The notes below the pieces were generated by a model. It saw only the letters and a list, made by a program, of their open reading frames with translations. It did not search any database and was not told the DNA's origin. 64,000 bases of DNA from Aquitalea aquatilis (lineage in GTDB: Bacteria; Pseudomonadota; Gammaproteobacteria; Burkholderiales; Chromobacteriaceae), in the NCBI RefSeq assembly GCF_005155025.1, contig NZ_CP039731.1, positions 2,666,001 to 2,730,000 on the forward strand, in the 5' to 3' direction. Both the position numbers and the translations under genes were made by a program. Below are positions 1 through 64,000 of the stretch, piece after piece (the first letter of the stretch is position 1; each line of letters starts with the position of its first letter).

Positions 1-702
1 GAATGCCAGCAAGGCCGCCTGCCGCAAGGCGAGGAGATCCGGCTGCTGGACATCGGTGTGGGGGCCAATGCCATCTATCCCTTGCTCGCCCATGCCGAAT
101 ATGGCTGGAGCTGCGTCGGCGCCGATATCGACAAGGTGGCGCTGGCCAATTGCCAGGCCATCCTGGCGGCCAATCCGCAATTCGCCGCGCATATCGAATT
201 GCGCCACCAGCCGCACACCGATCAGATGTTCAGCCACATCATCGCCAGCGGCGAGCATTTCGATGTGACCATGTGCAATCCGCCCTTTCATGCCTCGCGG
301 GCGGAAGCTGCCGCCGGCAGCCAGCGCAAATGGCGCAATCTGGGCAAGACCGGGCCTAATCAGGGCAAACAGCCGCTGCTGAACTTCGGCGGCCAGGAAA
401 ACGAATTGTGCTATCCCGGTGGCGAACAGGCTTTTGTTGCCAGCATGATTAGCGAAAGTGTGCGCTTCGCCCGGCGTTGCTGCTGGTTCACCAGCCTGCT
501 GTCCAGCGCCGATAGTCTGCCGGCCTTGCGCCACGTCTTGCGTGAGGCCGGCGTCAAGCAAAGCCGGGTGCTGGACATGGCACAGGGGCAGAAGCGCAGC
601 CGGCTGCTGGCCTGGAGTTTCTGGGATGTCGCCGGACAGCAGGCCTGGGCGGCCCGTTACTGGACCGCGCAGGACAAAGCCCCGGCTGCCAGCCGGCGTT
701 GA
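1..702 (+). CDS. rlmF: 23S rRNA (adenine1618-N6)-methyltransferase, 5' end missing
   Basis: Methylates N6 of A1618 in 23S rRNA using S-adenosylmethionine (family knowledge). The frame is open from base 1, so the N-terminus lies outside the window and the ATG at 58 is internal. Seen: SAM-binding motif LLDIGVGAN at bases 46-72, followed by an acidic second-strand motif GADID, and the N6-adenine methyltransferase signature NPPF within CNPPFHAS near 274-297. The RlmF-typical stretch with RKWRNLGK follows. The C-terminal half runs to the TGA at 700-702. No partner genes are apparent; the next gene is a phosphatase 57 bases on. The family assignment is firm because the NPPFHAS context is specific to RlmF/YbiN. 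Confidence 0.9.
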   Translation, partial: ECQQGRLPQGEEIRLLDIGVGANAIYPLLAHAEYGWSCVGADIDKVALANCQAILAANPQFAAHIELRHQPHTDQMFSHIIASGEHFDVTMCNPPFHASRAEAAAGSQRKWRNLGKTGPNQGKQPLLNFGGQENELCYPGGEQAFVASMISESVRFARRCCWFTSLLSSADSLPALRHVLREAGVKQSRVLDMAQGQKRSRLLAWSFWDVAGQQAWAARYWTAQDKAPAASRR

Positions 703-759
703 TTGGTTTATGGTGAAAGCAGGTGGCAGCAATGCGGCCAGCACGGAGTAGCGCCAGAC

Positions 760-1254
760 ATGAAGCAACATTACGCAGTCTTGATGGTTTGCATGGGCAA
801 TATCTGCCGTTCGCCCACGGCCGAAGGAGTGTTGCGCGCCCATTTGCAGCAGGCTGGCCTGGCCGGGCAGGTGACTGTGGATTCGGCCGGCACCCATGCC
901 TACCATCTTGGAGAAGCACCCGACCCGCGCAGCTGCAAGGCGGCCTTGCGCCGCGGCTATGATCTGTCGGCACAGCGTGCCCGGCAGGTGAGTGCGGCCG
1001 ATTTTCAGCGTTTCGACCTGATTCTGGCGGCCGATCGGGCCAATATGACCGCCTTGCGCGCACAGTGCCCGCCAGACAGCCTGGCCCGGCTCGACTTCAT
1101 CCTGGCTCCGCTGGATCATGTGCCGGCACTGGAGGTCCCCGATCCCTACTATGGCGGCCCCGGCGGTTTTGACCGGGTACTGGACCTGATCGAACAGGCG
1201 AGTGCGCTCTGGGTCGACCGGCTGCGGCAAACGCTGCGCGCGGCGGCCGACTGA
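760..1254 (+). CDS. Low-molecular-weight protein-tyrosine phosphatase
   Basis: Cytoplasmic phosphatase of 164 residues, the normal length of the family, expected to remove phosphate from tyrosine residues or small phosphoesters. The P-loop C-x5-R-S is seen as CMGNICRS (C11, R17) and the general-acid aspartate is in DPYYGG (D128). The ATG at 760 is chosen because it places the P-loop about ten residues from the N-terminus, as in the family, and GGAG precedes it at 744-747; an upstream in-frame start at 703 would add an unconserved extension. In other bacteria such enzymes partner with tyrosine kinases of exopolysaccharide export, but no such genes are nearby, so the substrate is unknown. Confidence 0.88.
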   Translation: MKQHYAVLMVCMGNICRSPTAEGVLRAHLQQAGLAGQVTVDSAGTHAYHLGEAPDPRSCKAALRRGYDLSAQRARQVSAADFQRFDLILAADRANMTALRAQCPPDSLARLDFILAPLDHVPALEVPDPYYGGPGGFDRVLDLIEQASALWVDRLRQTLRAAAD

Positions 1255-1336
1255 TTATCTTGGCATAAGACGGGTGGGGCTTTAAGCTAGGCACCTGTAT
1301 AAAGCTGGCATGGCCGGCATGTTTGCAAGGAAATAA

Positions 1337-2026
1337 ATGGGACAGTTTTCGCGGGAACCATTGGCACCAATGGAAGTGGTACCCAGCCATAACGCAGATG
1401 TCATCCTGCCACGCCAGACCGGACGCACCCCGCTGGCCCGCCAGACCGTGATCGTGGTGGGTTCGTCCACCGGTGGCACCGAAGCCTTGCGCGTGCTGCT
1501 CAGCGCGCTGCCAGCCACCATGCCGCCCATTCTGGTGACGCAGCACATGCCCGAGCTGTTTACCAAATCTTTTGCTGCCCGGCTTGATTCACTGTGCCAG
1601 TTGCAGGTCAAGGAAGCCGAGGATGGCGAACGGCTGCAAGCCGGCACGGTGTATATCGCCCCCGGTCACTCGCACTTGCTGCTCAAGTCGGCTCCCACCA
1701 TCGGTTATGCCACCTCGCTGCATCAAGGCCCGCCGGTCAATCGCCACCGGCCCTCGGTCGATGTGCTGTTCCGCTCGGCCGCCAATCTGGCCGGCAAGAA
1801 CTGTATCGGCGTCATCCTTACCGGTATGGGGCGCGACGGTGCGCAAGGCATGCTGGAACTGAAAGAAGCCGGGGCCTACAACATTGCCCAGGACGAAGCC
1901 AGCTGCGTGGTGTTTGGCATGCCCAAGGAAGCCATTGCGCTCAAGAGCCAGCACGAAATATTGCCGCTCACCTCCATCGCCAGCCGTCTTGTCGCGCTGG
2001 TCGCCCAACGCCAGCCAACCGTATAG
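1337..2026 (+). CDS. Stand-alone CheB-type methylesterase domain
   Basis: Protein of 229 residues that consists of the CheB catalytic domain without the usual N-terminal receiver. Seen: the nucleophile motif GSSTGG (S44), TQHMP (H70) and GMGRDGA (D167), matching the Ser-His-Asp triad of CheB. CheB removes methyl groups from, or deamidates, glutamates of chemoreceptors. About 35 unconserved residues precede the domain. The gene starts 82 bases after the phosphatase gene, and the sigma-54 activator that heads the flagellar cluster follows after 9 bases, so the two are probably co-transcribed. Without a receiver it cannot be switched by CheA phosphorylation in the classical way; constitutive activity or a different partner is inferred. 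Confidence 0.85.
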
Positions 2027-2035
2027 AAACCCGCG

Positions 2036-3409
2036 ATGAAGTTGCCCATTCTTGTAGTCGAAGACGACGCTGACCTGCGCGAAGCCATTGTCGACACCCT
2101 CAGCCTGGCAGGTTATCCCACGCTGGAAGCCGGTGATGGCAGCGCAGCCCTGCTGCAACTGAAGAAAACCCCGGTGGGGCTGATCATCTCCGATGCCCAG
2201 ATGGCACCGATGGATGGCTACAGCCTGTTTGAAGAAGTAAAAATTCGTTATCCCGGCGTGCCCTTCATCCTGATGACTGCCTACGGCATCATCGAGCGCG
2301 CCATTGCGTTGCTGCGGGCCGGTGCCACCCACTACCTGCTGAAACCCTTCGAGCCAGCCAGCCTGATTGCCGAGGTGGAAAAACACATCCTGCAGCTGCC
2401 GGACAGCGCGCGCGATGAAACCATCGCCGAATCGCCACAAATGCGTCAGCTGCTGGCGTTGGCCAGCCGCGTAGCCGGCAGCGATGCCAGCGTGATGATC
2501 ACCGGCCCCAGCGGTGCCGGCAAGGAAGTGCTGGCGCGTTACATTCATCGTCATTCGCGCCGCCATGAAGGGGCGTTTGTGGCGGTGAATTGCGCCGCTA
2601 TCCCGGACAATCTGCTCGAGTCCACCTTGTTCGGCCACGAAAAAGGCGCGTTTACCGGCGCAGCCCAGGCCTTGCCCGGCAAGTTCGAACAGGCGCAGGG
2701 CGGCACCATCCTGCTGGATGAAGTCACCGAAATGCCGCTGTCGCTGCAGGCCAAGCTGCTGCGGGTATTGCAGGAGCGCGAAGTAGAGCGGGTGGGCAGC
2801 ACCCGCACCATCAAGCTGGATATCCGCGTGCTGGCTACCTCCAACCGCGATGTGGCGGGCGAGGTGGAAGCCGGGCGCTTTCGCGAAGACCTGTATTTCC
2901 GCCTGAACGTATTCCCGCTGCGCATTCCGGCGCTGGCCGAGCGGCGCGAGGACATCCTGCCGCTGGCACGGCTTGTGCTTAAGAAGTACGCTGAAGCCGC
3001 CGGGCGTTCCGGATTAAGCCTTTCCGAAGAGGCTGAACGTCATTTGACGGCCTATAGTTGGGAAGGTAACATCCGCGAATTGGAAAACGTCATGCAGCGG
3101 GCGGTGATTCTTGCCGCCGGGCCGGCAATTCTTGCCGGCGACCTGTTGCTGGATGATGTTTCCGGTTCGACACCGCTTACCCGGACAGAAACCACCGTTC
3201 CGCCTATCATGTCTGCAGAATCAGATATGAAAACGCTGGAAAAACGTCATATTCTGGATACACTGGCTGCAGTTGGAGGAGTCAAGAAACTCGCCGCCGA
3301 AAAACTGGGCATCAGCGAACGCACCTTGCGCTACAAATTGCAGCGCTACCGCGAGGAAGATGGCCAGGAAGTGGACCCGGATGACCTGGACGTACGCAGT
3401 ACGGAGTAG
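2036..3409 (+). CDS. Sigma-54-dependent response regulator, FlrC/FleR-like flagellar activator
   Basis: NtrC-class activator of 457 residues. The receiver spans about residues 1-118, with acidic pocket D10-D11, phosphoacceptor D53, T81 and K103. The AAA+ domain spans about 132-360, with Walker [10 protein letters not shown] (157-164; the usual form is GESGTGKE), the sigma-54 contact loop GAFTGA (204-209), Walker B TILLDEVTEM and an arginine-finger region. A Fis-type helix-turn-helix lies near the C-terminus (KLAAEKLGISERTLRYKLQRY). Its place directly before fliE indicates control of class III/middle flagellar genes, like FlrC or FleR. No cognate sensor kinase gene is present in the window. 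A sigma-54-like promoter before fliK at 13037 is a plausible target. Confidence 0.88.
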   Translation: MKLPILVVEDDADLREAIVDTLSLAGYPTLEAGDGSAALLQLKKTPVGLIISDAQMAPMDGYSLFEEVKIRYPGVPFILMTAYGIIERAIALLRAGATHYLLKPFEPASLIAEVEKHILQLPDSARDETIAESPQMRQLLALASRVAGSDASVMITGPSGAGKEVLARYIHRHSRRHEGAFVAVNCAAIPDNLLESTLFGHEKGAFTGAAQALPGKFEQAQGGTILLDEVTEMPLSLQAKLLRVLQEREVERVGSTRTIKLDIRVLATSNRDVAGEVEAGRFREDLYFRLNVFPLRIPALAERREDILPLARLVLKKYAEAAGRSGLSLSEEAERHLTAYSWEGNIRELENVMQRAVILAAGPAILAGDLLLDDVSGSTPLTRTETTVPPIMSAESDMKTLEKRHILDTLAAVGGVKKLAAEKLGISERTLRYKLQRYREEDGQEVDPDDLDVRSTE

Positions 3410-3411
3410 CC

Positions 3412-3732
3412 ATGTCGATTAATAATGTAGACCAGATGTTGAGCGAGCTGCGGGCCGCGTCGGCCCTGGCTGGCGGCAAGCCGGCCGCGCAGTCGCAGGA
3501 CGCGTCGCAAGTTGACTTTGCCGATGTTCTCAAATCCACGATTGAGCAGGTCAATTCTGCTCAGCAAACTTCGCAGGAAATGCAGAAGCAGTTCGAGTTG
3601 GGAGATGAGGGGGTTAACCTGCAGGACGTGATGGTCTCCTTGCAGAAAGCCAGCCTGTCGTTCCAGACAATGGTCCAGGCGCGCAACAAGCTGGTGTCCG
3701 CCTATCAGGAAATCATGAATACCCAGGTGTAG
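3412..3732 (+). CDS. fliE: Flagellar hook-basal body protein FliE
   Basis: Small rod-base protein of 106 residues that joins the MS ring to the proximal rod and is itself exported by the flagellar type III apparatus. The N-terminal half is polar and low in complexity; the conserved C-terminal half contains the family pattern VNLQDVMVSLQKASLSFQTMVQARNK-like in parts (VNLQDVM, SFQTMVQARNKLV) ending in YQEIM. Length matches the family. It starts 2 bases after the activator gene, so it is probably co-transcribed with it, and is followed by fliF after 60 bases. Confidence 0.95.
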   Translation: MSINNVDQMLSELRAASALAGGKPAAQSQDASQVDFADVLKSTIEQVNSAQQTSQEMQKQFELGDEGVNLQDVMVSLQKASLSFQTMVQARNKLVSAYQEIMNTQV

Positions 3733-3792
3733 CCTGGCCGAATACATATCCATGTTGCCGGCAGTGGCTGCGCTTGAAACTAAAACCACTGT

Positions 3793-5553
3793 ATGGCTGA
3801 TCTGGCAGAACAAAACGCGACTCCTGTTTGGCGAACCCGGCTTAACGATGCGTCTGATCGTTTCAAGTCGCTTCCCAACAATAAAAAAATCCTCTTCCTG
3901 GTGGCCTTGGCCGCCCTTTTCTCTGTCATTGTCGGCGCGGCGGTGCTCAATCGTCAGCCCAGCTACAAAATCCTGTTTTCCAATATTGCCGACCGCGACG
4001 GCGGTCAGGTTACGGCTGCCTTGCAGCAAATGAACATTCCCTATCAGCTGGGCGATGGCGGCACCGTGTCCGTGCCGTCAGACAAGGTCTACGATGCCCG
4101 TCTGCGGCTGGCGGCCCAGGGGTTGCCCAAGGCGGGTGGCGTCGGCTTCGAGCTGATGGACAACCAGAAATTCGGCATCAGTCAGTTTGCCGAGCAAGTC
4201 AACTATCAGCGCGCCATCGAGGGTGAGCTGGCGCGCACCATCGAAGCCATCGGCTCGGTGGAAACGGCCCGCATCCATATCGCCATCCCCAAGCAAAGCG
4301 TCTTTGTGCGCGACCAGCAGCAGCCCACCGCATCGGTCATGCTCAATCTGTTCCGTGGCCGCACCATGGACCAGGGGCAGGTGGCCGGCATCGTGCATCT
4401 GGTGTCCAGTGCCGTGCCCAATCTGCCGGTGAAGAACGTCACCGTGGTCGATCAGGACGGCAATATGCTGTCCAAGCTGTCCGACAAAGACACCGCCGGC
4501 ATGGACCAGACCCAGCTGGGCTATGTGCGTCAGGTGGAGGATGGCTATGTCAAACGTATCGAAAGTATTCTTGAGCCCATTTTTGGCCAGGGCAATATCC
4601 ACGCCCAGGTAACGGCCAATGTGGACTTCTCCGAAGTGGAGCAGACTTCAGAAAGCTACCGCCCCAACTCCACGCCGAATCCCTCGGCCACCCGTAGCCA
4701 GCAGATCGTCGAACGGCTGGGCAGTGGTGCGGCCAACGCGGGTGGCGTGCCGGGAGCCTTGTCCAATCAGCCGCCGTCATCCGCTTCGGCGCCGATCACC
4801 CTGCCGCCGGGGGCGGCTCCGGGGACCGCCACCTTGTCCGGCCAGGCCATGGGGCAGTCCGGTGCGCTGGAACGCGACATCACCACCAATTACGAAGTGG
4901 ACAAGACCATCCAGCACACCAAGATGCCGCAAGGTGTGGTGAAGCGCCTGTCCGCTGCCGTGGTGGTCAATTATCGCAAGATGCCCGACAAGGCCGGCGA
5001 GGTGAAACCGACGCCGCTGACCGCCCAGGAAATCCAGCAGATCAATAATCTGGTCAAGGAAACCATGGGCTACAACAGTCAGCGCGGCGATACGCTGAAT
5101 GTGGTGAATGCCGCCTTTGCCGATGCCGCCGTGCCGGTCACCATGCAGGAAAAAGTCACCGATTATCTGAGCAGCAATGCCTCCAGCCTGATCAAATACG
5201 CCTTGTTGACCATAGCCGTGCTGTATCTGCTGTTTGGTGTGGTGCGGCCTATCGTCAAGGACCTGGTCAAGCCGGTGGAAGCCGGCAAGAAGGGTGCCGA
5301 TGGCCGTCCGGCTACCGATGCCGGTGGTCGTCTGCTGGCGGTAGCCGGGGATGATGAAGGTGGCGCTGCGGCGGCTGCAACCGCTGGTGGCAAGGCCGTG
5401 GCGGGCACCAATCCCGATGGCACGCCGGAAAGTCCCAAGGACGCCCAGATGCGTCAGTACAACCTTAATCTGGAAGCCGCGCGAGAGCTGGTGAAGTCTG
5501 ATCCGCGCATGGCCGCCCAGATCATCAAGGAATGGATCAGCTCCGATGAGTGA
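3793..5553 (+). CDS. fliF: Flagellar M-ring protein FliF
   Basis: Builds the MS ring in the inner membrane on which motor, switch and export gate assemble. At 586 residues it has the usual length. Transmembrane segment 1 lies near residues 31-50 (FLVALAALFSVIVG) and segment 2 near 465-487 (IKYALLTIAVLYLLF). Between them is the periplasmic ring-forming region with the YscJ/FliF-type stretch QKFGISQFAEQVNYQRA, then a low-complexity Ala/Gly/Pro/Ser linker around residues 300-350. The C-terminal tail (SDPRMAAQIIKEWI) is the FliG-binding helix. It overlaps fliG by 8 bases, which suggests translational coupling. Confidence 0.96.
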   Translation: MADLAEQNATPVWRTRLNDASDRFKSLPNNKKILFLVALAALFSVIVGAAVLNRQPSYKILFSNIADRDGGQVTAALQQMNIPYQLGDGGTVSVPSDKVYDARLRLAAQGLPKAGGVGFELMDNQKFGISQFAEQVNYQRAIEGELARTIEAIGSVETARIHIAIPKQSVFVRDQQQPTASVMLNLFRGRTMDQGQVAGIVHLVSSAVPNLPVKNVTVVDQDGNMLSKLSDKDTAGMDQTQLGYVRQVEDGYVKRIESILEPIFGQGNIHAQVTANVDFSEVEQTSESYRPNSTPNPSATRSQQIVERLGSGAANAGGVPGALSNQPPSSASAPITLPPGAAPGTATLSGQAMGQSGALERDITTNYEVDKTIQHTKMPQGVVKRLSAAVVVNYRKMPDKAGEVKPTPLTAQEIQQINNLVKETMGYNSQRGDTLNVVNAAFADAAVPVTMQEKVTDYLSSNASSLIKYALLTIAVLYLLFGVVRPIVKDLVKPVEAGKKGADGRPATDAGGRLLAVAGDDEGGAAAAATAGGKAVAGTNPDGTPESPKDAQMRQYNLNLEAARELVKSDPRMAAQIIKEWISSDE

Positions 5554-6544
5554 TAACGGTGTGCATCGCAGTGCCGTCCTGCTGTTCAGCCTGGGTCAGG
5601 CCGAGGCGGTAGAGGTGTTCAAGTATCTGGGGCCGAAGGAAGTGCAGAAGATTTCGCTGGCCATGGCGGCCATCAATAATCTCAGCTACGACCAGATCGA
5701 CGACATCGTCGGCAAATTCCGCGAAGAATGCGCGGCGCGCGCCAGCATCGGCGCTTCGGACGAATACTTGCGCAATGTGCTGATCGAGGCGCTGGGGCCG
5801 GACAAGGCAGCCAACCTGCTGGACAAGATCATGCAGGGCAACGACCACAGCGGTATCGAAAGCCTGAAGTGGATGGACCCGTCCTCTGCGGCCGATCTGA
5901 TCCGTCACGAGCACCCGCAGATCATCGCCACCATTCTGGTCCATCTGGAGCCGGACCTGTCCAGCTCCATTCTGGCCTTCTTCCCCGAGCGGCTGCGCAA
6001 CGAGGTACTGATCCGTACAGCCACGCTGGAAGGCGTACAGCCACAGGCCCTGCGCGAGCTGAACGATGTGCTCACCCAGCTGTTGTCCGGTTCGGACCGT
6101 ATCAAGAAGAGTGCTTCCGGCGGCATCAGCCTTACCGCGGAAATCCTCAACTTCATGGGTTCCAATGTGGAAGGCTCGGCGCTCAACTACATTCGCGAGT
6201 ACGACCCGGAGCTGGCGCAGCGCATCCAGGACAAGATGTTCGTGTTCGAGAACATCCTCGACATCGACGACCGCTCGATTCAGACCATTCTGCGCGAAGT
6301 ACAGTCGGATTCGCTGGTGGTTGCACTCAAGGGCACCAGTGCCGAGCTTAAGGACAAGATCTTCCGCAATATGTCACAGCGAGCTGCCGAAATGCTGCGG
6401 GACGATCTGGAATCCAAGGGGCCGGTCAAACTGTCCGAGGTGGAAGCCGAGCAGAAGGAAATCCTCAAAGTCGTACGCAAACTGGCCGACGATGGCCAGA
6501 TCGTGCTAGGCAGCAAGGGTGGTGACGAAGGCCTTGTCGAATAA
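5546..6544 (+). CDS. fliG: Flagellar motor switch protein FliG
   Basis: Cytoplasmic rotor protein of 332 residues, the usual length, that binds FliF and interacts with the MotA stator to generate torque. N-terminal, middle and C-terminal domains are recognisable: an early KYLGPKEVQKIS-like helix, the EHPQ surface motif in the middle domain (HEHPQIIATIL), and a charged torque helix in the C-terminal domain (residues around 275-300, with SQRAAEMLRDDLESKGPV). The ATG is used although it lies 8 bases inside fliF. It overlaps fliH by 26 bases. This tight packing continues through the export ATPase genes. Confidence 0.96.
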   Translation: MSDNGVHRSAVLLFSLGQAEAVEVFKYLGPKEVQKISLAMAAINNLSYDQIDDIVGKFREECAARASIGASDEYLRNVLIEALGPDKAANLLDKIMQGNDHSGIESLKWMDPSSAADLIRHEHPQIIATILVHLEPDLSSSILAFFPERLRNEVLIRTATLEGVQPQALRELNDVLTQLLSGSDRIKKSASGGISLTAEILNFMGSNVEGSALNYIREYDPELAQRIQDKMFVFENILDIDDRSIQTILREVQSDSLVVALKGTSAELKDKIFRNMSQRAAEMLRDDLESKGPVKLSEVEAEQKEILKVVRKLADDGQIVLGSKGGDEGLVE

Positions 6545-7337
6545 TCCGATTATTCCGGGCGAGCAACTGCAAGGCTGGAGCAGCTGGACCCCGGCCGAGC
6601 TAACCCATGACGATGGCGAATTCAGCCCGAGCCAATTGGCCGGGCTGGATGCCTTGCGCCGTCACCTGGAACAGGCCCCCACCGCCGCTGCGGCTGAAAT
6701 GGCCGAAGACCAGGCCGATGCCGCAGCAGCCGCGGCGGAAGCCGCCGCGCAGGAAGAGGCGGTTGGCTATCCCACCGCATCCGAACTGGAAGCCATTCAT
6801 CAGGAAGCCTGGCAAACCGGCTACGACGAAGGCGTGCAGGCAGGCCATGCCGAAGGGCTGTCACGCGGCATGCAGCTGGGGCACGACCAGGCCAGTGAAC
6901 AGTTTGCCCAGTTGTGGACGCCGCTGCAGGAGCTGTCCGGCAATTTCGCCCGCGAACTGGCACGGATGGAAGAAGAACTCTCCGGCTCGCTGCTTAAGCT
7001 GGCCATGCAATTGGCCGAGCGGCTGACTGGCGAGCACATCGCCCACAGCGACACCGCCATCGTCGCGCAGCTGCGCCAGGTGCTGGGCGAATTGCCCGCC
7101 ACCATGAGTCAGGCGCGCCTGCGGGTCAATCCGGCCGATCTGGCCGCCGCCCGTGCATTCTTGCAGCAGGAAACACCGGAAACCCAGTGGCAATGGATAG
7201 AGGACGCGCATATCCAGCGCGGTGGCTGCATCGTCGATACCTCGTCGCTGCAGCTGGACCTGCGGCTGGCGTCACGGCTGGCTGCGCTGAGCAGTGCCCT
7301 GGGGCTGGATGCCGCACAAGATGACCTCGCTGATTGA
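6519..7337 (+). CDS. fliH: Flagellar assembly protein FliH
   Basis: Negative regulator and stator-like partner of the export ATPase FliI, 272 residues. The N-terminal half is Ala/Glu-rich; a glycine-repeat helix ([23 protein letters not shown], seen as G-x3-G spacing) and a coiled-coil region precede the conserved C-terminal FliI-binding domain ending in [16 protein letters not shown]. Start is uncertain: GTG codons at 6519 and 6522 and a TTG at 6534 all overlap the end of fliG. GTG 6519 is used because AGG lies 8 bases upstream. Its end overlaps the start of fliI. Confidence 0.9.
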
Positions 7338-8712
7338 TCGACAACGCGCCTTTCTGGGCGATTGCGGCCGCGCCGCGCAAGAGGCTGCGCTGTGGCAACC
7401 CTGCGGCCGGCTGCTGCGCGTCACCGGCATGGTGATGGAAGCCACCGGCATCAAGCTGCCGGTAGGCAGCGCCTGTCAGGTAGAACTGGCCGACAAGCAT
7501 GTGGTGGAAGCGGAAGTCGTGGGTTTTTCCGGCGACCGCGTCTATCTGATGCCGCTGGCCAATGTCCACGGCCTGTTGCCCGGCACGCCGGTGCGTCCGC
7601 TGGCACCGTTGCACCCGCCCTGTTACGGGCAGAATGTGGTGTCCGCTCGCGTCAATGGCCCGGCCGGTCGCCAGGTGCCGGTGGGTGAAAGCCTGCTGGG
7701 GCGTATTCTCGATTCTCTGGGCCGGCCTCTGGATGGCAAGGGCCCCATCCATCCCGAAGCTTATTTTCCCCTGCATAGCCAGCCGATGAATCCGCTGGAC
7801 CGTTCGCCGGTCAAGCAGGTGCTGGATGTGGGCGTACGCGCCATCAATGGCCTGCTGACTGTCGGGCGTGGCCAGCGGCTGGGCCTGTTTGCCGGCTCGG
7901 GCGTCGGCAAGTCGGTACTGCTGGGCATGATGGCGCGCTTTACCCGCGCCGATGTGGTGGTGGTGGGGCTGATTGGCGAGCGGGGTCGCGAGGTCAAGGA
8001 CTTCATCGAAAACATCCTGGGCGAGGAGGGTATCGCCCGCGCCGTGGTGGTGGCCGCCCCGGCGGACATGCCGCCGCTGATGCGTCTGCACGGTGCGGCT
8101 TATGCCACGGCACTGGCTGAATATTTCCGCGCGCAGGGCAAGGACGTGCTGTTGCTGATGGACTCTGTCACCCGCTATGCCATGGCCCAGCGCGAAATCG
8201 CCCTGGCCATCGGCGAGCCGCCAGTGACCAAGGGCTACCCGCCGTCAGTATTTGCCCGGCTGCCGCAGCTGATCGAGCGCGCCGGTAATGCCGCCAACGG
8301 TGGTGGTTCCATCACTGGCTTCTATACCGTGCTGTCCGAAGGCGACGACCAGCAAGACCCGATTGCCGACTCGGCACGGGCCATTCTGGATGGCCACTTT
8401 GTGCTGTCGCGCGAACTGGCCGAGGCCGGGCACTATCCGGCCATCGATATCGAGCAGTCCATCAGCCGGGTGATGGTGGATGTGGTGCCGCCCAAACAGA
8501 TGGACCAGGCGCGCTATTTCAAGCAGCTGTATTCGCGTTATCAGCGCAATCGCGACCTGATCAGCGTGGGGGCCTATGTACCGGGCTCGGACCCGGTGCT
8601 GGACGAAGCCATGCGTCGCCAGTTGCAGATGACCAGCTTTCTGACCCAGCCCATGCACGAGTCACAGGACTACACCACCAGCCAGTTGCAACTGGACAGT
8701 GTGCTGTCGTAA
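7321..8712 (+). CDS. fliI: Flagellum-specific ATP synthase FliI
   Basis: Hexameric ATPase that unloads and feeds substrates to the flagellar export gate, related to the F1 beta subunit. Seen: Walker A GSGVGKS near residue 195, Walker [17 protein letters not shown], the FliI pattern [20 protein letters not shown], and a C-terminal domain with [22 protein letters not shown]. The start at ATG 7321 gives 463 residues; an in-frame ATG at 7309 and a GTG at 7294 are alternatives, all overlapping fliH. Its neighbours fliH and fliJ complete the ATPase complex. Confidence 0.96.
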
Positions 8713-8723
8713 GCGGCTAAGCC

Positions 8724-9173
8724 ATGGCGCAAAGCAAATACACTTTTCTGATCCAGCTGGCCGAGGACAAACAGGCCGCCGCCGCCGAACGCATGCGTCA
8801 GGCGCAGGCCAAGGTGCTGGAGGCAATGAACCGGCAGGAGCAGCTGGAAAATTTCCGCAATGAATACCGCGAGCGCTTAACCACCGGCGGAATGAAGGGC
8901 ATGAGCATTGCCCAGTGGCAGGACTTTCAGAAATTCCTTGGCCGGCTCGACGAAGCCGTACGTATCCAGCAGGGCGATACCGAATTCGCCAAGCAGCGTT
9001 TCATCATGGAACGCCAGGCCTGGCGCAACGAGCATAAAAAGCTCAAGGCCTATGAAAAGCTGCTGGAGCGGGAGCGCGAGCGCGAACAGCTGGTGCAGGC
9101 GCGGCGCGAGCAGAAAACCACCGATGAATTTGCCACCCGCCGCTTCTGGGACCAGACCCACGGCGAGGACTGA
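8724..9173 (+). CDS. fliJ: Flagellar export protein FliJ
   Basis: Export-apparatus stalk and general chaperone of 149 residues (family about 147). Almost wholly helical and charged: a long two-helix coiled coil with heptad-like Leu/Ala/Glu/Arg spacing (RMRQAQAKVLEAMNRQEQLE and a Glu/Arg-rich second helix), analogous to F1 gamma. It follows fliI by 11 bases and is the last gene of this flagellar block. Its stop at 9171-9173 faces the end of the iron-transport ATPase gene 23 bases away on the other strand; no hairpin terminator is visible in that gap. Confidence 0.93.
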   Translation: MAQSKYTFLIQLAEDKQAAAAERMRQAQAKVLEAMNRQEQLENFRNEYRERLTTGGMKGMSIAQWQDFQKFLGRLDEAVRIQQGDTEFAKQRFIMERQAWRNEHKKLKAYEKLLEREREREQLVQARREQKTTDEFATRRFWDQTHGED

Positions 9174-9196
9174 GCCTCGCCGCTGTTGTCACTGGC

Positions 9197-10237
9197 TCAG
9201 GCCTGCAGCAAATGGGCGCGGCCTTGCACCGTCAGCCCCACCATGCTGCCACATGCTGGCAGCGGCCAACTGGCGCTACGCAACTGCAGCGGGCTGCTCA
9301 GTTGTGGCAATTGCAGGCTGAGCAGGCTGGAATGGCCGCCAAAATCACACTCCACCACTTGTGCCATCACCGCTGGCGCGGCGTCAGCCTCGGCCTGCAG
9401 CGACAGTTGCTCCGGGCGCAGCATGATGCTGCCCTCGCCACAGAACTGTCCGTCATTGATGGCAATCTCCCCCAGCGCACAGTGCGCCCGGCCAGCCTTG
9501 ATCTGTGCCGGCAGGATCAGTGCCTCGCCCAGAAACAATGCCGTAATCTCGTCGGCCGGCTGGCTGTATAGCTGCTGTGGCGTGCCGGACTGGATCAGCC
9601 TTCCCTGACGCATCACGGCCAGCTGGTCGGCAAAGGACAGCGCCTCGGCCTGGTCGTGGGTGACCAGAATGGCGCTGATGCCGGCCTCGCCCAGCAGCTG
9701 CGCCACCATCTTGCGCATGGCTGCGCGCAAGCCGGTGTCCAGTGCCGAGAAGGGTTCATCCAGCAGCATCAGCTGTGGCTGTTGTGCCAGTGCCCGGGCC
9801 AGCGCCACGCGCTGCTGCTGGCCGCCAGACAGTTCATGCGGCCAGCGCTGCAGCATGTGCTGCTCCAGCGCCACCATCTCTACCAGCTCGGCGATGCGCT
9901 GCTGGCGGGCAGGTCCCTTGTCTGACAGGCCAAAGCCGATATTGTCGGCCACCGTCAGGTGGGGAAACAGTGCGCCATCCTGCGCCACATAACCGATGCG
10001 GCGCAGATGAGCGGGCAGGGCGCGGCCATCTGCGGCCAGGGTCTGGCCGTTCAGGCTGATGCTGCCGCTGTCGGGAAACTCGAAGCCGGCGATCATGCGC
10101 AGCAGGGTGGTCTTGCCCGATCCGGAAGGGCCGACAATCGCCAGCCGGCTGCCGGCGGTGGCATGCAGGGAAACATGGTCGACAGCCTTGACGCTGCCGT
10201 AGTGTTTGCTCAGTTCGTGCAGATGCAGGGAGGTCAT
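9197..10237 (-). CDS. fbpC: Ferric-iron ABC transporter ATP-binding protein
   Basis: ATPase of a periplasmic-binding-protein-dependent Fe(III) importer, 346 residues. Walker [11 protein letters not shown]-loop region [15 protein letters not shown], signature LSGGQQQRV, Walker B LMLLDEP and H-loop [13 protein letters not shown] are all present, followed by a C-terminal TOBE-type domain of about 110 residues. The ATG at 10235-10237 overlaps the stop of the permease gene by 4 bases (ATGA), so translation is probably coupled. It could in principle serve another MOI/POT-type substrate; the iron assignment comes from the binding protein and the Fur box of the operon. Confidence 0.88.
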
Positions 10238-11844
10238 CGTCCAGCAGTCCGTTTGGAATGGTGATGGAGCAGCCAGGTCAGCGGCAGCGACAGCAGCACC
10301 ATCAGCAGCGCATAGGGCGCAGCGGCAATGTAGTCGATTTCGCTGGTCATGGCCCAGAAGCCGGTGGCCAGGGTGCGGGTGCCGTTGGGTGCCAGCAGCA
10401 GGGTGGCGGTCAGCTCGTTGCTGATGGCCAGAAACACCATGGCCATGCCGGCAGCCGCACCGGGTGCGGCCAGCCGCAGGGTGACCCGCCACAATGCCTT
10501 GCCGGGTGTGCAGCCCAGGCTGCGTGCCGCGTATTCCAGCTCGGCCGGTGCCTGGGCGATGCCGGCGCGCAGGCTGATCAGGGCGCGTGGCAGGAACATC
10601 AGCAAATAGGCCAGCAGGATGGTCAGCACTGTCTGGTACAGCGGCCGGGCAAAGTTGATGGTAATGGTCACCAGCGCCAGCGCAGTAACGATGCCGGGCA
10701 GGGAGCTGGTGATGTAATTGCAGCCCTCCTGCAGGCGTTGCAGGCGGCTGGGGGCGCGCACGGACAGCCAGGCCAGCGGGATGGCTGCCAGCACCGTGAG
10801 CAGGGCTCCGGCGGCGCCAAACAGCAAGGTCTGCCGCAGCGCTGGCCACAGCGCATCGTTCTGCCATGCTTCGCGTCCGCCAGACCACAGCCAGTGGCCC
10901 AGTGTCAGCAGCGGCACGCCCAGGGTCAGTGCTGCCGTTGCCAGGCACAGCAGCAGGGCCGGCAGGCCCCAGCGCCAGCCCAGCCTGGTTGGTACTGTCT
11001 GGCGTGCCGAGCCCGAACCTACGCGGGCGTAACGCGCATTGCCACGGGTGGCGGCTTCCGCGCTGAGCAGCAGCAGACAGCACAGCGCCAGCACGCCCGC
11101 CAGCATATTGGCGGCCGGGCCGTTAAAGCTGGACTGGAACTGGTCAAAAATCGCGGTGGTGAAGGTGTCGAAGCGGATCATGGCATACAAGCCATACTCG
11201 GCCAGCAGGTGCAGGCTGACCAGCAAACCACCGCCCCAGATCGCCAGGCGCAGTTGCGGCAGGGTGACACGCCGGAATCTCGCCCACGGGGCCAGGCCCA
11301 GCGCCGCGGCACTATCTTCCAATGCCGGGTCCATGCGCCGCAGCGCGGCGGCGGCCGGCAGATAGATAAACGGGAAATAGGCGATGACAGACAACAGCAC
11401 AGCCGCCGCCAGGCCGTTGAAGGCGGGCAGCAGGCTGATCCAGGCATAGCTGTGCACAAAGGCGGGTACGGCCAGTGGGGCAATGGCCAGTGCCGACCAC
11501 ACGCGTCGGGCCGGCAAGTCGCTGCGCTCGGTCAGCCAGGCCATGGCAATGCCCAGCGCCACGCACAGCGGCAGCGTCAGCACCACCAGCAGGCTGGTGT
11601 TGAACAGCAATTCACCCACGCGCGGGCGGAATACCAGCCTGGCCACCGTCTCCCAGCCGGTCTGGATGGAAATGACGATGATGAAGGCCAGCGGCAGCAG
11701 CGCCAGCAGTGAGACCAGCAGCGAACTGCCGCTGAGCCACAGTGGCAGCCGCCGCCCCGGCAGCTGCAGGCCCGGAGTGGTGGCTGGGTGGGTAACATCG
11801 GCTACCGCGGTGGCAGCCGATGTGCTGGATGACGAGCTGGGCAT
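10234..11844 (-). CDS. fbpB: Ferric-iron ABC transporter permease (fused two-domain type)
   Basis: Inner-membrane permease of 536 residues with two consecutive six-helix permease halves, as in FbpB/SfuB. Each half has an EAA-type coupling motif: [21 protein letters not shown] in part near residue 205 and [20 protein letters not shown] near 450. Roughly twelve hydrophobic segments can be traced. The N-terminal ~30 residues are Ser/Thr/Ala-rich and unconserved. The gene starts 4 bases after the end of the binding-protein gene and overlaps the ATPase gene by 4 bases, a compact three-gene operon. Confidence 0.88.
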
Positions 11845-11848
11845 GGTG

Positions 11849-12862
11849 TTACAGCAGGCCGGCCTGGGTCATCAGCTCAACCGTCTTGCGGCTGTTCAGG
11901 CGGGAAGCATCGATCTTGGGCGCATCCAGATTCTTCAGCGGCACCAGCTTGGGGTTGGACTGTGCGCCCAGGCCCACGGCGTACTCAAAAGAATTCTCGG
12001 TACGCAGGATGTCCTGACCACCCTTGCCGGTAACCCATTTCAGGAAGGCCTGGGCTTCTTCCTTGTGTTTGCTCGAAGCCAGCACGCCGCCACCGGACAG
12101 GCTGACAAAAGCACCCGGATCTTGTTGCTTGAAGTAGTGCAGCGCGGTGTTCTTGCTGTTTTCACCCGTCTTGCTCTGGTCGCCGAAGTAGTAATAGTGA
12201 TAAATCACGCCGCCATCGATCTGGCTGGCATTCACCGCCTTCATCACCACGCTGTTGCCCTTGTAGGGCAGGGCGTTGGTTTTCATGGCTTTCAGCCAGG
12301 CCAGCGTGGCTGCCTCACCTTTTTGTTCCAGCAGGGCGCTGACAATGGCCTGGAAGTCGGCACCGGCCGGAGCCGCAGCCCAGCGGCCTTTCCATTCCGG
12401 TTTGGCCAGATCCAGCAGCGACTTGGGCAGCTCTTTCTGGTTCAGACGGTTCTTGTTGTAAACAAATACGGTGGAGCGCGCGGCAATGCCCACCCATTTG
12501 CCCTGGGCCGGGCGGTAAGCGGGGTCAACCTGGGCCAGCGTGGCCGGTGCCAGCGGTGCCAGCAGCTTGGCATTGTCTACCAGCACCATGGCCGGCGAAT
12601 TCTCGGTCAGAAATACATCAGCCGGCGAGGAAGCCCCTTCCTGCACGATCTGGTTGCCCATTTCGCTGTCGCTGCCATTGCGCACCGTTACCTTGATGCC
12701 GGTTTCCTTGGTGAAGCCTTCCACCCAGGATTTGGTCAGGCTTTCATGCTGGGCGTTATACACCACGATACCTTCGGCGCTGGGGGCGGCGTGGGCGCTG
12801 CCAGCAAACAGGCTGGCGAGCAACAGGGTGATTTTGGCAAAGCGGGAGGAAGGGCTGGACAT
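11849..12862 (-). CDS. fbpA: Periplasmic ferric-iron-binding protein, FbpA-like
   Basis: Binding component of the importer, 337 residues. The ATG at 12862 is chosen because AAGGAG lies 9 bases upstream and a clean signal peptide follows ([16 protein letters not shown], cleavage after AHA). The mature start [12 protein letters not shown] is the class pattern for FbpA/FutA. The tyrosine cluster IYHYYYFG near residue 220 matches the Fe(III)-ligating tyrosines of the family. A Fur box 107 bases upstream implies repression in iron-replete cells. Related proteins bind thiamine, putrescine or phosphonates, but YY plus Fur argue for iron. Confidence 0.9.
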
Positions 12863-12968
12863 CTGGACGGTGCTCCTTGCTGAAAACTGAAAGGAAAGGC
12901 CGGGCCGGCGACAATACTTGGATTCATCGTCGGCGCTGACGCTGGAAGGCACTCATTGTAATGCAAAA

Positions 12969-12987
12969 GATAATGATTCGCATTAAT
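12969..12987 (-). promoter_or_regulatory. Fur box upstream of fbpABC
   Basis: The 19 bases GATAATGATTCGCATTAAT match the Fur consensus GATAATGATAATCATTATC at 14 positions by eye. It lies in an AT-rich patch in an otherwise GC-rich sequence, 107 bases before the fbpA start codon, and is the only such patch in the divergent fbpA-fliK spacer. Fe-Fur binding here would repress the importer. It lies about 50 bases from the sigma-54-like promoter of fliK, on the far side of it from fliK. Confidence 0.82.
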
Positions 12988-13036
12988 AAAATTAATTGAT
13001 GATGATTTGGCCGGCTGCGCGCTGTCAGTCTGCAGC

Positions 13037-13052
13037 TGGCATGCTAATTGCT
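13037..13052 (+). promoter_or_regulatory. Sigma-54-type promoter before fliK
   Basis: TGGCATGCTAATTGCT fits the -24/-12 consensus TGGCAC-N5-TTGCW with GG and GC exactly 10 bases apart. It lies 34 bases before the chosen fliK start, a normal leader length. The flagellar cluster is headed by a sigma-54 activator gene, which gives it an obvious activator. Consensus fit is by eye; no upstream activator site was identified. Confidence 0.7.
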
Positions 13053-13085
13053 GCTATGCCTGCATCTTTCCTAGGGGTTTCGGCC

Positions 13086-14045
13086 ATGACGATTACCGTA
13101 ATTCCGGCGACCAGCGCCAAAACTGCCATGCCGCAAGGGCAGGTGGACGCCAGTCCGCAAGATGGTGGCGGCCTGTTTGCCAGCTTGCTGGGAGCGCAGA
13201 TCGGCAACCTGAGCAATGCCTTGTCCGGCCAGTCCGCTGGCAGCAGCGACGACAGCAAAGGCAAGCAGAGCAAGGATTCTGCGGCGTCTGATGATGCAAG
13301 TGCCGCCGATACCTCTCCCAATATGCTGCTCGCCGCCTTGCCCATGCTGCCGGCGGCCTTGCCGGTGCAGCCGGTACAGGACAAGCCTGCCGTCAGTACC
13401 ACGCCTGGTGATGTTGCGACTGCCACAATCAAGGACGTGGCTATTGATCCACTGCTGCAGGGTGCGGCGGCACTGAAGCGTCAGCACGGCCTGTCAGCGC
13501 AAGAATTGCCGGCCAATGACGGCACTGCGCAGCAATTCTTGCCGCCCAATGCCGATCAACTGGCATCGGCCAGCCAAAGTGCCAACCAGGCGGCGCAGAC
13601 CGCACAGGCCAGCCAGACCAAGATGTTGACCATCTCCCAGCCGATGACCGACCCCAATTGGTCAAAGGCCCTGGGGGATCAGGTGATGTCCATGGTCAGC
13701 ATGAAAATGGACAAGGCCACCATTCAGGTCAATCCACCGCAATTGGGGCCGGTGGAAGTCACGCTGAAAATGAATGGCAATGACCAGGCGCAGGTGATTT
13801 TTACCTCAGCCGTGCCGGCAACCCGTGAAATAATCGAAAACAACATGCCGAAACTGGTTTCCATGATGGCTTCCAGTGGTATAGCTCTTGCCGATGCACA
13901 GGTTTCCAGCGGACAATCCGGGAATCGGCAACAGCAATTCAACCAGAACCAGAATGGCCGCCGCCAGAATGCCGCTGGCAACGATGAAGACGACACGCTG
14001 GCAGCCATCCAGTCCGCACGAGGGATACTCAGTATCTTTGCCTGA
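13086..14045 (+). CDS. fliK: Flagellar hook-length control protein FliK
   Basis: Secreted ruler that sets hook length and switches export specificity; 319 residues. The N-terminal two thirds are low-complexity (Ser/Ala/Gln/Asp-rich), as usual. The conserved C-terminal domain contains the pattern VNPPQLGPVEVTLKM and TREIIENNMPKLVSMM, then a Gln/Asn-rich tail. The ATG at 13086 is chosen over one at 12996 because AGGGG precedes it by 8 bases and the extension would cross the sigma-54-like promoter. It restarts the flagellar cluster after the inserted iron operon. Confidence 0.92.
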   Translation: MTITVIPATSAKTAMPQGQVDASPQDGGGLFASLLGAQIGNLSNALSGQSAGSSDDSKGKQSKDSAASDDASAADTSPNMLLAALPMLPAALPVQPVQDKPAVSTTPGDVATATIKDVAIDPLLQGAAALKRQHGLSAQELPANDGTAQQFLPPNADQLASASQSANQAAQTAQASQTKMLTISQPMTDPNWSKALGDQVMSMVSMKMDKATIQVNPPQLGPVEVTLKMNGNDQAQVIFTSAVPATREIIENNMPKLVSMMASSGIALADAQVSSGQSGNRQQQFNQNQNGRRQNAAGNDEDDTLAAIQSARGILSIFA

Positions 14046-14151
14046 TTTTGCTCAAAAGGGGGCTCTATTCAGTTCGTGCGGAAATCTGGAAAATAAAATA
14101 GGGAAATGGCTTAAGCTTTCCCTATAAACCTAACGTACGGACTGATGACCC

Positions 14152-14682
14152 ATGGCAGAAGACAAAAAAGCGGAAAAAGCGGACAAGGGCGAGAAAAAAG
14201 CGGGCGGGGGCAACAAGCTGATGCTGGTGGTGGTTATCCTGCTGGTCTTGGTACTGGCCGGCATGGGCGGTCTCGCCTATGTGATGTTCAGCAATATGAA
14301 CAAGCCGCATGACGGGGCCGCACAGACCGAACAAACCAAAGAAAAACCGAAGAAGAAAAAAGAAGGCCCGCCTATCTTCGAAAAACTGGAAACCTTTGTT
14401 GTCAATCTGTCTGGTGGTGATGGCAGCCTGCTGCAAGTGGACATGCAGGCTGAACTGGGCGATGAAGAAGCCAAGAAAAAATTCACTGACTACATGCCCA
14501 AGATTCGCAGTGCGCTGATTCTGCTGCTGTCGTCCAAGTCGGCCACCGAGCTGGCCACCCCGGATGGCAAGGTGAAGCTGAAGGCGCAGGTGAAGCAGAT
14601 CATCAACGAGTCCATGGATGCTGGCGAAGAAGAGCCGGTGCAAAGCGTACTCTTCACTTCCTTCATCATTCAGAAGCAGTAA
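14152..14682 (+). CDS. fliL: Flagellar basal body-associated protein FliL
   Basis: Inner-membrane protein of 176 residues that surrounds and stabilises the MotAB stator. A lysine-rich cytoplasmic N-terminus (residues 1-22) is followed by a single membrane helix (LMLVVVILLVLVLAGMGGLAYV) and a second lysine-rich linker, then the periplasmic FliL domain with PIFEKLETFVVNLS. The gene follows fliK by 106 bases; the spacer contains no clear sigma-54 or sigma-28 promoter. fliM starts 3 bases after its stop. Confidence 0.94.
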   Translation: MAEDKKAEKADKGEKKAGGGNKLMLVVVILLVLVLAGMGGLAYVMFSNMNKPHDGAAQTEQTKEKPKKKKEGPPIFEKLETFVVNLSGGDGSLLQVDMQAELGDEEAKKKFTDYMPKIRSALILLLSSKSATELATPDGKVKLKAQVKQIINESMDAGEEEPVQSVLFTSFIIQKQ

Positions 14683-14685
14683 GCG

Positions 14686-15690
14686 ATGGGCGACGATATC
14701 CTGTCCCAGGAAGAGGTGGACGCCCTACTCAGGGGCGTCACCGGCGAGGACGAAGATGATGACAGCGCGCAGGACTCGCAAGGTGTCCGCGGCTACGATA
14801 TCGGGCGGCAGGAGCGCATTGTGCGCGGCCGCATGCCGACGCTGGAAATCATCAACGAACGTTTTGCCCGCAACCTGCGTATAGGCCTGTTCAATTTCAT
14901 CCGGCGCAATGCGGAAATTTCCGTGGGCCCGGTACGGGTGCAGAAGTACAGCGAATTCATTCGCAATCTGGTGGTTCCCACCAACCTCAACCTGGTGCAT
15001 GTCAAACCGCTGCGCGGTACCGGGCTGCTGATTTTTGACCCGGATCTGGTTTTCCTGATCGTCGATAATCTGTTTGGCAGCGATGGGCGCTACCATGTGC
15101 GCGTGGAAGGGCGTGATTTCACCCCGACAGAGCAGCGCATCATCCGCCGCCTGCTCGAGGTGGTGTTTTCCGAATGCCAGAAAGCCTGGGAACCGGTACA
15201 CCCCATCGAATTCGTTTACCTGCGCTCGGAAATGAATACCCAGTTCGCCAACATCGCCACCCCCACCGAAGTGGTGGTGGCCATGACCTTCCATATCGAG
15301 CTGGGTGCCGGGGGCGGCGATTTTCACATCTGTCTGCCATACTCCATGGTCGAGCCGATTCGCGACGTGTTGTCCAGCACCATGCAGGCCGACCGTACCG
15401 AAGTGGACAACCGCTGGGTCAGCCTGATGACGCACCAGGTACAGGCGGCCGAAGTGGAACTGGTGGCGACCCTGGCCGAAACCAAGGTCACGCTGGGGCA
15501 GATTCTCAATTTGAAAAACGGTGACGTGGTGATGCTGGATGTGCCGGAGGCTGTCGTGGTCGACGTGTCCGGCATTCCGGTACTGGAGTGCCACTATGGC
15601 ACCGTGCAGGGGCGATACGCCCTCAAGGTAGACAAGGTATTGGCCGGGGCTGGTGAATTCGCCGAGCCCGCAGGAGACAACAAGCAATGA
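14686..15690 (+). CDS. fliM: Flagellar motor switch protein FliM
   Basis: C-ring protein of 334 residues that binds phospho-CheY. The N-terminal CheY-binding peptide is intact (DILSQEEVDALL), and the middle CheC-like domain begins near RIVRGRMPTLEIINERFARN. The C-terminal SpoA-type domain lies in the last 80 residues (LGQILNLKNGDVVMLD). Length is normal. It overlaps fliN by 4 bases (ATGA), so coupled translation is likely. Confidence 0.96.
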   Translation: MGDDILSQEEVDALLRGVTGEDEDDDSAQDSQGVRGYDIGRQERIVRGRMPTLEIINERFARNLRIGLFNFIRRNAEISVGPVRVQKYSEFIRNLVVPTNLNLVHVKPLRGTGLLIFDPDLVFLIVDNLFGSDGRYHVRVEGRDFTPTEQRIIRRLLEVVFSECQKAWEPVHPIEFVYLRSEMNTQFANIATPTEVVVAMTFHIELGAGGGDFHICLPYSMVEPIRDVLSSTMQADRTEVDNRWVSLMTHQVQAAEVELVATLAETKVTLGQILNLKNGDVVMLDVPEAVVVDVSGIPVLECHYGTVQGRYALKVDKVLAGAGEFAEPAGDNKQ

Positions 15691-16136
15691 CTGAGCAGCT
15701 AGAAGAAGGCCAGACCGCCGGGGCGGCCGACGACGAAGTATCCATGGATGACTGGGCCGCCGCCATGGCGGAGCAGGAAACCACCGATGCCGAACAGAGT
15801 GCGGCCTCGGTGCAGCCGGCAACCAATCTGTTCCAGGAACTGGGGGCCGGCAGCGAGTCCTCGTTGAACGTGCCCAGCAATCTGGACATGATTCTCGACA
15901 TCCCGGTGCAGCTGACGGTAGAGCTGGGCCGCACCAAGATCGCCATCCGCAACCTGCTGCAGCTGGCGCAAGGCTCGGTGGTGGAACTGGACGGGCTGGC
16001 TGGCGAGCCGATGGATGTGCTGGTCAACGGCTGCCTGATCGCCCAGGGTGAGGTGGTGGTGGTGAACGACAAGTTCGGTATCCGCCTGACCGACATCATT
16101 ACCCCGGCGGAACGCATCCGCCGCCTGCAGAAGTAA
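15687..16136 (+). CDS. fliN: Flagellar motor switch protein FliN
   Basis: C-ring protein of 149 residues. An acidic N-terminal extension of about 65 residues precedes the conserved SpoA domain, marked by MILDIPVQLTVELGRTK, IRNLLQLAQGSVVELDGLAGEP and the ending IRLTDIITPAERIRRLQK. FliN also docks the FliH-FliI complex. Stop and next start overlap (TAATG), coupling it to fliO. Confidence 0.96.
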   Translation: MTEQLEEGQTAGAADDEVSMDDWAAAMAEQETTDAEQSAASVQPATNLFQELGAGSESSLNVPSNLDMILDIPVQLTVELGRTKIAIRNLLQLAQGSVVELDGLAGEPMDVLVNGCLIAQGEVVVVNDKFGIRLTDIITPAERIRRLQK

Positions 16137-16606
16137 TGCGCCTATCCTGCCGCCTGTCAGGCCGGCTGGCAGCGTTCTGTCTGCTGTCGGCTTCCGGCAT
16201 TACCGCCGCTGCGGCATCGGCTCCGGCGGTGCTGGTGGCTGCCTCAAGCCCGACACCTTTTTCCAGCCTGTTGCAGGTGATTCTTGGCCTGGCCGTGGTG
16301 CTGGGGGCGATTGTCGGCCTGGCCTGGCTGTTTCGCCGCATGTCGGGCGGCATGCTGGGCGGCTCCAACCGCCTGCGCGTGGTCAGCGGCGTGCTGGTTG
16401 GCCAGCGGGAAAAAGTGGTCATCGTCGAGCTGGAGGGGGAGTGGCTGGTACTGGGTGTCACCAGCCATAGCGTCAATCTGCTGACCAAGATGGACCGCCC
16501 GCCCGATGCCGGTGCCGAGGTCGTGCCGCCGGGCGAACCCTTTGCCCGCTGGCTGAAGGCCGCCATGGACAAGGGGCGTCAGCAATCCGAAGCCGTAAAC
16601 AAATAA
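16136..16606 (+). CDS. fliO: Flagellar biosynthesis protein FliO
   Basis: Membrane protein of 156 residues that helps FliP assemble. A cleavable-looking or anchoring hydrophobic N-terminus (FCLLSASGITAAAASA) is followed by a second membrane segment (VILGLAVVLGAIVGLAWLF) and a cytoplasmic domain with LRVVSGVLVGQREKVVIVELEGEWLVLGVT in parts, characteristic of FliO. It overlaps fliN and fliP by 1 base each. Assignment rests on this pattern plus position between fliN and fliP. Confidence 0.92.
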   Translation: MRLSCRLSGRLAAFCLLSASGITAAAASAPAVLVAASSPTPFSSLLQVILGLAVVLGAIVGLAWLFRRMSGGMLGGSNRLRVVSGVLVGQREKVVIVELEGEWLVLGVTSHSVNLLTKMDRPPDAGAEVVPPGEPFARWLKAAMDKGRQQSEAVNK

Positions 16607-17349
16607 TGAAACCTTTCTTTAGACTATTGCCACTCTTGTGGCTGGTCCTGCCATTGTTCAGCCAGGCCACCGGCCTGCCCTTGATGACCAGTACCCCCGG
16701 GGCTGGTGGCGGTCAGAATTATTCGCTGTCGCTGCAGATGCTGTTGTTCATGACGGCGCTGGGTTTTATCCCGGCCATGCTGCTGATGACCACGGCCTTT
16801 ACCCGTATCGTCATCGTGCTGTCCCTGCTGCGCCAGGCGATGGGGGTGACGCAGTCGCCGCCCAATCAGGTGATTCTGGGGCTGTCGCTGTTTCTGACCC
16901 TGTTTGTGATGGGGCCCACCTTCGATCAGGTATACAGCAAGGCCTGGGCACCGTTTTCTGATGACAAGATCAGCTTCAATCAGGCGGTGGACGAAGCCAG
17001 CAAGCCGATGAAGGCTTTCATGCTTAGCCAGACGCGCGAAAAGGATCTGGCCTTCTTCGTCGAGATTTCGCGTTCGGAAAAGCCGGCCAGCAAGGCTGAT
17101 GTGTCGATGAAGACGCTGATTCCCGCCTATGTCATCAGTGAATTGAAAACCGCCTTCCAGATCGGCTTCATGGTGTTCATTCCCTTCATGATCATCGACC
17201 TGGTGGTGGCCAGCATCCTGATGGCGATGGGGATGATGATGGTGTCGCCGGTCACCATTTCCCTGCCATTCAAGCTGATGCTGTTTGTGCTGGTGGACGG
17301 CTGGACCCTGCTGATGGGTTCGCTGGTACAAAGCTTTTATACCGGCTAG
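16606..17349 (+). CDS. fliP: Flagellar type III export gate protein FliP
   Basis: Core export-gate subunit of 247 residues with an N-terminal signal peptide (LLPLLWLVLPLFSQATG) and four membrane segments. Family signatures are seen: LGFIPAMLLMTTAFTRIVIVLSLLR in part, the invariant QSPPNQVILGLSLFLTLFVM region, and IPFMIIDLVVASILMAMGMMM near the C-terminus. It is followed after 5 bases by a GNAT gene that separates it from fliQ, an uncommon arrangement. Confidence 0.96.
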   Translation: MKPFFRLLPLLWLVLPLFSQATGLPLMTSTPGAGGGQNYSLSLQMLLFMTALGFIPAMLLMTTAFTRIVIVLSLLRQAMGVTQSPPNQVILGLSLFLTLFVMGPTFDQVYSKAWAPFSDDKISFNQAVDEASKPMKAFMLSQTREKDLAFFVEISRSEKPASKADVSMKTLIPAYVISELKTAFQIGFMVFIPFMIIDLVVASILMAMGMMMVSPVTISLPFKLMLFVLVDGWTLLMGSLVQSFYTG

Positions 17350-17354
17350 CCGAC

Positions 17355-17855
17355 ATGGAAAACTTCACACTGCAGCCCGAACATCTGCCCGACTGTCATG
17401 CCCTGCTGGCGGACTGTGTGGCGAACTTGCCGGATGACTGTTATTCCCTGCCGGCACGCCTGGCCTGGGCCGGTATCTGGGATGAAGACAGCCGCCTTGC
17501 CTGGGAAGGCCGGCTGGCAACTGCCTGGAGCGTGGGCATCCGCGATGGCGGCCACTTGCTGGCATTTGCCTGGCTGACACAGGCGGGCGAGCTCGACATG
17601 CTTTATGTTGCTCCCTGGGCGCAGCGGCGCGGGCTGGCCTTGCAGATGATTCACCACCTTGAGACCGCCGCTGCCACTGCCGGCGTGACTGCCCTGCATG
17701 CCTGGGCCAGCCATGCTGCGAAACCGGTGCTGGAGCGGGCCGGCTATGCGGTGCTCAGGCCCAATCGCGTCGAGCGCGACGGTATTGCGCTGGAAAACTG
17801 GCTGATGGCCAAGGGCGGCTGGCAAGAGCCTGCTGCAGCAAGGAGCGAAGCATGA
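17355..17855 (+). CDS. GNAT-family acetyltransferase inserted between fliP and fliQ
   Basis: Protein of 166 residues with the GNAT core: beta-4 LDMLYVAPWAQRRGLALQMIHHLE carries the acetyl-CoA pyrophosphate motif Q/R-x2-G-x-A (QRRGLA), followed by an alpha helix and a region resembling the final strand pair (HAAKPVLERAGYAVL). The substrate cannot be told. It begins 5 bases after fliP and overlaps fliQ by 4 bases, so it is translated as part of the flagellar operon. It may modify a flagellar or unrelated small molecule; co-transcription is seen, function is not. Confidence 0.82.
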   Translation: MENFTLQPEHLPDCHALLADCVANLPDDCYSLPARLAWAGIWDEDSRLAWEGRLATAWSVGIRDGGHLLAFAWLTQAGELDMLYVAPWAQRRGLALQMIHHLETAAATAGVTALHAWASHAAKPVLERAGYAVLRPNRVERDGIALENWLMAKGGWQEPAAARSEA

Positions 17856-18121
17856 GTCCGGAACTCGTCATCAATATCGTACAGAATGCGCTGTACATCC
17901 TGATCATCGTCTCGGCCCCGGTACTGCTGGTGTCGCTGGTGGTGGGTCTCTTGGTCAGCGTGCTGCAGGCCGCGACCCAGATCAATGAAATGACGCTGAC
18001 CTTCATCCCCAAGCTGCTGGCCATGTTCCTGGTGCTGGTGCTGGCCGGACCGTGGATGCTCAACACCCTGGTGGAGTACACCACCCGGCTGTTTCAGAGC
18101 ATTCCCAGCGTCATCGGCTGA
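17852..18121 (+). CDS. fliQ: Flagellar export gate protein FliQ
   Basis: Export-gate subunit of 89 residues with two membrane helices and the typical central motif GLLVSVLQAATQINEMTLTFIPK. Length is exactly that of the family. It overlaps the GNAT gene by 4 bases and precedes fliR by 11 bases, keeping the fliPQR order apart from the inserted gene. Confidence 0.96.
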   Translation: MSPELVINIVQNALYILIIVSAPVLLVSLVVGLLVSVLQAATQINEMTLTFIPKLLAMFLVLVLAGPWMLNTLVEYTTRLFQSIPSVIG

Positions 18122-18132
18122 GCCGGCGCGCC

Positions 18133-18909
18133 ATGTTCAGCATTTCTGATGCGCAGATCAATGTGCTGGTCGCCATGTTTGCCTGGCCGTTTGCCCGCAT
18201 CATCGGCCTGTTTCTGGTCGAACCCTTGTATGCCTACCGTGGCGTGCCGCGCCGTTTCAAGGCCGGCTTCGCCCTGATGCTGACCATACTGGTGGTGCCG
18301 CTGCTGCCACCCACCCCCGCCGTACCGGTGATTTCCGCAGCCGGCATCGCCATCCTGTTCCAGCAATTGCTCATCGGCCTGGCCATGGGTTTTGTCATGC
18401 GCCTGACCATGACCGCAGTGGAAATGGCCGGCTTCATCATGGGTGCGCAGACCGGTCTGGGTTTTGCCATGTTCTTCGACCCCATGCACGCGGCCCAGGT
18501 GCCGGTGGTGTCCCAGCTGCTGTCGATGTTCGTGTTTCTGCTGTTTCTCACTTTCGATGGCCACCAGGTGGTGCTGTCCACGCTGGTGGAAAGCTTCCAG
18601 GTGCTGCCCATCGGCATGAGCATGCCGGCCCAAGGTTTGAAGGCGCTGGTGCTGTGGGGCGGCCATATCATTTCCTGGGGCGTGTGGCTGTCGATGCCGG
18701 TGATCGCCGCCTTGCTGGTCACCAACCTGGCCATCGGCGTGATGACGCGCGCGGCCCCGCAATTCAATATTTTTACCTTCGGCTTCCCGCTGACGTTGAT
18801 GATAGGTTTCATCACCATCTATCTCACGCTGCCCTTGATGGTGCCGGCCATCGAACAGATTTATGGCCAGGCCTTCACCTTCATGCTGGCCATGCTGAAG
18901 GCGAAATAG
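18133..18909 (+). CDS. fliR: Flagellar export gate protein FliR
   Basis: Polytopic export-gate subunit of 258 residues. The ATG at 18133 is used because it gives the typical N-terminus (MFSISDAQINVLVAMFAWPF) and family length; an upstream ATG at 18052 lies inside fliQ. Seen: the conserved PLYAYRGVPRRFKAGFAL-like region, VEMAGFIMGAQTGLGFA with FDP following, and C-terminal FGFPLTLMIGF. It ends the flagellar cluster; no terminator hairpin is obvious in the 74-base spacer before yebC. Confidence 0.96.
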   Translation: MFSISDAQINVLVAMFAWPFARIIGLFLVEPLYAYRGVPRRFKAGFALMLTILVVPLLPPTPAVPVISAAGIAILFQQLLIGLAMGFVMRLTMTAVEMAGFIMGAQTGLGFAMFFDPMHAAQVPVVSQLLSMFVFLLFLTFDGHQVVLSTLVESFQVLPIGMSMPAQGLKALVLWGGHIISWGVWLSMPVIAALLVTNLAIGVMTRAAPQFNIFTFGFPLTLMIGFITIYLTLPLMVPAIEQIYGQAFTFMLAMLKAK

Positions 18910-18983
18910 CTTTCTGCTAGAATAGCGGCCAACTTTTCTGGCATTAAACCGGCCCGGTCGGGCCACACGAGATTGAGGCAATT

Positions 18984-19709
18984 ATGGCAGGTCATAGCAA
19001 ATGGGCTAACATCCAGCACCGCAAGGGTCGTCAGGATGCCAAGCGCGGCAAGATCTTCACCCGTCTGATCAAGGAAATCACCGTTGCTGCCAAGATGGGC
19101 GGCGGCGATGTCAACATGAACCCGCGCCTGCGGCTGGCAGTGGACAAGGCCAAGGCCGAATCCATGCCCAAGGACAATATCGATAACGCCATCAAGCGCG
19201 GCACCGGCCAGCTGGAAGGCGTTGACTATGTTGAATGCCGTTACGAAGGCTACGGCATTGGCGGTGCTGCCGTGATGGTGGACTGCCTGACCGACAACAA
19301 GACCCGTACCGTGGCCGATGTGCGTCATGCCTTCTCCAAGTACGGCGGCAATATGGGTACCGACGGCTGCGTGGCCTTCCAGTTCAGCCATTGCGGTTTC
19401 CTGGTGTTTGCACCGGGTGTGGATGAAGACGCACTGATGGAAGCGGTGCTGGAGTGCGGTGCCGAAGACGTGATCACCAATGACGACGGTTCCATCGAGG
19501 TGATTACCGGCCCCTACGAATTCAGCGATGTGAAACAGGCGCTGGAAGACAAGGGTTTCAAGGCGGAAATGGGCGAAGTCACCATGAAGCCGCAAAACGA
19601 AACCGAACTGGCCGGCGAAGACGCCATGCGCATGCAAAAGCTGCTGGATGCGCTGGAAGACCTGGACGACGTACAGGACGTGTACACCTCGGCCACGCTG
19701 CTGGACTGA
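18984..19709 (+). CDS. yebC: YebC/PmpR-family regulatory protein
   Basis: Cytoplasmic protein of 241 residues, the usual length. The N-terminus [19 protein letters not shown] is the near-invariant family signature, followed by the acidic central domain. Members are annotated as DNA-binding regulators; some are now linked to relief of ribosome stalling. A TAGAAT hexamer at 18918-18923 could be its -10 element. A strong intrinsic terminator follows at 19731, so it forms a single-gene unit. Confidence 0.95.
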
Positions 19710-19730
19710 TCGGCCGCTGCTGTCACTGCA

Positions 19731-19756
19731 AGGCTTGCCTGCCGGCAAGCCTTTTT
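19731..19756 (+). terminator. Intrinsic terminator after yebC
   Basis: Perfect 9-bp stem AGGCTTGCC / GGCAAGCCT with a TGCC loop (19731-19752), then a run of T to 19756. It starts 22 bases after the yebC stop. Confidence 0.92.
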
Positions 19757-19776
19757 CATGTCCGTCATTTGCCGCG

Positions 19777-19800
19777 CATCAGCATCAGCATCAGCATCGG
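19777..19800 (+). repeat. Short hexanucleotide repeat in the pepP leader
   Basis: Three perfect copies of CATCAG followed by CATCGG, 78-101 bases before the pepP start codon. Too short to be a confirmed variable locus, but the copy number could differ between strains. It is non-coding with the pepP start chosen here. Confidence 0.7.
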
Positions 19801-19877
19801 CAGCCGCGCTGCCACAGTGTAAACTTCAGCCATGCCGGCGTTGTGCGCCGGCTCACCATCCTGCGAAAGAATCTTCC

Positions 19878-21173
19878 ATGTACCAGAGCCATGCCGAGCG
19901 TCGCCGCCGCCTGATGCTGCAGATGGGGGAGGGCATTGCCATTCTGCCCACCGCGCCCGAAGCGGTGCGCAATGCCGACAACCACTATCCCTATCGCGCC
20001 GACAGCCATTTCCTCTACCTGACCGGCTTTGCCGAACCGGAAGCCGTGCTGGTGCTGGATGCTGCCCTGGGCAAGTCCATTTTGTTCTGCCGTGAAAAGA
20101 ATATTGAGCGCGAGGTGTGGGAGGGTTTCCGCTTCGGGCCGGATGGTGCCCGCGAAGCCTTTGGCTTTGACGAAGCCTACCCGCTGGCCGAACTGGACCT
20201 GCGTCTGCCCGACCTGCTCAGCGGTCAGAAGGCGCTGTGGTGGAATGTCGGCCGTGATGCGGCTTTTGACGTGCGCGTCAACGGCTGGCTGGAAAGTGTG
20301 CGCCAACGCTATCGCAGTGGCGAGCAGCCGCCGGCGCTCTATCACGACCTGCGCTGGCCGCTGGATGAGATGCGCATGGTCAAGGACGCTGGCGAATGTG
20401 CCATGCTGCGCCGTGCCGGCCAGGTGTCCGCACAGGGCCATCTGCAAGCCATGCGCACCACGCGACCGGGCATGATGGAATACCAGGTGGAAGCGGAAAT
20501 CCTGCACACCTTTATCCGCCATGGTGCGCGCTATCCTGCCTATGAAAGCATTGTTGCCGGTGGTGCCAATGCCTGCACCCTGCACTATGCCGCCAATAAT
20601 GCGCGGCTGAACGATGGCGAGCTGTTGCTGATCGATGCCGGTTGCGAACTGAACGGTTACGCCGGTGACATTACCCGTACCATTCCGGTCAATGGCAAGT
20701 TCAGTGCTGCCCAGCGTGATGTGTATGAAATCGTGCTGGCGGCGGAACTGGCCGGCATCGCTGCGGTCAAGCCTGATGCGCTGTGGAATGCCCCTGGCGA
20801 CGCCGCGCTCAAGGTGCTGGTGCAAGGCATGCTGGATTTGCAGCTGCTGAGCGGCACGGTGGATGGCGTGATCGAATCGGGTGCCTTCCGCCAGTTTTAC
20901 ATGCATGGCATTGGCCACATGATCGGCCTGGACGTGCATGATGTCGGCCAGCGCAAGCTTGGCGGCCAGTGGCGCAGCTACCAGCCCGGCATGTGCACCA
21001 CCATCGAACCCGGTCTGTATATCCGCCCGGCCGATAATGTCCCCGCTGCCTTGCACAATATCGGCATCCGCATCGAAGACGATGTGCTGGTGACCGCAGA
21101 TGGCCGCGAGGTGTATACCGCCGACGTACCCAAAGAAATCGACGAAATTGAAATACTGATGCAGGGCGTCTGA
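19878..21173 (+). CDS. pepP: Xaa-Pro aminopeptidase (aminopeptidase P)
   Basis: Metallo-aminopeptidase of 431 residues that removes N-terminal residues preceding proline. The pita-bread catalytic domain shows the dimetal ligands: LLLIDAGCELNGYAGDITRT (two Asp), HGIGHMIGLDVHD (His), TTIEPGLY (Glu) and GIRIEDDVLV (Glu). The N-terminal domain has the AMP_N pattern (NHYPYRADSHFLYLTGFAEPE). ATG 19878 gives the standard start (MYQSHAERRRRLM); an earlier in-frame ATG at 19758 would add the hexanucleotide repeat. The ubiH-type gene follows after 2 bases, the same pepP-ubiH pairing seen in enterobacteria. Confidence 0.94.
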   Translation: MYQSHAERRRRLMLQMGEGIAILPTAPEAVRNADNHYPYRADSHFLYLTGFAEPEAVLVLDAALGKSILFCREKNIEREVWEGFRFGPDGAREAFGFDEAYPLAELDLRLPDLLSGQKALWWNVGRDAAFDVRVNGWLESVRQRYRSGEQPPALYHDLRWPLDEMRMVKDAGECAMLRRAGQVSAQGHLQAMRTTRPGMMEYQVEAEILHTFIRHGARYPAYESIVAGGANACTLHYAANNARLNDGELLLIDAGCELNGYAGDITRTIPVNGKFSAAQRDVYEIVLAAELAGIAAVKPDALWNAPGDAALKVLVQGMLDLQLLSGTVDGVIESGAFRQFYMHGIGHMIGLDVHDVGQRKLGGQWRSYQPGMCTTIEPGLYIRPADNVPAALHNIGIRIEDDVLVTADGREVYTADVPKEIDEIEILMQGV

Positions 21174-21175
21174 AC

Positions 21176-22372
21176 ATGAAAGCTACAGACAAGCAAACGG
21201 GTCTCCCGTGTGGCCACGATGGCGGCGAGCATGCTGACATCATCATTGTGGGTGGTGGGCCGGTGGGCGCGCTGGCCGCGTTGCGGTTTGCCGCAGCAGG
21301 TCGCCGTGTACTGCTGGTGGAGGCAAGGGCCAAGGATGCGCCGCTGACCGATGCGCGCGCACTGGCCTTGTCCTGGCATAGCCGGACGGCACTGGCCGCA
21401 GCGGGTGCCTGGCCGGATGATTTGCCGGCCAGCGTCATCGACACCGTCCATGTATCGCAACAAGGCGCATTTGGCCGTACCCGGCTGGACTGTGCCGACC
21501 TGAAACTGCCGCACCTGGGCGTGGTGGTGGATTACCCGGCGCTGACACTGGCCATCAATGCCCAGCTGGAGCAGGCCGGCGTGCAGGTCTGGTGGCAAAC
21601 CCGCGTTGAAGCGGTGAACAGCCTGGGCTGCTATGCCTCGGTGAAAACCAGCGGCGTGCATGGCGACATCAGCCTGACGGCCCGGCTGGTGGTGCTGGCC
21701 GAGGGCGGTGCGCTGGCTGACAGCCTGCCCGGCATCAAGCGGCTGGTGCACGATTATCAGCAGTGCGCGGTACTGGCCGAGGTCACCACCGAACAGCCGC
21801 CGGCCGGCATTGCCTATGAACGATTTTCACGGCAGGGGCCGTTTGCCCTGTTGCCGCATGGCGACCACTACATGCTGGTGTGGACCCGCAGCCACGACGA
21901 TGCCAAAGCCCTGCAACAAGCGCCTGACGAACAGGTGATGGCCGAGCTGCAGCAGGCGTTTGGCGAGCGCCAGGGCAAGGTACTGGCCATTGGCCCGCGT
22001 GCCAGTTTTCCGCTGGCACTGCGCCAGGTCAACCGCGTCAGCAGCGGCCGGGTGGTCTTGATTGGCAATGCGGCGCAGACCATGCATCCGGTGGCGGCGC
22101 AGGGCTTGAATCTGGGCCTGCGCGATGCTCTCGGCCTGGCCGATGCACTGGAAGGCATCCGCGATCCGGGCGATGCCGCAGCGCTGGCAGTCTATGCCGC
22201 CAGCCGCAAGCTGGACAGCCATGCCGTGGTCGGCTTTACCCATGGGCTGATCAAACTGTTTGACGGCGACTCCACCCTGGTCAGCGCCCTGCGCGGAGCC
22301 GGCATGAGCGCGCTGGACAGCGTACCGCCGCTGCGACGCGCCTTTGCCCGCCATCTGGTATTCGGGCTATAG
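21176..22372 (+). CDS. ubiH: UbiH-family FAD-dependent hydroxylase
   Basis: Flavoprotein monooxygenase of 398 residues for a ring hydroxylation in ubiquinone synthesis. Seen: the N-terminal FAD fold IIIVGGGPVGALAALRF and the C-terminal FAD/ribityl motif GNAAQTMHPVAAQGLNLGLRD; the GNAAQ form is typical of UbiH. It lacks the common second Rossmann-associated DG motif in an obvious form. About 18 residues precede the FAD fold. Position directly after pepP and before a second UbiH-like gene supports the pathway; the exact ring position hydroxylated is not determinable. Confidence 0.85.
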   Translation: MKATDKQTGLPCGHDGGEHADIIIVGGGPVGALAALRFAAAGRRVLLVEARAKDAPLTDARALALSWHSRTALAAAGAWPDDLPASVIDTVHVSQQGAFGRTRLDCADLKLPHLGVVVDYPALTLAINAQLEQAGVQVWWQTRVEAVNSLGCYASVKTSGVHGDISLTARLVVLAEGGALADSLPGIKRLVHDYQQCAVLAEVTTEQPPAGIAYERFSRQGPFALLPHGDHYMLVWTRSHDDAKALQQAPDEQVMAELQQAFGERQGKVLAIGPRASFPLALRQVNRVSSGRVVLIGNAAQTMHPVAAQGLNLGLRDALGLADALEGIRDPGDAAALAVYAASRKLDSHAVVGFTHGLIKLFDGDSTLVSALRGAGMSALDSVPPLRRAFARHLVFGL

Positions 22373-22382
22373 AAAGCACTTC

Positions 22383-23531
22383 ATGACACAGTACGACGTG
22401 ATCATCGTGGGCGGCGGGCTGGTGGGTGCCAGCCTGGCGCTGGCGCTGGCCGACAGCGGCAAGAAAATTGCCCTGCTGGAAGGATCAGCCGCCCGCTTTG
22501 ATGATCTGGAACAGGGCTGGGATGCGCGCATCTACGCCGTCAGCCCGCTCAACCGCCGTTTTCTGGAACAACTGCAGGCCTGGCCGGACATGGCGCGCAT
22601 CGGCACCATCGCCAGCATGGATGTGCGCGGCGATGCCGGCGGCCGCATCCAGTTTGCCGCCAGCGATGCCGGTGCCAGTGCGCTGGCCTGGATTGTGGAA
22701 AACCGCTGGCTGCTGGCCAGCCTGTGGCAGCGGCTGGCCAGCAGCAGCGTCGACTGCTTCACCGGCGTGCGGCCGCTGGCCCTGGATACCACGGCCACTA
22801 CTGCCAGCCTGAGCCTGGACGATGGCCGTGTGCTGCAGGCCAGTCTGGTGGTGGGCGCGGACGGTGCCAATTCCTGGGTGCGCCAGCAAACCGGCCTTGC
22901 CGCCAGCATCAAGCCTTATGGCCAAAGCGGCGTGGTGGCCAATTTTGCCTGTGAAAAACCGCATGGCGATATCGCCCGCCAATGGTTTACCGGTGACAGC
23001 ATTCTGGCCTGGCTACCGATGGCGGGTAATCGCATTTCCATGGTGTGGTCCAGCCCGCGTCCGGATGAGCTGATGGCGCTTTCCGGCGAGCAGCTGTGCG
23101 CCCGGGTAGCGGCAGCCGGCAATCACCAGCTGGGCCATCTGAGCCTGCTCGGTCCGGCCGCTGCTTTTCCCTTACGCCTGATCCAGCCCGCAGCCGTGGT
23201 AAGCCAGCGGCTGGCACTGGTGGGAGATGCTGCCCACACCGTGCACCCGCTGGCCGGGCAGGGGGTCAACCTGGGCTTTCAGGACGCCGCCCAGCTGGCC
23301 GCGATGCTGGCCAGTGCCAGCGATGCCGGCGACTGGATGCTGCTGCGCCGCTACGAGCGCTCCCGCCGCGAAGCGGTGAAAACCATGCAGTTTACCTGTG
23401 ACAGCCTGTATCGGCTGTTTCACACCGAACACCTGCCGGGATTGTCCTGGTTGCGCAATACCGGCCTGACGCTTACCAACCGGCTGACACCGCTGAAGCG
23501 GCAGTTTGCCCGTCATGCCATTGGCTTCTGA
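22383..23531 (+). CDS. Second UbiH/UbiF/UbiI-family hydroxylase
   Basis: Flavoprotein monooxygenase of 382 residues, paralogous to its upstream neighbour. FAD fold VIIVGGGLVGASLALALADSG at the N-terminus, the DG motif LVVGADGANSWVR in the middle, and GDAAHTVHPLAGQGVNLGFQD near residue 285. The GDAAH form resembles UbiF/UbiI rather than UbiH. The ATG at 22383 is preferred over 22344, which lies within the previous gene. Two hydroxylases in tandem would divide the three ring hydroxylations of ubiquinone between them and enzymes elsewhere (inference). Confidence 0.85.
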   Translation: MTQYDVIIVGGGLVGASLALALADSGKKIALLEGSAARFDDLEQGWDARIYAVSPLNRRFLEQLQAWPDMARIGTIASMDVRGDAGGRIQFAASDAGASALAWIVENRWLLASLWQRLASSSVDCFTGVRPLALDTTATTASLSLDDGRVLQASLVVGADGANSWVRQQTGLAASIKPYGQSGVVANFACEKPHGDIARQWFTGDSILAWLPMAGNRISMVWSSPRPDELMALSGEQLCARVAAAGNHQLGHLSLLGPAAAFPLRLIQPAAVVSQRLALVGDAAHTVHPLAGQGVNLGFQDAAQLAAMLASASDAGDWMLLRRYERSRREAVKTMQFTCDSLYRLFHTEHLPGLSWLRNTGLTLTNRLTPLKRQFARHAIGF

Positions 23532-23546
23532 ACCCAAGGAATCTGA

Positions 23547-24284
23547 ATGAAAACCACCGTAAAAGCCCTGGCGCTGGCCGCCTCCATGCTGCTTAGCCTG
23601 ACCGCCTGCAATGCCAATGCCACCCCCAATGGCAGCGAGCAGGTGAAAAAAGCCTTCAGCACCCGCTTCCCCACCCGTGAAGTGCTGAGCGTGAGCGAAA
23701 CCCCGGTCAAGGGCGTGTATGAGGTGGTGGTGAAGGGCAAGCAGATCGTGTATACCGACGCCGAGGCCAAATACCTGTTTGTCGGTGACCTGATCGATAC
23801 CGAAGCCAAGTCCAGCCTGACTGAAAAGAAAATGGCCGAGCTTAACCGCGTCGACTTCAACAAGCTGCCGTTCAAATACGCCATCAAGGAAGTGCGCGGC
23901 AACGGTTCCCGCAAGCTGGCGGTGTTCACCGATCCGGACTGCCCGTACTGCAAGCAGCTGGAGCGCGAAAGCCTGCCGGACATCACCAATGTCACCATTT
24001 ACACCTTCCTCTATCCGCTGGCCCAGCTGCACCCGGATGCCCCGCGCAAGGCACGCCAGATCTGGTGCTCCAAGGACCGTCTGGCTACCTGGACCGCGTT
24101 CATGCGCGATGGCAAGGAACTCACCGGCACCGACAAGTGCGATACCAGCGCGCTGGACAAGATCGAAGCCATGGGTGATGAACTGGGCATTTCCGGCACG
24201 CCGGGCCTGATCTTTGCCAATGGCCGGCTGGTGCCGGGTGCCATTGCCAAGGACGACATCGAAAAACTGCTGGATGCCAAGTAA
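23547..24284 (+). CDS. dsbC: DsbC-type periplasmic disulfide isomerase
   Basis: Thiol-disulfide interchange protein of 245 residues. The active site is CPYC in TDPDCPYCKQLE, with the cis-proline loop SGTPGLIF and an N-terminal dimerisation domain of the DsbC type. The signal sequence ends LSLTACNANA, which can be read either as signal peptidase I cleavage after ANA or as a lipobox (LTAC) making a lipoprotein; the latter would be unusual for DsbC. It follows the hydroxylase gene by 15 bases and may be co-transcribed with it. Confidence 0.9.
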   Translation: MKTTVKALALAASMLLSLTACNANATPNGSEQVKKAFSTRFPTREVLSVSETPVKGVYEVVVKGKQIVYTDAEAKYLFVGDLIDTEAKSSLTEKKMAELNRVDFNKLPFKYAIKEVRGNGSRKLAVFTDPDCPYCKQLERESLPDITNVTIYTFLYPLAQLHPDAPRKARQIWCSKDRLATWTAFMRDGKELTGTDKCDTSALDKIEAMGDELGISGTPGLIFANGRLVPGAIAKDDIEKLLDAK

Positions 24285-24311
24285 AGCTCATCGCGGAGTG
24301 TGGCCCGTTTC

Positions 24312-25103
24312 ATGAAGCTGCCCGCCGGCATGCGCTGGATGCCGGCCCAGTGGCGCTGGGCCGCACTGTCGGAAGGCGACCGCTTGCTACTGGTGCTGAG
24401 CCTGTCGCTGCTGCTGCACCTGCCCTTGTTCATGCGGCTGACGCATGAAGGCAGTCTGCGCGGGCAGCCGCAAGCCATGTCGGTGCGGCTGGGGCAGGCA
24501 GCGCGGCAGGCCGTGCCACCACCGCAAGCCAGCAAGCCGGCTAGCGTGGCCAGGCTGGTCATCCAGCCGCCACCAGCGCCTCGCCATCGGGCCCAGCTCT
24601 TGCTGGCAGCCGCCGCCAAGACGCGGCTGGCGCATGCGGCCAGCGCTGCCGTGGCCAGTCCAGCCACGCCACCGTCTGCCACGCCATCGCAGCTTGCAAC
24701 ACCTCAGCCACCCCTGTCAGACGCTAGCCCGATGCTGGCAGCCAGCCCTGCCAGCGCGTCCCTGGACGATGCTGCCGAGGCGCAGCAGCTGGGACTGGAT
24801 TTTTACTATGCCGCGCGCCAGCTGGATGTGCTGGCGCTGGAGCAGCTGCCTATCCAGCTGGTCGAGCCTTATGGCCTGGGCATGGACGATGTCGAGGTAA
24901 GCTTGCGGGTGTATATCAACGAGCAAGGCGGGGTGGATGCGGTACAGCTGGTGTCGGCGCGGCCGGCCGGGGTCGAGGGGCCGTTGCTGGAAGTGTTCCG
25001 TCAGGCGAAGTTTTATCCGGCGATCCGCGATGGTCATCCGGTCAAGAGTTTCAAGGTGATCCGCATCGGCCCGCAAAGCGATGGTGCGATGCCGGGCGAC
25101 TGA
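24312..25103 (+). CDS. TonB/TolA C-terminal-domain protein
   Basis: Protein of 263 residues with a cytoplasmic N-terminus, one membrane helix (LLLVLSLSLLLHLPLFM), a long Pro/Ala/Ser-rich periplasmic spacer, and a C-terminal domain resembling TonB (VSLRVYINEQGGVDAVQLVSA, then FYPAIRDGHPVKSFKVIRI). This is the layout of energy transducers for outer-membrane receptors. No exbB or exbD is next to it. The start is uncertain: ATG 24312 is used; GTG 24300 sits too close to the GGAG at 24295-24298. It could instead be a TonB-like envelope protein of other role. Confidence 0.72.
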   Translation: MKLPAGMRWMPAQWRWAALSEGDRLLLVLSLSLLLHLPLFMRLTHEGSLRGQPQAMSVRLGQAARQAVPPPQASKPASVARLVIQPPPAPRHRAQLLLAAAAKTRLAHAASAAVASPATPPSATPSQLATPQPPLSDASPMLAASPASASLDDAAEAQQLGLDFYYAARQLDVLALEQLPIQLVEPYGLGMDDVEVSLRVYINEQGGVDAVQLVSARPAGVEGPLLEVFRQAKFYPAIRDGHPVKSFKVIRIGPQSDGAMPGD

Positions 25104-25264
25104 GGGCCTGCGCAGCTCAAGCAGCAGGGCCTGTTTCGTGCTAAATTCAGCCATCCCGGCACAGCCGGGAAGCGGGCCGGCAGCGCAAGGCAGCCGCCCG
25201 TGCCATGACAGCGGAACATACCGCTCTTGTTATCTGATCACGAAGTAATCACGAAGGAAGAAGC

Positions 25265-25525
25265 ATGTCTGATCTGAATGCACTGTTCACCCAGGCCCAG
25301 GCCGACGTTACCTCGCTGTCCGAGCGTCCGGACAACCAGACCCTGCTGCAGCTGTATGCGCTGTACAAGCAGGCCAGCGAAGGCGATGTCAGCGGCGAGC
25401 GCCCGGGCATGATGGACTTCATCAACCGCGCCAAGCACGATGCCTGGGACAAGCTCAAGGGCATGTCCAGCGATGAAGCCAAGCAAGGCTATATCGACGT
25501 GGTACAAAAGCTGCTGGCTGAATAA
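25265..25525 (+). CDS. Acyl-CoA-binding protein
   Basis: Four-helix protein of 86 residues, the family size, that binds long-chain acyl-CoA esters. The signature YALYKQASEGDV and RPGMMDFINRAKHDAWDKLKG (read in parts) is diagnostic, with the conserved Tyr, Lys and Trp. AAGGAAG precedes the ATG. A direct repeat ATCACGAAG-TA-ATCACGAAG at 25237-25256 lies just upstream. The 161-base spacer before it holds no other gene. It ends before a bidirectional terminator. Confidence 0.93.
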   Translation: MSDLNALFTQAQADVTSLSERPDNQTLLQLYALYKQASEGDVSGERPGMMDFINRAKHDAWDKLKGMSSDEAKQGYIDVVQKLLAE

Positions 25526-26160
25526 CAGCCGCTGCTGTCCGCACCGCCAGCCAGGCTGGCGTGTGATAGAAAAACCGCTGTAACCCTTACCGGGCAGCGG
25601 TTTTTCATGCGCTGCGCAGCCAGATGCGCTGCCATGACGGGCCACAGCCATTCCACTTGTTGCAACTGCCAGCCGCCATCCTTGGCGGCTTCATCCAGCC
25701 TGCGCAGCAGCAGGATGTCGTGCAGGTCCGGCTGCCGGGCGAATGCCTCCACCTCGGCGGCGCTCATCGGGCCGCCCTGATAAGCCAGGGTGGCGCTGCT
25801 GGCGCTGGACAGCTGTTGCAGATAGGTCGGGTCGATGGCGCACAGATAGCGCTTGGCCGCCACATGCATGCCCACCAGCCGGGCGACTCTGGCGGAGAAG
25901 CCCAGCTCCAGCAGGTAGTCTGCCCCCAGCCGGTCGTGTGCCTGCACGCCGTACTCACCCATGGCGGTGGCTCCGTCGTGTTCCAGCAGATGGCCGACAT
26001 CGTGCAGCAAGGCAGCCAGTTGCATCTCCTCGTCACAGCCCCAGTCGCGCGCCAGCGTGGCGGCCTGGATGGCATGGTCGGCCTGGGTAATGGCCTCGCC
26101 ATAGTGCTGCTGGCCGTGTTCTTGCAGCAGGCGGCGCAGGGTGGCGATGGTATCCGGCAT
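25489..26160 (-). CDS. PhnZ-like HD-domain phosphonate oxygenase
   Basis: HD-domain protein of 223 residues, last gene of the C-P lyase operon. PhnZ uses a mixed-valent di-iron site to cleave C-P bonds of hydroxylated phosphonates. Likely metal ligands are seen: H29, H53-D54 (LLHDVGH), H75, H99 (MHVAAKRYL) and D156; K103 and E22 match substrate-binding positions, as do GADYLLELGFS and YQGGPM. Its ATG overlaps the phnM stop (TGATG). No PhnY hydroxylase gene is nearby. Residues from about 186 on are encoded across the intrinsic terminator and overlap the acyl-CoA-binding gene by 37 bases, so this tail looks acquired by loss of a stop or by a sequence error. Confidence 0.83.
   Translation of the reverse strand: MPDTIATLRRLLQEHGQQHYGEAITQADHAIQAATLARDWGCDEEMQLAALLHDVGHLLEHDGATAMGEYGVQAHDRLGADYLLELGFSARVARLVGMHVAAKRYLCAIDPTYLQQLSSASSATLAYQGGPMSAAEVEAFARQPDLHDILLLRRLDEAAKDGGWQLQQVEWLWPVMAAHLAAQRMKNRCPVRVTAVFLSHASLAGGADSSGCYSASSFCTTSI
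25570..25605. terminator. Bidirectional intrinsic terminator inside the end of the PhnZ-like gene
   Basis: Perfect 11-bp inverted repeat AAAAACCGCTG / CAGCGGTTTTT with a 14-base loop, giving a T-run on both strands. It serves the acyl-CoA-binding gene rightward and the phn operon leftward. It lies within the leftward reading frame of the HD-domain gene, which has no stop before it. A smaller hairpin CGCCAG/CTGGCG lies just upstream. Confidence 0.9.
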
Positions 26161-27308
26161 CAGAATACCCTCCGTCCAGCATTCCACACCTGCTGTACCA
26201 GCGGTACTTCGGGGTGGCGGCGTACCTGTAGCAGGTCGGCACGCAAGCCGACGGCGATCCGGCCCCGGTCGCTCAGCCCCACGGCCTGCGCCGGATTGTG
26301 GCTGACGGTGGCAATGGCCTGCGGCAAGCTCCAGCCGGCCTGTGCCACCAGCAAATACGCGGCGTGCAGCAGGCTGGCCGGCACGTAGTCGGAGGACAGG
26401 ATGTCCAGCAGGCCGTGTTGCGCCAGCTCCAGCGCGGCGACATTGCCGGAGTGCGAGCCGCCACGCACCACATTGGGTGCGCCCATCACCGTGTGCAAGC
26501 CATGCTGGCGCGCGGCCTGGGCGGCTTCGCGCGTGGTGGGGAATTCGGAAATCGCCACGCCGTCCAGCACGGCCTCGCTGATGTGGGACAGGTCGGTATC
26601 GTCGTGGCTGGCCAGTGGAATGCCATGCTGGCGCGCCAGTTGCACTACGGCCTGCTTGTGCTGGCCGGCATAGCGCTGCTGCATGCGCTGGCGCTCGCTG
26701 ACTGCTTCCAGGAAGGTCTGTTCATTCCAGCCAACCTTTTTCTTGCCGTAGTACTTCTTGTATTGCTCGATATCGCGATACTGGCGCTGGCCCGGGGTGT
26801 GGTCCATCACCGACACCAGGCGCACGGCGGGATGGCTGATCAGCGGCGTCAATTCTTCCAGCAGGCCGGGGTAGGCCAGTTCGCAGCGCAGGTGGAACAG
26901 GTGGCTGGCGCGGAATACGCCTTGCTCCATGCCCAGGTTGATGGCGGCAAAGGCGGTGTGCAGGGTATCGAGCCGTACACTTTCGCCTTCGAGATCGCCC
27001 ACCGCCAACGCGTCGAATACCGTGGTGATGCCGGCAGCCGCACACTGGGCATCGTGGGTGACCACCGCCGGCAGCATAGGCCAGAGCACGCCGTTGCGCG
27101 GCATCAGGTGTTTTTCCAGATTGTCGGTATGGATTTCCACCAGGCCGGGTAGCAGATCGTCGCCGTGGAGGTCTTCACAAGCAGGTGTCGCTGGCGGCAG
27201 TGGCTGTTCATGCACGGCGCTGATCAGGCCGTTGTCGATTTCCAGCGCGCCACGCTCGATGATGCGGTCGGCCAGGATCAGGCGGGCATTGTTGAGTATG
27301 TGTTTCAT
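26160..27308 (-). CDS. phnM: Alpha-D-ribose 1-methylphosphonate 5-triphosphate diphosphatase
   Basis: Amidohydrolase-superfamily enzyme of 382 residues that removes pyrophosphate from the nucleoside-derived triphosphate intermediate in the C-P lyase pathway. Metal-binding motifs are seen: EIHTDNLEKH near residue 60, a SHDDTD motif near 235, and NVVRGGSHSGNVAALEL near 290. The ATG at 27308 gives the normal N-terminus (MKHILNNARLILADRI). It is the seventh gene of the leftward phn operon, 23 bases after phnL, and is coupled to the PhnZ-like gene. Confidence 0.95.
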   Translation of the reverse strand: MKHILNNARLILADRIIERGALEIDNGLISAVHEQPLPPATPACEDLHGDDLLPGLVEIHTDNLEKHLMPRNGVLWPMLPAVVTHDAQCAAAGITTVFDALAVGDLEGESVRLDTLHTAFAAINLGMEQGVFRASHLFHLRCELAYPGLLEELTPLISHPAVRLVSVMDHTPGQRQYRDIEQYKKYYGKKKVGWNEQTFLEAVSERQRMQQRYAGQHKQAVVQLARQHGIPLASHDDTDLSHISEAVLDGVAISEFPTTREAAQAARQHGLHTVMGAPNVVRGGSHSGNVAALELAQHGLLDILSSDYVPASLLHAAYLLVAQAGWSLPQAIATVSHNPAQAVGLSDRGRIAVGLRADLLQVRRHPEVPLVQQVWNAGRRVF

Positions 27309-27331
27309 CGGGCTTCTTTCGCAATCGGGGC

Positions 27332-28033
27332 TCAGGCGCACAGGGCGGGGGCCAGCGGTACATCGAAAATGCGGCTGGCGACGGCGGCGCGGGTGTCTTC
27401 ATCGTGGAAAATGCCCACCAGTGCCGCACCGCGCTGGCGTGCTTCCCGCATCAGCTCGACCACGACGGCGCGATTGGCCGCATCCAGCGAGGCGGTTGGT
27501 TCATCCAGCAGCAGGATGGGGCGGGGAGCGATCATGCCGCGGGCGATATTCACCCGCTGCTGCTCGCCGCCGGAAAAGGTGGCCGGTGGCAGCTGCCACA
27601 GCCGTTCGCCGATATTCAGCCGCGCCAGCCATTCGCCTGCCTGCTGCTGGGCTTGCTGCACCGAGTAGCCCCATTCCAGCAGCGGTTCGGCCACGATATC
27701 CAGTGCCGACACCCGCGGAATCACCCGCAGGAACTGGCTGACATAGCCCAGGGTGTGGCGGCGCACCGCGGCAATTTCATGCGGCCGGGCGGTGGTCATG
27801 TCTACCCAGCTGCCCTGGTGCTGGATGCGGATGCTGCCAGCCTGTACCAGGTAGTTGGCATAGAGCGCCTTGAGCAGGGTGCTTTTGCCGGCACCGGATG
27901 GGCCGGTCAGCGCCACGCATTCGCCCGCCGCCACTTGCAGCGAGACAGCGGCCAGCACCGGTAAGGCCAGCCCATCCTGCTGGTGCAGGACAAAGGTTTT
28001 GCTCAGCTGTTGAGCATCAATCAGTAGCTTCAT
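27332..28033 (-). CDS. phnL: C-P lyase system ABC-type protein PhnL
   Basis: ABC-type ATPase of 233 residues. Walker [10 protein letters not shown], signature [14 protein letters not shown] and Walker B ILLLDEP are intact. PhnL has no membrane partner; it binds the PhnGHIJ core with PhnK. ATG 28033 is used since it gives the family start ([19 protein letters not shown]); an in-frame ATG at 28093 lies inside phnK. The spacing to phnK is 4 bases. Confidence 0.94.
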
Positions 28034-28037
28034 GATT

Positions 28038-28811
28038 TCAGGCCTGCAAAATGGAAGACACCAGCAACTGGCTGTAGGGGTGTTGCGGATCATCCAGAAT
28101 CTGGTCGGTCAGCCCGGCTTCCACCACCCGGCCCTGTTGCATCACCAGCGTGCGTTGGGCCAGCAGCCGCGCCACGCCCAGATCGTGCGTCACCATGATG
28201 ACGGCGATGCCGGTATCGTGAACCAGCCGGCGCAGCAGGTCGAGAAAGCGCGCTTGTACCGAGACATCCAGTCCGCCGGTGGGTTCATCCATGAACACCA
28301 GGCGCGGCTGGGTGACCAGATTGCGGGCGATCTGCAGCCTTTGTTGCATGCCGCCGGAAAAGGCCGTGGGGCGGTCGTCCAGCCGCTCGCGGCTGATTTC
28401 CACTTTTTCCAGCCACTGGGCGGCGGTTTCGCGCAGCTGGCCGTAATGGCGCTGGCCCAGCGCCATCAGCCGTTCGCTGACATTGGCCCCGGCCGATACA
28501 TTCATGCGCAGGCCATCGCGGGCGTGCTGGGTAACAAAGCCCCACTCGCTGCGTGCCAGCCGGCGGCGCTCGGCCTCAGCCAGGGTGGTCAGTTCATGGC
28601 TGCTGCCAGCGCGATCGTGAAAGCGCACGCTGCCGGCGTCCGCACTCAGGCGGCCGGCCAGGGTGGACAGCAGGGTGGATTTGCCCGAGCCGGATTCACC
28701 GACAATGCACAGCACCTCGCCCTCGTACAGTTCGAAATCAATATCAAAGCAGCCTTGCCCGTTGCCATAGTCCTTGGCCAGGCCGCTCACGCTCAGTACT
28801 GGCTGGCTCAT
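28038..28811 (-). CDS. phnK: C-P lyase system ABC-type protein PhnK
   Basis: ABC-type ATPase of 257 residues that binds the PhnJ face of the C-P lyase core. Walker [10 protein letters not shown], signature [15 protein letters not shown] and Walker [13 protein letters not shown] are seen. The sequence between Walker A and signature ([20 protein letters not shown]) is characteristic of PhnK. Start overlaps the phnJ stop by 4 bases (ATGA). Confidence 0.95.
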
Positions 28812-29662
28812 GCCTTGCCCTCCTGCTGTTGCTGGCAGTAATCGGTATCGGAGCAGACAAACATCCTGGCTCCAGCATCGTCGGTGATGATTTCATCCAG
28901 ATAGCTGTCATGGCTGCCGCACAGGGCGCAGGCCTGCTCCCAGCGCTGCACGGTGAAGGGATGGTCATCAAACGCCAGGCTTTCCACCCGGGTATGGGGC
29001 GGAATGGCATACAGCCGCTTTTCCCGGCCGGCACCAAACAGCATCAGGGCCGGGCTCAGGTGCAGCTTGGGGTTGTCGAATTTCGGAATGGGCGAAGGCG
29101 ATGTCAGGTAACGCTCATTGACCATGACCGGGTAGTCGTAGCTGGTGGAAATATGGCCGAAGCGGGCGATGTCTTCGTACAGCTTGACGTGCATCAGCCC
29201 GTACTCCTGGTGGGCATGCAGCTTGCGGGTTTCCACCTCGCTGGCTTCCAACGTGCGCAGCGCTTCCGGCTCCGGCACCTGGAACACCATGATCTGCCCC
29301 GGCCGCAGCGGGGTTTCCGGTATGCGGTGACGGCTCTGGATCAGGCTGGCTGCCGCCGTGCTGCTGGTGGTGGCCACGCCGGTGACGCGGGCGAAGAAGC
29401 GGCGGATGTTGACGGCATTGGTGGTGTCATCCGCGCCCTGGTCGATCACCTTGAGCACATCATCCTGGCCGATGATGCTGGCGGTCAGCTGGATGCCGCC
29501 GGTACCCCAGCCATAGGGCAGCGGCATTTCCCGGCTGCCGAACGGCACCTGGTAGCCGGGAATGGCCACCGCCTTGAGCAAGGCACGGCGCAGCATGCGC
29601 TTGGTGTTTTCATCGAGAAAAGCAAAATTGTATTGCCATTGGCTATGACAGGCTTCAGTCAT
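28808..29662 (-). CDS. phnJ: Radical-SAM C-P lyase catalytic subunit PhnJ
   Basis: Catalytic subunit of 284 residues that cleaves the C-P bond of ribose-1-phosphonate 5-phosphate using a 4Fe-4S cluster, S-adenosylmethionine and a thiyl radical. The cysteines of the family are all present: C245 and C248 in CALC, C270, and C276 in SDTDYC, corresponding to the cluster ligands and the thiyl cysteine of E. coli PhnJ. The glycine motif around G36 (IPGYQVPFGSREMPLPYGWG) is intact. It overlaps both phnK and phnI, so the core is tightly coupled. The enzyme looks functional. Confidence 0.97.
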   Translation of the reverse strand: MTEACHSQWQYNFAFLDENTKRMLRRALLKAVAIPGYQVPFGSREMPLPYGWGTGGIQLTASIIGQDDVLKVIDQGADDTTNAVNIRRFFARVTGVATTSSTAAASLIQSRHRIPETPLRPGQIMVFQVPEPEALRTLEASEVETRKLHAHQEYGLMHVKLYEDIARFGHISTSYDYPVMVNERYLTSPSPIPKFDNPKLHLSPALMLFGAGREKRLYAIPPHTRVESLAFDDHPFTVQRWEQACALCGSHDSYLDEIITDDAGARMFVCSDTDYCQQQQEGKA

Positions 29663-30752
29663 GGGCGGCCTCTTGAGGAGAGGATGGGGTGGCCTGGGCG
29701 CGCAGGGTGCGGATCAGCGACAGCTCGGCCTGGAAGTCGACGTAATGCGGCAGCTTGAGATGCTGGACAAAGCCGGAGGCTTCCACATTGTCGCTGTGAT
29801 ACAGCACGAATTCCTGCTGCTGGGCCGGGGCATGGGCAGCTTCTCCCAGTTCTTCCGCGCGCAGGCTGCGGTCCACCAGCGCCATGGCCATGGCCTTGCG
29901 TTCGGCCTCGCCAAAACTCAGGCCATAGCCACGGGTGAATTGCGGCGGGGCGGTCTTGCTGCCGGCAAACTGGTTGATCATCTGGCATTCGGTCAGGGTG
30001 ATTTCGCCGATGTCGATGTCGAAGCCCAGCTCTTCCGGGCAAACACTGACACTGACTTCACCCATGCGGATTTCACCGGCAAAGGGGTGGCTTTCGGCAT
30101 AGCCACGCTGGGTGGAGTAAGCCAGGCCCAGCAGCCAGCCCTCATCTCCACGCGCCAGGTTTTGCAGGCGGGTGGCGCGGTCGGCCGGGAACATCAGCGG
30201 CTGGCGGGTGAGGTCGGCCGGTTCCGGGTCGCCGGGCAAGGGTTGCTCGGCTTCGATCAGCCCTTCGGCTGCCAGCACCTCCAGCACGCTGGGCAGTGGC
30301 TGCGGTACGCCGCTATCGGCCAGGGCGCAGGGCGGCACATCGCTGCCATGGCCCAGCGAGAAGTCCAGCAGGCGCTGGGTGTAATCGGCGGTGGGGCCAA
30401 GTATCTGGCCGCCCGGCACATCCTTGAAGGTGCCGGACACGCGGCGGCGTACCCGCATGGCGGCGGTATCCAGCGGCTTGCTGCTGGCAAAGCGTGGCAG
30501 GGTGGTACGGAAGGCGCGCAGCAGGAAGACCGCTTCCACGGTGTCGCCGGCGGCCTGCTTCAGGGCCAGTGCGGCCAGTTCTTCGTCGTAGAGCGAACCT
30601 TCCTGCATCACCCTGGCCACGGCCAGGCGCAGCTGCTGGCGGATTTGCCCGAGGCTCAGTTCTGCCAGTGCGCTGTCACCGCGCCGTGCGGCGGCCAGCA
30701 AGTCCCAGGAGCGGGCAATGGCGGTTTCGCCACCTTTTACGGCTACATACAT
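29655..30752 (-). CDS. phnI: C-P lyase core subunit PhnI
   Basis: Subunit of 365 residues that, with PhnG, PhnH and PhnL, transfers phosphonate to ribose C1 of a purine nucleoside triphosphate. The N-terminus MYVAVKGGETAI and the stretch ELSLGQIRQQLRLAVARVMQEGSLYD (in parts) are family signatures. ATG 30752 is chosen; an upstream in-frame start at 30950 falls within phnH. It overlaps phnJ by 8 bases and starts 1 base after the phnH stop codon. Confidence 0.95.
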   Translation of the reverse strand: MYVAVKGGETAIARSWDLLAAARRGDSALAELSLGQIRQQLRLAVARVMQEGSLYDEELAALALKQAAGDTVEAVFLLRAFRTTLPRFASSKPLDTAAMRVRRRVSGTFKDVPGGQILGPTADYTQRLLDFSLGHGSDVPPCALADSGVPQPLPSVLEVLAAEGLIEAEQPLPGDPEPADLTRQPLMFPADRATRLQNLARGDEGWLLGLAYSTQRGYAESHPFAGEIRMGEVSVSVCPEELGFDIDIGEITLTECQMINQFAGSKTAPPQFTRGYGLSFGEAERKAMAMALVDRSLRAEELGEAAHAPAQQQEFVLYHSDNVEASGFVQHLKLPHYVDFQAELSLIRTLRAQATPSSPQEAAHD

Positions 30753-30753
30753 G

Positions 30754-31332
30754 TCAACCCTCCTGTACCACGGTGCTGTGCGGCAGGCCGGCCAGCTGGG
30801 TGGCGGAAAGCAGCAGTACATCCACGCCCAGCGGGAAACGGGCATGGTTGGCCTGCCATTGCGTCCAGAACGCTGGCGGCAATCCTGTTGCGCCAAAACG
30901 GCGCGGGCTGGCGAAGCCGGGGCCGCTGGCTTCCACCTGTTGCGGGGCAAAGTCGTCCACTTCCAGCAGTACGGTGGCGGAGCGGTCCGGGTATTCCGGG
31001 CTGCCGGCGCGCAGGCTGGACAAGGGCGGCAGTGCGCTGCCGGCTGGCAGCAGGATGAAATCGGCCTGTTCCGGCGTGTCCGCCAAGCGCAGTGCGCAAT
31101 GAAAGCGCAGGCTGGCCAGCGTGGCCTCAGGCAGGGTTGGTGCCCATAGCGTCACATCCTGATCGATCAGGGTGTAGAGCAGCGCGCTGGTGGACGGCTT
31201 GAGCCCCGGCAGTGCCGGTGGCAGGCAGGGCAGGGTGCGCGGCAGCAGTGGCTCGGCCAGCGCCGACAGGGCGCAGCGGAATACCTGCTGGCAGTCCTGC
31301 ACCATATTGTCGAAAGCTTGTTGCAGCATCAT
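30754..31332 (-). CDS. phnH: C-P lyase core subunit PhnH
   Basis: Core subunit of 192 residues, the usual length, with a fold related to PLP-dependent transferases but no cofactor. It forms the PhnGHIJ complex. Recognised by FRCALSALAEPLLP, the LIDQDVTLW pattern, GSPEYPDRSATVLLEVD and the C-terminal RFPLGVDVLLLSATQLAGLPHST (read in parts). The start may be either of two adjacent ATG codons (31332 or 31329); the first overlaps the phnG stop by 4 bases. Confidence 0.93.
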   Translation of the reverse strand: MMLQQAFDNMVQDCQQVFRCALSALAEPLLPRTLPCLPPALPGLKPSTSALLYTLIDQDVTLWAPTLPEATLASLRFHCALRLADTPEQADFILLPAGSALPPLSSLRAGSPEYPDRSATVLLEVDDFAPQQVEASGPGFASPRRFGATGLPPAFWTQWQANHARFPLGVDVLLLSATQLAGLPHSTVVQEG

Positions 31333-31769
31333 TCCCCCCTGACCATGGTAAAGAACTCGACCTTGCTGGCCGCTGCGGCACGGGCGCTCTGTTCGCGCCG
31401 CGCTGCCAGTTCCTGTTGCAGCGGCTGCAGCAGCTGTGCCTGCAGTGACGGGTAGTGTTGCGGGTTTTGCAGCAGCGCATCGGCCTGGGCAATCAGCTCG
31501 GCATGCTCGCCATCGCTGCCGCGTACCCAGCCATGCCCCAGCCAGCCGGCGATCTGGCAGCTGGCGCGGGTGATGCTGATTTCACCCAGATTGAAGCGGC
31601 TGCCGCTGCCACCGCTGCGGCCTTGCAACATCACCAGGCCGGTCTGGGCGCGCCGTAGCCAGCTGATGTCGCCAGCTGGCGGCAGATGCTGGTGCAGCAG
31701 TTCGGCCAGCCGTGGTGCCGGGCTGTGCGCCAGCAGGCTGAGCCAGTGTTGTCTTGTCTTGGTTTCCAT
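31329..31769 (-). CDS. phnG: C-P lyase core subunit PhnG
   Basis: First gene of the phn operon, 146 residues (family about 150). Family features are LNLGEISITRASCQI-like text (seen as FNLGEISITRASC), VMLQGRSGGSGSRF and GWVRGSDGEHAELIAQADALLQ in parts. A weak ribosome-binding site precedes the ATG. A candidate PhnF operator lies 41-53 bases upstream of the start codon, so transcription is expected to be repressed by PhnF until a phosphonate-related effector is present. No Pho box was recognised. Confidence 0.93.
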   Translation of the reverse strand: METKTRQHWLSLLAHSPAPRLAELLHQHLPPAGDISWLRRAQTGLVMLQGRSGGSGSRFNLGEISITRASCQIAGWLGHGWVRGSDGEHAELIAQADALLQNPQHYPSLQAQLLQPLQQELAARREQSARAAAASKVEFFTMVRGE

Positions 31770-31807
31770 GTGGGTGGTGAACCTGTGCTGGTTTCAAGAA
31801 AAATTCA

Positions 31808-31822
31808 TATAAACGTATAGAC
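31808..31822 (-). promoter_or_regulatory. Candidate PhnF operator before phnG
   Basis: On the minus strand this reads GTCTATACGTTTATA, with a dyad centred on ACGT (pattern TNTANACGTNTANA). The same 10 bases GTCTATACGT recur before phnS at 37260, and 16 of 19 bases agree over the wider alignment. It lies in the phnG-phnF divergent spacer between plausible minus-strand -35 (TTATCA) and -10 (TATATG) elements, where binding would block phnG transcription. Confidence 0.72.
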
Positions 31823-31929
31823 GACTGCATGATAATAGCGGCAGTCGATAAGTGAACAGCACGCCAGCGTGAAGTTTTTGTGAAGCTTGGATTGCGCCGC
31901 TAGACCTGTTGCGGTGCCGGAGAAAAAAG

Positions 31930-32652
31930 ATGATTGAACGCGGTTCGGGGGTGGCGGTATGGCGTCAGATCGAAAACAGTCTGGCCGAGGAAATTGCCTG
32001 CGGCCAGCTGCAGGCCGGTGAGCAACTACCCACCGAGCTGCAGCTGGCGGAGCGCTTTCGCGTCAACCGCCATACCATACGGCGGGCTGTGGCCACGCTG
32101 GTGGAGCGCGGCCTGCTGCGGGTGGAGCAGGGGCGCGGCACTTTTGTGCAGGACAATGCCATCGACTACGCCATCAGCAAGCGCACGCGCTTTTCACAGA
32201 ATATGGCCAGGCAGAATCGCAGTTCGGACATCGACGTGGTGGCCAGTGACAACCTGCCAGCCAATGCCGAGCTTGCCGAGCTGCTGGGGGTGAATGTGGG
32301 CGACACGCTGTTTCGCATCAAGACGCTGAGCCGGGTGGAAAGCCGGGTGGTGGACTGCTCCACCATGTTCTTCCCAGCTGCGCGTTTTCCCGATCTGCCG
32401 GCCATCTACCAGCAGCAGCGCTCGGTCACCCTTACCCTGCAGCACTTCGGCATCCAGGACTACACCCGGCGCTTTACCCGGGTGACGGCGCGGCTGCCGG
32501 ACAGCGAGGTGGTGGACTATCTGGGCATTCCCAAGAATCGCCCGGTGCTGCATGTCAAATCGCTGAATGTCGATCCCGATGGCCAGCCGGTGCAGTACGG
32601 CATCACCTGTTTCAATGGTGATCTGGTGCAGCTGGTGATGGAGGATCAGTGA
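31930..32652 (+). CDS. phnF: GntR/HutC-family regulator PhnF
   Basis: Transcription regulator of 240 residues, close to the 241 of E. coli PhnF. The N-terminal winged helix is seen (LPTELQLAERFRVNRHTIRRA, then GLLRVEQGRGTFV), followed by a UTRA-type effector domain (residues 90-235) with the phn-typical VVDCSTMFFPAARFPDL. ATG 31930 follows GGAG by 7 bases. It is divergent from phnG and heads a plus-strand operon with the DUF1045 gene and phnN. It likely represses phnG and phnS through the two matching operators. Confidence 0.92.
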   Translation: MIERGSGVAVWRQIENSLAEEIACGQLQAGEQLPTELQLAERFRVNRHTIRRAVATLVERGLLRVEQGRGTFVQDNAIDYAISKRTRFSQNMARQNRSSDIDVVASDNLPANAELAELLGVNVGDTLFRIKTLSRVESRVVDCSTMFFPAARFPDLPAIYQQQRSVTLTLQHFGIQDYTRRFTRVTARLPDSEVVDYLGIPKNRPVLHVKSLNVDPDGQPVQYGITCFNGDLVQLVMEDQ

Positions 32653-33338
32653 TGCGCTACGCCGTTTACCTGGCACCTGCCACCGACAGCCGCTGGTGGC
32701 AGGCAGGCTGCAGCTGGCTGGGCCATGATGCCGCGCGCGATGTGGCGGTGATGCAGCCGGCGCTCGCCGGCATCAGTGCCGAACGTCTGGCGCTGCTTAC
32801 CCGCACGCCAGCACGCTATGGCTGGCATGCCACCCTGAAAGCGCCGTTTATACCGGCAACCCATGTCAGCGAAGCCATGCTGTTGCAGCAGTTGCTGGCG
32901 CTGGCACAGCGTTTCCAGCCTTTCAGCCTGCCCTTGCAACCGGTCATGCTGGGCGATTTTCTGGCCCTGCGCCCGTCTGCCCCCTGCGCCATGCTGGATG
33001 AGCTGGCCAGCAGCTGCGTGGTGGCACTGGATGGACTGGCCGACCGGCAGCAAGCACTGCGACCACGGCCGGGCCTGAGCGAGCGTCAGCAGCAGTTACA
33101 GCAACGCTGGGGCTATCCCTATGTGTTCGAGCAATATCGCTGCCACTTCACCCTGAGCGATACGCTGGCCGATGCCGCCGAGGCACAGCAGTTGTTGCAC
33201 GCTGCCGAGCGCCATTTTGCCGGCCTGCCACCGCTGCTGGTGGACCGGCTGGCCTTGTTTGTCGAGCCGCAGCCGGCAAGTCCCCTGCGCTATCTGGCGA
33301 GCTGCACCTTTGCGGGAGAGCTGCTACATGTCGGCTGA
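32652..33338 (+). CDS. DUF1045 phosphonate-operon protein, 2H-phosphoesterase-like
   Basis: Protein of 228 residues of a family found almost only in phosphonate operons (family knowledge). Two H-x-T motifs are seen about 105 residues apart: WHATLKAPF (H59, T61) and CHFTLSD (H165, T167), the active-site layout of 2H phosphoesterases that act on cyclic phosphates. Start overlaps the phnF stop (TGATG) and the end overlaps phnN by 11 bases. Since no phnP is present in the window, it is a candidate for opening the 5-phosphoribosyl 1,2-cyclic phosphate that PhnJ releases. That role is inference. Confidence 0.85.
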   Translation: MRYAVYLAPATDSRWWQAGCSWLGHDAARDVAVMQPALAGISAERLALLTRTPARYGWHATLKAPFIPATHVSEAMLLQQLLALAQRFQPFSLPLQPVMLGDFLALRPSAPCAMLDELASSCVVALDGLADRQQALRPRPGLSERQQQLQQRWGYPYVFEQYRCHFTLSDTLADAAEAQQLLHAAERHFAGLPPLLVDRLALFVEPQPASPLRYLASCTFAGELLHVG

Positions 33339-33876
33339 ACCGGGGAGGCTGTGGTATGTGATGGGGCCGTCGGCGGCAGGCAAGGACAGTGTGCTGGCCT
33401 ATGTGCGGCAGCAGTTGCCAGCGACGGCCGGTGTGGTGTTCGCCCACCGCTATATCACGCGCGCGGCGGATGCCGGCGGCGAGAACCATATCGCGCTGAG
33501 TGGTGAGGAATTCCGTCAACGCCAGGCCAGTGGCTGCTTTGCCCTGTGCTGGCAACGCCATGGCCTGGATTATGCACTGGGGCTGGAGGTGCAAAGCTGG
33601 CTGGCGAGCGGGCTGGATGTGGTAGTCAATGGTTCGCGTGCCACCTTGCCCCAGGCGCGGGCGGTGTTTCCCTCGCTGCAGCCGCTGTGGATTACCGCCA
33701 GCGCGGCGGTCAGGGCTGCCCGGCTGGCCGCGCGCGGACGGGAGACGCCGCAGCAGATTGCCGCCCGCCTGCGCGAGGCCGATGCCTATCAGCCGCCACA
33801 GGACTGTATCGTATTGCAGAATGACGGCGCGCTTGCGCAGGCCGGCGCACGGCTGCTGTCCTTGCTGCAGGCTTGA
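33328..33876 (+). CDS. phnN: Ribose 1,5-bisphosphate phosphokinase
   Basis: Kinase of 182 residues that makes PRPP from ribose 1,5-bisphosphate, the last step after C-P lyase. The guanylate-kinase-like P-loop GPSAAGKDS lies at residues 13-21; RYITRAADAGGENHIALS and VVNGSRATLPQA are family patterns. ATG 33328 is used, inside the end of the DUF1045 gene. It closes the phnF operon before a hairpin shared with ald. Confidence 0.93.
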   Translation: MSAEPGRLWYVMGPSAAGKDSVLAYVRQQLPATAGVVFAHRYITRAADAGGENHIALSGEEFRQRQASGCFALCWQRHGLDYALGLEVQSWLASGLDVVVNGSRATLPQARAVFPSLQPLWITASAAVRAARLAARGRETPQQIAARLREADAYQPPQDCIVLQNDGALAQAGARLLSLLQA

Positions 33877-33885
33877 AGAAGATGC

Positions 33886-33931
33886 GACAAGGCCGGCCTG
33901 CGCCATGATTCTGGCGTGGGCCGGCCTTGTC
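33886..33931. terminator. Hairpin between phnN and ald
   Basis: Perfect 13-bp stem GACAAGGCCGGCC / GGCCGGCCTTGTC (33886-33898 and 33919-33931) with an inner GCGCCA/TGGCGT pairing. It lies between two convergent genes and has no long T-run, so it may be a terminator or a 3'-end stabiliser for both. Confidence 0.7.
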
Positions 33932-33954
33932 AGCAGCGAGCAGTCTGACGGGAA

Positions 33955-35076
33955 TCAGGCTGTCTTGATGGCTTCCACCGGATCGACATAGTGGTAGCCC
34001 AGATCATCGGCCACCGCCTTGTAGGTGATCTTGCCATGGCACACATTCAGGCCATTGCGCAGATGGGCATTGTCCAGCAGGGCCTGCCGCCAGCCCTTGT
34101 TGGCCAGTTCCAGCGTGAAGGGCAGGGTGGCGTTGTTCAGCGCCTGGGTGGAGGTACGGGCCACGCCGCCCGGCATATTGGCCACGCAGTAGTGCACGAT
34201 GCCATCCACCACGTAGATCGGGTCCTGATGGGTGGTGGCGCGGCTGGTTTCGAAACAGCCGCCCTGGTCGATGGCCACATCCACCAGCACCGCGCCCGGT
34301 TTCATATTGCCCAGCATGGCGCGGGTAACCAGCTTGGGTGCGGCGGCCCCCGGAATCAGTACCGCACCGACTACCATATCGGCTTCGCGGATGGATTCGT
34401 CGATATTGGCGGTATTGGACACCAGGGTCTTGATGCGGCCGCCAAACACCATGTCGATTTCTTTCAGGCGGGGTAAGGACTTGTCCAGAATGGTGACATC
34501 CGCGCCCAACCCGGCGGCCATGCGCGCCGCATTCAGGCCAACCACACCCCCACCGATCACCACCACGCGGGCCGGTGCCACGCCCGGCACGCCGCCCAGC
34601 AGCACGCCACGGCCGCCCTGGGCTTTTTCCAGGGCATGCGCGCCGGCCTGAATGGCCATGCGGCCGGCCACTTCCGACATCGGTGCCAGCAAGGGCAGGC
34701 CGCCGCGCTCGTCGGTGACGGTTTCGTAGGCAATGGCCACCGCGCCGGATTCGGTCAGCAGCTTGGTCTGCTCCGGGTCCGGTGCCAGATGCAGATAGGT
34801 AAACAGGATCTGGCCGGGGCGCAGCATGCGGCACTCCACCGGCTGCGGTTCTTTCACTTTCACCACCATCTCGGCCTTTGAAAATACTTCTTCTGCCGAA
34901 GAAGCTATCGAGGCCCCGGACTGGATGTACTGCTCGTCGGTAAAACCGATGGCCAGCCCGGCCTGGGTCTGCACCAGCACCTTGTGGCCGTGCGCAACCA
35001 GTTCGCGCACGCCGGCAGGGGTGAGACCCACACGATACTCGTGGTTTTTGATTTCCTTTGGAACACCGATCAACAT
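33955..35076 (-). CDS. ald: Alanine dehydrogenase
   Basis: NAD-dependent enzyme of 373 residues that interconverts L-alanine and pyruvate plus ammonia. The N-terminal signature [20 protein letters not shown] and the Rossmann motif [24 protein letters not shown] (in parts) are seen, with the C-terminal [18 protein letters not shown] precedes the ATG by 6 bases on the minus strand. It stands alone between the phnF operon and the diguanylate cyclase gene. A link to aminophosphonate nitrogen is possible, since aminoethylphosphonate transamination consumes pyruvate and yields alanine, but no phnW is in the window. Confidence 0.95.
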
Positions 35077-35438
35077 TACCGTCTCCTTCTGTTATTGGAT
35101 GGAAGCAACAGCAAACGTCTTGGGCAGGTAGCCGGGCGACCTGTTGGCGACAGGCGGCCTGCTCGGTCAAGCAGCGATGACAAGACTTGTCATCCGGACG
35201 GCAGCGCGCTGGCATTCTGCACGTGCAATGGCGTGGCCAGTGGCTGGCCGGCGTCCGATCCCGTGGCGGGATGATTTGTAGTATATGGAGGCGGCGACAG
35301 GGATATTCACTGTAGTTTTTCGCTACAACAGCGTTATTGGTCGGATATTTCTGATTGCTGGTGAGAAAACATCGAGAATGCAGGGCGGCCGGATTGGTTT
35401 GATCATGGTCAAATATCGGTGTGCCGGCCGCGCTGGCC
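35077..35438. other. 362-base intergenic region upstream of ald
   Basis: No gene is supported here. It holds the ald leader on the minus strand and the end of the diguanylate cyclase transcript. Visible items: a short inverted repeat CTGTAG-TTTTTCG-CTACA near 35311-35329, an AT-richer stretch at 35270-35370 suited to an ald promoter and regulator, and a short GGCC-bracketed hairpin just downstream of the cyclase stop. None is strong enough to name. Confidence 0.5.
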
Positions 35439-37040
35439 CTAGTTGCGCATGAAGCAGTTGCCACCGGCATGTTTGGCCAGATACATCGCCTGGTCCGCCT
35501 CCTGCAGCAGTGAATCCGGTGTGCTCTCGGCGGTGGCCAGGGTCAGGCCAATGGAAATGCCCAGCTGGAATTCCTCAGCGCCAATGCGCAGCGGCGGCTG
35601 CATGGCGGCGAGGCATTTCTCCGCTACGATGCGGGCAACCTCCCTGGCCTGTCCATCCAGATCACACAGCAGCAAGACAAACTCGTCGCCGCCGATGCGC
35701 GCCAGGGTATCGGTTTCGCGCAGCACCGCTTGCAGCCTGCTGGTGACCATGCGCAAGGCTTCATCGCCGGCATCATGCCCCTGGCTGTCGTTGATGTGCT
35801 TGAAACCGTCCAGATCCATGAACAGCAGCGCCACGTGCTTGCCGTGGCGGCGTGACTGCGCCAGTGCCAGCTTCAGCCGGTCGGCCAGCAGCAGGCGATT
35901 GGGCAGCCCGGTCAGGGTGTCGTGGTGGGCGATGCGTTCCAGCTGGGCTTGCTGTTCGTGCAGCTTGCGCAGCAGCCGGTTAAAGGCGGCGATGAAGTGG
36001 CCCACTTCGTCATTGCGGCGGATGGTCAGCGGCACCAGCGGCAATTCGCCGCGTGTCATGCGTTCGGCGTCGGCGGCTGCATGAAACAGCGGCCGTAACA
36101 CGTAATACATGCAGGCCGATGCCAGCAGGGCAAACAGGATGGTGGCGATGATGGCCCCGTGGATGGCGAAGGTTTGTACATGGCCCACGGTGGCGAAGGC
36201 TTCGCTGCTGGGCAGCCGTGCCACCACAAACCAGCCGCTGCTGGGCACCGAAACAATGGCGGCCACTTCTTCCTGGCCTGCGGCATTGGTGGTGATGCCG
36301 CTGCCGCGATAACCCGCCATGGCTCGGTCATGCAGCGGGTTGATGCCGCTGGCGGGCAGCTTTTGCAAGCTCATGCCCTTTTGCGAGGAGGCCACGTAGA
36401 TATTGTCGCGTGGCGAAACCAGCAGAAAACCACCGCTGTCATGGCCTATCTGGGCTTTTTGCAGCAGATCGAGAAAGCCGGCGGATGCCAGCGGGGTGAT
36501 GCCGGCCAGTACGCCCACCACCTGCATGTCGCGATTGAAAACCGGCGCTGCCATCGGCAACACCGGAACACCCAGGGCATGACCCATCACCGGGCGGCCG
36601 ATATAGCTGTTGCCCTGCAAGGCGGCCCTGATGTAGTCGCGCTCGATATAGCTGCGCTGCATGCGGCCGGGTGCCACCGGGTAATCGGCCACGGCCCGGC
36701 CGTGCAGATCGGCCACGAACAGGCCGCCGGAAAACAGGCTCTGGTACTGGTATTGCTGGCGCAGCCACTGGCGCAGCTGTTCTGGCTGCTGCAGCAGCTG
36801 TTGCGGCAGGTCGCTGGCGAGGTGGGTCAGCACGCTCTGGCGCTGGCTGATCTTGTCATCGATATCGTGTGCCACATAGCTGGCCAGTGCCAGCTGCTGG
36901 TCTTGCACCACCATGCTGAGGTCCTGGCGCAGGAAATGGCTTAGTGCGTAGTAGCGTGCCAGCGAGCCGATACACACCAGGCAGACGACCAGTATCAGCA
37001 AGCGGGTGATGATGCTGTCAAAGATGCGACGCAGGGTCAT
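35439..37040 (-). CDS. Membrane diguanylate cyclase with periplasmic Cache-type sensor
   Basis: Protein of 533 residues expected to make cyclic di-GMP. Layout: membrane helix 1 (about 12-30), periplasmic double-Cache-like sensor (about 45-275, with FVADLHGRAVADYP and a second lobe around SGGFLLVSPRDNIYV), helix 2 (about 291-315), HAMP-like linker, then GGDEF (about 370-533). The active-site GGDEF is intact and the inhibitory I-site RETD lies 5 residues before it, so product feedback is expected. ATG 37040 is used in place of an upstream ATG that gives a non-hydrophobic extension. Its ligand is unknown; its place between ald and the aminophosphonate transporter is suggestive only. Confidence 0.9.
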   Translation of the reverse strand: MTLRRIFDSIITRLLILVVCLVCIGSLARYYALSHFLRQDLSMVVQDQQLALASYVAHDIDDKISQRQSVLTHLASDLPQQLLQQPEQLRQWLRQQYQYQSLFSGGLFVADLHGRAVADYPVAPGRMQRSYIERDYIRAALQGNSYIGRPVMGHALGVPVLPMAAPVFNRDMQVVGVLAGITPLASAGFLDLLQKAQIGHDSGGFLLVSPRDNIYVASSQKGMSLQKLPASGINPLHDRAMAGYRGSGITTNAAGQEEVAAIVSVPSSGWFVVARLPSSEAFATVGHVQTFAIHGAIIATILFALLASACMYYVLRPLFHAAADAERMTRGELPLVPLTIRRNDEVGHFIAAFNRLLRKLHEQQAQLERIAHHDTLTGLPNRLLLADRLKLALAQSRRHGKHVALLFMDLDGFKHINDSQGHDAGDEALRMVTSRLQAVLRETDTLARIGGDEFVLLLCDLDGQAREVARIVAEKCLAAMQPPLRIGAEEFQLGISIGLTLATAESTPDSLLQEADQAMYLAKHAGGNCFMRN

Positions 37041-37259
37041 TGGAGCAGCTTCGAGGTCCGTTGATTTTATGCTTGCAGTGTATACCGTGGGCATTGGCTA
37101 CGGCCAAGAAAATCGGCATCGCCATGCTGGACGGGCTTGCTGTGGGAAAGGTCTAGCAGCGCAAGACAAGTTTCATGTCGGCTTAACTGCCTTGTCATTC
37201 AGGCTGAGCATGATGGCAGCCATTGACTGGCCGACCAGCCTTCGAGTGCCGGTAAATTT

Positions 37260-37274
37260 GTCTATACGTCTAAA
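37260..37274 (+). promoter_or_regulatory. Candidate PhnF operator before phnS
   Basis: GTCTATACGTCTAAA, with the same ACGT-centred dyad as the site before phnG (12 of the first 13 bases identical). It ends 17 bases before the phnS start codon and just before the GGAG ribosome-binding site, so a bound repressor would block transcription start or passage. Confidence 0.72.
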
Positions 37275-37291
37275 TCAATGGAGCAATGTCG

Positions 37292-38314
37292 ATGAAAAAG
37301 CAGATGGCTGCATGTATTGGCCTGGTGTGCACCGGCCTGATGGCACCGCTGGCACAGGCTGCAAGCACGCTGACGGTTTATTCCGCACTGGAGGCCGATC
37401 AGGTGAAGGATTACAAGGAGGCTTTTGAAAAGGCCAATCCGGATATCGAGCTGCGCTTTGTGCGCGAATCCACCGGGGTGATTACCGCCAAACTGCTGTC
37501 GGAAAAGAACAATCCGCAGGCTGACGTGGTGTGGGGCCTGGCCGCCACCAGCCTGATGATTCTGGATCAGCAGGGCATGCTGCAAGGCTATGCGCCCAAG
37601 GGCGTGGAAAAGCTCAATCGCGAATTCGTCGACAAGGCGCATCCGCCCAAGTGGACGGGCATGGACGTGTGGGCCGCCACCATCTGTTTCAATACCGTGG
37701 AAGCGGCCAAGAAAGGCCTGCCCAAGCCGGAGAGCTGGGCCGACCTGACCAAACCGGTGTACAAGGGCCAGATCGTGATGCCGCACCCGGCCTCGTCCGG
37801 CACCGGCTATCTGGATGTGTCCGCCTGGCTGCAGATGATGGGCGAGAAACAAGGCTGGGACTACATGGACAAGCTGCACGTCAACATGGCCCAGTATGTG
37901 CACTCCGGCAGCAAGCCCTGCAAGATGGCCGCCGCCGGCGAATACCCCATCGGCATTTCCTTTGAATACCGTGGTGCCGAGCTGAAAGCAAAGGGCGCGC
38001 CGATCGATCTGGTCTATCCCAAGGAAGGTCTGGGCTGGGATCTGGAGGCCACGGCCATCCTCAAGGGTAGCAAGAACCTGGCCGCTGCCAAGAAACTGGC
38101 GGATTTCTCGGTCAGCCTGCCGGCCATGCAGCTGTATGAAAAGAACTACGCCGTGGTCGCCATGCCGGGCGTGGCCAAGCAGAACCCCTACATCCCCACC
38201 GACTATGCCAAGCGTCTGAGCAAGAACAATTTTGCCTGGGCGGCCAAAAACCGCGAAGCCATCCTGCAGGAATGGTCGCGTCGCTATGAAAGCAAGGCTG
38301 CTGCGAAGAACTGA
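37292..38314 (+). CDS. phnS: 2-Aminoethylphosphonate ABC transporter, periplasmic binding protein
   Basis: Binding protein of 340 residues. A signal peptide (MAACIGLVCTGLMAPLAQA) precedes the mature start STLTVYSALEADQV; the body has the iron/spermidine-type two-lobed fold with ESTGVITAKLLSEKNNPQADVVWG, a family pattern of putative 2-aminoethylphosphonate binders. ATG 37292 is chosen because GGAG lies 8 bases upstream; ATG 37286 lies too close. Substrate assignment comes from the family pattern, the PhnF-like operator and the neighbouring C-P lyase genes. An iron or other organic phosphorus ligand is less likely. Confidence 0.85.
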   Translation: MKKQMAACIGLVCTGLMAPLAQAASTLTVYSALEADQVKDYKEAFEKANPDIELRFVRESTGVITAKLLSEKNNPQADVVWGLAATSLMILDQQGMLQGYAPKGVEKLNREFVDKAHPPKWTGMDVWAATICFNTVEAAKKGLPKPESWADLTKPVYKGQIVMPHPASSGTGYLDVSAWLQMMGEKQGWDYMDKLHVNMAQYVHSGSKPCKMAAAGEYPIGISFEYRGAELKAKGAPIDLVYPKEGLGWDLEATAILKGSKNLAAAKKLADFSVSLPAMQLYEKNYAVVAMPGVAKQNPYIPTDYAKRLSKNNFAWAAKNREAILQEWSRRYESKAAAKN

Positions 38315-38350
38315 GGCGGCGTGCTGAACGGCTAATGGTCCAATACCCGC

Positions 38351-38380
38351 GACACCAGCAGTCAGTCGACTGTTGGTGTC
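38351..38380 (+). other. Hairpin between phnS and phnT
   Basis: Inverted repeat with 13-base arms (GACACCAGCAGTC and GACTGTTGGTGTC), one mismatch, AGTC loop, 36 bases after the phnS stop and 170 bases before phnT. There is only a weak T-run after it. It may be a partial terminator or a 3'-end stabiliser that gives more binding protein than ATPase and permease. The rest of the 236-base spacer holds nothing recognisable. Confidence 0.65.
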
Positions 38381-38550
38381 ATTTGTTTGGTGCCTTTCGC
38401 AGCCAGTCACGGAGTCCTGCGAGGCTTGGCCGGGCTGGCTTAACGCAGCTTGGGCCATTTTCTCAATCACTTGGCCAGCAGTTTGTCATGTGTCGATTTA
38501 TACCACGCATGCCGGTAGCGCTTGCCCGGCGGCGGCAGGAGGAGTGTGTC

Positions 38551-39645
38551 ATGAAACCGGCCGAAAACGGCTTGAGCGATCACCTGACCATGCACGGGCT
38601 TTCCCGGCGCTTTGGCAGTTTTACCGCGCTGGATGCGGTATCGCTATCCATTCGCAAGGGCGAATTCGTCTGCCTGCTGGGGCCTTCCGGCTGCGGCAAG
38701 ACCACCTTGCTGCGGCTGATTGCCGGGCTTGATCTGCCAGACGCCGGCAGCATCGCGCTGCAAGCGCGCGACATTACCCGTGCCGCACCGGCCCAGCGTG
38801 ATTACGGCATTGTCTTCCAGAGCTATGCGCTGTTTCCCAACCTGAGCGTGGCCGACAATATCGCCTACGGGCTCAAGCCACGGCATGAGCGGCAACGCCA
38901 CCGCCTGCGGGTGCGCGAGCTGCTGGACATGGTTGGCCTGCCCGGTGCCGAGGAAAAATACCCGGCGCAACTGTCCGGTGGCCAGCAGCAGCGCGTGGCC
39001 CTGGCGCGCGCGCTGGCTACCTCGCCCGGCATGCTGTTGCTGGATGAGCCGCTGTCGGCGCTGGACGCACGGGTGCGCGACAAGCTGCGCGAAGAGCTGA
39101 AAGGCCTGCAGCAACGGCTCGGGGTGACCACGCTGATGGTGACGCATGATCAGGAAGAGGCGCTGGCCATTGCCGACCGGGTGGTGGTGATGAATGCCGG
39201 CCGTATCGAGCAGATCGGCACGCCGGCGGAAATCTACCGCCAGCCCTGCAGCCGCTTTGTGGCGGAATTCGTCGGCGAGGCCAACTGGCTGCCGGCCACG
39301 GCCTGCGGCGCGCAACAGGTGCGCGTGGGCAACCATCTGCTGCAGCTGGAAGCAGCCTTGCCGCCAGGTCCGGCCTTGCAGCTGTTTTTGCGGCCGGAGG
39401 ACGTCATCATCAAGCCGCGCTGGGAAAATGCCGCGAATACCGTGCTGGCCAGAGTCGACAATATCAGCTTTGGTGGTGCGCTGACCCGCATCCGCCTGCT
39501 ACCCGAAGGCATGCCCGGCCAGGTGCTGTATGCCGAAGTGTGCCCCGGCATGCTGGATCGCCAGCCGCTGGTGCCGGGCGAGATTGTGCCGGTGGAATTG
39601 CCGGCATCCCGCCTGTTGGCCTTTGCCGGAGACCTGCCATGCTGA
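38551..39645 (+). CDS. phnT: 2-Aminoethylphosphonate ABC transporter ATPase
   Basis: ATPase of 364 residues. Walker A GPSGCGKTT, Q-loop IVFQSYALFPNLSV, signature LSGGQQQRV, Walker B MLLLDEPLSALD and switch histidine VTHDQEEAL are intact; the C-terminal ~110 residues form a TOBE-type domain. ATG 38551 has an AGGAGGAG ribosome-binding site 6 bases upstream, deciding the start over 38335. It overlaps the permease gene by 7 bases. It belongs with phnS and phnU by position and type. Confidence 0.87.
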   Translation: MKPAENGLSDHLTMHGLSRRFGSFTALDAVSLSIRKGEFVCLLGPSGCGKTTLLRLIAGLDLPDAGSIALQARDITRAAPAQRDYGIVFQSYALFPNLSVADNIAYGLKPRHERQRHRLRVRELLDMVGLPGAEEKYPAQLSGGQQQRVALARALATSPGMLLLDEPLSALDARVRDKLREELKGLQQRLGVTTLMVTHDQEEALAIADRVVVMNAGRIEQIGTPAEIYRQPCSRFVAEFVGEANWLPATACGAQQVRVGNHLLQLEAALPPGPALQLFLRPEDVIIKPRWENAANTVLARVDNISFGGALTRIRLLPEGMPGQVLYAEVCPGMLDRQPLVPGEIVPVELPASRLLAFAGDLPC

Positions 39646-41345
39646 GCGCGGTATGGCGCTGGCTGCCGCGTGGCGAGCAGGCCGGCATCGCTGGCGAGGC
39701 GCGCATGGCCAGCCTGCTGCTGTGGGCGCTGGTGGCTGTTTTGCTGCTGGGCTTGGGCCTGCCCTTGTTGTTCATCTTTGCCAAGGCCGTGCAGGATGGC
39801 GACGGCGGCTTTGTCGGCCTCGCCAATTTTGCCCAGGTGTTGCAATCGCCCGGCCTGCTGCGCGCCAGCAGCAACAGCCTGCAACTGGGGCTGACCGTGA
39901 CGGCGCTGGTGCTGCCGCTGGCTTTTGCCTTTGCCTGGGCCTTGCTGCGCAGCCGGCTGTGGGGCAGGGGGCTGTGGCGGCAGGTCGGCCTGTCGCCGTT
40001 GCTGGCCCCTTCGCTGATGCCGGCCATTTCGCTGGTTTACCTGTTCGGCAACCAGGGCCTGCTCAAGGACTGGCTGCATGGCGGCAATATTTACGGTTTC
40101 TGGGGCGTGGTGCTGGGCGAGTTGTTCTACACCTTTCCCCATGCCTTGCTGATCATCATGACGGCGCTGTCCGCCGCCGATGCCCGGCTGTACGAAGCTG
40201 GCCGTGTGCTGGGGGCCGGCCCCTTGCGCCAGTTCTTGACCATTACCCTGCCCGGTGTGCGTTACGGGCTGGTCTCGGCGGCGCTGGTGGTGTTCACCCT
40301 GGTGCTGACCGATTTTGGCGTGCCCAAGGTGGTGGGCGGTGATTTCAATGTGTTGGCGGTGGAGGCCTTCAAGCAGGTGATCGGCCAGCAGAATTTCCCG
40401 CGTGGGGCGGTGGTGGGCTTGTTGCTGTTGCTGCCGGCCATCCTGTCCTGCCTGGTGGAGCGGCGCATGGCCGGGCGACAGCAGGCGGCGCTCACCGCGC
40501 GGGCGCAGCCGTTTACGCCGGCGCCATCATGGCTGCGCGATGGCTGTGCCCTGTTGCTGTTGCTGGCCATCGGCCTGCTTTTGCTCGCGCTGCTGGGGGT
40601 GGGGGTGGCGGCCTCCTTCATCAAATACTGGCCGTACAATCTGGACTTTACCCTGGCCCACTATCAATTCGATGCGGTGGATGGTGGCGGCTGGTCGGCC
40701 TATGGCAACAGCCTGCAGTTGGCCACGGCTACGGCGCTGCTGGGCAGCCTGCTGGTGTTTGTCGGGGCTTATGTCTGCGAAAAACTGCCGGGCATGGCGC
40801 TGGGGCGGGGCCTGCTGCGCTTTCTGGCCATGCTGCCGATGGCGGTACCGGGGCTGGTGCTGGGGCTGGGCTATGTGTTCTTTTTCAATCACCCGGCCAA
40901 TCCGCTGCATGGCTGGTATGGCAGCCTGGGCCTGATGGTGCTGTGCTGCATTGCCCATTTCTATACCACGGCGCACCTGACTGCCGCCACGGCGCTCAAG
41001 CAACTGGATGGTGAATTCGAAGCGGTGGCTGCCTCACTCAAAGTACCGTTCTGGGTGACCTGGTGGCGGGTGAGCCTGCCGGTCTGCCTGCCGGCGCTGG
41101 TGGATGTGGCGCGTTTTCTGTTTGTGTCGGCCATGACCACGCTGTCCGCGCTGATCTTCATCATGACGCCGGAACACAGCCTGGCGGCGGTGTCCATCAT
41201 CACCATGGACGATGCCGGTGATACCGCTGCGGCAGCGGCCATGGCCACGCTGGTGGTATTGAGCTCGGCCGGGGTATCCCTGCTGCTCAGCCTGCTGGAG
41301 CGGGTACTGGGCCGGCGCAATCAGCGCTGGCGCAAGCCCGGCTGA
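39639..41345 (+). CDS. phnU: 2-Aminoethylphosphonate ABC transporter fused permease
   Basis: Permease of 568 residues made of two six-helix halves, the layout of the PhnU2 type. EAA-type coupling motifs are seen in each half: ARLYEAGRVLGAGPLRQFLTI and GEFEAVAASLKVPFWVTWWRV in parts. About twelve hydrophobic segments can be counted. The ATG at 39639 overlaps the ATPase stop by 7 bases. With one fused permease the transporter needs no separate phnV. It converges on the next gene with a 30-base gap and no clear hairpin. Confidence 0.87.
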   Translation: MLSAVWRWLPRGEQAGIAGEARMASLLLWALVAVLLLGLGLPLLFIFAKAVQDGDGGFVGLANFAQVLQSPGLLRASSNSLQLGLTVTALVLPLAFAFAWALLRSRLWGRGLWRQVGLSPLLAPSLMPAISLVYLFGNQGLLKDWLHGGNIYGFWGVVLGELFYTFPHALLIIMTALSAADARLYEAGRVLGAGPLRQFLTITLPGVRYGLVSAALVVFTLVLTDFGVPKVVGGDFNVLAVEAFKQVIGQQNFPRGAVVGLLLLLPAILSCLVERRMAGRQQAALTARAQPFTPAPSWLRDGCALLLLLAIGLLLLALLGVGVAASFIKYWPYNLDFTLAHYQFDAVDGGGWSAYGNSLQLATATALLGSLLVFVGAYVCEKLPGMALGRGLLRFLAMLPMAVPGLVLGLGYVFFFNHPANPLHGWYGSLGLMVLCCIAHFYTTAHLTAATALKQLDGEFEAVAASLKVPFWVTWWRVSLPVCLPALVDVARFLFVSAMTTLSALIFIMTPEHSLAAVSIITMDDAGDTAAAAAMATLVVLSSAGVSLLLSLLERVLGRRNQRWRKPG

Positions 41346-41375
41346 AACCGGGCCTGGCCGTAGCGTGAGGGCTGC

Positions 41376-43424
41376 TCAGGAGCCAGCCGGCTTGTCCCCG
41401 GCTGCCTCGTCGGCCGCCGGGCGCGGTGCGGCGGGCGGGATGAAGAACTGCAGCGGCTGGCGGATGAAGCGTTTGAGCAGCAGCGGCAGCAGCGGCAGCA
41501 CCTGACGGCCGCTCAGTTTGCGCGAACGCAGCGCCACCCACAGCGCCATGCTGAAGCTGACGGCCAGATTGGTGAAGCCGATCAGCGCCACGCCGCCGCA
41601 GTACAGGGCCATCATCCCCAAGGGCAGCTGGAAGTCCAGCGCCACCAGGCCGAATGCCAGATTGGCGGCGGAGAAGGTGATGTGACGAATGTCCAGCGGC
41701 AGGCCGAGAATGATGCCGATGGTGCCGGTCAGCCCCAGGAACAGGCCGAAATAGAAGTTGCCGGCCAAGGCCCCCAGATTGTGCTCGACGTAATGCCCCA
41801 GCTGCCAGGCGCGATGTTTGCCCAACAGCTTGTTCAGCAGCGGGTGGGCAGCCAGCCGTTCCGGGATGCGGCGATAGATGGCCTTGTTGTCGTAATAGCC
41901 GGCAATCAGCCCGGACAGGAAGAGATACACCCCGGCGATGCCGGCATGCACCAGCGCCAGGCTGCCCAGCGGGTCCAGATCATGCAGCAGATGTTGTGCC
42001 TTGGCCGTGCCAACCACCGGCTGGCCGAACAGTGCCTGCCAGCCAAGGGCAATGATGGCGGCGGTGGGGATGGCCAGCAGTACATTGCCCAGAATGGCGA
42101 CGAACTGCGTGCGCATCACCTTGACCACCAGCTCGGCCAGCTCATCCAGTGGCACTCGCGGGCCGCTTTTTTCCTGCTGGTGCAGGGCGGCGGCAATGCG
42201 GGCGGCGGTCATCGCCGGCTGTTTGGTGGCAATGGTGAAGTGCAGCAATTGCACGATGATGAAGCCGACGGCGTAGTTGAGACCATACGACAGCCCCTCC
42301 CACAGCAGCGGCAGGTGGGCCTGGGCCAGCAGCAGCTTGATCAGCGCCATCACCCCGACGATCAGCCCGGCACCCATGGCGGCCTTGGCCATGCTGCCCC
42401 ATTCCCGGCGCGATTCGGCAATATAGTGTTCGCCATGGCGGCCGGCATGCTCGGTCACCTGCAGTGCCAGCAGTTCGGTATTGGACTTGAACACATCGCT
42501 GACGCTGTATTTGCGGTTTTCCGCGCGGGCAAAATCCAGAATCAGGTGAAACAGCGCCGGGTTGTGGCCCGGATCGTGACCCGGCTCCAGCAGCGACAAC
42601 AGGGCGCGCAGGCGGTTCAGGCTTTGCAGCAGGCGCAGTGCCTGATAGGTGAGGTTGACCGAGATGCCGTTGCGCGAGGCATTCTTGCGGATTTTGCCCA
42701 GTATTTCCTCGCACTGATCCAGCAGCACCAGCACGTGCTTGTCGTCTTCTGCCAGGGCCGTGTCATCGGCCAGTGCCCGGCGATAGCTGTCGGCATAGCT
42801 CAGCACGGCAGCATTCAGGTGCAGGAAAGGCGACTCGAAGCGCTCGATGTCCGGATACACCCGCACCAGCTCCGGTTCCAGACCGATGGCGGTCACCCGT
42901 GCCGACAGGATCTGTACTGCCTCCACCATTTGCAGCCGGGTTTGTACCCAGCCCGCACGATTCTCCTCTTCCGGCCAGGCCATGGCCTGCCATAGCTGCT
43001 GCCAGGTTTCATCCGGTATGCCAGCCAGCCAGATGTGGTCCTGCTTCCAGCGGAAGAGGCGGCCGAAGCGGTCCTGCAAGGAGTCTTCGCGGATGGGCAT
43101 GGGCAGCAGCCGTTCTCCCACGCGCTTGGACAGCGTGGAGAAGAAGCCGGTATTGGCCAGGATGCCTGATTCGGTATAGAGCGGTATCTGCCGGGTCTGG
43201 GTCAGCAGTTCCAGCAGGGCAGAGCGCAGTGCCTGGCGATAGGTGGGGTTGTGCTCCAGCAGCCAGGCCAGCGCGCGCAGGTTCATCACCGCCTGTTCAT
43301 GATCGGTGGCACTGGATGGGCGCAGGCTGCGCACCAGCTCGGCCAGCGCGGCTCCGCTGCTGCATTCGCCTGCGCTCAGGCTTTGAAAGATGGAATCGAG
43401 AGTCGGATTGGGCAAATTGGTCAT
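41376..43424 (-). CDS. Large membrane protein of the 'SpecificRecomb'/Gcr family
   Basis: Protein of 682 residues. The N-terminal half (about 1-330) is soluble and helical; the C-terminal half has several membrane helices (for example GLIVGVMALIKLLLA, FVAILGNVLLAIPTAAIIALGW, GTIGIILGLPLDIRHITFSAANLAFGLVAL in parts). The family is widely labelled site-specific recombinase in Neisseriales, but no recombinase catalytic motif is visible and a membrane location is obvious, so that name is probably wrong. Function is unknown. A 7-bp hairpin (GCCGGCT/AGCCGGC) lies in its leader at 43453-43472. Confidence 0.8.
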   Translation of the reverse strand: MTNLPNPTLDSIFQSLSAGECSSGAALAELVRSLRPSSATDHEQAVMNLRALAWLLEHNPTYRQALRSALLELLTQTRQIPLYTESGILANTGFFSTLSKRVGERLLPMPIREDSLQDRFGRLFRWKQDHIWLAGIPDETWQQLWQAMAWPEEENRAGWVQTRLQMVEAVQILSARVTAIGLEPELVRVYPDIERFESPFLHLNAAVLSYADSYRRALADDTALAEDDKHVLVLLDQCEEILGKIRKNASRNGISVNLTYQALRLLQSLNRLRALLSLLEPGHDPGHNPALFHLILDFARAENRKYSVSDVFKSNTELLALQVTEHAGRHGEHYIAESRREWGSMAKAAMGAGLIVGVMALIKLLLAQAHLPLLWEGLSYGLNYAVGFIIVQLLHFTIATKQPAMTAARIAAALHQQEKSGPRVPLDELAELVVKVMRTQFVAILGNVLLAIPTAAIIALGWQALFGQPVVGTAKAQHLLHDLDPLGSLALVHAGIAGVYLFLSGLIAGYYDNKAIYRRIPERLAAHPLLNKLLGKHRAWQLGHYVEHNLGALAGNFYFGLFLGLTGTIGIILGLPLDIRHITFSAANLAFGLVALDFQLPLGMMALYCGGVALIGFTNLAVSFSMALWVALRSRKLSGRQVLPLLPLLLKRFIRQPLQFFIPPAAPRPAADEAAGDKPAGS

Positions 43425-43635
43425 TCGGTCAGATAGTGTCAGGCCAGTGTATGCCGGCTGCTGGTAGCCGGCTTGTCATGCAGTATGGGTAATTTGCAAG
43501 CAGAACAACAGTATCGGCCAGCTGCTTTTGGCAGCAGCCTGTGTAAGTCAGTCAAATCAGACCATGCTGATTTACGGCTGGTTCAGTCGTGCCGGGAAAA
43601 ATCGTACAGCGGAACTGAGCTTTTCCGTGTGGTGA

Positions 43636-44529
43636 TTATTCCGACTCGGCATGCTGAATGATCGCCTGTACCGCCGTATGCTGCAATTTGCGGCGGTTGG
43701 CGATGGCGTAATACTGCTCTTCCACGCCCTCCACCAGACCCAGCAGGCAGAGCTTGCCGCTGCTGGCGATATCGCTGGCGGCAAAGGCCGGTGCCGGAAA
43801 CAGGCCGGCGCCCTGTTCGCCAAAGGTATGCAGCAATGCGCCATCCTTGAATTCCCCCACGATGTCCGGGCGGATGCCGCGCTCGTCCAGCCAGTGTTCC
43901 AGCTGGCCGCGCAGCACATTGTCGCGGCTGGGCAGCAACAGCGGTGCCCGCTGCAGGCTGTGCGGAAAGCCCGGCTGGTAGCGCTCGGCCAGTGCTGGTG
44001 TGGCGAAAATCATCACCGGACAGCGGGCAAGCAAATAGGATTGCAGCGTCTGCTGTGCTGCCGCCGGTGCCGGGCGGTCGGCCAGCACCAGATCCAGGCT
44101 GTGGCTGCTCAGCTCGTGCAGTAGCTGGTCAAACGTCCCCTCGGTGCAATGCAGCCTGACACGTTGTGGCAAGGCCAGGGCTGGTTGCAGCAGGCGGTAG
44201 GCAATGCTCTTGGGCAGCACATCGCTGATGCCGCTGCTCAGCCGCAGGGTGTGGTCCAGTTGCTCGTCGGCCAGCATTTCCTGCAACTCTTCGCCCAGCT
44301 GGAAAATACGGTCGGCATAGCCCAGTGCCATGCGGCCGGCCTCGGTCAGCACCAGGCCACGACCTTGCTGGGTAAACAGTGCGCGGCCGATGTGCTGTTC
44401 CAGCCGGGAGATCTGGCCGCTGACGGTCTGGGCCGTCATGCCCAGCTGGCGTGCCGCTGCCGTGACGCTGCCGGCACGGGCGACCGCCCAGAAATAGTGC
44501 AGATGCTTGTAATTGAGATCGCTGAGCAT
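43636..44529 (-). CDS. nhaR: LysR-family regulator, NhaR-like
   Basis: Regulator of 297 residues. The winged helix at residues 1-65 shows LNYKHLHYFWAVARAGSVTAAARQL and TAQTVSGQISRLEQHIGRALF, a pattern typical of NhaR, which senses sodium and activates nhaA in enterobacteria. The effector domain includes LRLSSGISDVLPKSIAYRLL and the C-terminal EEQYYAIANRRKLQHTAVQAI. ATG 44529 is used. No antiporter gene is next to it; its targets here are unknown. It is divergent from htpX, with a 141-base shared spacer. Confidence 0.85.
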   Translation of the reverse strand: MLSDLNYKHLHYFWAVARAGSVTAAARQLGMTAQTVSGQISRLEQHIGRALFTQQGRGLVLTEAGRMALGYADRIFQLGEELQEMLADEQLDHTLRLSSGISDVLPKSIAYRLLQPALALPQRVRLHCTEGTFDQLLHELSSHSLDLVLADRPAPAAAQQTLQSYLLARCPVMIFATPALAERYQPGFPHSLQRAPLLLPSRDNVLRGQLEHWLDERGIRPDIVGEFKDGALLHTFGEQGAGLFPAPAFAASDIASSGKLCLLGLVEGVEEQYYAIANRRKLQHTAVQAIIQHAESE

Positions 44530-44670
44530 GATTGTTCGAAAAATTCTGATGAATATTACCAGTTTATTTGATTTTTTCGTGGGCTGGAAACATCTATCAT
44601 GCAGCGTCTGATTCATACGGGCCGGCGGTCAGCGCCGGTCTGTCATCAACCACCACTGAGAGGATTGATC

Positions 44671-45552
44671 ATGAAACGTGTGATCTTGCTGATCGCCACC
44701 AATATCGCGGTGATGCTGGTGCTGAGCATCGCCGCCCAGTTGCTGGGCATCAACCGTTTTATCACCGCTGGCGGCCTGAATATGGGCAGCCTGCTGGCCT
44801 TTGCCGGCCTGATGGGTTTTGGCGGTGCCTTCATTTCGCTGTGGATGTCCAAGACCATGGCCAAGTGGAGTACCGGCGCACGGGTGATCGAGCAGCCGAG
44901 CAATGAAACCGAACGCTGGTTGCTGTTTACCGTGCGCAAGCTGGCGGACCGCGCCGGCCTGCCGATGCCGGAAGTTGCCGTGTACGAAGGTGAGCCGAAT
45001 GCCTTTGCCACCGGTGCCAGCAAGTCCAATTCGCTGGTGGCGGTTTCTACTGGCCTGCTGTCCTCGATGACCGAGCAGGAAGTCGAAGCCGTGCTGGCCC
45101 ATGAAATCGCCCACATCCAGAACGGCGACATGGTGACGCTGACGCTGATTCAGGGCGTGGTGAATACCTTTGTGTTTTTCCTGGCGCGCGTGGTGGGCTA
45201 TCTGGTGGACAACTTCCTGCGCCGCAACGACGAGGAGTCGTCCAGCGGCACCGGTATCGGCTACTTCATTACCGTGATTGTGTGTGAAATCGTGTTCGGC
45301 ATTCTGGCATCCTTTATCGTGATGTACTTCTCGCGTCAGCGGGAGTACCGCGCCGATGCCGGTGCGGCCAAGCTGCTGGGCAGCCCGCAGCCGATGATTG
45401 CCGCACTGCACCGTCTGGGTGGCGTGCATGCCGGTGAGCTGCCGCAGAACATGGCGGCCTCGGGCATCTCCGGTGGTGCTGGGCTGATGGGGCTGATGTC
45501 CAGTCACCCGTCGCTGGAGTCCCGTATCGCGGCCTTGCAGGCAGTACGCTGA
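44671..45552 (+). CDS. htpX: Membrane zinc protease HtpX
   Basis: M48-family protease of 293 residues that degrades damaged membrane proteins. Two N-terminal membrane helices ([22 protein letters not shown] and [19 protein letters not shown] in part) precede the catalytic HEIAH motif (H144, E145, H148), two further helices, and the third-ligand region [14 protein letters not shown]. The ATG at 44671 follows GAGAGGA. A strong terminator follows 23 bases after the stop. Confidence 0.95.
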
Positions 45553-45575
45553 GTTTCCGGTCTGATATTGCTGTT

Positions 45576-45611
45576 AACAATGAGCAGGCCTGTCCTGCTC
45601 ATTGTTGTTTT
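45576..45611 (+). terminator. Intrinsic terminator after htpX
   Basis: Perfect 13-bp stem AACAATGAGCAGG / CCTGCTCATTGTT with a 5-base loop, then GTTTT. It separates htpX from the TerC-family gene. Confidence 0.93.
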
Positions 45612-45661
45612 ATCCGGTCTGTTGCCATGTGGCAGTCAGACGCAGAGCGAAAGACAAGAAA

Positions 45662-46657
45662 ATGGAATGGTTGAATGTGTTGTTTGCCGGCACCCCGCTG
45701 TGGATGTGGCTGATGTTCATGGCCATCGTGGCGGCCCTGCTGTTGTTTGATCTGGGTGTGCTCAACAAGGACGACCACGAGATTGGCGTCAAGGAAAGCC
45801 TGAAGCTGTCGGCGTTTTACATCGCCATGGGTCTGGCCTTTGGTGGCTGGGTATGGTGGTACCGGGGTGGCGATGCCGGCATGCAGTATCTCACCGGCTA
45901 TCTGGTGGAAAAATCGCTGTCGATGGACAACATCTTTGTGATGTCGCTGATTTTCAGCGGCATGGCCGTGCCACGGCTGTACCAGCACCGGGTGCTGTTC
46001 TGGGGCATTCTGGGGGTGATCGTGCTGCGCGCGGTGATGATTGGTCTGGGTGCGGTGCTGGTGGCTGAATTCAAGTGGGTGCTGGTGCTGTTTGGCCTGT
46101 TCCTGCTGCTGACCGGTATCAAGATGCTGCTGGGCAAGGATGAGGGCCATCCCTCGCTGGATGACAACAAGCTCTACCAGTGGCTGCGCCGTCATCTGCG
46201 CCTCACGCCCACGCTGCATGGCCATCATTTCCTGGTGCGCGGCGAGCAGCATGGTTTGTCCCGTGGCTGGTGGGCCACGCCCTTGCTGTTGACGCTGATG
46301 CTGGTGGAAAGCGCCGACCTGGTGTTTGCGGTGGACAGCATTCCGGCGATTTTCGCCATCACCCAGGACCCTTTCCTGATCTACACCTCCAACATTTTCG
46401 CCATCCTGGGCCTGCGTGCGCTGTTCTTTGCGCTGTCGGCCATGGTGCACCGCTTCGAATACCTCAAGTATTCGCTGGCCATCGTGCTGGTATTCATCGG
46501 GGTGAAAGTGGGGCTGGTGTATCTCAACGACATTCAGCTGGTGAGTTTCCACATTCCCACCGGCGTGTCGCTGGTGGTGACGCTGGGTCTGCTGATCAGC
46601 GGCGTGCTGTATTCGCTGTACAAGACCCGCGACGACAAAGGCGACAGCCTGTCCTGA
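45662..46657 (+). CDS. TerC/Alx-family integral membrane protein
   Basis: Membrane protein of 331 residues with about nine helices. Family landmarks are EKSLSMDNIFVMSLIF, the matching second-repeat segment VESADLVFAVDSIPAIFAIT, and acidic residues in membrane segments. Members include Alx and MeeF/YceF-like manganese exporters and proteins linked to tellurite resistance. A manganese-sensing yybP-ykoY riboswitch was looked for in the 50-base leader and was not found. A terminator follows at 46699. Confidence 0.88.
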   Translation: MEWLNVLFAGTPLWMWLMFMAIVAALLLFDLGVLNKDDHEIGVKESLKLSAFYIAMGLAFGGWVWWYRGGDAGMQYLTGYLVEKSLSMDNIFVMSLIFSGMAVPRLYQHRVLFWGILGVIVLRAVMIGLGAVLVAEFKWVLVLFGLFLLLTGIKMLLGKDEGHPSLDDNKLYQWLRRHLRLTPTLHGHHFLVRGEQHGLSRGWWATPLLLTLMLVESADLVFAVDSIPAIFAITQDPFLIYTSNIFAILGLRALFFALSAMVHRFEYLKYSLAIVLVFIGVKVGLVYLNDIQLVSFHIPTGVSLVVTLGLLISGVLYSLYKTRDDKGDSLS

Positions 46658-46698
46658 AGCTGATCTGCCGGTTTTGTCGCTGTCCTGCTGCTGGTCTG

Positions 46699-46732
46699 GC
46701 CGGGCTGTCCCTCTGGGGCGGCCCGGCTTTTT
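46699..46732 (+). terminator. Intrinsic terminator after the TerC-family gene
   Basis: GCCGGGC (46699-46705) pairs with GCCCGGC (46721-46727) around a 15-base loop, followed by TTTTT. Confidence 0.88.
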
Positions 46733-46775
46733 GCTTGTCGCGCCCAGGCTTTGCCGCTAGCATGGCTTTTCTTTG

Positions 46776-46868
46776 AGGGAGATGGCATTCCTCCCGCCTG
46801 TTTGCCGCAGCCAGCACGGATGCAGCAACTGCAAACCGCCCATCCGGGCTGATGATGCCTGCAGGCTT
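46776..46868 (+). ncRNA. Fluoride riboswitch (crcB motif) upstream of the CLC-F gene
   Basis: Three signature pieces are seen: P1 GGGAG-ATGGCATTC-CTCCC (46777-46795), the P2 arms GCCC (46838-46841) and GGGC (46846-46849) preceded by AAAC, and the conserved GGGCTGATGATGCC at 46846-46859. ATGCC (46855-46859) can pair with GGCAT (46784-46788) to form the long-range pseudoknot that closes the fluoride pocket. Unusually, P1 and P2 are separated by about 37 bases, where known examples have few. CCTGCAG (46858-46864) can also pair with CTGCAGG (46883-46889), followed by a T-rich stretch, a plausible expression switch. It lies 77 bases before a fluoride-antiporter-type gene. Confidence 0.85.
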
Positions 46869-46944
46869 CCCCTTGCCGGGAGCTGCAGGTGCGTCTGTGT
46901 TTTCCGGCCGGGGGTGATTATGTGTTGTCATTCAGAAGAACCCC

Positions 46945-48231
46945 ATGTCTGCCATTTCCCGTTCCGAAACCCTTGCCATGCTGCCGCGCATGAGCAAGCT
47001 GCTGTTACTGGCCTGCCTGGTTGCCTTGCTGGCCGGCTCTGCCTCGGCCTTTTTCCTGCACAGCCTGGTGTGGGCGACGGCCATGCGTGACAGCCACCGT
47101 TATCTGCTGTGTTTGTTGCCGCTGGCCGGCTTTGTGGTTGGCTGGGTCTATCTGCGCTATGGTAGCCGGGTGGAGGCAGGCAATAATCTGTTGATCGACG
47201 AGATTCACGATCCCACCCGCATCGTGCCCTTGCGCATGGTGCCGCTGGTGTTGTGGGGCACGGTGATGTCGCATCTGTTCGGTGCCTCGGTCGGCCGTGA
47301 AGGCACTGCCGTACAGATGGGCGGAGCGCTGGCCGACCAGCTCACCCACCTGCTCAAGCTTGGTAATGCCGACCGGCGCATCTTGCTGATGTGCGGCATT
47401 GCCGCCGGTTTTGCCTCGGTATTCGGCACGCCGCTGGCTGGCGCAGTGTTTGCACTGGAGGTGCTGGCCATTGGCCGCATGCGTTACGACGCCTTGTTTC
47501 CCTGCCTGCTGGCGGCCATTGTGGCCGACCAGGTGGGCCTCGCCTGGGGTGTGCTGCACACTCACTACGCCATTCAACTTATCCCGGCCATCAGCGGCTG
47601 GACCCTGCTGGCTACGCTGGTGGCCGGCGCGCTGTTCGGCCTCACCGGCAAGCTGTTTGCCGACAGCACCCATGCCTTGTCGGCACGCATCAAGCATTAT
47701 GTGAAGTACCCGCCGCTGCGCCCCTTGCTGGGCGGCCTGCTATTGTTGGCCATCGTCTGGCCGACGGGGGCGGATCGCTATATCGGCCTGGGTATTCCGG
47801 TGATTGTGGACGCCTTCCAGCAGCCGCTGGCCCCTTATGATTTTGCCGCCAAGCTGGGCCTGACCGTGCTGTCGCTGGCCAGCGGTTTCAAGGGTGGGGA
47901 AGTGACCCCGCTGTTTTACATCGGTGCCACGCTGGGCAATGCCCTGTCTCCCTTGCTGCATCTGCCGTTTTCCCTGCTGGCCGGGCTGGGTTTTGTCGCC
48001 GTGTTTGCCGGAGCGGCCAATACGCCGCTGGCCTCCACCATCATGGCGATGGAGCTGTTTGGCAGCGAAGTGGGCATCTACGCCGCACTGGCGTGCGTGG
48101 CCAGCTATTATTTTTCTGGTCATAGCGGCATTTACCGCTCACAGCGCATCGCCCACGGCAAGCACCGGCCGTTTCCGCGCGGGCTGAAACTGAGCGAGCT
48201 GGCCGCCTGGCGGCAGCGGCAGGACAAGTAG
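46945..48231 (+). CDS. CLC-F-type fluoride/proton antiporter
   Basis: CLC-family membrane protein of 428 residues. The selectivity regions differ from chloride CLCs in the way described for the fluoride-exporting subfamily: GNNLLI at residues 79-84 replaces GSGIP, and GREGTAVQ at 117-124 replaces GREGP. E119 is the gating glutamate. About ten or more hydrophobic helices follow. The upstream fluoride riboswitch strongly supports fluoride export. The start ATG has a weak AGAAG ribosome-binding site, consistent with riboswitch control of access. Confidence 0.88.
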   Translation: MSAISRSETLAMLPRMSKLLLLACLVALLAGSASAFFLHSLVWATAMRDSHRYLLCLLPLAGFVVGWVYLRYGSRVEAGNNLLIDEIHDPTRIVPLRMVPLVLWGTVMSHLFGASVGREGTAVQMGGALADQLTHLLKLGNADRRILLMCGIAAGFASVFGTPLAGAVFALEVLAIGRMRYDALFPCLLAAIVADQVGLAWGVLHTHYAIQLIPAISGWTLLATLVAGALFGLTGKLFADSTHALSARIKHYVKYPPLRPLLGGLLLLAIVWPTGADRYIGLGIPVIVDAFQQPLAPYDFAAKLGLTVLSLASGFKGGEVTPLFYIGATLGNALSPLLHLPFSLLAGLGFVAVFAGAANTPLASTIMAMELFGSEVGIYAALACVASYYFSGHSGIYRSQRIAHGKHRPFPRGLKLSELAAWRQRQDK

Positions 48232-48350
48232 CCTGAGGGCAGGGTGTGGACGGTTTCTACCCCTGATGCAGTCGTTTGCTGGCATGGCCGATGACAGCGG
48301 ATCAGCCATAATGATATTTAAATGGAATGCGTCGGGGGAGTAGTCAGTTC

Positions 48351-49562
48351 ATGCACAGCGTGACGGTGGTGGAGCATAGTTGGCGCAGCATGCTGCGGGC
48401 GGTGGCCAGCCTGTTGCTGGCCTATGCCTTGCTGGTGGTGGGTAATGCGCTGGGCAGCACCGAAACCTCGCTCAGCCTGCTGGCCAATGGCGTGCCGGTG
48501 GCGGTGGCCGGCATGGTGCAGTCGGCCTATTACGCCGGTTTTTTTCTGGGTGGATTTTTCTGCAGCGGCATGATCCGCCAGTACGGCCACCACCGCACCT
48601 TTGCCACCCTGACCGCCATCATCTGCGTGCTGACCTTGTGCCAGGCGCTGTTTACCACACCGTGGCTGTGGCTGCTGGCGCGGCTGGGTAATGGTCTGGC
48701 CATGGTGGGCATCTATATGGTGGTGGAAAGCTGGCTGAACGGCTGTGTCAGTAACAGCCAGCGCGGCCAGCTGTTTTCCCTATACCTGATCATCAGCTAT
48801 CTGGGCGCCAGTGCCGGCCAGTGGCTGCTCAAACTGCCGTTCAGCCAGACTGGCTGGCCTTTCATCATCGTCGCCATGTTGTTTGCCCTGGCCATCATTC
48901 CCGTCACCCTGACCCAGCAGCGCCCGCAAGTGCTGGCCGCGCCGCCGCCTGGCAATGTGCTGGCGCGGGCCATGCGCACCCTGCGTCTGCTGGGCCGGCG
49001 CGCTCCGCTCAGCCTGGCCGGTGCGGTGCTGGCCGGCTGTTTCAACAGTGCCTTCTACACCATGCTGCCGGCCATGCTCAGCCAGTCCGGCCGCACCGCG
49101 CCGGATATTGCCAGCTTCATGGGCCTGGCCTTGCTGGCTGCGCCGCTATTGCAGTGGCCGATGGGCAAATGGGCGGACAGCAGCGACCGTGCCACCTTGC
49201 TGGCGCGTTGTGCGCTGGTGGTGGCGGTGCTGTCGCTGATGCTGACCCAGTTGCTGAACACCGGCTGGATGCTGCCACTGGTGATGGTGTATGTGTCGGT
49301 GGCCTTTACCTTTTACGGCACGCTCAGCGGCATCGCCAACGACGCCATGCCATCGCGCCATAGGGTGGAGGTGAGTGCCTCGCTGCTGATGGTGTATGCG
49401 CTGGGCGGCACGCTGGGGCCGCTGTTGTGTTCTTCGGTGATGGCAGCCATCGGCCCGGCTGGTTATTTCGTGGTGTCGCTGGGCTTGTCGGCCACGCTGG
49501 GCGGCTATGCCTGGTGGACGGTCAAGCGCTGGCCGCTGCCCAGCCTGCTGCCGCCGCGCTGA
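48351..49562 (+). CDS. MFS transporter (YcaD-like)
   Basis: Major facilitator of 403 residues with twelve predicted helices. Landmarks are SAYYAGFFLGGFFCSGMIRQYGHHRTF (motif A region, in parts), MVVESWLNGCVSNSQRGQLFSLY, and PMGKWADSSDRATLL in the second half; the VESWLN motif is typical of YcaD-like transporters of unknown substrate. The ATG at 48351 is chosen with GGGGGAG 10 bases upstream; an ATG at 48327 is an alternative. It stands alone 119 bases after the antiporter gene. Confidence 0.8.
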   Translation: MHSVTVVEHSWRSMLRAVASLLLAYALLVVGNALGSTETSLSLLANGVPVAVAGMVQSAYYAGFFLGGFFCSGMIRQYGHHRTFATLTAIICVLTLCQALFTTPWLWLLARLGNGLAMVGIYMVVESWLNGCVSNSQRGQLFSLYLIISYLGASAGQWLLKLPFSQTGWPFIIVAMLFALAIIPVTLTQQRPQVLAAPPPGNVLARAMRTLRLLGRRAPLSLAGAVLAGCFNSAFYTMLPAMLSQSGRTAPDIASFMGLALLAAPLLQWPMGKWADSSDRATLLARCALVVAVLSLMLTQLLNTGWMLPLVMVYVSVAFTFYGTLSGIANDAMPSRHRVEVSASLLMVYALGGTLGPLLCSSVMAAIGPAGYFVVSLGLSATLGGYAWWTVKRWPLPSLLPPR

Positions 49563-49624
49563 GCGACAGTTTGTCACCTGGCTGATTCATCATGCGGTTT
49601 TTCCTCTGGCGAAAGCATCATTCC

Positions 49625-50404
49625 ATGACGGTGAAAATCATCCGTGGCGGCAGTGTGCTGGCCGCGCTGCTGCTATTGGTATCCTGGGCGGTGCATGCCG
49701 CCAATGCCGATGCCTTGTGGAATATCGTGCACGAGCAGTGTGTGCCGCACTGGCAGCAGGCAGAGGACCCGGCACCCTGTGCCCGGGTGGAGACCGGGCA
49801 GGGCGAAGCGCAGGGTTTTGCCATGCTCAAGGACATCCACGGTGTGCTGCAATACTTGCTGATTCCCACAGCCCGCGTCAGCGGCATCGAAAGCCCGCTA
49901 CTGCTACAGGAAGATGCTCCCGATTACTGGGCTGCAGCCTGGGACGCCCACCAGTGGCTGGACCGTCTGCACGGCAGCCCCTTGCCACGCGAGGCGCTGG
50001 CGCTGACGGTGAACTCGCCATGGGGCCGCAGCCAGAACCAGTTGCACATTCATGTTTCCTGTGTGCAGCCGGCATTGCGTCAGCAGTTGCAACAGGCAGC
50101 CATCGAGCTGCAGTGGCATGAGCTGCCTGGCGGCATCAACGGCCATGCCTACCTGGCAAGGGCCATCATGGGCGAGACGCTGGCCGGTGTGCAGCCCTTC
50201 CGCCTGCTGGCGGAGGGGATTCCTGCTGCCCGCGAGGACATGGGCCGCTACACCTTGGCAGTAATTGCCACCCGTTTCGACAGCGGGCCGGGCTTCTGGC
50301 TGCTGGCCAGCAAGGCCGACCTGCTGGCCGGCAACTTTGCCTCGGCCGAAGGCGATGTGCAGGATCATGACTGCCAGATACTGCAGCCGGCAGTAGCGCC
50401 ATGA
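49625..50404 (+). CDS. cdh: CDP-diacylglycerol pyrophosphatase
   Basis: Enzyme of 259 residues that hydrolyses CDP-diacylglycerol to phosphatidate and CMP. An N-terminal hydrophobic signal/anchor (GSVLAALLLLVSWAVHAANA) is followed by the mature domain with ALWNIVHEQCVP and the HIT-like catalytic motif SQNQLHIHVSCV. Length agrees with E. coli Cdh (251). ATG 49625 is used; an in-frame ATG at 49592 would lengthen the cytoplasmic N-terminus. It converges on an MFS gene with a 15-base gap. Confidence 0.88.
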   Translation: MTVKIIRGGSVLAALLLLVSWAVHAANADALWNIVHEQCVPHWQQAEDPAPCARVETGQGEAQGFAMLKDIHGVLQYLLIPTARVSGIESPLLLQEDAPDYWAAAWDAHQWLDRLHGSPLPREALALTVNSPWGRSQNQLHIHVSCVQPALRQQLQQAAIELQWHELPGGINGHAYLARAIMGETLAGVQPFRLLAEGIPAAREDMGRYTLAVIATRFDSGPGFWLLASKADLLAGNFASAEGDVQDHDCQILQPAVAP

Positions 50405-50419
50405 ACAATCATCCATCGT

Positions 50420-51619
50420 TCAGCGCTGTGTTCTGGACAGCTCCCAGGCGCTAAGGCCAGTCAGGCTGCAAGCCGCGCCCACCACCACCACGCCTGCCCA
50501 GCCCCAGTGGCCATATGCCCAGGCCGAGGCCAGCGAACCAACGGCCCCGCCGATGAAGTAACTGGTCATATAGGCCGAGGTCAGCCGGTTACGCGCTTCC
50601 GGGCGGATGCGGTAGATCGCCCCCTGATTACTGACGTGGCAGCCTGCCACACCCAGATCCAGCAGCAGAATGCCCACCAGCAAGGCGGCAATGGAGTGCG
50701 GTGCCAGCGCCAGCGGCAGCCACGCCAGCAACATCAGACCCAGGCTCAGCCGGGTAGCCAGCGGGCCATGGCCCCGGTCGCTCAGCCGGCCAACGATATT
50801 GGCGGACATGGCCCCGGCCGCACCGGCCAGCCCGAACAGGCCGATGGTGCTGTTGGAGAAGGAAAATGGCGGCGCTGACAGCAAGAAGGCCAGCGAGGTC
50901 CACATCACGCTGAAGGTGGCAAAAGCCATCGCCCCCAGCAGGCCGCGCAGGCGCAGGCTGGCTTCCTCCTTGAACAAGCTCAAGACCGAGCGCAGTAGCT
51001 GCGGATAGGACAGGCCGTTGCCCACGCGGCTGACTGGCAGCTGGCGCGCCAGCACCACCGTCATCAGCAGCATGCCTGCCGCGCCGCACCAGTAAACCGT
51101 GTGCCAGCTGCCCAGGTCGGCCAGTGTGCCGGCCACGGTGCGGGCCAGCAGGATGCCGGTGAGCAGGCCGCTCATGATGGTGCCCACCACGCGGCCGCGT
51201 TCGGCCTCGGCGGCCAGGCTGGCACCCAGCGGCAGCAGGACTTGTGCCACGACCGAGCACACGCCGGCCAGTGCCGTGCCAAGCAGCAGCTGGCTCATGC
51301 TGTTGGCGCTGGCGCTGATCAGCAGGCCGGCAGTGGCCAGCAACATCATGCTGATGATCAGCCGTCGCCGTTCCAGCATGTCGCCCAGTGGCACGATCAA
51401 TAGCAAGCCCAGGGCGTAACCGAGCTGGGCGGTGGTGACGATGCTGCCGGCGCTGGCAGCGGAAATACCCAGGCTGCGGGAAATTTCCGGCAATAGCGGC
51501 TGGGCATAGTAGTTGCCGGCGACGGCGAGGCCGGTGGCCACGGTCATCAGCCACACCAGCAAGGGATTGAGGCTGGTGGTGCGGCTGGCCGGAGAGAGCA
51601 GGGTGTCTGCAGCGTTCAT
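50420..51619 (-). CDS. MFS transporter (arabinose-efflux-like)
   Basis: Major facilitator of 399 residues with twelve helices. Seen: GNYYAQPLLPEISRSLGIS at the first helix, motif A-like GLLLIVPLGDMLERRRLI, and the pattern ARTVAGTLADLGSWHTVYW. This subgroup includes YnfM-like drug and sugar effluxers. ATG 51619 is used, since the upstream in-frame start at 51718 lies in the divergent promoter region. It is divergently placed to the LysR gene, its probable regulator, with a 128-base spacer. Confidence 0.85.
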   Translation of the reverse strand: MNAADTLLSPASRTTSLNPLLVWLMTVATGLAVAGNYYAQPLLPEISRSLGISAASAGSIVTTAQLGYALGLLLIVPLGDMLERRRLIISMMLLATAGLLISASANSMSQLLLGTALAGVCSVVAQVLLPLGASLAAEAERGRVVGTIMSGLLTGILLARTVAGTLADLGSWHTVYWCGAAGMLLMTVVLARQLPVSRVGNGLSYPQLLRSVLSLFKEEASLRLRGLLGAMAFATFSVMWTSLAFLLSAPPFSFSNSTIGLFGLAGAAGAMSANIVGRLSDRGHGPLATRLSLGLMLLAWLPLALAPHSIAALLVGILLLDLGVAGCHVSNQGAIYRIRPEARNRLTSAYMTSYFIGGAVGSLASAWAYGHWGWAGVVVVGAACSLTGLSAWELSRTQR

Positions 51620-51747
51620 GTTCAGGCTTTCGGTGGGTGGCTGCGCTAGCCGGTGGGAAACTGCATGCCCCTGCAGTATTGGCTGGCCTAAGCAATGACA
51701 CCAATGTATTGTTTTCATGTTTTTAATCGTGAAACGAGATTGATTGC

Positions 51748-52629
51748 ATGAATCTGCGCCAGATCGACTATGTGCTGGCGGTGGCCGAAGAAGAGAACTT
51801 CACCCGCGCCGCCGAGCGTTGCCACACCGTGCAGTCTGCGCTCAGCCACCAGATATCGCGGCTGGAGCAGGAGTTTGGCACCCGCCTGTTCGAACGTACT
51901 TCACGCCAGGTCACCCTGACGCCGGCCGGTCATACCTTCGTCAACCATGCCCGCCAGGTACGCGATGCTGCGCGCCGGTTGGAAGACGAAATGGCGGCGG
52001 CCACCGGTGAAATTCGCGGCTGTCTGCGCCTAGGCTGTATTTCCACGCTCAGCAGGCTGGATCTGCCCGGCTTGCTGGCGGAATACCACCGCCGCCATCC
52101 GCAGGTGGATGTACAGCTGGCCTTGCGCATGAGTGATGTGCTGATGGAAGAGCTGCGGCAGCAGCAGACCGATATCGCCTTCATCGGCGTGTGGCCGGGC
52201 GAACCGGTGTTGGGGCTGGATGCTCGCCTGCTGTGGGAGGAGCCGCTGCTGGCCTTGCTGCATCCCCAGCACCCGCTGGCCGGCTGTCAGGAATTGACCT
52301 TGCAGCAGCTGGCGCAGCAAACCCTGGTGGACTGGCCGGCCGGCACCGGCCCGCGTCAGCAGACCGATATGGCGTTTGCCGCCCAGGGCATCCGGCGGCG
52401 GGTGACCTTCGAGGTGAATCATGCCGAAACACTGGTCAGCCTGGTGCGTAGTGGCTGTGCCGTTGGCATGGTGCCGGCACTGGGGGCAGGCCAGCATGCC
52501 GACCTGCTGGCCTTGCCGGTGGTGGATGGCCCGCGCCGGCGCGTCTATCTGGCCTGTCACGATAGCCCCACACCAGCGGCCGCTGCCTTGCTGGCACTGG
52601 TGGATGGCTATCTGCAGGCTGCGTCATGA
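51748..52629 (+). CDS. LysR-family transcription regulator
   Basis: Regulator of 293 residues. The winged helix is at residues 1-60 (MNLRQIDYVLAVAEEENFTRAAERCHTVQSALSHQISRLE in parts). An effector domain of the LysR type follows. Divergent from an MFS gene, the classic arrangement for a regulator of an efflux gene; an AT-rich palindrome-like area lies between them near 51715-51745. The NCS1-kinase gene follows on the same strand after 118 bases. Confidence 0.9.
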   Translation: MNLRQIDYVLAVAEEENFTRAAERCHTVQSALSHQISRLEQEFGTRLFERTSRQVTLTPAGHTFVNHARQVRDAARRLEDEMAAATGEIRGCLRLGCISTLSRLDLPGLLAEYHRRHPQVDVQLALRMSDVLMEELRQQQTDIAFIGVWPGEPVLGLDARLLWEEPLLALLHPQHPLAGCQELTLQQLAQQTLVDWPAGTGPRQQTDMAFAAQGIRRRVTFEVNHAETLVSLVRSGCAVGMVPALGAGQHADLLALPVVDGPRRRVYLACHDSPTPAAAALLALVDGYLQAAS

Positions 52630-52747
52630 TATTGACCGGGCCTGCCGCTGCGTCACACGAGTTTGCCTGGCGGAGGAGGGGCTAGGCTGGCGGTGCTGGC
52701 AGGCTTCTTGCGTCTGTGACGGGTGTCATCGCCAACAGGATTGCCCC

Positions 52748-55700
52748 GTGTCCGCAGAGCCGCCATCACCCCCGCAACAAGTCATCCAGCTGCGGCGCGA
52801 TTACAACAGTTGGGTAGCGCGCGAATCACTGGAAGACTACGCCTTGCGCTTTACCCCGCGCCGCTTTCGCCAGTGGTCGCTGTGGCGGGTGGCCAATACC
52901 GCGCTGGGCGGGGCGGCCTCGTTCCTGGTGCTGGAGGCGGTGGGTGCCACCATGCTGGTGCAGGCGGGCTTCTTCAACGCCTTGCTGGCCATCCTGCTGA
53001 CCGGGCTGGTGATCTTGCTGGCCGGCCTGCCGATTTCGGTGTATGCCGCCCGCTACGGCGTGGACATGGATCTGCTGACCCGTGGTGCCGGTTTCGGCTA
53101 TATCGGTTCCACCGTCACCTCGCTGATCTACGCCTCCTTCACCTTCATCTTCTTCGCGCTGGAAGCGGCCATCATGGCCTATGCACTGGAGCTGGGCTTC
53201 GGCATTCCGCCAGTGGCGGGTTACCTGTTGTGCGCCTTGTTGGTGCTGCCGCTGGTCACCCACGGTGTCACCGCCATCAGCCGCCTGCAAAGCTGGACCC
53301 AGCCCTTGTGGCTGCTGCTCTTGCTGCTGCCCTATGGCTTTGTGCTGTGGCAGGAGCCATCTGCCGTGCAGGGCCTGTGGCATTACCCTGGTGCACAGGG
53401 TGCGGGCACGCACTTCGACCTGCGCAGTTTTGGTGCGGCGTTTGCGGTGGGCATTGCGCTGATTACCCAGATGGGCGAGCAGGCCGACTACTTGCGCTTC
53501 ATGCCGCCGCGCACTGCCGGCAATGCGCGCAGCTGGTGGCTGGCCTGCCTGCTGGGCGGGCCGGGCTGGGTGCTGCCGGGCGTGGCCAAGATGCTGGGTG
53601 GGGCGCTACTGGCCTGGCTGGCGCTGCGCAATGCCGTGCCGCTGGCCAAGGCGGTGGACCCGAACCAGATGTATCTGATCGGCTATTCCCATGTATTCAG
53701 CGATGGCCGGCTGGCGATTGCCGCCACCACGCTGTTTGTCATCGTGTCGCAGCTGAAGATCAACGTTACCAATGCCTATGCCGGCAGCCTGGCCTGGTCC
53801 AATTTCTTTTCCCGCCTCACCCACAGCCATCCGGGCCGGGTGGTATGGGTGGTGTTCAATACGCTGATTGCCCTGCTGTTGATGGAGCTGGAAGTATTCC
53901 AGGCGCTGGGACAGGTGCTGGCGCTGTACAGCAATATCGCCATTTCCTGGATCATGGCGGTGGTGGCGGATTTGCTGATCAACAAGCCGCTGGGGCTGAG
54001 TCCGCCCGGCATCGAGTTCCGGCGCGGCTATCTGTACGACATCAATCCGGTGGGCCTGGGCGCGATGGCGCTCTCATCCCTGCTGGCGGTGGCCGCCCAT
54101 CTGGGCGCGCTGGGCGAGACGGCACAGGCGCTGTCACCACTGGTGGCCATGTGTGCAGCGCTGTTGCTGTCGCCGCTGTTCGCCTGGCTCAGTGGCGGGC
54201 GCTATTATCTGGCGCGCCGCCCCTCCGGCATGCAGCAGGCGCACTATCGTTGTGTGCTGTGCCAGCGCGAATACGAGGCTGAAGACATCGTCGGCTGCCC
54301 GGCTTATCAAGGCCATATCTGTTCGCTGTGCTGCACGCTGGATGTGCGCTGCGGCGACCTGTGCAAGCCGCAGGCCACGCTGGCGGCGCAATGGCAGGGG
54401 CTGTTGCAGCGCCTGCTACCGCGTGGCCTGCAACCTTATCTGCAGCGCGGGCTGGGGCATTACCTGCTGCTGATGACCGGCATCACGGCTTTCTTGCTAT
54501 TGCTGCTGGGCCTGTTGTATTTCATCGCCCGGCAGGAGGGGGCGGTGGCCGGCCTGTCCGGCCTGCTGTTCCGCCTGTTTGCCGTGCTGCTGCTGGCCAG
54601 CAGCGTGCTGGCCTGGTGGATGGTGCTGACCCGCAATAGCCGGCAGGTGGCACAGGAGGAATCGCGCCGCCAGACCGGCCTGCTGTGGCAGGAGATCGAC
54701 TCGCACCGCCAGACCGACCTGCTGCTGCAACAGGCGCGTGAAGCCGCCGAACAGGCCAATCAGGCCAAGAGCCGCTATGTCACTACCATCAGCCATGAAT
54801 TGCGCACGCCGCTCAACAGCATGCTGGGTTATGCGCAGATTCTGCATGCGGATGCCAGCCTGCCAGCAGCGGCGCGCCAGGCGGTGGAGGTGGTGTACAA
54901 GAGTGGCGACCATCTGTTGTCGGTGATCGAAGGCACCATGGACATTGCCCGCATCGAAAGCGGCAAGCTGACGCTGGACATGCGGCCGCTGGACTTTACC
55001 GCCTTCATCAAGCAGCTGGTGGCCATGTTCAGCCTGCAGGCGCAGCAAAAGGGGCTGGATTTCCGCTTCGAACCGCTAGGCGAGCTGCCGGCGGTGGTGC
55101 GCGCCGATGAAAAGCGGCTGCGGCAGATCCTGATCAACCTGCTGGGCAATGCGGTCAAGTTCACCCTGCGCGGCGAGGTCAGCCTGGGGCTGCGCTATCA
55201 GCGCGAAATGGCCACCTTTACCATCCGCGACAGCGGGCCGGGTATGGCGGCCGAGGATCAGGCGCGGCTGTTCGAGCCCTTCGAACGTGGCCGCCAGTCG
55301 CAACAGGGTGGCAGTGGGCTGGGGCTGACCATCAGCAAGATGCTGACCGACCTGATGGGCGGCGAAATCCGCCTGGACAGCACGCCGGGGCAGGGCGCGC
55401 TGTTTACCGTGCGGCTGTTCCTGCCGGCGCTGCACGGCCAGCAGGCCGAACAGGCGGTGCCACGGCTGCAGCGCACCGGCTATGCCGGGCCGCGCCGCCG
55501 CTTGCTGCTGGTGGATAACGAGGCGGTGGACCGCGCCATGCTGGGACGCATGCTGCAGCCGCTGGGCTTTGAGCTGGCCGAGGCCAGTAGCGGCGCAGCT
55601 TGTCTGGCGCAGCTGGCCAGCTTTCGCCCGCATGCAGTGTTCATGGACCTGGCCATGCCCGGCATGGACGGCTGGCAAACGCTGCGGGCTATCCGCCAGC

Positions 55701-56137
55701 AGCAGTCCGGCCAGCCCGGTGCGGCACAGCTGGCGGTCATCTCGGCCAATGCCTTTGAAAAAGGCCAGGACAATGATGTCGGCATCGGCATGGCCGATTT
55801 CTTCGTCAAGCCGATCCGGCTGGAAGAAATACTCGACTGGCTGGGGCAGCGGCTGGCGCTGCAATGGCACACCGACAGCCAGCCAGCCGAGGCCGCTGCC
55901 CTGCAAGCACTGCACGCCAGCGCGGCGGCATTGAGCCTGCCACCTGCCGATTTGCTGCAACCCTTGCTGCAAGCGCTGGAGCTGGGCTACCCCAAGGGGG
56001 TGAAAGCGGCCTTGCAGACCTTGGCCAACCAGACCGTCCAGCATGGTGAATTCCTGCGCCGCGCCGAGGCGCTGGCGGCAAACTTTCAATTTGATGCGCT
56101 GCGCAGCCTGGTGCAGCCGGATGAGGACCAAGCCTGA
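52748..56137 (+). CDS. NCS1 permease-histidine kinase-receiver fusion (transporter-type hybrid sensor)
   Basis: Protein of 1129 residues. Residues about 30-490 form an NCS1 nucleobase/allantoin-type permease with about twelve helices (SWVARESLEDYALRF at the start, RGAGFGYIGSTVTSL near 112). Next comes a linker with eight cysteines (C502, C505, C517, C525, C528, C529, C535, C539). Two helices (about 572-625) and a coiled coil follow, then HisKA with ISHELRTPLN (H683), HATPase with N-box INLLGNAVKF, DSGPGM and GSGLGL, a receiver with D967 (FMDLAMPGMDG) and K1021, and a helical C-terminus. The GTG at 52748 has AGGA 7 bases upstream; earlier in-frame starts lie in the LysR gene. Known analogues, such as CbrA, couple a solute transporter to a kinase. 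The ligand is unknown. Confidence 0.88.
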   Translation: MSAEPPSPPQQVIQLRRDYNSWVARESLEDYALRFTPRRFRQWSLWRVANTALGGAASFLVLEAVGATMLVQAGFFNALLAILLTGLVILLAGLPISVYAARYGVDMDLLTRGAGFGYIGSTVTSLIYASFTFIFFALEAAIMAYALELGFGIPPVAGYLLCALLVLPLVTHGVTAISRLQSWTQPLWLLLLLLPYGFVLWQEPSAVQGLWHYPGAQGAGTHFDLRSFGAAFAVGIALITQMGEQADYLRFMPPRTAGNARSWWLACLLGGPGWVLPGVAKMLGGALLAWLALRNAVPLAKAVDPNQMYLIGYSHVFSDGRLAIAATTLFVIVSQLKINVTNAYAGSLAWSNFFSRLTHSHPGRVVWVVFNTLIALLLMELEVFQALGQVLALYSNIAISWIMAVVADLLINKPLGLSPPGIEFRRGYLYDINPVGLGAMALSSLLAVAAHLGALGETAQALSPLVAMCAALLLSPLFAWLSGGRYYLARRPSGMQQAHYRCVLCQREYEAEDIVGCPAYQGHICSLCCTLDVRCGDLCKPQATLAAQWQGLLQRLLPRGLQPYLQRGLGHYLLLMTGITAFLLLLLGLLYFIARQEGAVAGLSGLLFRLFAVLLLASSVLAWWMVLTRNSRQVAQEESRRQTGLLWQEIDSHRQTDLLLQQAREAAEQANQAKSRYVTTISHELRTPLNSMLGYAQILHADASLPAAARQAVEVVYKSGDHLLSVIEGTMDIARIESGKLTLDMRPLDFTAFIKQLVAMFSLQAQQKGLDFRFEPLGELPAVVRADEKRLRQILINLLGNAVKFTLRGEVSLGLRYQREMATFTIRDSGPGMAAEDQARLFEPFERGRQSQQGGSGLGLTISKMLTDLMGGEIRLDSTPGQGALFTVRLFLPALHGQQAEQAVPRLQRTGYAGPRRRLLLVDNEAVDRAMLGRMLQPLGFELAEASSGAACLAQLASFRPHAVFMDLAMPGMDGWQTLRAIRQQQSGQPGAAQLAVISANAFEKGQDNDVGIGMADFFVKPIRLEEILDWLGQRLALQWHTDSQPAEAAALQALHASAAALSLPPADLLQPLLQALELGYPKGVKAALQTLANQTVQHGEFLRRAEALAANFQFDALRSLVQPDEDQA

Positions 56138-57057
56138 TGGACAAGGCCGCACAACGCAGCGCACTGGTGCTGATCGTGGATGATGTGCCGGACAATCTGC
56201 AGTTGCTGCACGATGCGCTGGATGCCGCCGGCCACACCGTGCTGGTGGCCACCCATGGCGAGGCCGCCCTGCAACGCGCCCGGCTCAGCCTGCCGGATGT
56301 GATCCTGCTGGACGCGGTCATGCCGGGGATGGACGGTTTCGAAGTAGCACGGCGGCTGAAGGCGGATTTTGTCACCCGGCCCATTCCCATCGTATTCATG
56401 ACCGGCCTGACCGAGAGCGAACACGTGGTGGCGGCTTTTGCCGCCGGCGGGGCCGACTATGTCACCAAACCGCTGCGTCCGCCGGAAGTGCTGGCGCGCA
56501 TTGCCGCACATACTGCCAGCGCCCGCCAGATGCAGCAGGCGCGCAGCGCGCTGGATGCCTTTGGCCAGGCCACACTGGCGCTGGACCCGCACAACGGCCG
56601 CCTGCTATGGCAGACCGCGCTGGCCCGCCAGCTGTTGCAGCGCTATTTTGCGGTGGCAGGTGAACAGGCACCGGAGGCGCTGCTGCGCTGGGCCTTCAAC
56701 GCCCAGCAGGCCAGACAGGCCGGGCAGGAGCTGCCGGGGCAGTGGCCGGGTGAGGCCGGCCAGCGGCTGTTGGCCAGTTTTCATCTGGCCCCCGGCGAGC
56801 CGGAGTGGCTGGTGGTATTGCGCGAAGATGGTGTGCAATCCAGCGTGGCCGCGCTGGTGGCGGCGTTCCGCCTGACCCAGCGCGAGGCCGAGGTGTTGCA
56901 CTGGCTGAGCCTGGGCAAGACCAATCGCGATATTGCCGACATCCTTGGCATGAGCCCGCGCACCGTCAACAAGCATCTGGAGCATGTATTCGCCAAGCTG
57001 GGTGTGGAAACCCGTACCTCGGCGGCAGCACTGGCGCTGGGGCGCGGGCATGCTTAG
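56137..57057 (+). CDS. LuxR/NarL-type response regulator paired with the permease-kinase
   Basis: Response regulator of 306 residues. The receiver spans about 10-130, with DD at 15-16, phosphoacceptor in VILLDAVMPGMDG (D60), T90 region FMTG and K110 (VTKPL). A middle region of about 100 residues has no recognised domain. The LuxR-type helix-turn-helix at the C-terminus is clear (LTQREAEVLHWLSLGKTNRDIADILGMSPRTVNKHLEHVFAKLGV in parts). Its ATG overlaps the kinase stop (TGATGG context), so it is surely the kinase's output partner. Target genes are unknown; the urt genes 5 kb downstream are candidates. Confidence 0.9.
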   Translation: MDKAAQRSALVLIVDDVPDNLQLLHDALDAAGHTVLVATHGEAALQRARLSLPDVILLDAVMPGMDGFEVARRLKADFVTRPIPIVFMTGLTESEHVVAAFAAGGADYVTKPLRPPEVLARIAAHTASARQMQQARSALDAFGQATLALDPHNGRLLWQTALARQLLQRYFAVAGEQAPEALLRWAFNAQQARQAGQELPGQWPGEAGQRLLASFHLAPGEPEWLVVLREDGVQSSVAALVAAFRLTQREAEVLHWLSLGKTNRDIADILGMSPRTVNKHLEHVFAKLGVETRTSAAALALGRGHA

Positions 57058-57061
57058 ACCC

Positions 57062-57165
57062 GATAACAAAACCCCCGCTCCAGCATTGCGCCGCCTTGCC
57101 GTACGCCATGTACTGTCTGCGGCGGCGCGCCTTGGCCCGGGTTCTCTACGCGCTTAGCGGCTCTT
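57062..57165 (+). repeat. Dispersed palindromic repeat, copy A
   Basis: About 104 bases sharing roughly 80% identity by eye with the reverse complement of 60614-60725. Common blocks: TAACAAAACCC, CCTTGCCGTAC, TGTACTGTCTGCG, CGGCGCGCCTTG and GCTCTT at the end. The centre can fold (GCGCCGCC pairing with GGCGGCGC). It lies between the convergent response regulator and carboxymuconolactone-decarboxylase genes, and its right end supplies the stop codon of the latter. Confidence 0.8.
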
Positions 57166-57562
57166 GGCCCGAAGCTGTTGCTGCAGGCCCGTCGTGCTCG
57201 GCAAACACCTCTTTTGCTGCAAACATGCCGTTGAGCGCTGCCGGAAAACCGGCATACACCGCCATCTGCAGGATGGTTTCGTGGATTTCCTGCTGGCTCA
57301 GGCCCACATTCAGCCCGGCGGCAATATGTACCTTGAGCTGCGGTGTGGCATGGCCCAGCGCGGTGAGGGCGGCGATGGTGGCCAGTTCGCGCTGTTGCAG
57401 GCTGAGGCCGGGGCGGCAATACACTTCGCCAAAGGCGAATTCGATGATGTAGCTGGCCAGATCGGGGCTGATGTCCTGCAGGCTGGCGATGACGCGCTCG
57501 CCGGCCGCAGCGTCAACCTGACGCAGGCGGTTCCAGCCCTGTTGGTATAGTGGGGTGTGCAT
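57146..57562 (-). CDS. Carboxymuconolactone decarboxylase-family protein
   Basis: Protein of 138 residues of the CMD/AhpD-like fold. Seen: the family helix pattern FAFGEVYCRPGLSLQQRELATIAALTALGH and LNVGLSQQEIHETILQMAVYAGFPAALNG (in parts), typical of PcaC-like members. The AhpD CxxC redox pair is absent, so peroxidase-type activity is not expected. AGGAG lies 7 bases before the ATG, which is inside the MerR gene. The last residues (QEPLSA) and the stop are encoded by the dispersed repeat. Confidence 0.85.
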   Translation of the reverse strand: MHTPLYQQGWNRLRQVDAAAGERVIASLQDISPDLASYIIEFAFGEVYCRPGLSLQQRELATIAALTALGHATPQLKVHIAAGLNVGLSQQEIHETILQMAVYAGFPAALNGMFAAKEVFAEHDGPAATASGQEPLSA

Positions 57563-57971
57563 GAGTGACTCCTGTCGCGGTGCGGTGGCTGGCGGCCTGC
57601 AGTTCTGTCGCCATGCCGGCATAGATGGCGACCTTGTCGCGCATCAGTGCCAGATTTTCCTGCAGGGTGGCCAGCCGGGTTTCCAGTGTCAACACATGCT
57701 GTTGCAGCATCTGCTGACGCGCGACCACACTGTCCAGCTGATTGCCACTGCGCCGCAGTGCGGCGTAGTGCAGCATGTCGCGTATCGGCATGCCGGTAGC
57801 GCGCAGGCGCAGCAGGAAGTCTATCCAGCGCTGTTCCTGTTCGCCGTAGCAGCGGTGGCCGCTGGCGCTGCGCGCCACCGGGTCGATCAGCCCGATATCC
57901 TCGTAATAGCGCAGGGTGTGGGCTGACAGTCCGCTGTGGCGGGCCATCTGGCGGATGCTCAGTGTGGTCAT
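57513..57971 (-). CDS. MerR-family transcription regulator
   Basis: Regulator of 152 residues. The N-terminal winged helix (SIRQMARHSGLSAHTLRYYEDIGLI) and dimerisation coiled coil (about 80-120) are clear. No metal-binding cysteines are seen, suggesting a small-molecule type. The last 17 codons overlap the start of the downstream carboxymuconolactone-decarboxylase gene by 50 bases, so the two are co-transcribed and probably functionally linked. Confidence 0.88.
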   Translation of the reverse strand: MTTLSIRQMARHSGLSAHTLRYYEDIGLIDPVARSASGHRCYGEQEQRWIDFLLRLRATGMPIRDMLHYAALRRSGNQLDSVVARQQMLQQHVLTLETRLATLQENLALMRDKVAIYAGMATELQAASHRTATGVTHAHPTIPTGLEPPASG

Positions 57972-58127
57972 GGGGGCAGTCTGCTAGTTGGAGTGCACTC
58001 GAAGTCAAGCGCCATCATACCCGGCCTGCCGCCGGCCAGGGTCGCGGCGGCGGGGCTGCCGTGGTAGATTGCGGCGGTCCGGCCATGCCACCTGTTGCGC
58101 TGGCCGGCCCCAGTCAGGAGTCTTGCC

Positions 58128-59492
58128 TTGTTCTCTCCCCGAAGCCTGTTTCCCCGCCTTGCCGGCCGGCTGACGGCCTTGTTTGGCCGTGGCCTGGTGC
58201 TGTCGATGGTGATGATTGTGCTGGCCGGCGTGCTCATCATGCTGTTGGCGTTGGTGCTGACCAATGCGGCGGCACCAACCAGCCTCACCATCGTCAGCGG
58301 CCCGCCGGGCAGCGTGTTCCAGAAAACCGCCTTGCGTTACCAGAAGATCCTGGCGCGCGAGGGGGTGACGGTGAAAATCCTGCCTAGCGGCGGCTCGCTG
58401 GATAATCTGCACAAGCTGAGCAACCCCCGGCTGGATGTGGATGTCGGCTTCGTACTGGGCGGCGAGGCGGGCAGTGCCGATACCAGCCGGCTGATGTCGC
58501 TGGGCAGCATTTCCTATCAGCCGCTGATGGTGTTCTATCGCGGTGCACCCAAGGCATTGCTGTCCGATTTCAAAGGCATGCGGCTGGCTATCGGCGAAGA
58601 GGGCAGCGGTACTCACAGCCTGGCGCTGGCGCTGCTCAAGCTCAATGGCATCACGCCGGGGGCTGAAACCACGCTGCTGAATGCGCTGCCGAGCGATGCC
58701 GTCAAGTCCCTGCTGGAGCAGCAGGTGGATGCGCTGTTCGTGATGGGTGACTCCAGCTCCACCGATCTGCTACGCCAGTTGCTGCACACGCCGGACATTC
58801 ATCTTTTCAGCTTCATCCAGGCTGATGGCTACGCGCGGCGGGTCAGCTATCTGAACAAGCTGGAGCTGCCGCGTGGCGCGCTGGACCTGGGGCGGGATCT
58901 CCCGCCGGAAAACACCAATCTGGTCGGCCCCACGGTGGAACTGGTAGCACGCGAGGGCTTGCATCCGGCCTTGTCCGATCTGCTGCTGGAGGCCGCGCGC
59001 GAAGTCCACGGCAAGCCCGGTCTGTTCAAGAAGGCTGGCGAGTTTCCGGTGCTGGCCGAGCATGAAATCCGCCTGAGCCCGGATGCGCAGCGCTATTACG
59101 CCTCCGGCAAGAGCTTTTTCTATCGCACCTTCCCCTTCTGGCTGGCCGGTCTGGTGGCGCGCGGGCTGGCGGTGATGCTGCCGCTGGCGCTGTTGCTGAT
59201 TCCGGCGCTGAAAATGGCCCCGGCCATTTACCGCTGGCGCATCCAGTCCGGCATCAATCGCTGGTATCGGGTGCTGTTCGATATTGAGCGCGAGGCGGTG
59301 GCACAGCGCAGCGTGCCGGGCAAGCAGGAGGAATTGCTGCACCGCCTGCAGCATGTCGATGCCACGGTAAGCAAGATCGTGGTGCCGGCTGCCTTTGGCG
59401 ATTTGCTGTATGAATTGCGCGGCCATATCGACTTTGTCCGCAGCCGGCTGCAGGCCGATGCCGATGCCGACGCCGAGCACCGCCAGCGCTGA
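58128..59492 (+). CDS. Membrane-tethered TAXI-family solute-binding protein
   Basis: Protein of 454 residues. A membrane helix near 25-50 (LSMVMIVLAGVLIMLLALVL) precedes a TAXI-type binding domain (about 55-330, starting LTIVSGPPGSVFQKTAL), then a second helix near 340-365 (LVARGLAVMLPLALLLIPAL) and a charged cytoplasmic tail of about 85 residues with coiled-coil character. TAXI domains normally serve TRAP transporters, but no DctQ/M membrane genes are adjacent. The TTG at 58128 is chosen because AGGAG lies 7 bases upstream. The tethered layout suggests a sensor or anchored scavenger; this is inference. Confidence 0.83.
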   Translation: MFSPRSLFPRLAGRLTALFGRGLVLSMVMIVLAGVLIMLLALVLTNAAAPTSLTIVSGPPGSVFQKTALRYQKILAREGVTVKILPSGGSLDNLHKLSNPRLDVDVGFVLGGEAGSADTSRLMSLGSISYQPLMVFYRGAPKALLSDFKGMRLAIGEEGSGTHSLALALLKLNGITPGAETTLLNALPSDAVKSLLEQQVDALFVMGDSSSTDLLRQLLHTPDIHLFSFIQADGYARRVSYLNKLELPRGALDLGRDLPPENTNLVGPTVELVAREGLHPALSDLLLEAAREVHGKPGLFKKAGEFPVLAEHEIRLSPDAQRYYASGKSFFYRTFPFWLAGLVARGLAVMLPLALLLIPALKMAPAIYRWRIQSGINRWYRVLFDIEREAVAQRSVPGKQEELLHRLQHVDATVSKIVVPAAFGDLLYELRGHIDFVRSRLQADADADAEHRQR

Positions 59493-59493
59493 G

Positions 59494-60588
59494 TCAGCTG
59501 TTGTCCTTGTGCGGCAGTACCCGCCGTATCAGCCGGCTGATGCCCTGGCGCAGCGGTGGCCGGTGCAGGCTCAGCCCACCCAGCAAGCCGACCAGGCCGC
59601 CGGCCAGGGTGTCGTAGAAGCGCGCCTCGATCAGGCTGGAAGCAGAGCCCTGGCCCAGGTGCGCGGCTTCGGCCAGCAAAATGGCCATGGGGGTGATGAA
59701 CACCGCCGCCATGCCGTAGTGGCGCACCACCAGGGTTTCCACCACCCCGCTCAGCAACATCACCAGCAGCGCGACCGACCACGCATTCAAGGGCAGGCTC
59801 AGCACCGCCCAGGTCAGCAGCAGCCCCAGCGCCGTGCCCAGCAGCCGCTGGAACTGGCGGTTCCATACCGCCCGCAGGCTGGCCCCTTGCAGCACGGCCA
59901 GACAGCTCACCGGCACCCAGTAGGGACGCTCCAGTTGCAGCAGTTCGGCCAGCAGCAGCGACAGGCCGACAGTCAGCCCGATGATCAGCGCAGCCACCAC
60001 CACGAAGTCGAAATCGGCAGCCGGCAGGGCTTGTATCGGTCTGGGTGTGCGCTGGCTCAGCACATGCAGGCTGTAGCCGAAGGCCAGCACACAGGCCAGC
60101 AGGCTGCCCATGGCCAGCAGGCCCACCCGCAGTGGTATCTGCAGCACCGGCACCGGGGTATAAGCGGCCAGCGCGGCCACCATCACGAAGAAATAGCTGC
60201 CGGGCGGCGGCAGGCGGTAAAAGCGGCAGATCATCGTTACCAGAATGGTGATGACGGTCAGTACCGGGGCTGCGGCCAGCGGTAGCAGCTGGCTTAACAG
60301 GCCCAGGGTGAAGCTGGCGATCAGCCCAAAGCTGCAGGCCATGATGGTGACCATGCGGTGGTGCATGGGCGTGGCCGGCAGGTAGAGAAAAGCCATGCCG
60401 CCCAGGGAGGACAGCAGGCCGTAGCCAAGCTGGCCGGTCCAGGCGGCAATCAGCAGCGGCAGACCGGTGGCCAGCGCTGCTGTCAGCGGCATCTGCCACG
60501 GCCGGTCACTGGCCTGAAAACTGCGTAACTGCTGCCATTCCCGCGCAATCAGAGCGCGTATCTCCTGGGGCCATCTGGCTGATTGCAT
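59494..60588 (-). CDS. FUSC-family membrane protein (aromatic acid exporter-like)
   Basis: Membrane protein of 364 residues with about ten helices in two groups, resembling the membrane half of fusaric-acid-resistance/AaeB/YccS proteins. Seen: LPATPMHHRMVTIMACSFGLI and a second-half repeat with LLGTALGLLLTWAVLSLP and LVVRHYGMAAVFITPMAILLAE. No membrane-fusion-protein gene is adjacent. It converges with the TAXI gene (stops 1 base apart). A copy of the dispersed repeat lies 25 bases upstream. Confidence 0.82.
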   Translation of the reverse strand: MQSARWPQEIRALIAREWQQLRSFQASDRPWQMPLTAALATGLPLLIAAWTGQLGYGLLSSLGGMAFLYLPATPMHHRMVTIMACSFGLIASFTLGLLSQLLPLAAAPVLTVITILVTMICRFYRLPPPGSYFFVMVAALAAYTPVPVLQIPLRVGLLAMGSLLACVLAFGYSLHVLSQRTPRPIQALPAADFDFVVVAALIIGLTVGLSLLLAELLQLERPYWVPVSCLAVLQGASLRAVWNRQFQRLLGTALGLLLTWAVLSLPLNAWSVALLVMLLSGVVETLVVRHYGMAAVFITPMAILLAEAAHLGQGSASSLIEARFYDTLAGGLVGLLGGLSLHRPPLRQGISRLIRRVLPHKDNS

Positions 60589-60613
60589 GCTTGGCTTCCA
60601 TCGAACATTTGTT

Positions 60614-60725
60614 AAGAGCGGCTAACAAGAGCGTAGCACCCCTGGGGCAAGGCGCGCCGACGCAGACAGTACAAGCAGTACGGCAAGGAGGCGCAACGCA
60701 GCGGCAGGGTTTTGTTAGCGGCTCT
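60614..60725 (-). repeat. Dispersed palindromic repeat, copy B
   Basis: About 112 bases, the inverted relative of 57062-57165. It has nearly perfect 13-base terminal inverted repeats: GAGCGGCTAACAA (60616-60628) and TTGTTAGCGGCTC (60712-60724), one mismatch. It lies between the FUSC and MFS genes, both on the minus strand. No reading frame is visible inside, so it resembles a MITE- or REP-like element. Confidence 0.82.
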
Positions 60726-60776
60726 AGCCTGCGAAAAAGTCAGTGTGCTGGCAAGCGCTCAGTGTAGGGCGACGGC

Positions 60777-61958
60777 CTACCTTGCCGCGCGCTGCCGCCA
60801 GCCGCAGAGGACAAACAGCAGGGCCATGCCCCACAGTACCGCCACCATCCAGCTGCCGCCGGCATGCTGCATCACCAGCCCGGTGGCCGCCGGCCCCAGG
60901 CTGCTGGAGGCATTCCAGCTCAGCGAAATCAGCCCGGAAATACGCAATAGCGCCGCGCCGCTGAACAGCTCGCCGCTGGCCACCATGGATAAGGTATAGA
61001 TGGCACCGGCGCAGCCGCCCAGCACAAACAGATAGACTTCCCACAGCCCCGGCAGCTGCATCAGCCACGGCAACAAGGGCAGCAGCAGGCAGACCAGCAT
61101 GCCGCACAACAGCTGCACCCGGCGGCGGCCAAAGTGGTCGGCTAACCAGCCGATGGCGAATTGCAGCGCGGCATCGCCGGCCAGCAGGATGGAGGCCGAA
61201 GCCAGTGCGCGGCTCTGGCTCATGCCGGCGTCCATGGCCACCAGCGGCAGAAAGCTGAGCATGACGGTATCGAATGAGGCAAAGAAAGCGGTGCCCAGCA
61301 GGATGGCCGGCGCGCTGCGGATGATGCCCAGCCAGGAGGTGGCGCTCTGTTTGCCCAGCGTACCGGGTGCAGACGGCGCAGGGTGGGCCGCCTGCTGGCC
61401 GGCCGGCTGTTCGGGCCGCGCCAGCATCACGCCCGGCACCCCCAGCAAGAACAGCCCGCCGCACAGCAGGAAGGATTGCTCCGGCCAGCGCGCCAGCAGG
61501 TCAGTCAGCAGCGGTCCCAGCACCTGACAGGCGGTGAAGCAGGTGGAGTAAATGGCCACGATGCGGCCACGCGCATGGTCGCCGGCCAGGGTGTTGATCC
61601 AGCTTTCCCCCAGCACGAACAGCGGGGCCATGGCCGCGCCAAACAGGAAGCGCGCCAGCATCCAGCCGGGAATCGACTGCAGGTATTGCAGCGGCATCAC
61701 CGATAGTGTCGCCAGCAGCAGGCAGCCCAGCATCACATTGCGCCGCCCCAGCCGCAGCGCCAGCGCCGGCGCGGCCACGGTGGCCAGCACCCCGCCCAGT
61801 GCGCCGGCGGCTACGGTCCAGCCGATTACCTCCGGGCTGAAACCGCGTGCGGTCAGGGTAAGGGCGGTCAGCGGCATGGTGCTGCCCAGCCCCAGGCCAA
61901 GCAGGGCCACGCTGAAAATGACGGCGGTGAAATCACGCCAGGCGCTGCGTGGCAGCAT
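60777..61958 (-). CDS. MFS transporter (YcaD-like)
   Basis: Major facilitator of 393 residues with twelve helices; second member in the window of the group with a LGESWINTLAGDHARGR motif (compare ESWLN in the gene at 48351). Motif A-like GGVLATVAAPALALRLGRRNV and the second-half LQFAIGWLADHFGRRRVQLL are seen. ATG 61958 is used, though in-frame 61985 is possible. It is divergent from urtA. Substrate unknown. Confidence 0.82.
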   Translation of the reverse strand: MLPRSAWRDFTAVIFSVALLGLGLGSTMPLTALTLTARGFSPEVIGWTVAAGALGGVLATVAAPALALRLGRRNVMLGCLLLATLSVMPLQYLQSIPGWMLARFLFGAAMAPLFVLGESWINTLAGDHARGRIVAIYSTCFTACQVLGPLLTDLLARWPEQSFLLCGGLFLLGVPGVMLARPEQPAGQQAAHPAPSAPGTLGKQSATSWLGIIRSAPAILLGTAFFASFDTVMLSFLPLVAMDAGMSQSRALASASILLAGDAALQFAIGWLADHFGRRRVQLLCGMLVCLLLPLLPWLMQLPGLWEVYLFVLGGCAGAIYTLSMVASGELFSGAALLRISGLISLSWNASSSLGPAATGLVMQHAGGSWMVAVLWGMALLFVLCGWRQRAAR

Positions 61959-62047
61959 AAACAGACTCCATCGACGGGGAGACACAGCCTAGCACAAGGG
62001 CATGGCACAGCGGCAAGCATGCGCCCGGTCTGGCCTGCGCAGGCTTG

Positions 62048-62063
62048 TACGTCATGTAACGTA
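62048..62063 (+). promoter_or_regulatory. Possible operator upstream of urtA
   Basis: TACGT-CATGTA-ACGTA, a 5-base inverted repeat separated by 6 bases, 73-88 bases before the urtA start. TACGTA-like half sites are common for LuxR-type response regulators, and one is encoded 5 kb upstream. Weak evidence. Confidence 0.35.
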
Positions 62064-62135
62064 TTTTGCAGGCCCGGCGCGGATCGTACTCTGATGACGC
62101 AGCGCAACATCCATAGCAATCATCAGGGGAATCTC

Positions 62136-63404
62136 ATGGCATCTACTCGTCGCATGTTTCTGAAGTCCGCTCCGCTGGTCCTGGCCGCCGCCGGCCTCGT
62201 GTCCATGCCAGCCTTTGCCGCCGACACCATCAAGGTAGGGGTGTTGCACTCCCTGTCTGGCACCATGGCCATTTCGGAAACCTCGCTCAAGGACATGGCG
62301 CTGTTTGCCATCGACCAGATCAATGCCAAGGGCGGCGTGCTGGGCAAGAAGCTGGAACCGGTGGTGGTGGACCCGGCCTCCAACTGGCCGCTGTTTGCCG
62401 AAAAGGCGCGTCAGCTGCTGAGCAAGGACAAGGTGGCGGTGACCTTCGGCTGTTGGACTTCGGTCTCGCGCAAGTCGGTGCTGCCGGTGTTCGAGGAGTT
62501 GAACGGCCTGCTGTTCTACCCGGTGCAGTACGAGGGTGAGGAAATGTCACCCAATGTGTTCTACACCGGTGCTGCGCCCAACCAGCAGGCCATTCCGGCG
62601 GTGGAGTACCTGATGAGCAAGGAGGGCGGCAGTGCCAAGCGCTTCTTCCTGCTGGGGACCGACTATGTCTACCCGCGCACCACCAACAAGATCCTGCGGG
62701 CCTTCCTGCACTCCAAGGGGGTGAAGGACGAAAACATCCAGGAGATGTACACCCCCTTCGGCCACAGCGATTACCAGACCATCGTCGGCAACATCAAGAA
62801 GTTTGCCGCCGGCGGCAAGACTGCCGTCATCTCCACCATTAATGGCGACTCCAACGTGCCTTTCTACAAGGAACTGGGCAATCAGGGCCTGAAGGCGACC
62901 GACGTGCCGGTGGTGGCCTTCTCGGTGGGTGAGGAAGAACTCAAGGGCATCGATGCCAAGCCGCTGGTGGGCCATCTGGCCGCCTGGAACTACTTCATGA
63001 GCGTGAAGAACCCGGTCAACAGCAAGTGGATTGCCGACTACCGCGCCTGGGCCAAGAAGAAGGGCCTGGCCAATGCCGACAAGCTGGTCACCAACGACCC
63101 GATGGAAGCCACTTATGTGGGTATCAATATGTGGGCCGAAGCGGTGAAGAAAGCCGGCACCACCGATGTGGCCGCCGTGACCAAGGCCATGGCCGGTATC
63201 AAGCTGGCCGCGCCGTCCGGCTTCACCCTGGAAATGGACCCGAAAAACCATCACCTGCACAAGCCGGTGATGATTGGCGAGATTCAGTCCAATGGCCAGT
63301 TCTCGGTGGTGTGGAAGACCAAGACCCCGATCCGCGCCCAGCCGTGGAGCCCCTTTATCCCGGGGAATGACAAGAAGCCCGACACCCCGGTCAAGAGCAA
63401 GTAA
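62136..63404 (+). CDS. urtA: Urea ABC transporter substrate-binding protein
   Basis: Binding protein of 422 residues for urea or short-chain amides. The signal peptide has a twin-arginine motif (STRRMFLK) and a hydrophobic core ending AFA, indicating folded export by Tat. UrtA landmarks follow: TIKVGVLHSLSGTMAISETS, FGCWTSVSRKSVLPVFEE, LLFYPVQYEGEE and YVYPRTTNKILR. ATG 62136 has AGGGGA 5 bases upstream; an upstream in-frame start at 62019 gives no signal. urtB follows after a large hairpin. Confidence 0.94.
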   Translation: MASTRRMFLKSAPLVLAAAGLVSMPAFAADTIKVGVLHSLSGTMAISETSLKDMALFAIDQINAKGGVLGKKLEPVVVDPASNWPLFAEKARQLLSKDKVAVTFGCWTSVSRKSVLPVFEELNGLLFYPVQYEGEEMSPNVFYTGAAPNQQAIPAVEYLMSKEGGSAKRFFLLGTDYVYPRTTNKILRAFLHSKGVKDENIQEMYTPFGHSDYQTIVGNIKKFAAGGKTAVISTINGDSNVPFYKELGNQGLKATDVPVVAFSVGEEELKGIDAKPLVGHLAAWNYFMSVKNPVNSKWIADYRAWAKKKGLANADKLVTNDPMEATYVGINMWAEAVKKAGTTDVAAVTKAMAGIKLAAPSGFTLEMDPKNHHLHKPVMIGEIQSNGQFSVVWKTKTPIRAQPWSPFIPGNDKKPDTPVKSK

Positions 63405-63491
63405 CAGCGGCTGACAACATCGCTGCTGCGCCTGTTTCTCAGCCGCTTTGATTGATTGTTCCAAGTGCAGTACGGGACGACTCGCGCCCTT

Positions 63492-63538
63492 GACCGCCAG
63501 GCCGCCCTGCCCGCAACAGGCAGGGCGGCCTGGCGGTC
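63492..63538 (+). other. Perfect 20-bp hairpin between urtA and urtB
   Basis: Arms at 63492-63511 and 63519-63538 are fully complementary (GC-rich, beginning GACCGCCAGG), with a 7-base loop. No T-run follows and urtB starts 21 bases later, so it is more likely a 3'-end stabiliser or partial terminator that raises urtA over urtB than a full stop. Confidence 0.85.
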
Positions 63539-63558
63539 CATTCAGTAAGGAATGCACC

Positions 63559-64000
63559 ATGCAATTGTTCAAACCCTTGCTCCTGCTGCTGTTGCTGTAC
63601 AGCGGCCTGACGGCGGCCGGCCCGCTGGCCGAGCTAGCCCATGCCGACCCGGCCGACCGTGCCGGCCTGATCGAGGGCTGGACCATCCAGCCCGATGCCG
63701 CCCGCCGTCAGGCGGTGGCCGCACTGGAAGAGGGCAGGCTGTTCGCCAGCAGCGACGGCAAGCACATGCTGTTGCAAGCCGAGGACGGCAAGCTGAGCGA
63801 TGTCGATACTGCCCAGGCTGTCGCCGGCGATGCCAGCAGTCTGGACGCGCAGCCAGTCAACAACAGCGTGCGCAGCGCGCTGCAAGCCTTTCATGCCGCC
63901 AGCGATCTGGCCGACCCGGAGTGCAGCAAACGGCTGGCGGCCATCCAGTCCTTGCAGGACAGTGCCAACCCGGCCCTGCTGCCCTTGCTACTGAGTCGGC
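63559..64000 (+). CDS. urtB: Urea ABC transporter permease UrtB, N-terminal part
   Basis: The frame opens at ATG 63559 (AAGGA 7 bases upstream) and runs to the window end without a stop: 147 residues seen. A signal peptide (LFKPLLLLLLLYSGLTAAG) is followed by a soluble region rich in Ala, Asp and Leu (for example RRQAVAALEEGRLFASSDG), which matches the extended periplasmic N-terminus found in many UrtB proteins before the permease helices. The membrane part lies outside the window. Assignment rests on position after urtA and on this extension. Confidence 0.82.
   Translation, partial: MQLFKPLLLLLLLYSGLTAAGPLAELAHADPADRAGLIEGWTIQPDAARRQAVAALEEGRLFASSDGKHMLLQAEDGKLSDVDTAQAVAGDASSLDAQPVNNSVRSALQAFHAASDLADPECSKRLAAIQSLQDSANPALLPLLLSR

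Follow-up and report, generated by a model that had tools for sequence, protein, structure and literature searches.

A transporter-fused hybrid histidine kinase in Aquitalea aquatilis is a probable sensor of urea or short-chain amides

A hybrid sensor histidine kinase of Aquitalea aquatilis, fused to an NCS1-like permease and paired with a LuxR-type response regulator, probably forms a two-component transceptor system for urea, or for urea and short-chain amides, as judged from its sequence and genomic setting. The sensor most likely detects urea or small amides and turns on the genes for their import and breakdown. It is encoded in a 64,000 nt stretch of DNA, here called the window (NZ_CP039731.1, assembly GCF_005155025.1, positions 2,666,001 to 2,730,000, forward strand). 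In the environment, urea and small amides commonly serve as sources of nitrogen. It is often assumed that nothing beyond nitrogen starvation controls the urt, urease and amidase genes. A literature search found no published description of the function of this system.

The original prediction described one open frame running from a permease through a cysteine module and two more helices to HisKA/HATPase and receiver domains, followed by an overlapping response regulator gene. Both genes have this layout (Table 1). The kinase frame is open upstream as far as position 52421; homologue matches begin at residues 1 to 10 and an AGGA lies immediately 5' of the GTG. The architecture of a hybrid kinase with a LuxR-type partner is complete in Pfam searches, the regulator retains its receiver residue D59, and its start overlaps the kinase stop by one base. 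The second extra helix is predicted to continue into the kinase coiled coil. Permease and kinase share a single open frame in 79 of 80 relatives (the best 80 of at least 582), which rules out a frameshift artefact, named beforehand as a finding that would refute the prediction, as the source of the fusion. At locus L044 an interruption near residue 492 breaks the frame; the contigs of L013, L018 and L068 stop inside the kinase.

Table 1. Features of the sensor system and its linked genes, in window coordinates.
Feature	Coordinates	Strand	Basis
Transporter-fused hybrid sensor histidine kinase (P0001), 1129 aa, GTG start	52748..56137	+	open frame
Permease domain, residues about 28-485, NCS1-like	52829..54202	+	hhalign, fold comparison
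Eight-cysteine module, residues 499-541	54242..54370	+	sequence, predicted structure
Two further helices, residues 559-617	54422..54598	+	structure model
HisKA domain, residues 673-739, phospho-acceptor H683 in SHELRTP	54764..54964	+	Pfam
HATPase_c domain, residues 787-892	55106..55423	+	Pfam
C-terminal receiver (Response_reg), residues 920-1030, D967 in MDLAMPG	55505..55837	+	Pfam
LuxR-type response regulator (P0002), 306 aa, REC 11-122 and GerE 246-300	56137..57057	+	Pfam
Inverted repeat TACGTCATGTAACGTA, proposed operator, about 70 bp before the urtA ATG	62048..62063	+	upstream sequence comparison
urtA, urea ABC transporter substrate-binding protein	62136..63404	+	TIGR03407, 586 bits; start codon chosen by us
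urtB, start of frame, cut by the window end (frame edge, not a settled start codon)	63448..64000	+	

The kinase is widespread: of 398 Pseudomonadota genomes sampled, 52 carry it, and it also occurs in rhizobia and on numerous plasmids of Klebsiella. About 5 kb downstream of the system lies urtA, the first gene of a urt-ure run that extends beyond the window end, with ureC at coordinate 69352; formamidase (PF03069) is absent from this Aquitalea genome. In a survey of gene neighbourhoods, each of the seven annotated regions had urt, urease, formamidase or amidase genes close to the kinase, and some kinases adjoin formamidase genes where the region examined contains no urease. No urease, urt or amidase genes were found in 27 of the 80 close-relative loci within the DNA covered, which was full-length for 18 of them (three are from Aquitalea). 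We compared the first 40 of the 52 kinase-bearing genomes with 24 known kinase-free genomes (no kinase match at E 1e-20), which remained from a set of 29 after G411, G426, G430, G435 and G446 were left out as lying outside the kinase survey. UrtA scored above its curated cut-off in 40 of 40 kinase-bearing genomes versus 5 of 24 kinase-free ones, and urtA lies within 20 kb of the kinase in 37 of the 40. There were 69 UrtA matches, of which 66 were used after three under the cut-off were dropped. Of seven annotated cases of related permeases without a kinase, six are found within or next to genes for urease, formamidase or amidase. An unnamed kinase-free permease of Klebsiella stands directly after ureG.

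An inverted repeat with the consensus TACGY-N6-RCGTA (exact form TACGT-N6-ACGTA), first spotted by eye in upstream sequences, precedes many of these genes. The exact half-sites at a gap of 6 have 18 matches in 1.48 Mb (three are the same window site), versus 0 or 1 match at each of the other gaps from 0 to 13; a count of perfect dyads in upstream regions was uninformative. The 40 kinase-bearing genomes contain 58 exact sites, and 27 of these, in 20 genomes, lie at most 20 kb from the kinase versus 0.5 expected, an expectation that, like the P values, is too favourable because the genomes counted are related. The relaxed repeat occurs 5' of 28 of 39 kinase-linked urtA genes and in 0.2% of shuffled 650-bp regions. 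The repeat also occurs 5' of fmdA in four loci and of a nitrilase-superfamily gene, which we read as an aliphatic amidase, in two (one on a different contig from the kinase). There is no genome-wide enrichment in the 40 genomes: the pattern written backwards is found 117 times versus 58 true sites (21 versus 4 in the Aquitalea genome itself), 11 of the 40 have no exact site, and 13 exact sites are spread over 9 of 20 kinase-free genomes. The placing of the repeats, not their number, is special. Of the 31 exact sites far from the kinase, six were inspected: one stands 5' of an amidase gene, and the other five have no urea or amide gene after them.

Another regulator could bind this repeat. If the kinase-regulator pair were real but TACGY-N6-RCGTA served a different regulator of the urt and amidase genes, the 11 of 39 kinase-linked urtA promoters without the relaxed repeat would be accommodated. 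We consider this unlikely, as the repeat is missing at urtA in all five of the known kinase-free genomes that have UrtA and present at 4 of 27 unlinked urtA genes, and LuxR-family regulators such as CrbR are reported to use sites of this inverted-repeat type (PMC5715377). The repeat was also absent at the urtA loci of three further genomes outside the kinase survey.

The cysteines of the module are exactly C502, C505, C517, C525, C528, C529, C535 and C539, among 12 in the whole protein. The 38-residue pattern recurs with identical spacing in all 80 close-relative loci (in another frame in L044) and in all 30 loci of the survey (the top 30 among 58 matches, one being the window itself), and chance cysteines are ruled out by this conservation in 110 of 110 kinase loci. 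Domain search and structure prediction of the linker, both proposed with the original prediction, gave no family match above the cut-off and a predicted fold of two hairpins and a short helix; a PDB sequence search with the module returned nothing useful. The predicted shape is zinc-finger-like, with weak matches to cross-brace fingers (FYVE, RING, PHD, ZZ, LIM). Metal binding is plausible on this model, and the module is probably a two-metal zinc-finger-like cytoplasmic cap. We searched 299 genomes for it, scoring at most 18 candidates in each. All 42 strong matches were in frames of 894 to 1247 aa at kinase positions (compared by eye), and six marginal matches (E above 0.001) were treated as chance; we therefore reject the idea that the module is a domain found widely in other proteins.

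Nine aligned permeases without a kinase carry C-terminal cysteines in varying number: eight in one, four or five in five, and one in three. The module thus belongs to the transporter, because kinase-free permeases have it intact, reduced or nearly cysteine-free, and it is not an insertion between transporter and kinase but a C-terminal tail already present in these permeases. The other finding that was to refute the original prediction, homologues without the cysteines in an otherwise identical setting, turned up solely among the kinase-free permeases; none was found in the 110 kinase loci. The proposed redox checkpoint was dropped, as nothing was found in its favour. It is improbable that the module is itself a sensor of nickel, zinc or redox state controlling urease, a nickel enzyme. 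Its fixed cysteines and the frequency of urease genes as neighbours would suit such a role, but the same module is found in the kinases beside formamidase genes without urease, varies among the kinase-free permeases as described, and resembles, weakly, structural zinc fingers in its predicted shape.

The permease is nearest to NCS1 transporters by profile and fold comparison, which supports the family originally predicted although Pfam PF02133 does not match. That profile gave no match to the whole sensor at E up to 1 and, at E up to 10, none to its permease part, to two kinase-free permeases or to the permease parts of two other kinases. Aligned by hhalign with seven PF02133-positive NCS1 proteins, the permease scored Prob 98.7 and E 2e-16 over 393 columns (NCS1 members alone were compared). 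The closest folds to the model are the NCS1 proteins CodB and Mhp1. The two structure models used in this analysis are of only moderate quality (mean pLDDT 73 and 71). SSS structures rank lower, though the superfamily fold is common to both, and the SSS (SLC5) domain has no Pfam match in the sensor. About 12 membrane helices can be counted from the model; hydropathy by itself marks nine. A PDB sequence search with the transporter gave nothing useful.

A permease reduced to a vestigial anchor, on a kinase that reads general nitrogen status (ammonium, PII, Ntr), would agree with the known nitrogen control of urt and urease genes. We take SMb20602-SMb20605 to be the urt genes of Sinorhizobium meliloti. 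These genes are reported to have fallen along with nitrate and ammonium transport genes in a tolC mutant (PMC2912261), which also fits a vestigial anchor. However, 45 polar or aromatic permease positions, invariant or all but one, are common to sensors and kinase-free permeases, unlike a vestige, and the Pfam search of the kinase revealed no input domain such as PAS or GAF, making this explanation quite unlikely. The ligand originally proposed, a nucleobase, hydantoin, allantoin or another compound typical of NCS1 transporters, is very unlikely and the nucleobase and hydantoin candidates are rejected: the folds of the cytosine and hydantoin carriers CodB and Mhp1 and the annotation of some kinase-free relatives as 'allantoin permease' or 'cytosine permease' (resting on distant likeness, because PF02133 does not match) speak for it, but the gene neighbourhoods (urea or amide genes in 7/7 regions, UrtA in 40/40 genomes), the kinase-free relatives and the shared repeat point to urea and short-chain amides.

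In a tree of 45 rows, the fused sensors form a single split with support of 100/99. This tree excludes L107 and L125 (wrong frame), L117 (mostly empty) and the very divergent free permease G193 C40; the 49-row tree did not recover the sensors as a single split. The single fusion could also be read as kinase loss, because the tree is unrooted. We tentatively suggest, as a possibility open to real doubt, an undescribed urea/short-amide transceptor family, fused once from a new NCS1 branch of permeases for urea and amides (which would include the Klebsiella permease after ureG), both carrying and signalling, with a novel two-metal cap and a dedicated TACGY-N6-RCGTA regulon.

For the urea or short-chain amide transceptor that we favour, we infer the following course of signalling. 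The NCS1-like domain would bind urea or a small amide, whether or not it also transports the compound, and its change of shape would pass through the cytoplasmic cysteine module and the two extra membrane helices to the kinase coiled coil. The kinase would phosphorylate the LuxR-type regulator, which would then bind TACGY-N6-RCGTA (candidate target TACGTCANNTGACGTA, alongside the Aquitalea site in Table 1) and activate urtABCDE together with the linked urease genes; formamidase and amidase genes may be its targets in other genomes. Such a dedicated sensor would offer a testable urea/amide-sensing pathway with an operator for finding its regulon. It would also suggest what relatives currently annotated as 'cytosine permease' or 'allantoin permease' may do.

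Parts of the system are visible in published loci. The urtABCDE-fmdA-fmdB-amiE locus of Pseudomonas veronii Yu15 has the same gene set as several kinase-linked loci; AmiC/AmiR are not reported in the available part of that paper, and 'histidine kinase' is absent from its main text (PMC13209695). The S. meliloti pair SMb20609/SMb20610 is orthologous to the pair described here, making an orthologue of the sensor available, and appears in the accessible part of its source solely as a PhaR target of unknown function (PMC12542648). Other inputs exist, since PhaR binds the S. meliloti kinase promoter (PMC12542648). The 21-bp PhaR site of the SMb20609 promoter is also present 5' of the kinase gene of L096, a different strain from the S. 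meliloti of that study, ending 74 bp from the annotated start.

Fusion of a solute-transporter domain to a histidine kinase is likewise reported for the SLC5/STAC kinases CbrA and CrbS (PMC13022988, PMC5715377), and the original prediction of a CbrA-style transporter-kinase for a nitrogen compound is supported. CrbS/R likewise has a LuxR-type partner, which depends on an imperfect inverted repeat lying 5' of genes for acetate use (PMC5715377); the repeat found here differs from the ACTU motif sequences as printed. The transporter here is NCS1-like whereas theirs is SLC5, which gives a second class of kinase-fused transporter to set beside CbrA. The linked genes concern urea and amides. In place of their four-helix STAC domain, the moderate-confidence models of this segment predict a beta-rich cysteine module and two long helices, with no four-helix bundle. 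The Amt-fused ammonium sensor kinase of Kuenenia likewise joins a nitrogen-compound transporter domain to a histidine kinase, but its transporter domain is Amt and its signal ammonium (PMC5764959). Compared with CodB and Mhp1, with which it shares about 13-16% identity, below Pfam detection, the permease described here has a cysteine tail and likely urea or amide ligands.

The pairing of a permease-fused hybrid sensor kinase (P0001) with an overlapping LuxR-type response regulator (P0002), as described in the original prediction, was borne out by open frames and Pfam domains, and all eight cysteines claimed for P0001 are present at the predicted residues. The window is part of an Aquitalea chromosome; among the matches listed, the closest named relative was A. 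aquatica, with 96.5% identity across the entire P0001 kinase. P0001 is predicted from its structural model to contain, in order, approximately 12 membrane helices (counted from the model's helices, versus 9 by hydropathy alone), the cysteine module, two more helices, HisKA, HATPase_c and a receiver. The cysteine module is modelled as hairpins and a short helix, and the last of the two extra helices would extend into the kinase coiled coil. Elsewhere in the window, a fluoride riboswitch lies upstream of a frame at 46945-48231.

Coordinates of the sensor kinase, its regulator and the riboswitch within the window
Feature	Position	Strand	Basis
P0001, fused sensor kinase	52748-56137	+	GTG start; open frame and Pfam domains
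P0002, response regulator	56137-57057	+	open frame and Pfam domains
Fluoride riboswitch	46769-46868	+	Rfam RF01734, 45.3 bits

The fusion lies within a single open frame in 79 of the best 80 of at least 582 relatives. At locus L044, from Aquitalea pelogenes, the kinase frame is broken near residue 492, and the cysteines are encoded, with their pattern intact, in a different frame. A kinase match was found in 52 of 398 sampled Pseudomonadota genomes (37 of 213 genera), and 57 of the 58 survey matches are in frames of 894-1365 aa, the single exception being a distant 552-aa permease. The eight-cysteine pattern occurs with identical spacing in 110/110 loci (the 80 relatives and the best 30 survey loci, the window itself among the latter). 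Five of the 52 genomes (G225, G246, G379, G158 and G091) carry two such kinases, whose ligand ranges may differ between copies; in G246 the second copy adjoins urt-fmdA (urea ABC transporter and formamidase genes). Of 526 plasmid records with a match to the permease part, 342 are from Klebsiella, including a few kinase-free forms.

A Pfam search of the permease gave no match to PF02133. When a profile of 12 family members was compared with seven NCS1 proteins, the only family used in this comparison, the alignment spanned 393 columns (Prob 98.7, E 2e-16). The nearest folds to the AlphaFold model (mean pLDDT 72.7) were Mhp1 and CodB; Foldseek also recovered SSS and other superfamily members with weaker E-values, and TM scores were moderate. 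We regard the permease domain as a distant NCS1 branch, based on these nearest folds at moderate TM scores and a profile tested against NCS1 alone. Across 36 sensors and nine free permeases (homologues with no fused kinase), 45 polar or aromatic positions are common to both groups (invariant or all but one) and 16 positions differ consistently between them. The 45 common positions suggest, at the sequence level, that both groups share the same ligand class.

In the annotated plasmid regions, kinase and urease genes are divergently oriented in Mitsuaria. The kinase diverges from urtABCDE-formamidase in Chelatococcus, Burkholderia vietnamiensis and Klebsiella (the last from L092, the sole Klebsiella plasmid kinase region read) and, with three other genes between, from urt genes in Sinorhizobium; in Sphingobium it is downstream of urease. 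A Methylovirgula plasmid (L287:260-6593) has the fused kinase, regulator and a free eight-cysteine permease adjacent to one another, beside an aliphatic amidase. Urease or urt genes were found in the flanking DNA of 53 of 80 close-relative loci (45 urease, 13 urt); none were seen in the other 27, of which 18 include the full ~6 kb flanking the match at either end. Loci from Aquitalea fall among these 27 because urtA, which encodes the substrate-binding protein, sits farther from the kinase. In the window's own genome urtA starts at 62136, urease lies past the window end, and the formamidase family PF03069 was not found. Seven Zoogloea-type loci (L048, L054, L055, L060, L062, L071 and L078) had no urea genes in their flanking DNA; they have other conserved neighbours in common (gene clusters 12, 14 and 16). 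A kinase-free relative in Klebsiella (L285:3971-5578), annotated "cytosine permease", is immediately 3' of ureG and is a candidate urea permease.

Genome-wide, UrtA scored above the cut-off in 40/40 kinase-bearing genomes (the first 40 of 52 in the survey listing) versus 5/24 known kinase-free genomes (Fisher 5e-12, relatedness ignored), and urtA is within 20 kb of a kinase in 37 of the 40.

Reading of intergenic regions revealed an inverted repeat, TACGT-N6-ACGTA. Across 1.48 Mb of loci, its half-sites matched 18 times at gap 6 (with one site, that of the window, counted three times) and at most once at each other gap from 0 to 13. In the 40 kinase-bearing genomes, 27 of 58 exact sites are within 20 kb of a kinase (in 20 genomes; 0.5 expected). 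Raw counts in these genomes were not raised, the pattern read backwards giving approximately twice as many sites, and 11 of the 40 lack any exact site. Nine of 20 kinase-free genomes contain 13 exact sites in total; a fuller half, TACGTC or GACGTA, is present in 35/58 kinase-genome sites versus 1/13 of these. The relaxed repeat TACGY-N6-RCGTA is upstream of 28/39 kinase-linked urtA genes versus 4/27 unlinked ones, all four from one family of the window's order, and in 0.2% of shuffled upstream regions. It was absent before urtA in known kinase-free genomes (0/5) and in genomes of untested kinase status (0/3). In the close relatives, 14 sites fall 4.5-7.9 kb 3' of the start of the kinase gene, versus 3 at gaps 2-5 and 7-10 combined. 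The window's genome (4.36 Mb) has four relaxed sites versus 21 backward-control sites, and one of the four is ~70 bp upstream of the urtA start codon. The repeat is also upstream of fmdA in L179-L181 and L190, and of a nitrilase-superfamily gene, by our reading an aliphatic amidase, in L183 (10 kb away) and L188 (on another contig). None of five other far sites inspected (L184-L187 and L197) adjoins urea or amide genes. One of them, the own genome's second exact site (G000:C1:2495248-2495263; L197:5249), is ~60 bp upstream of a gene whose product looks to us like a methyl-accepting chemotaxis protein, and may be due to chance. We infer that the regulator binds the inverted repeat; according to PMC5715377, the LuxR-type CrbR requires an inverted repeat 5' of the genes it activates.

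Most likely, the permease would bind urea or a small amide and change shape, the cytoplasmic cap and two extra helices would relay this change to the kinase, and the regulator would in turn switch on the urt genes and those for urease or amidase.

The Sinorhizobium meliloti kinase orthologue, SMb20609, could be tied to locus L096 through its published promoter site; PMC12542648 gives its function as unknown and names it as a PhaR target. Known transporter-fused kinases include CbrA, CrbS and an Amt kinase, and the sensor differs from CbrA and CrbS in having a cysteine cap where STAC stands in those kinases. An NCS1-like branch, a cysteine cap replacing STAC and a urea/amide regulon were not found in the open-licence literature searched.
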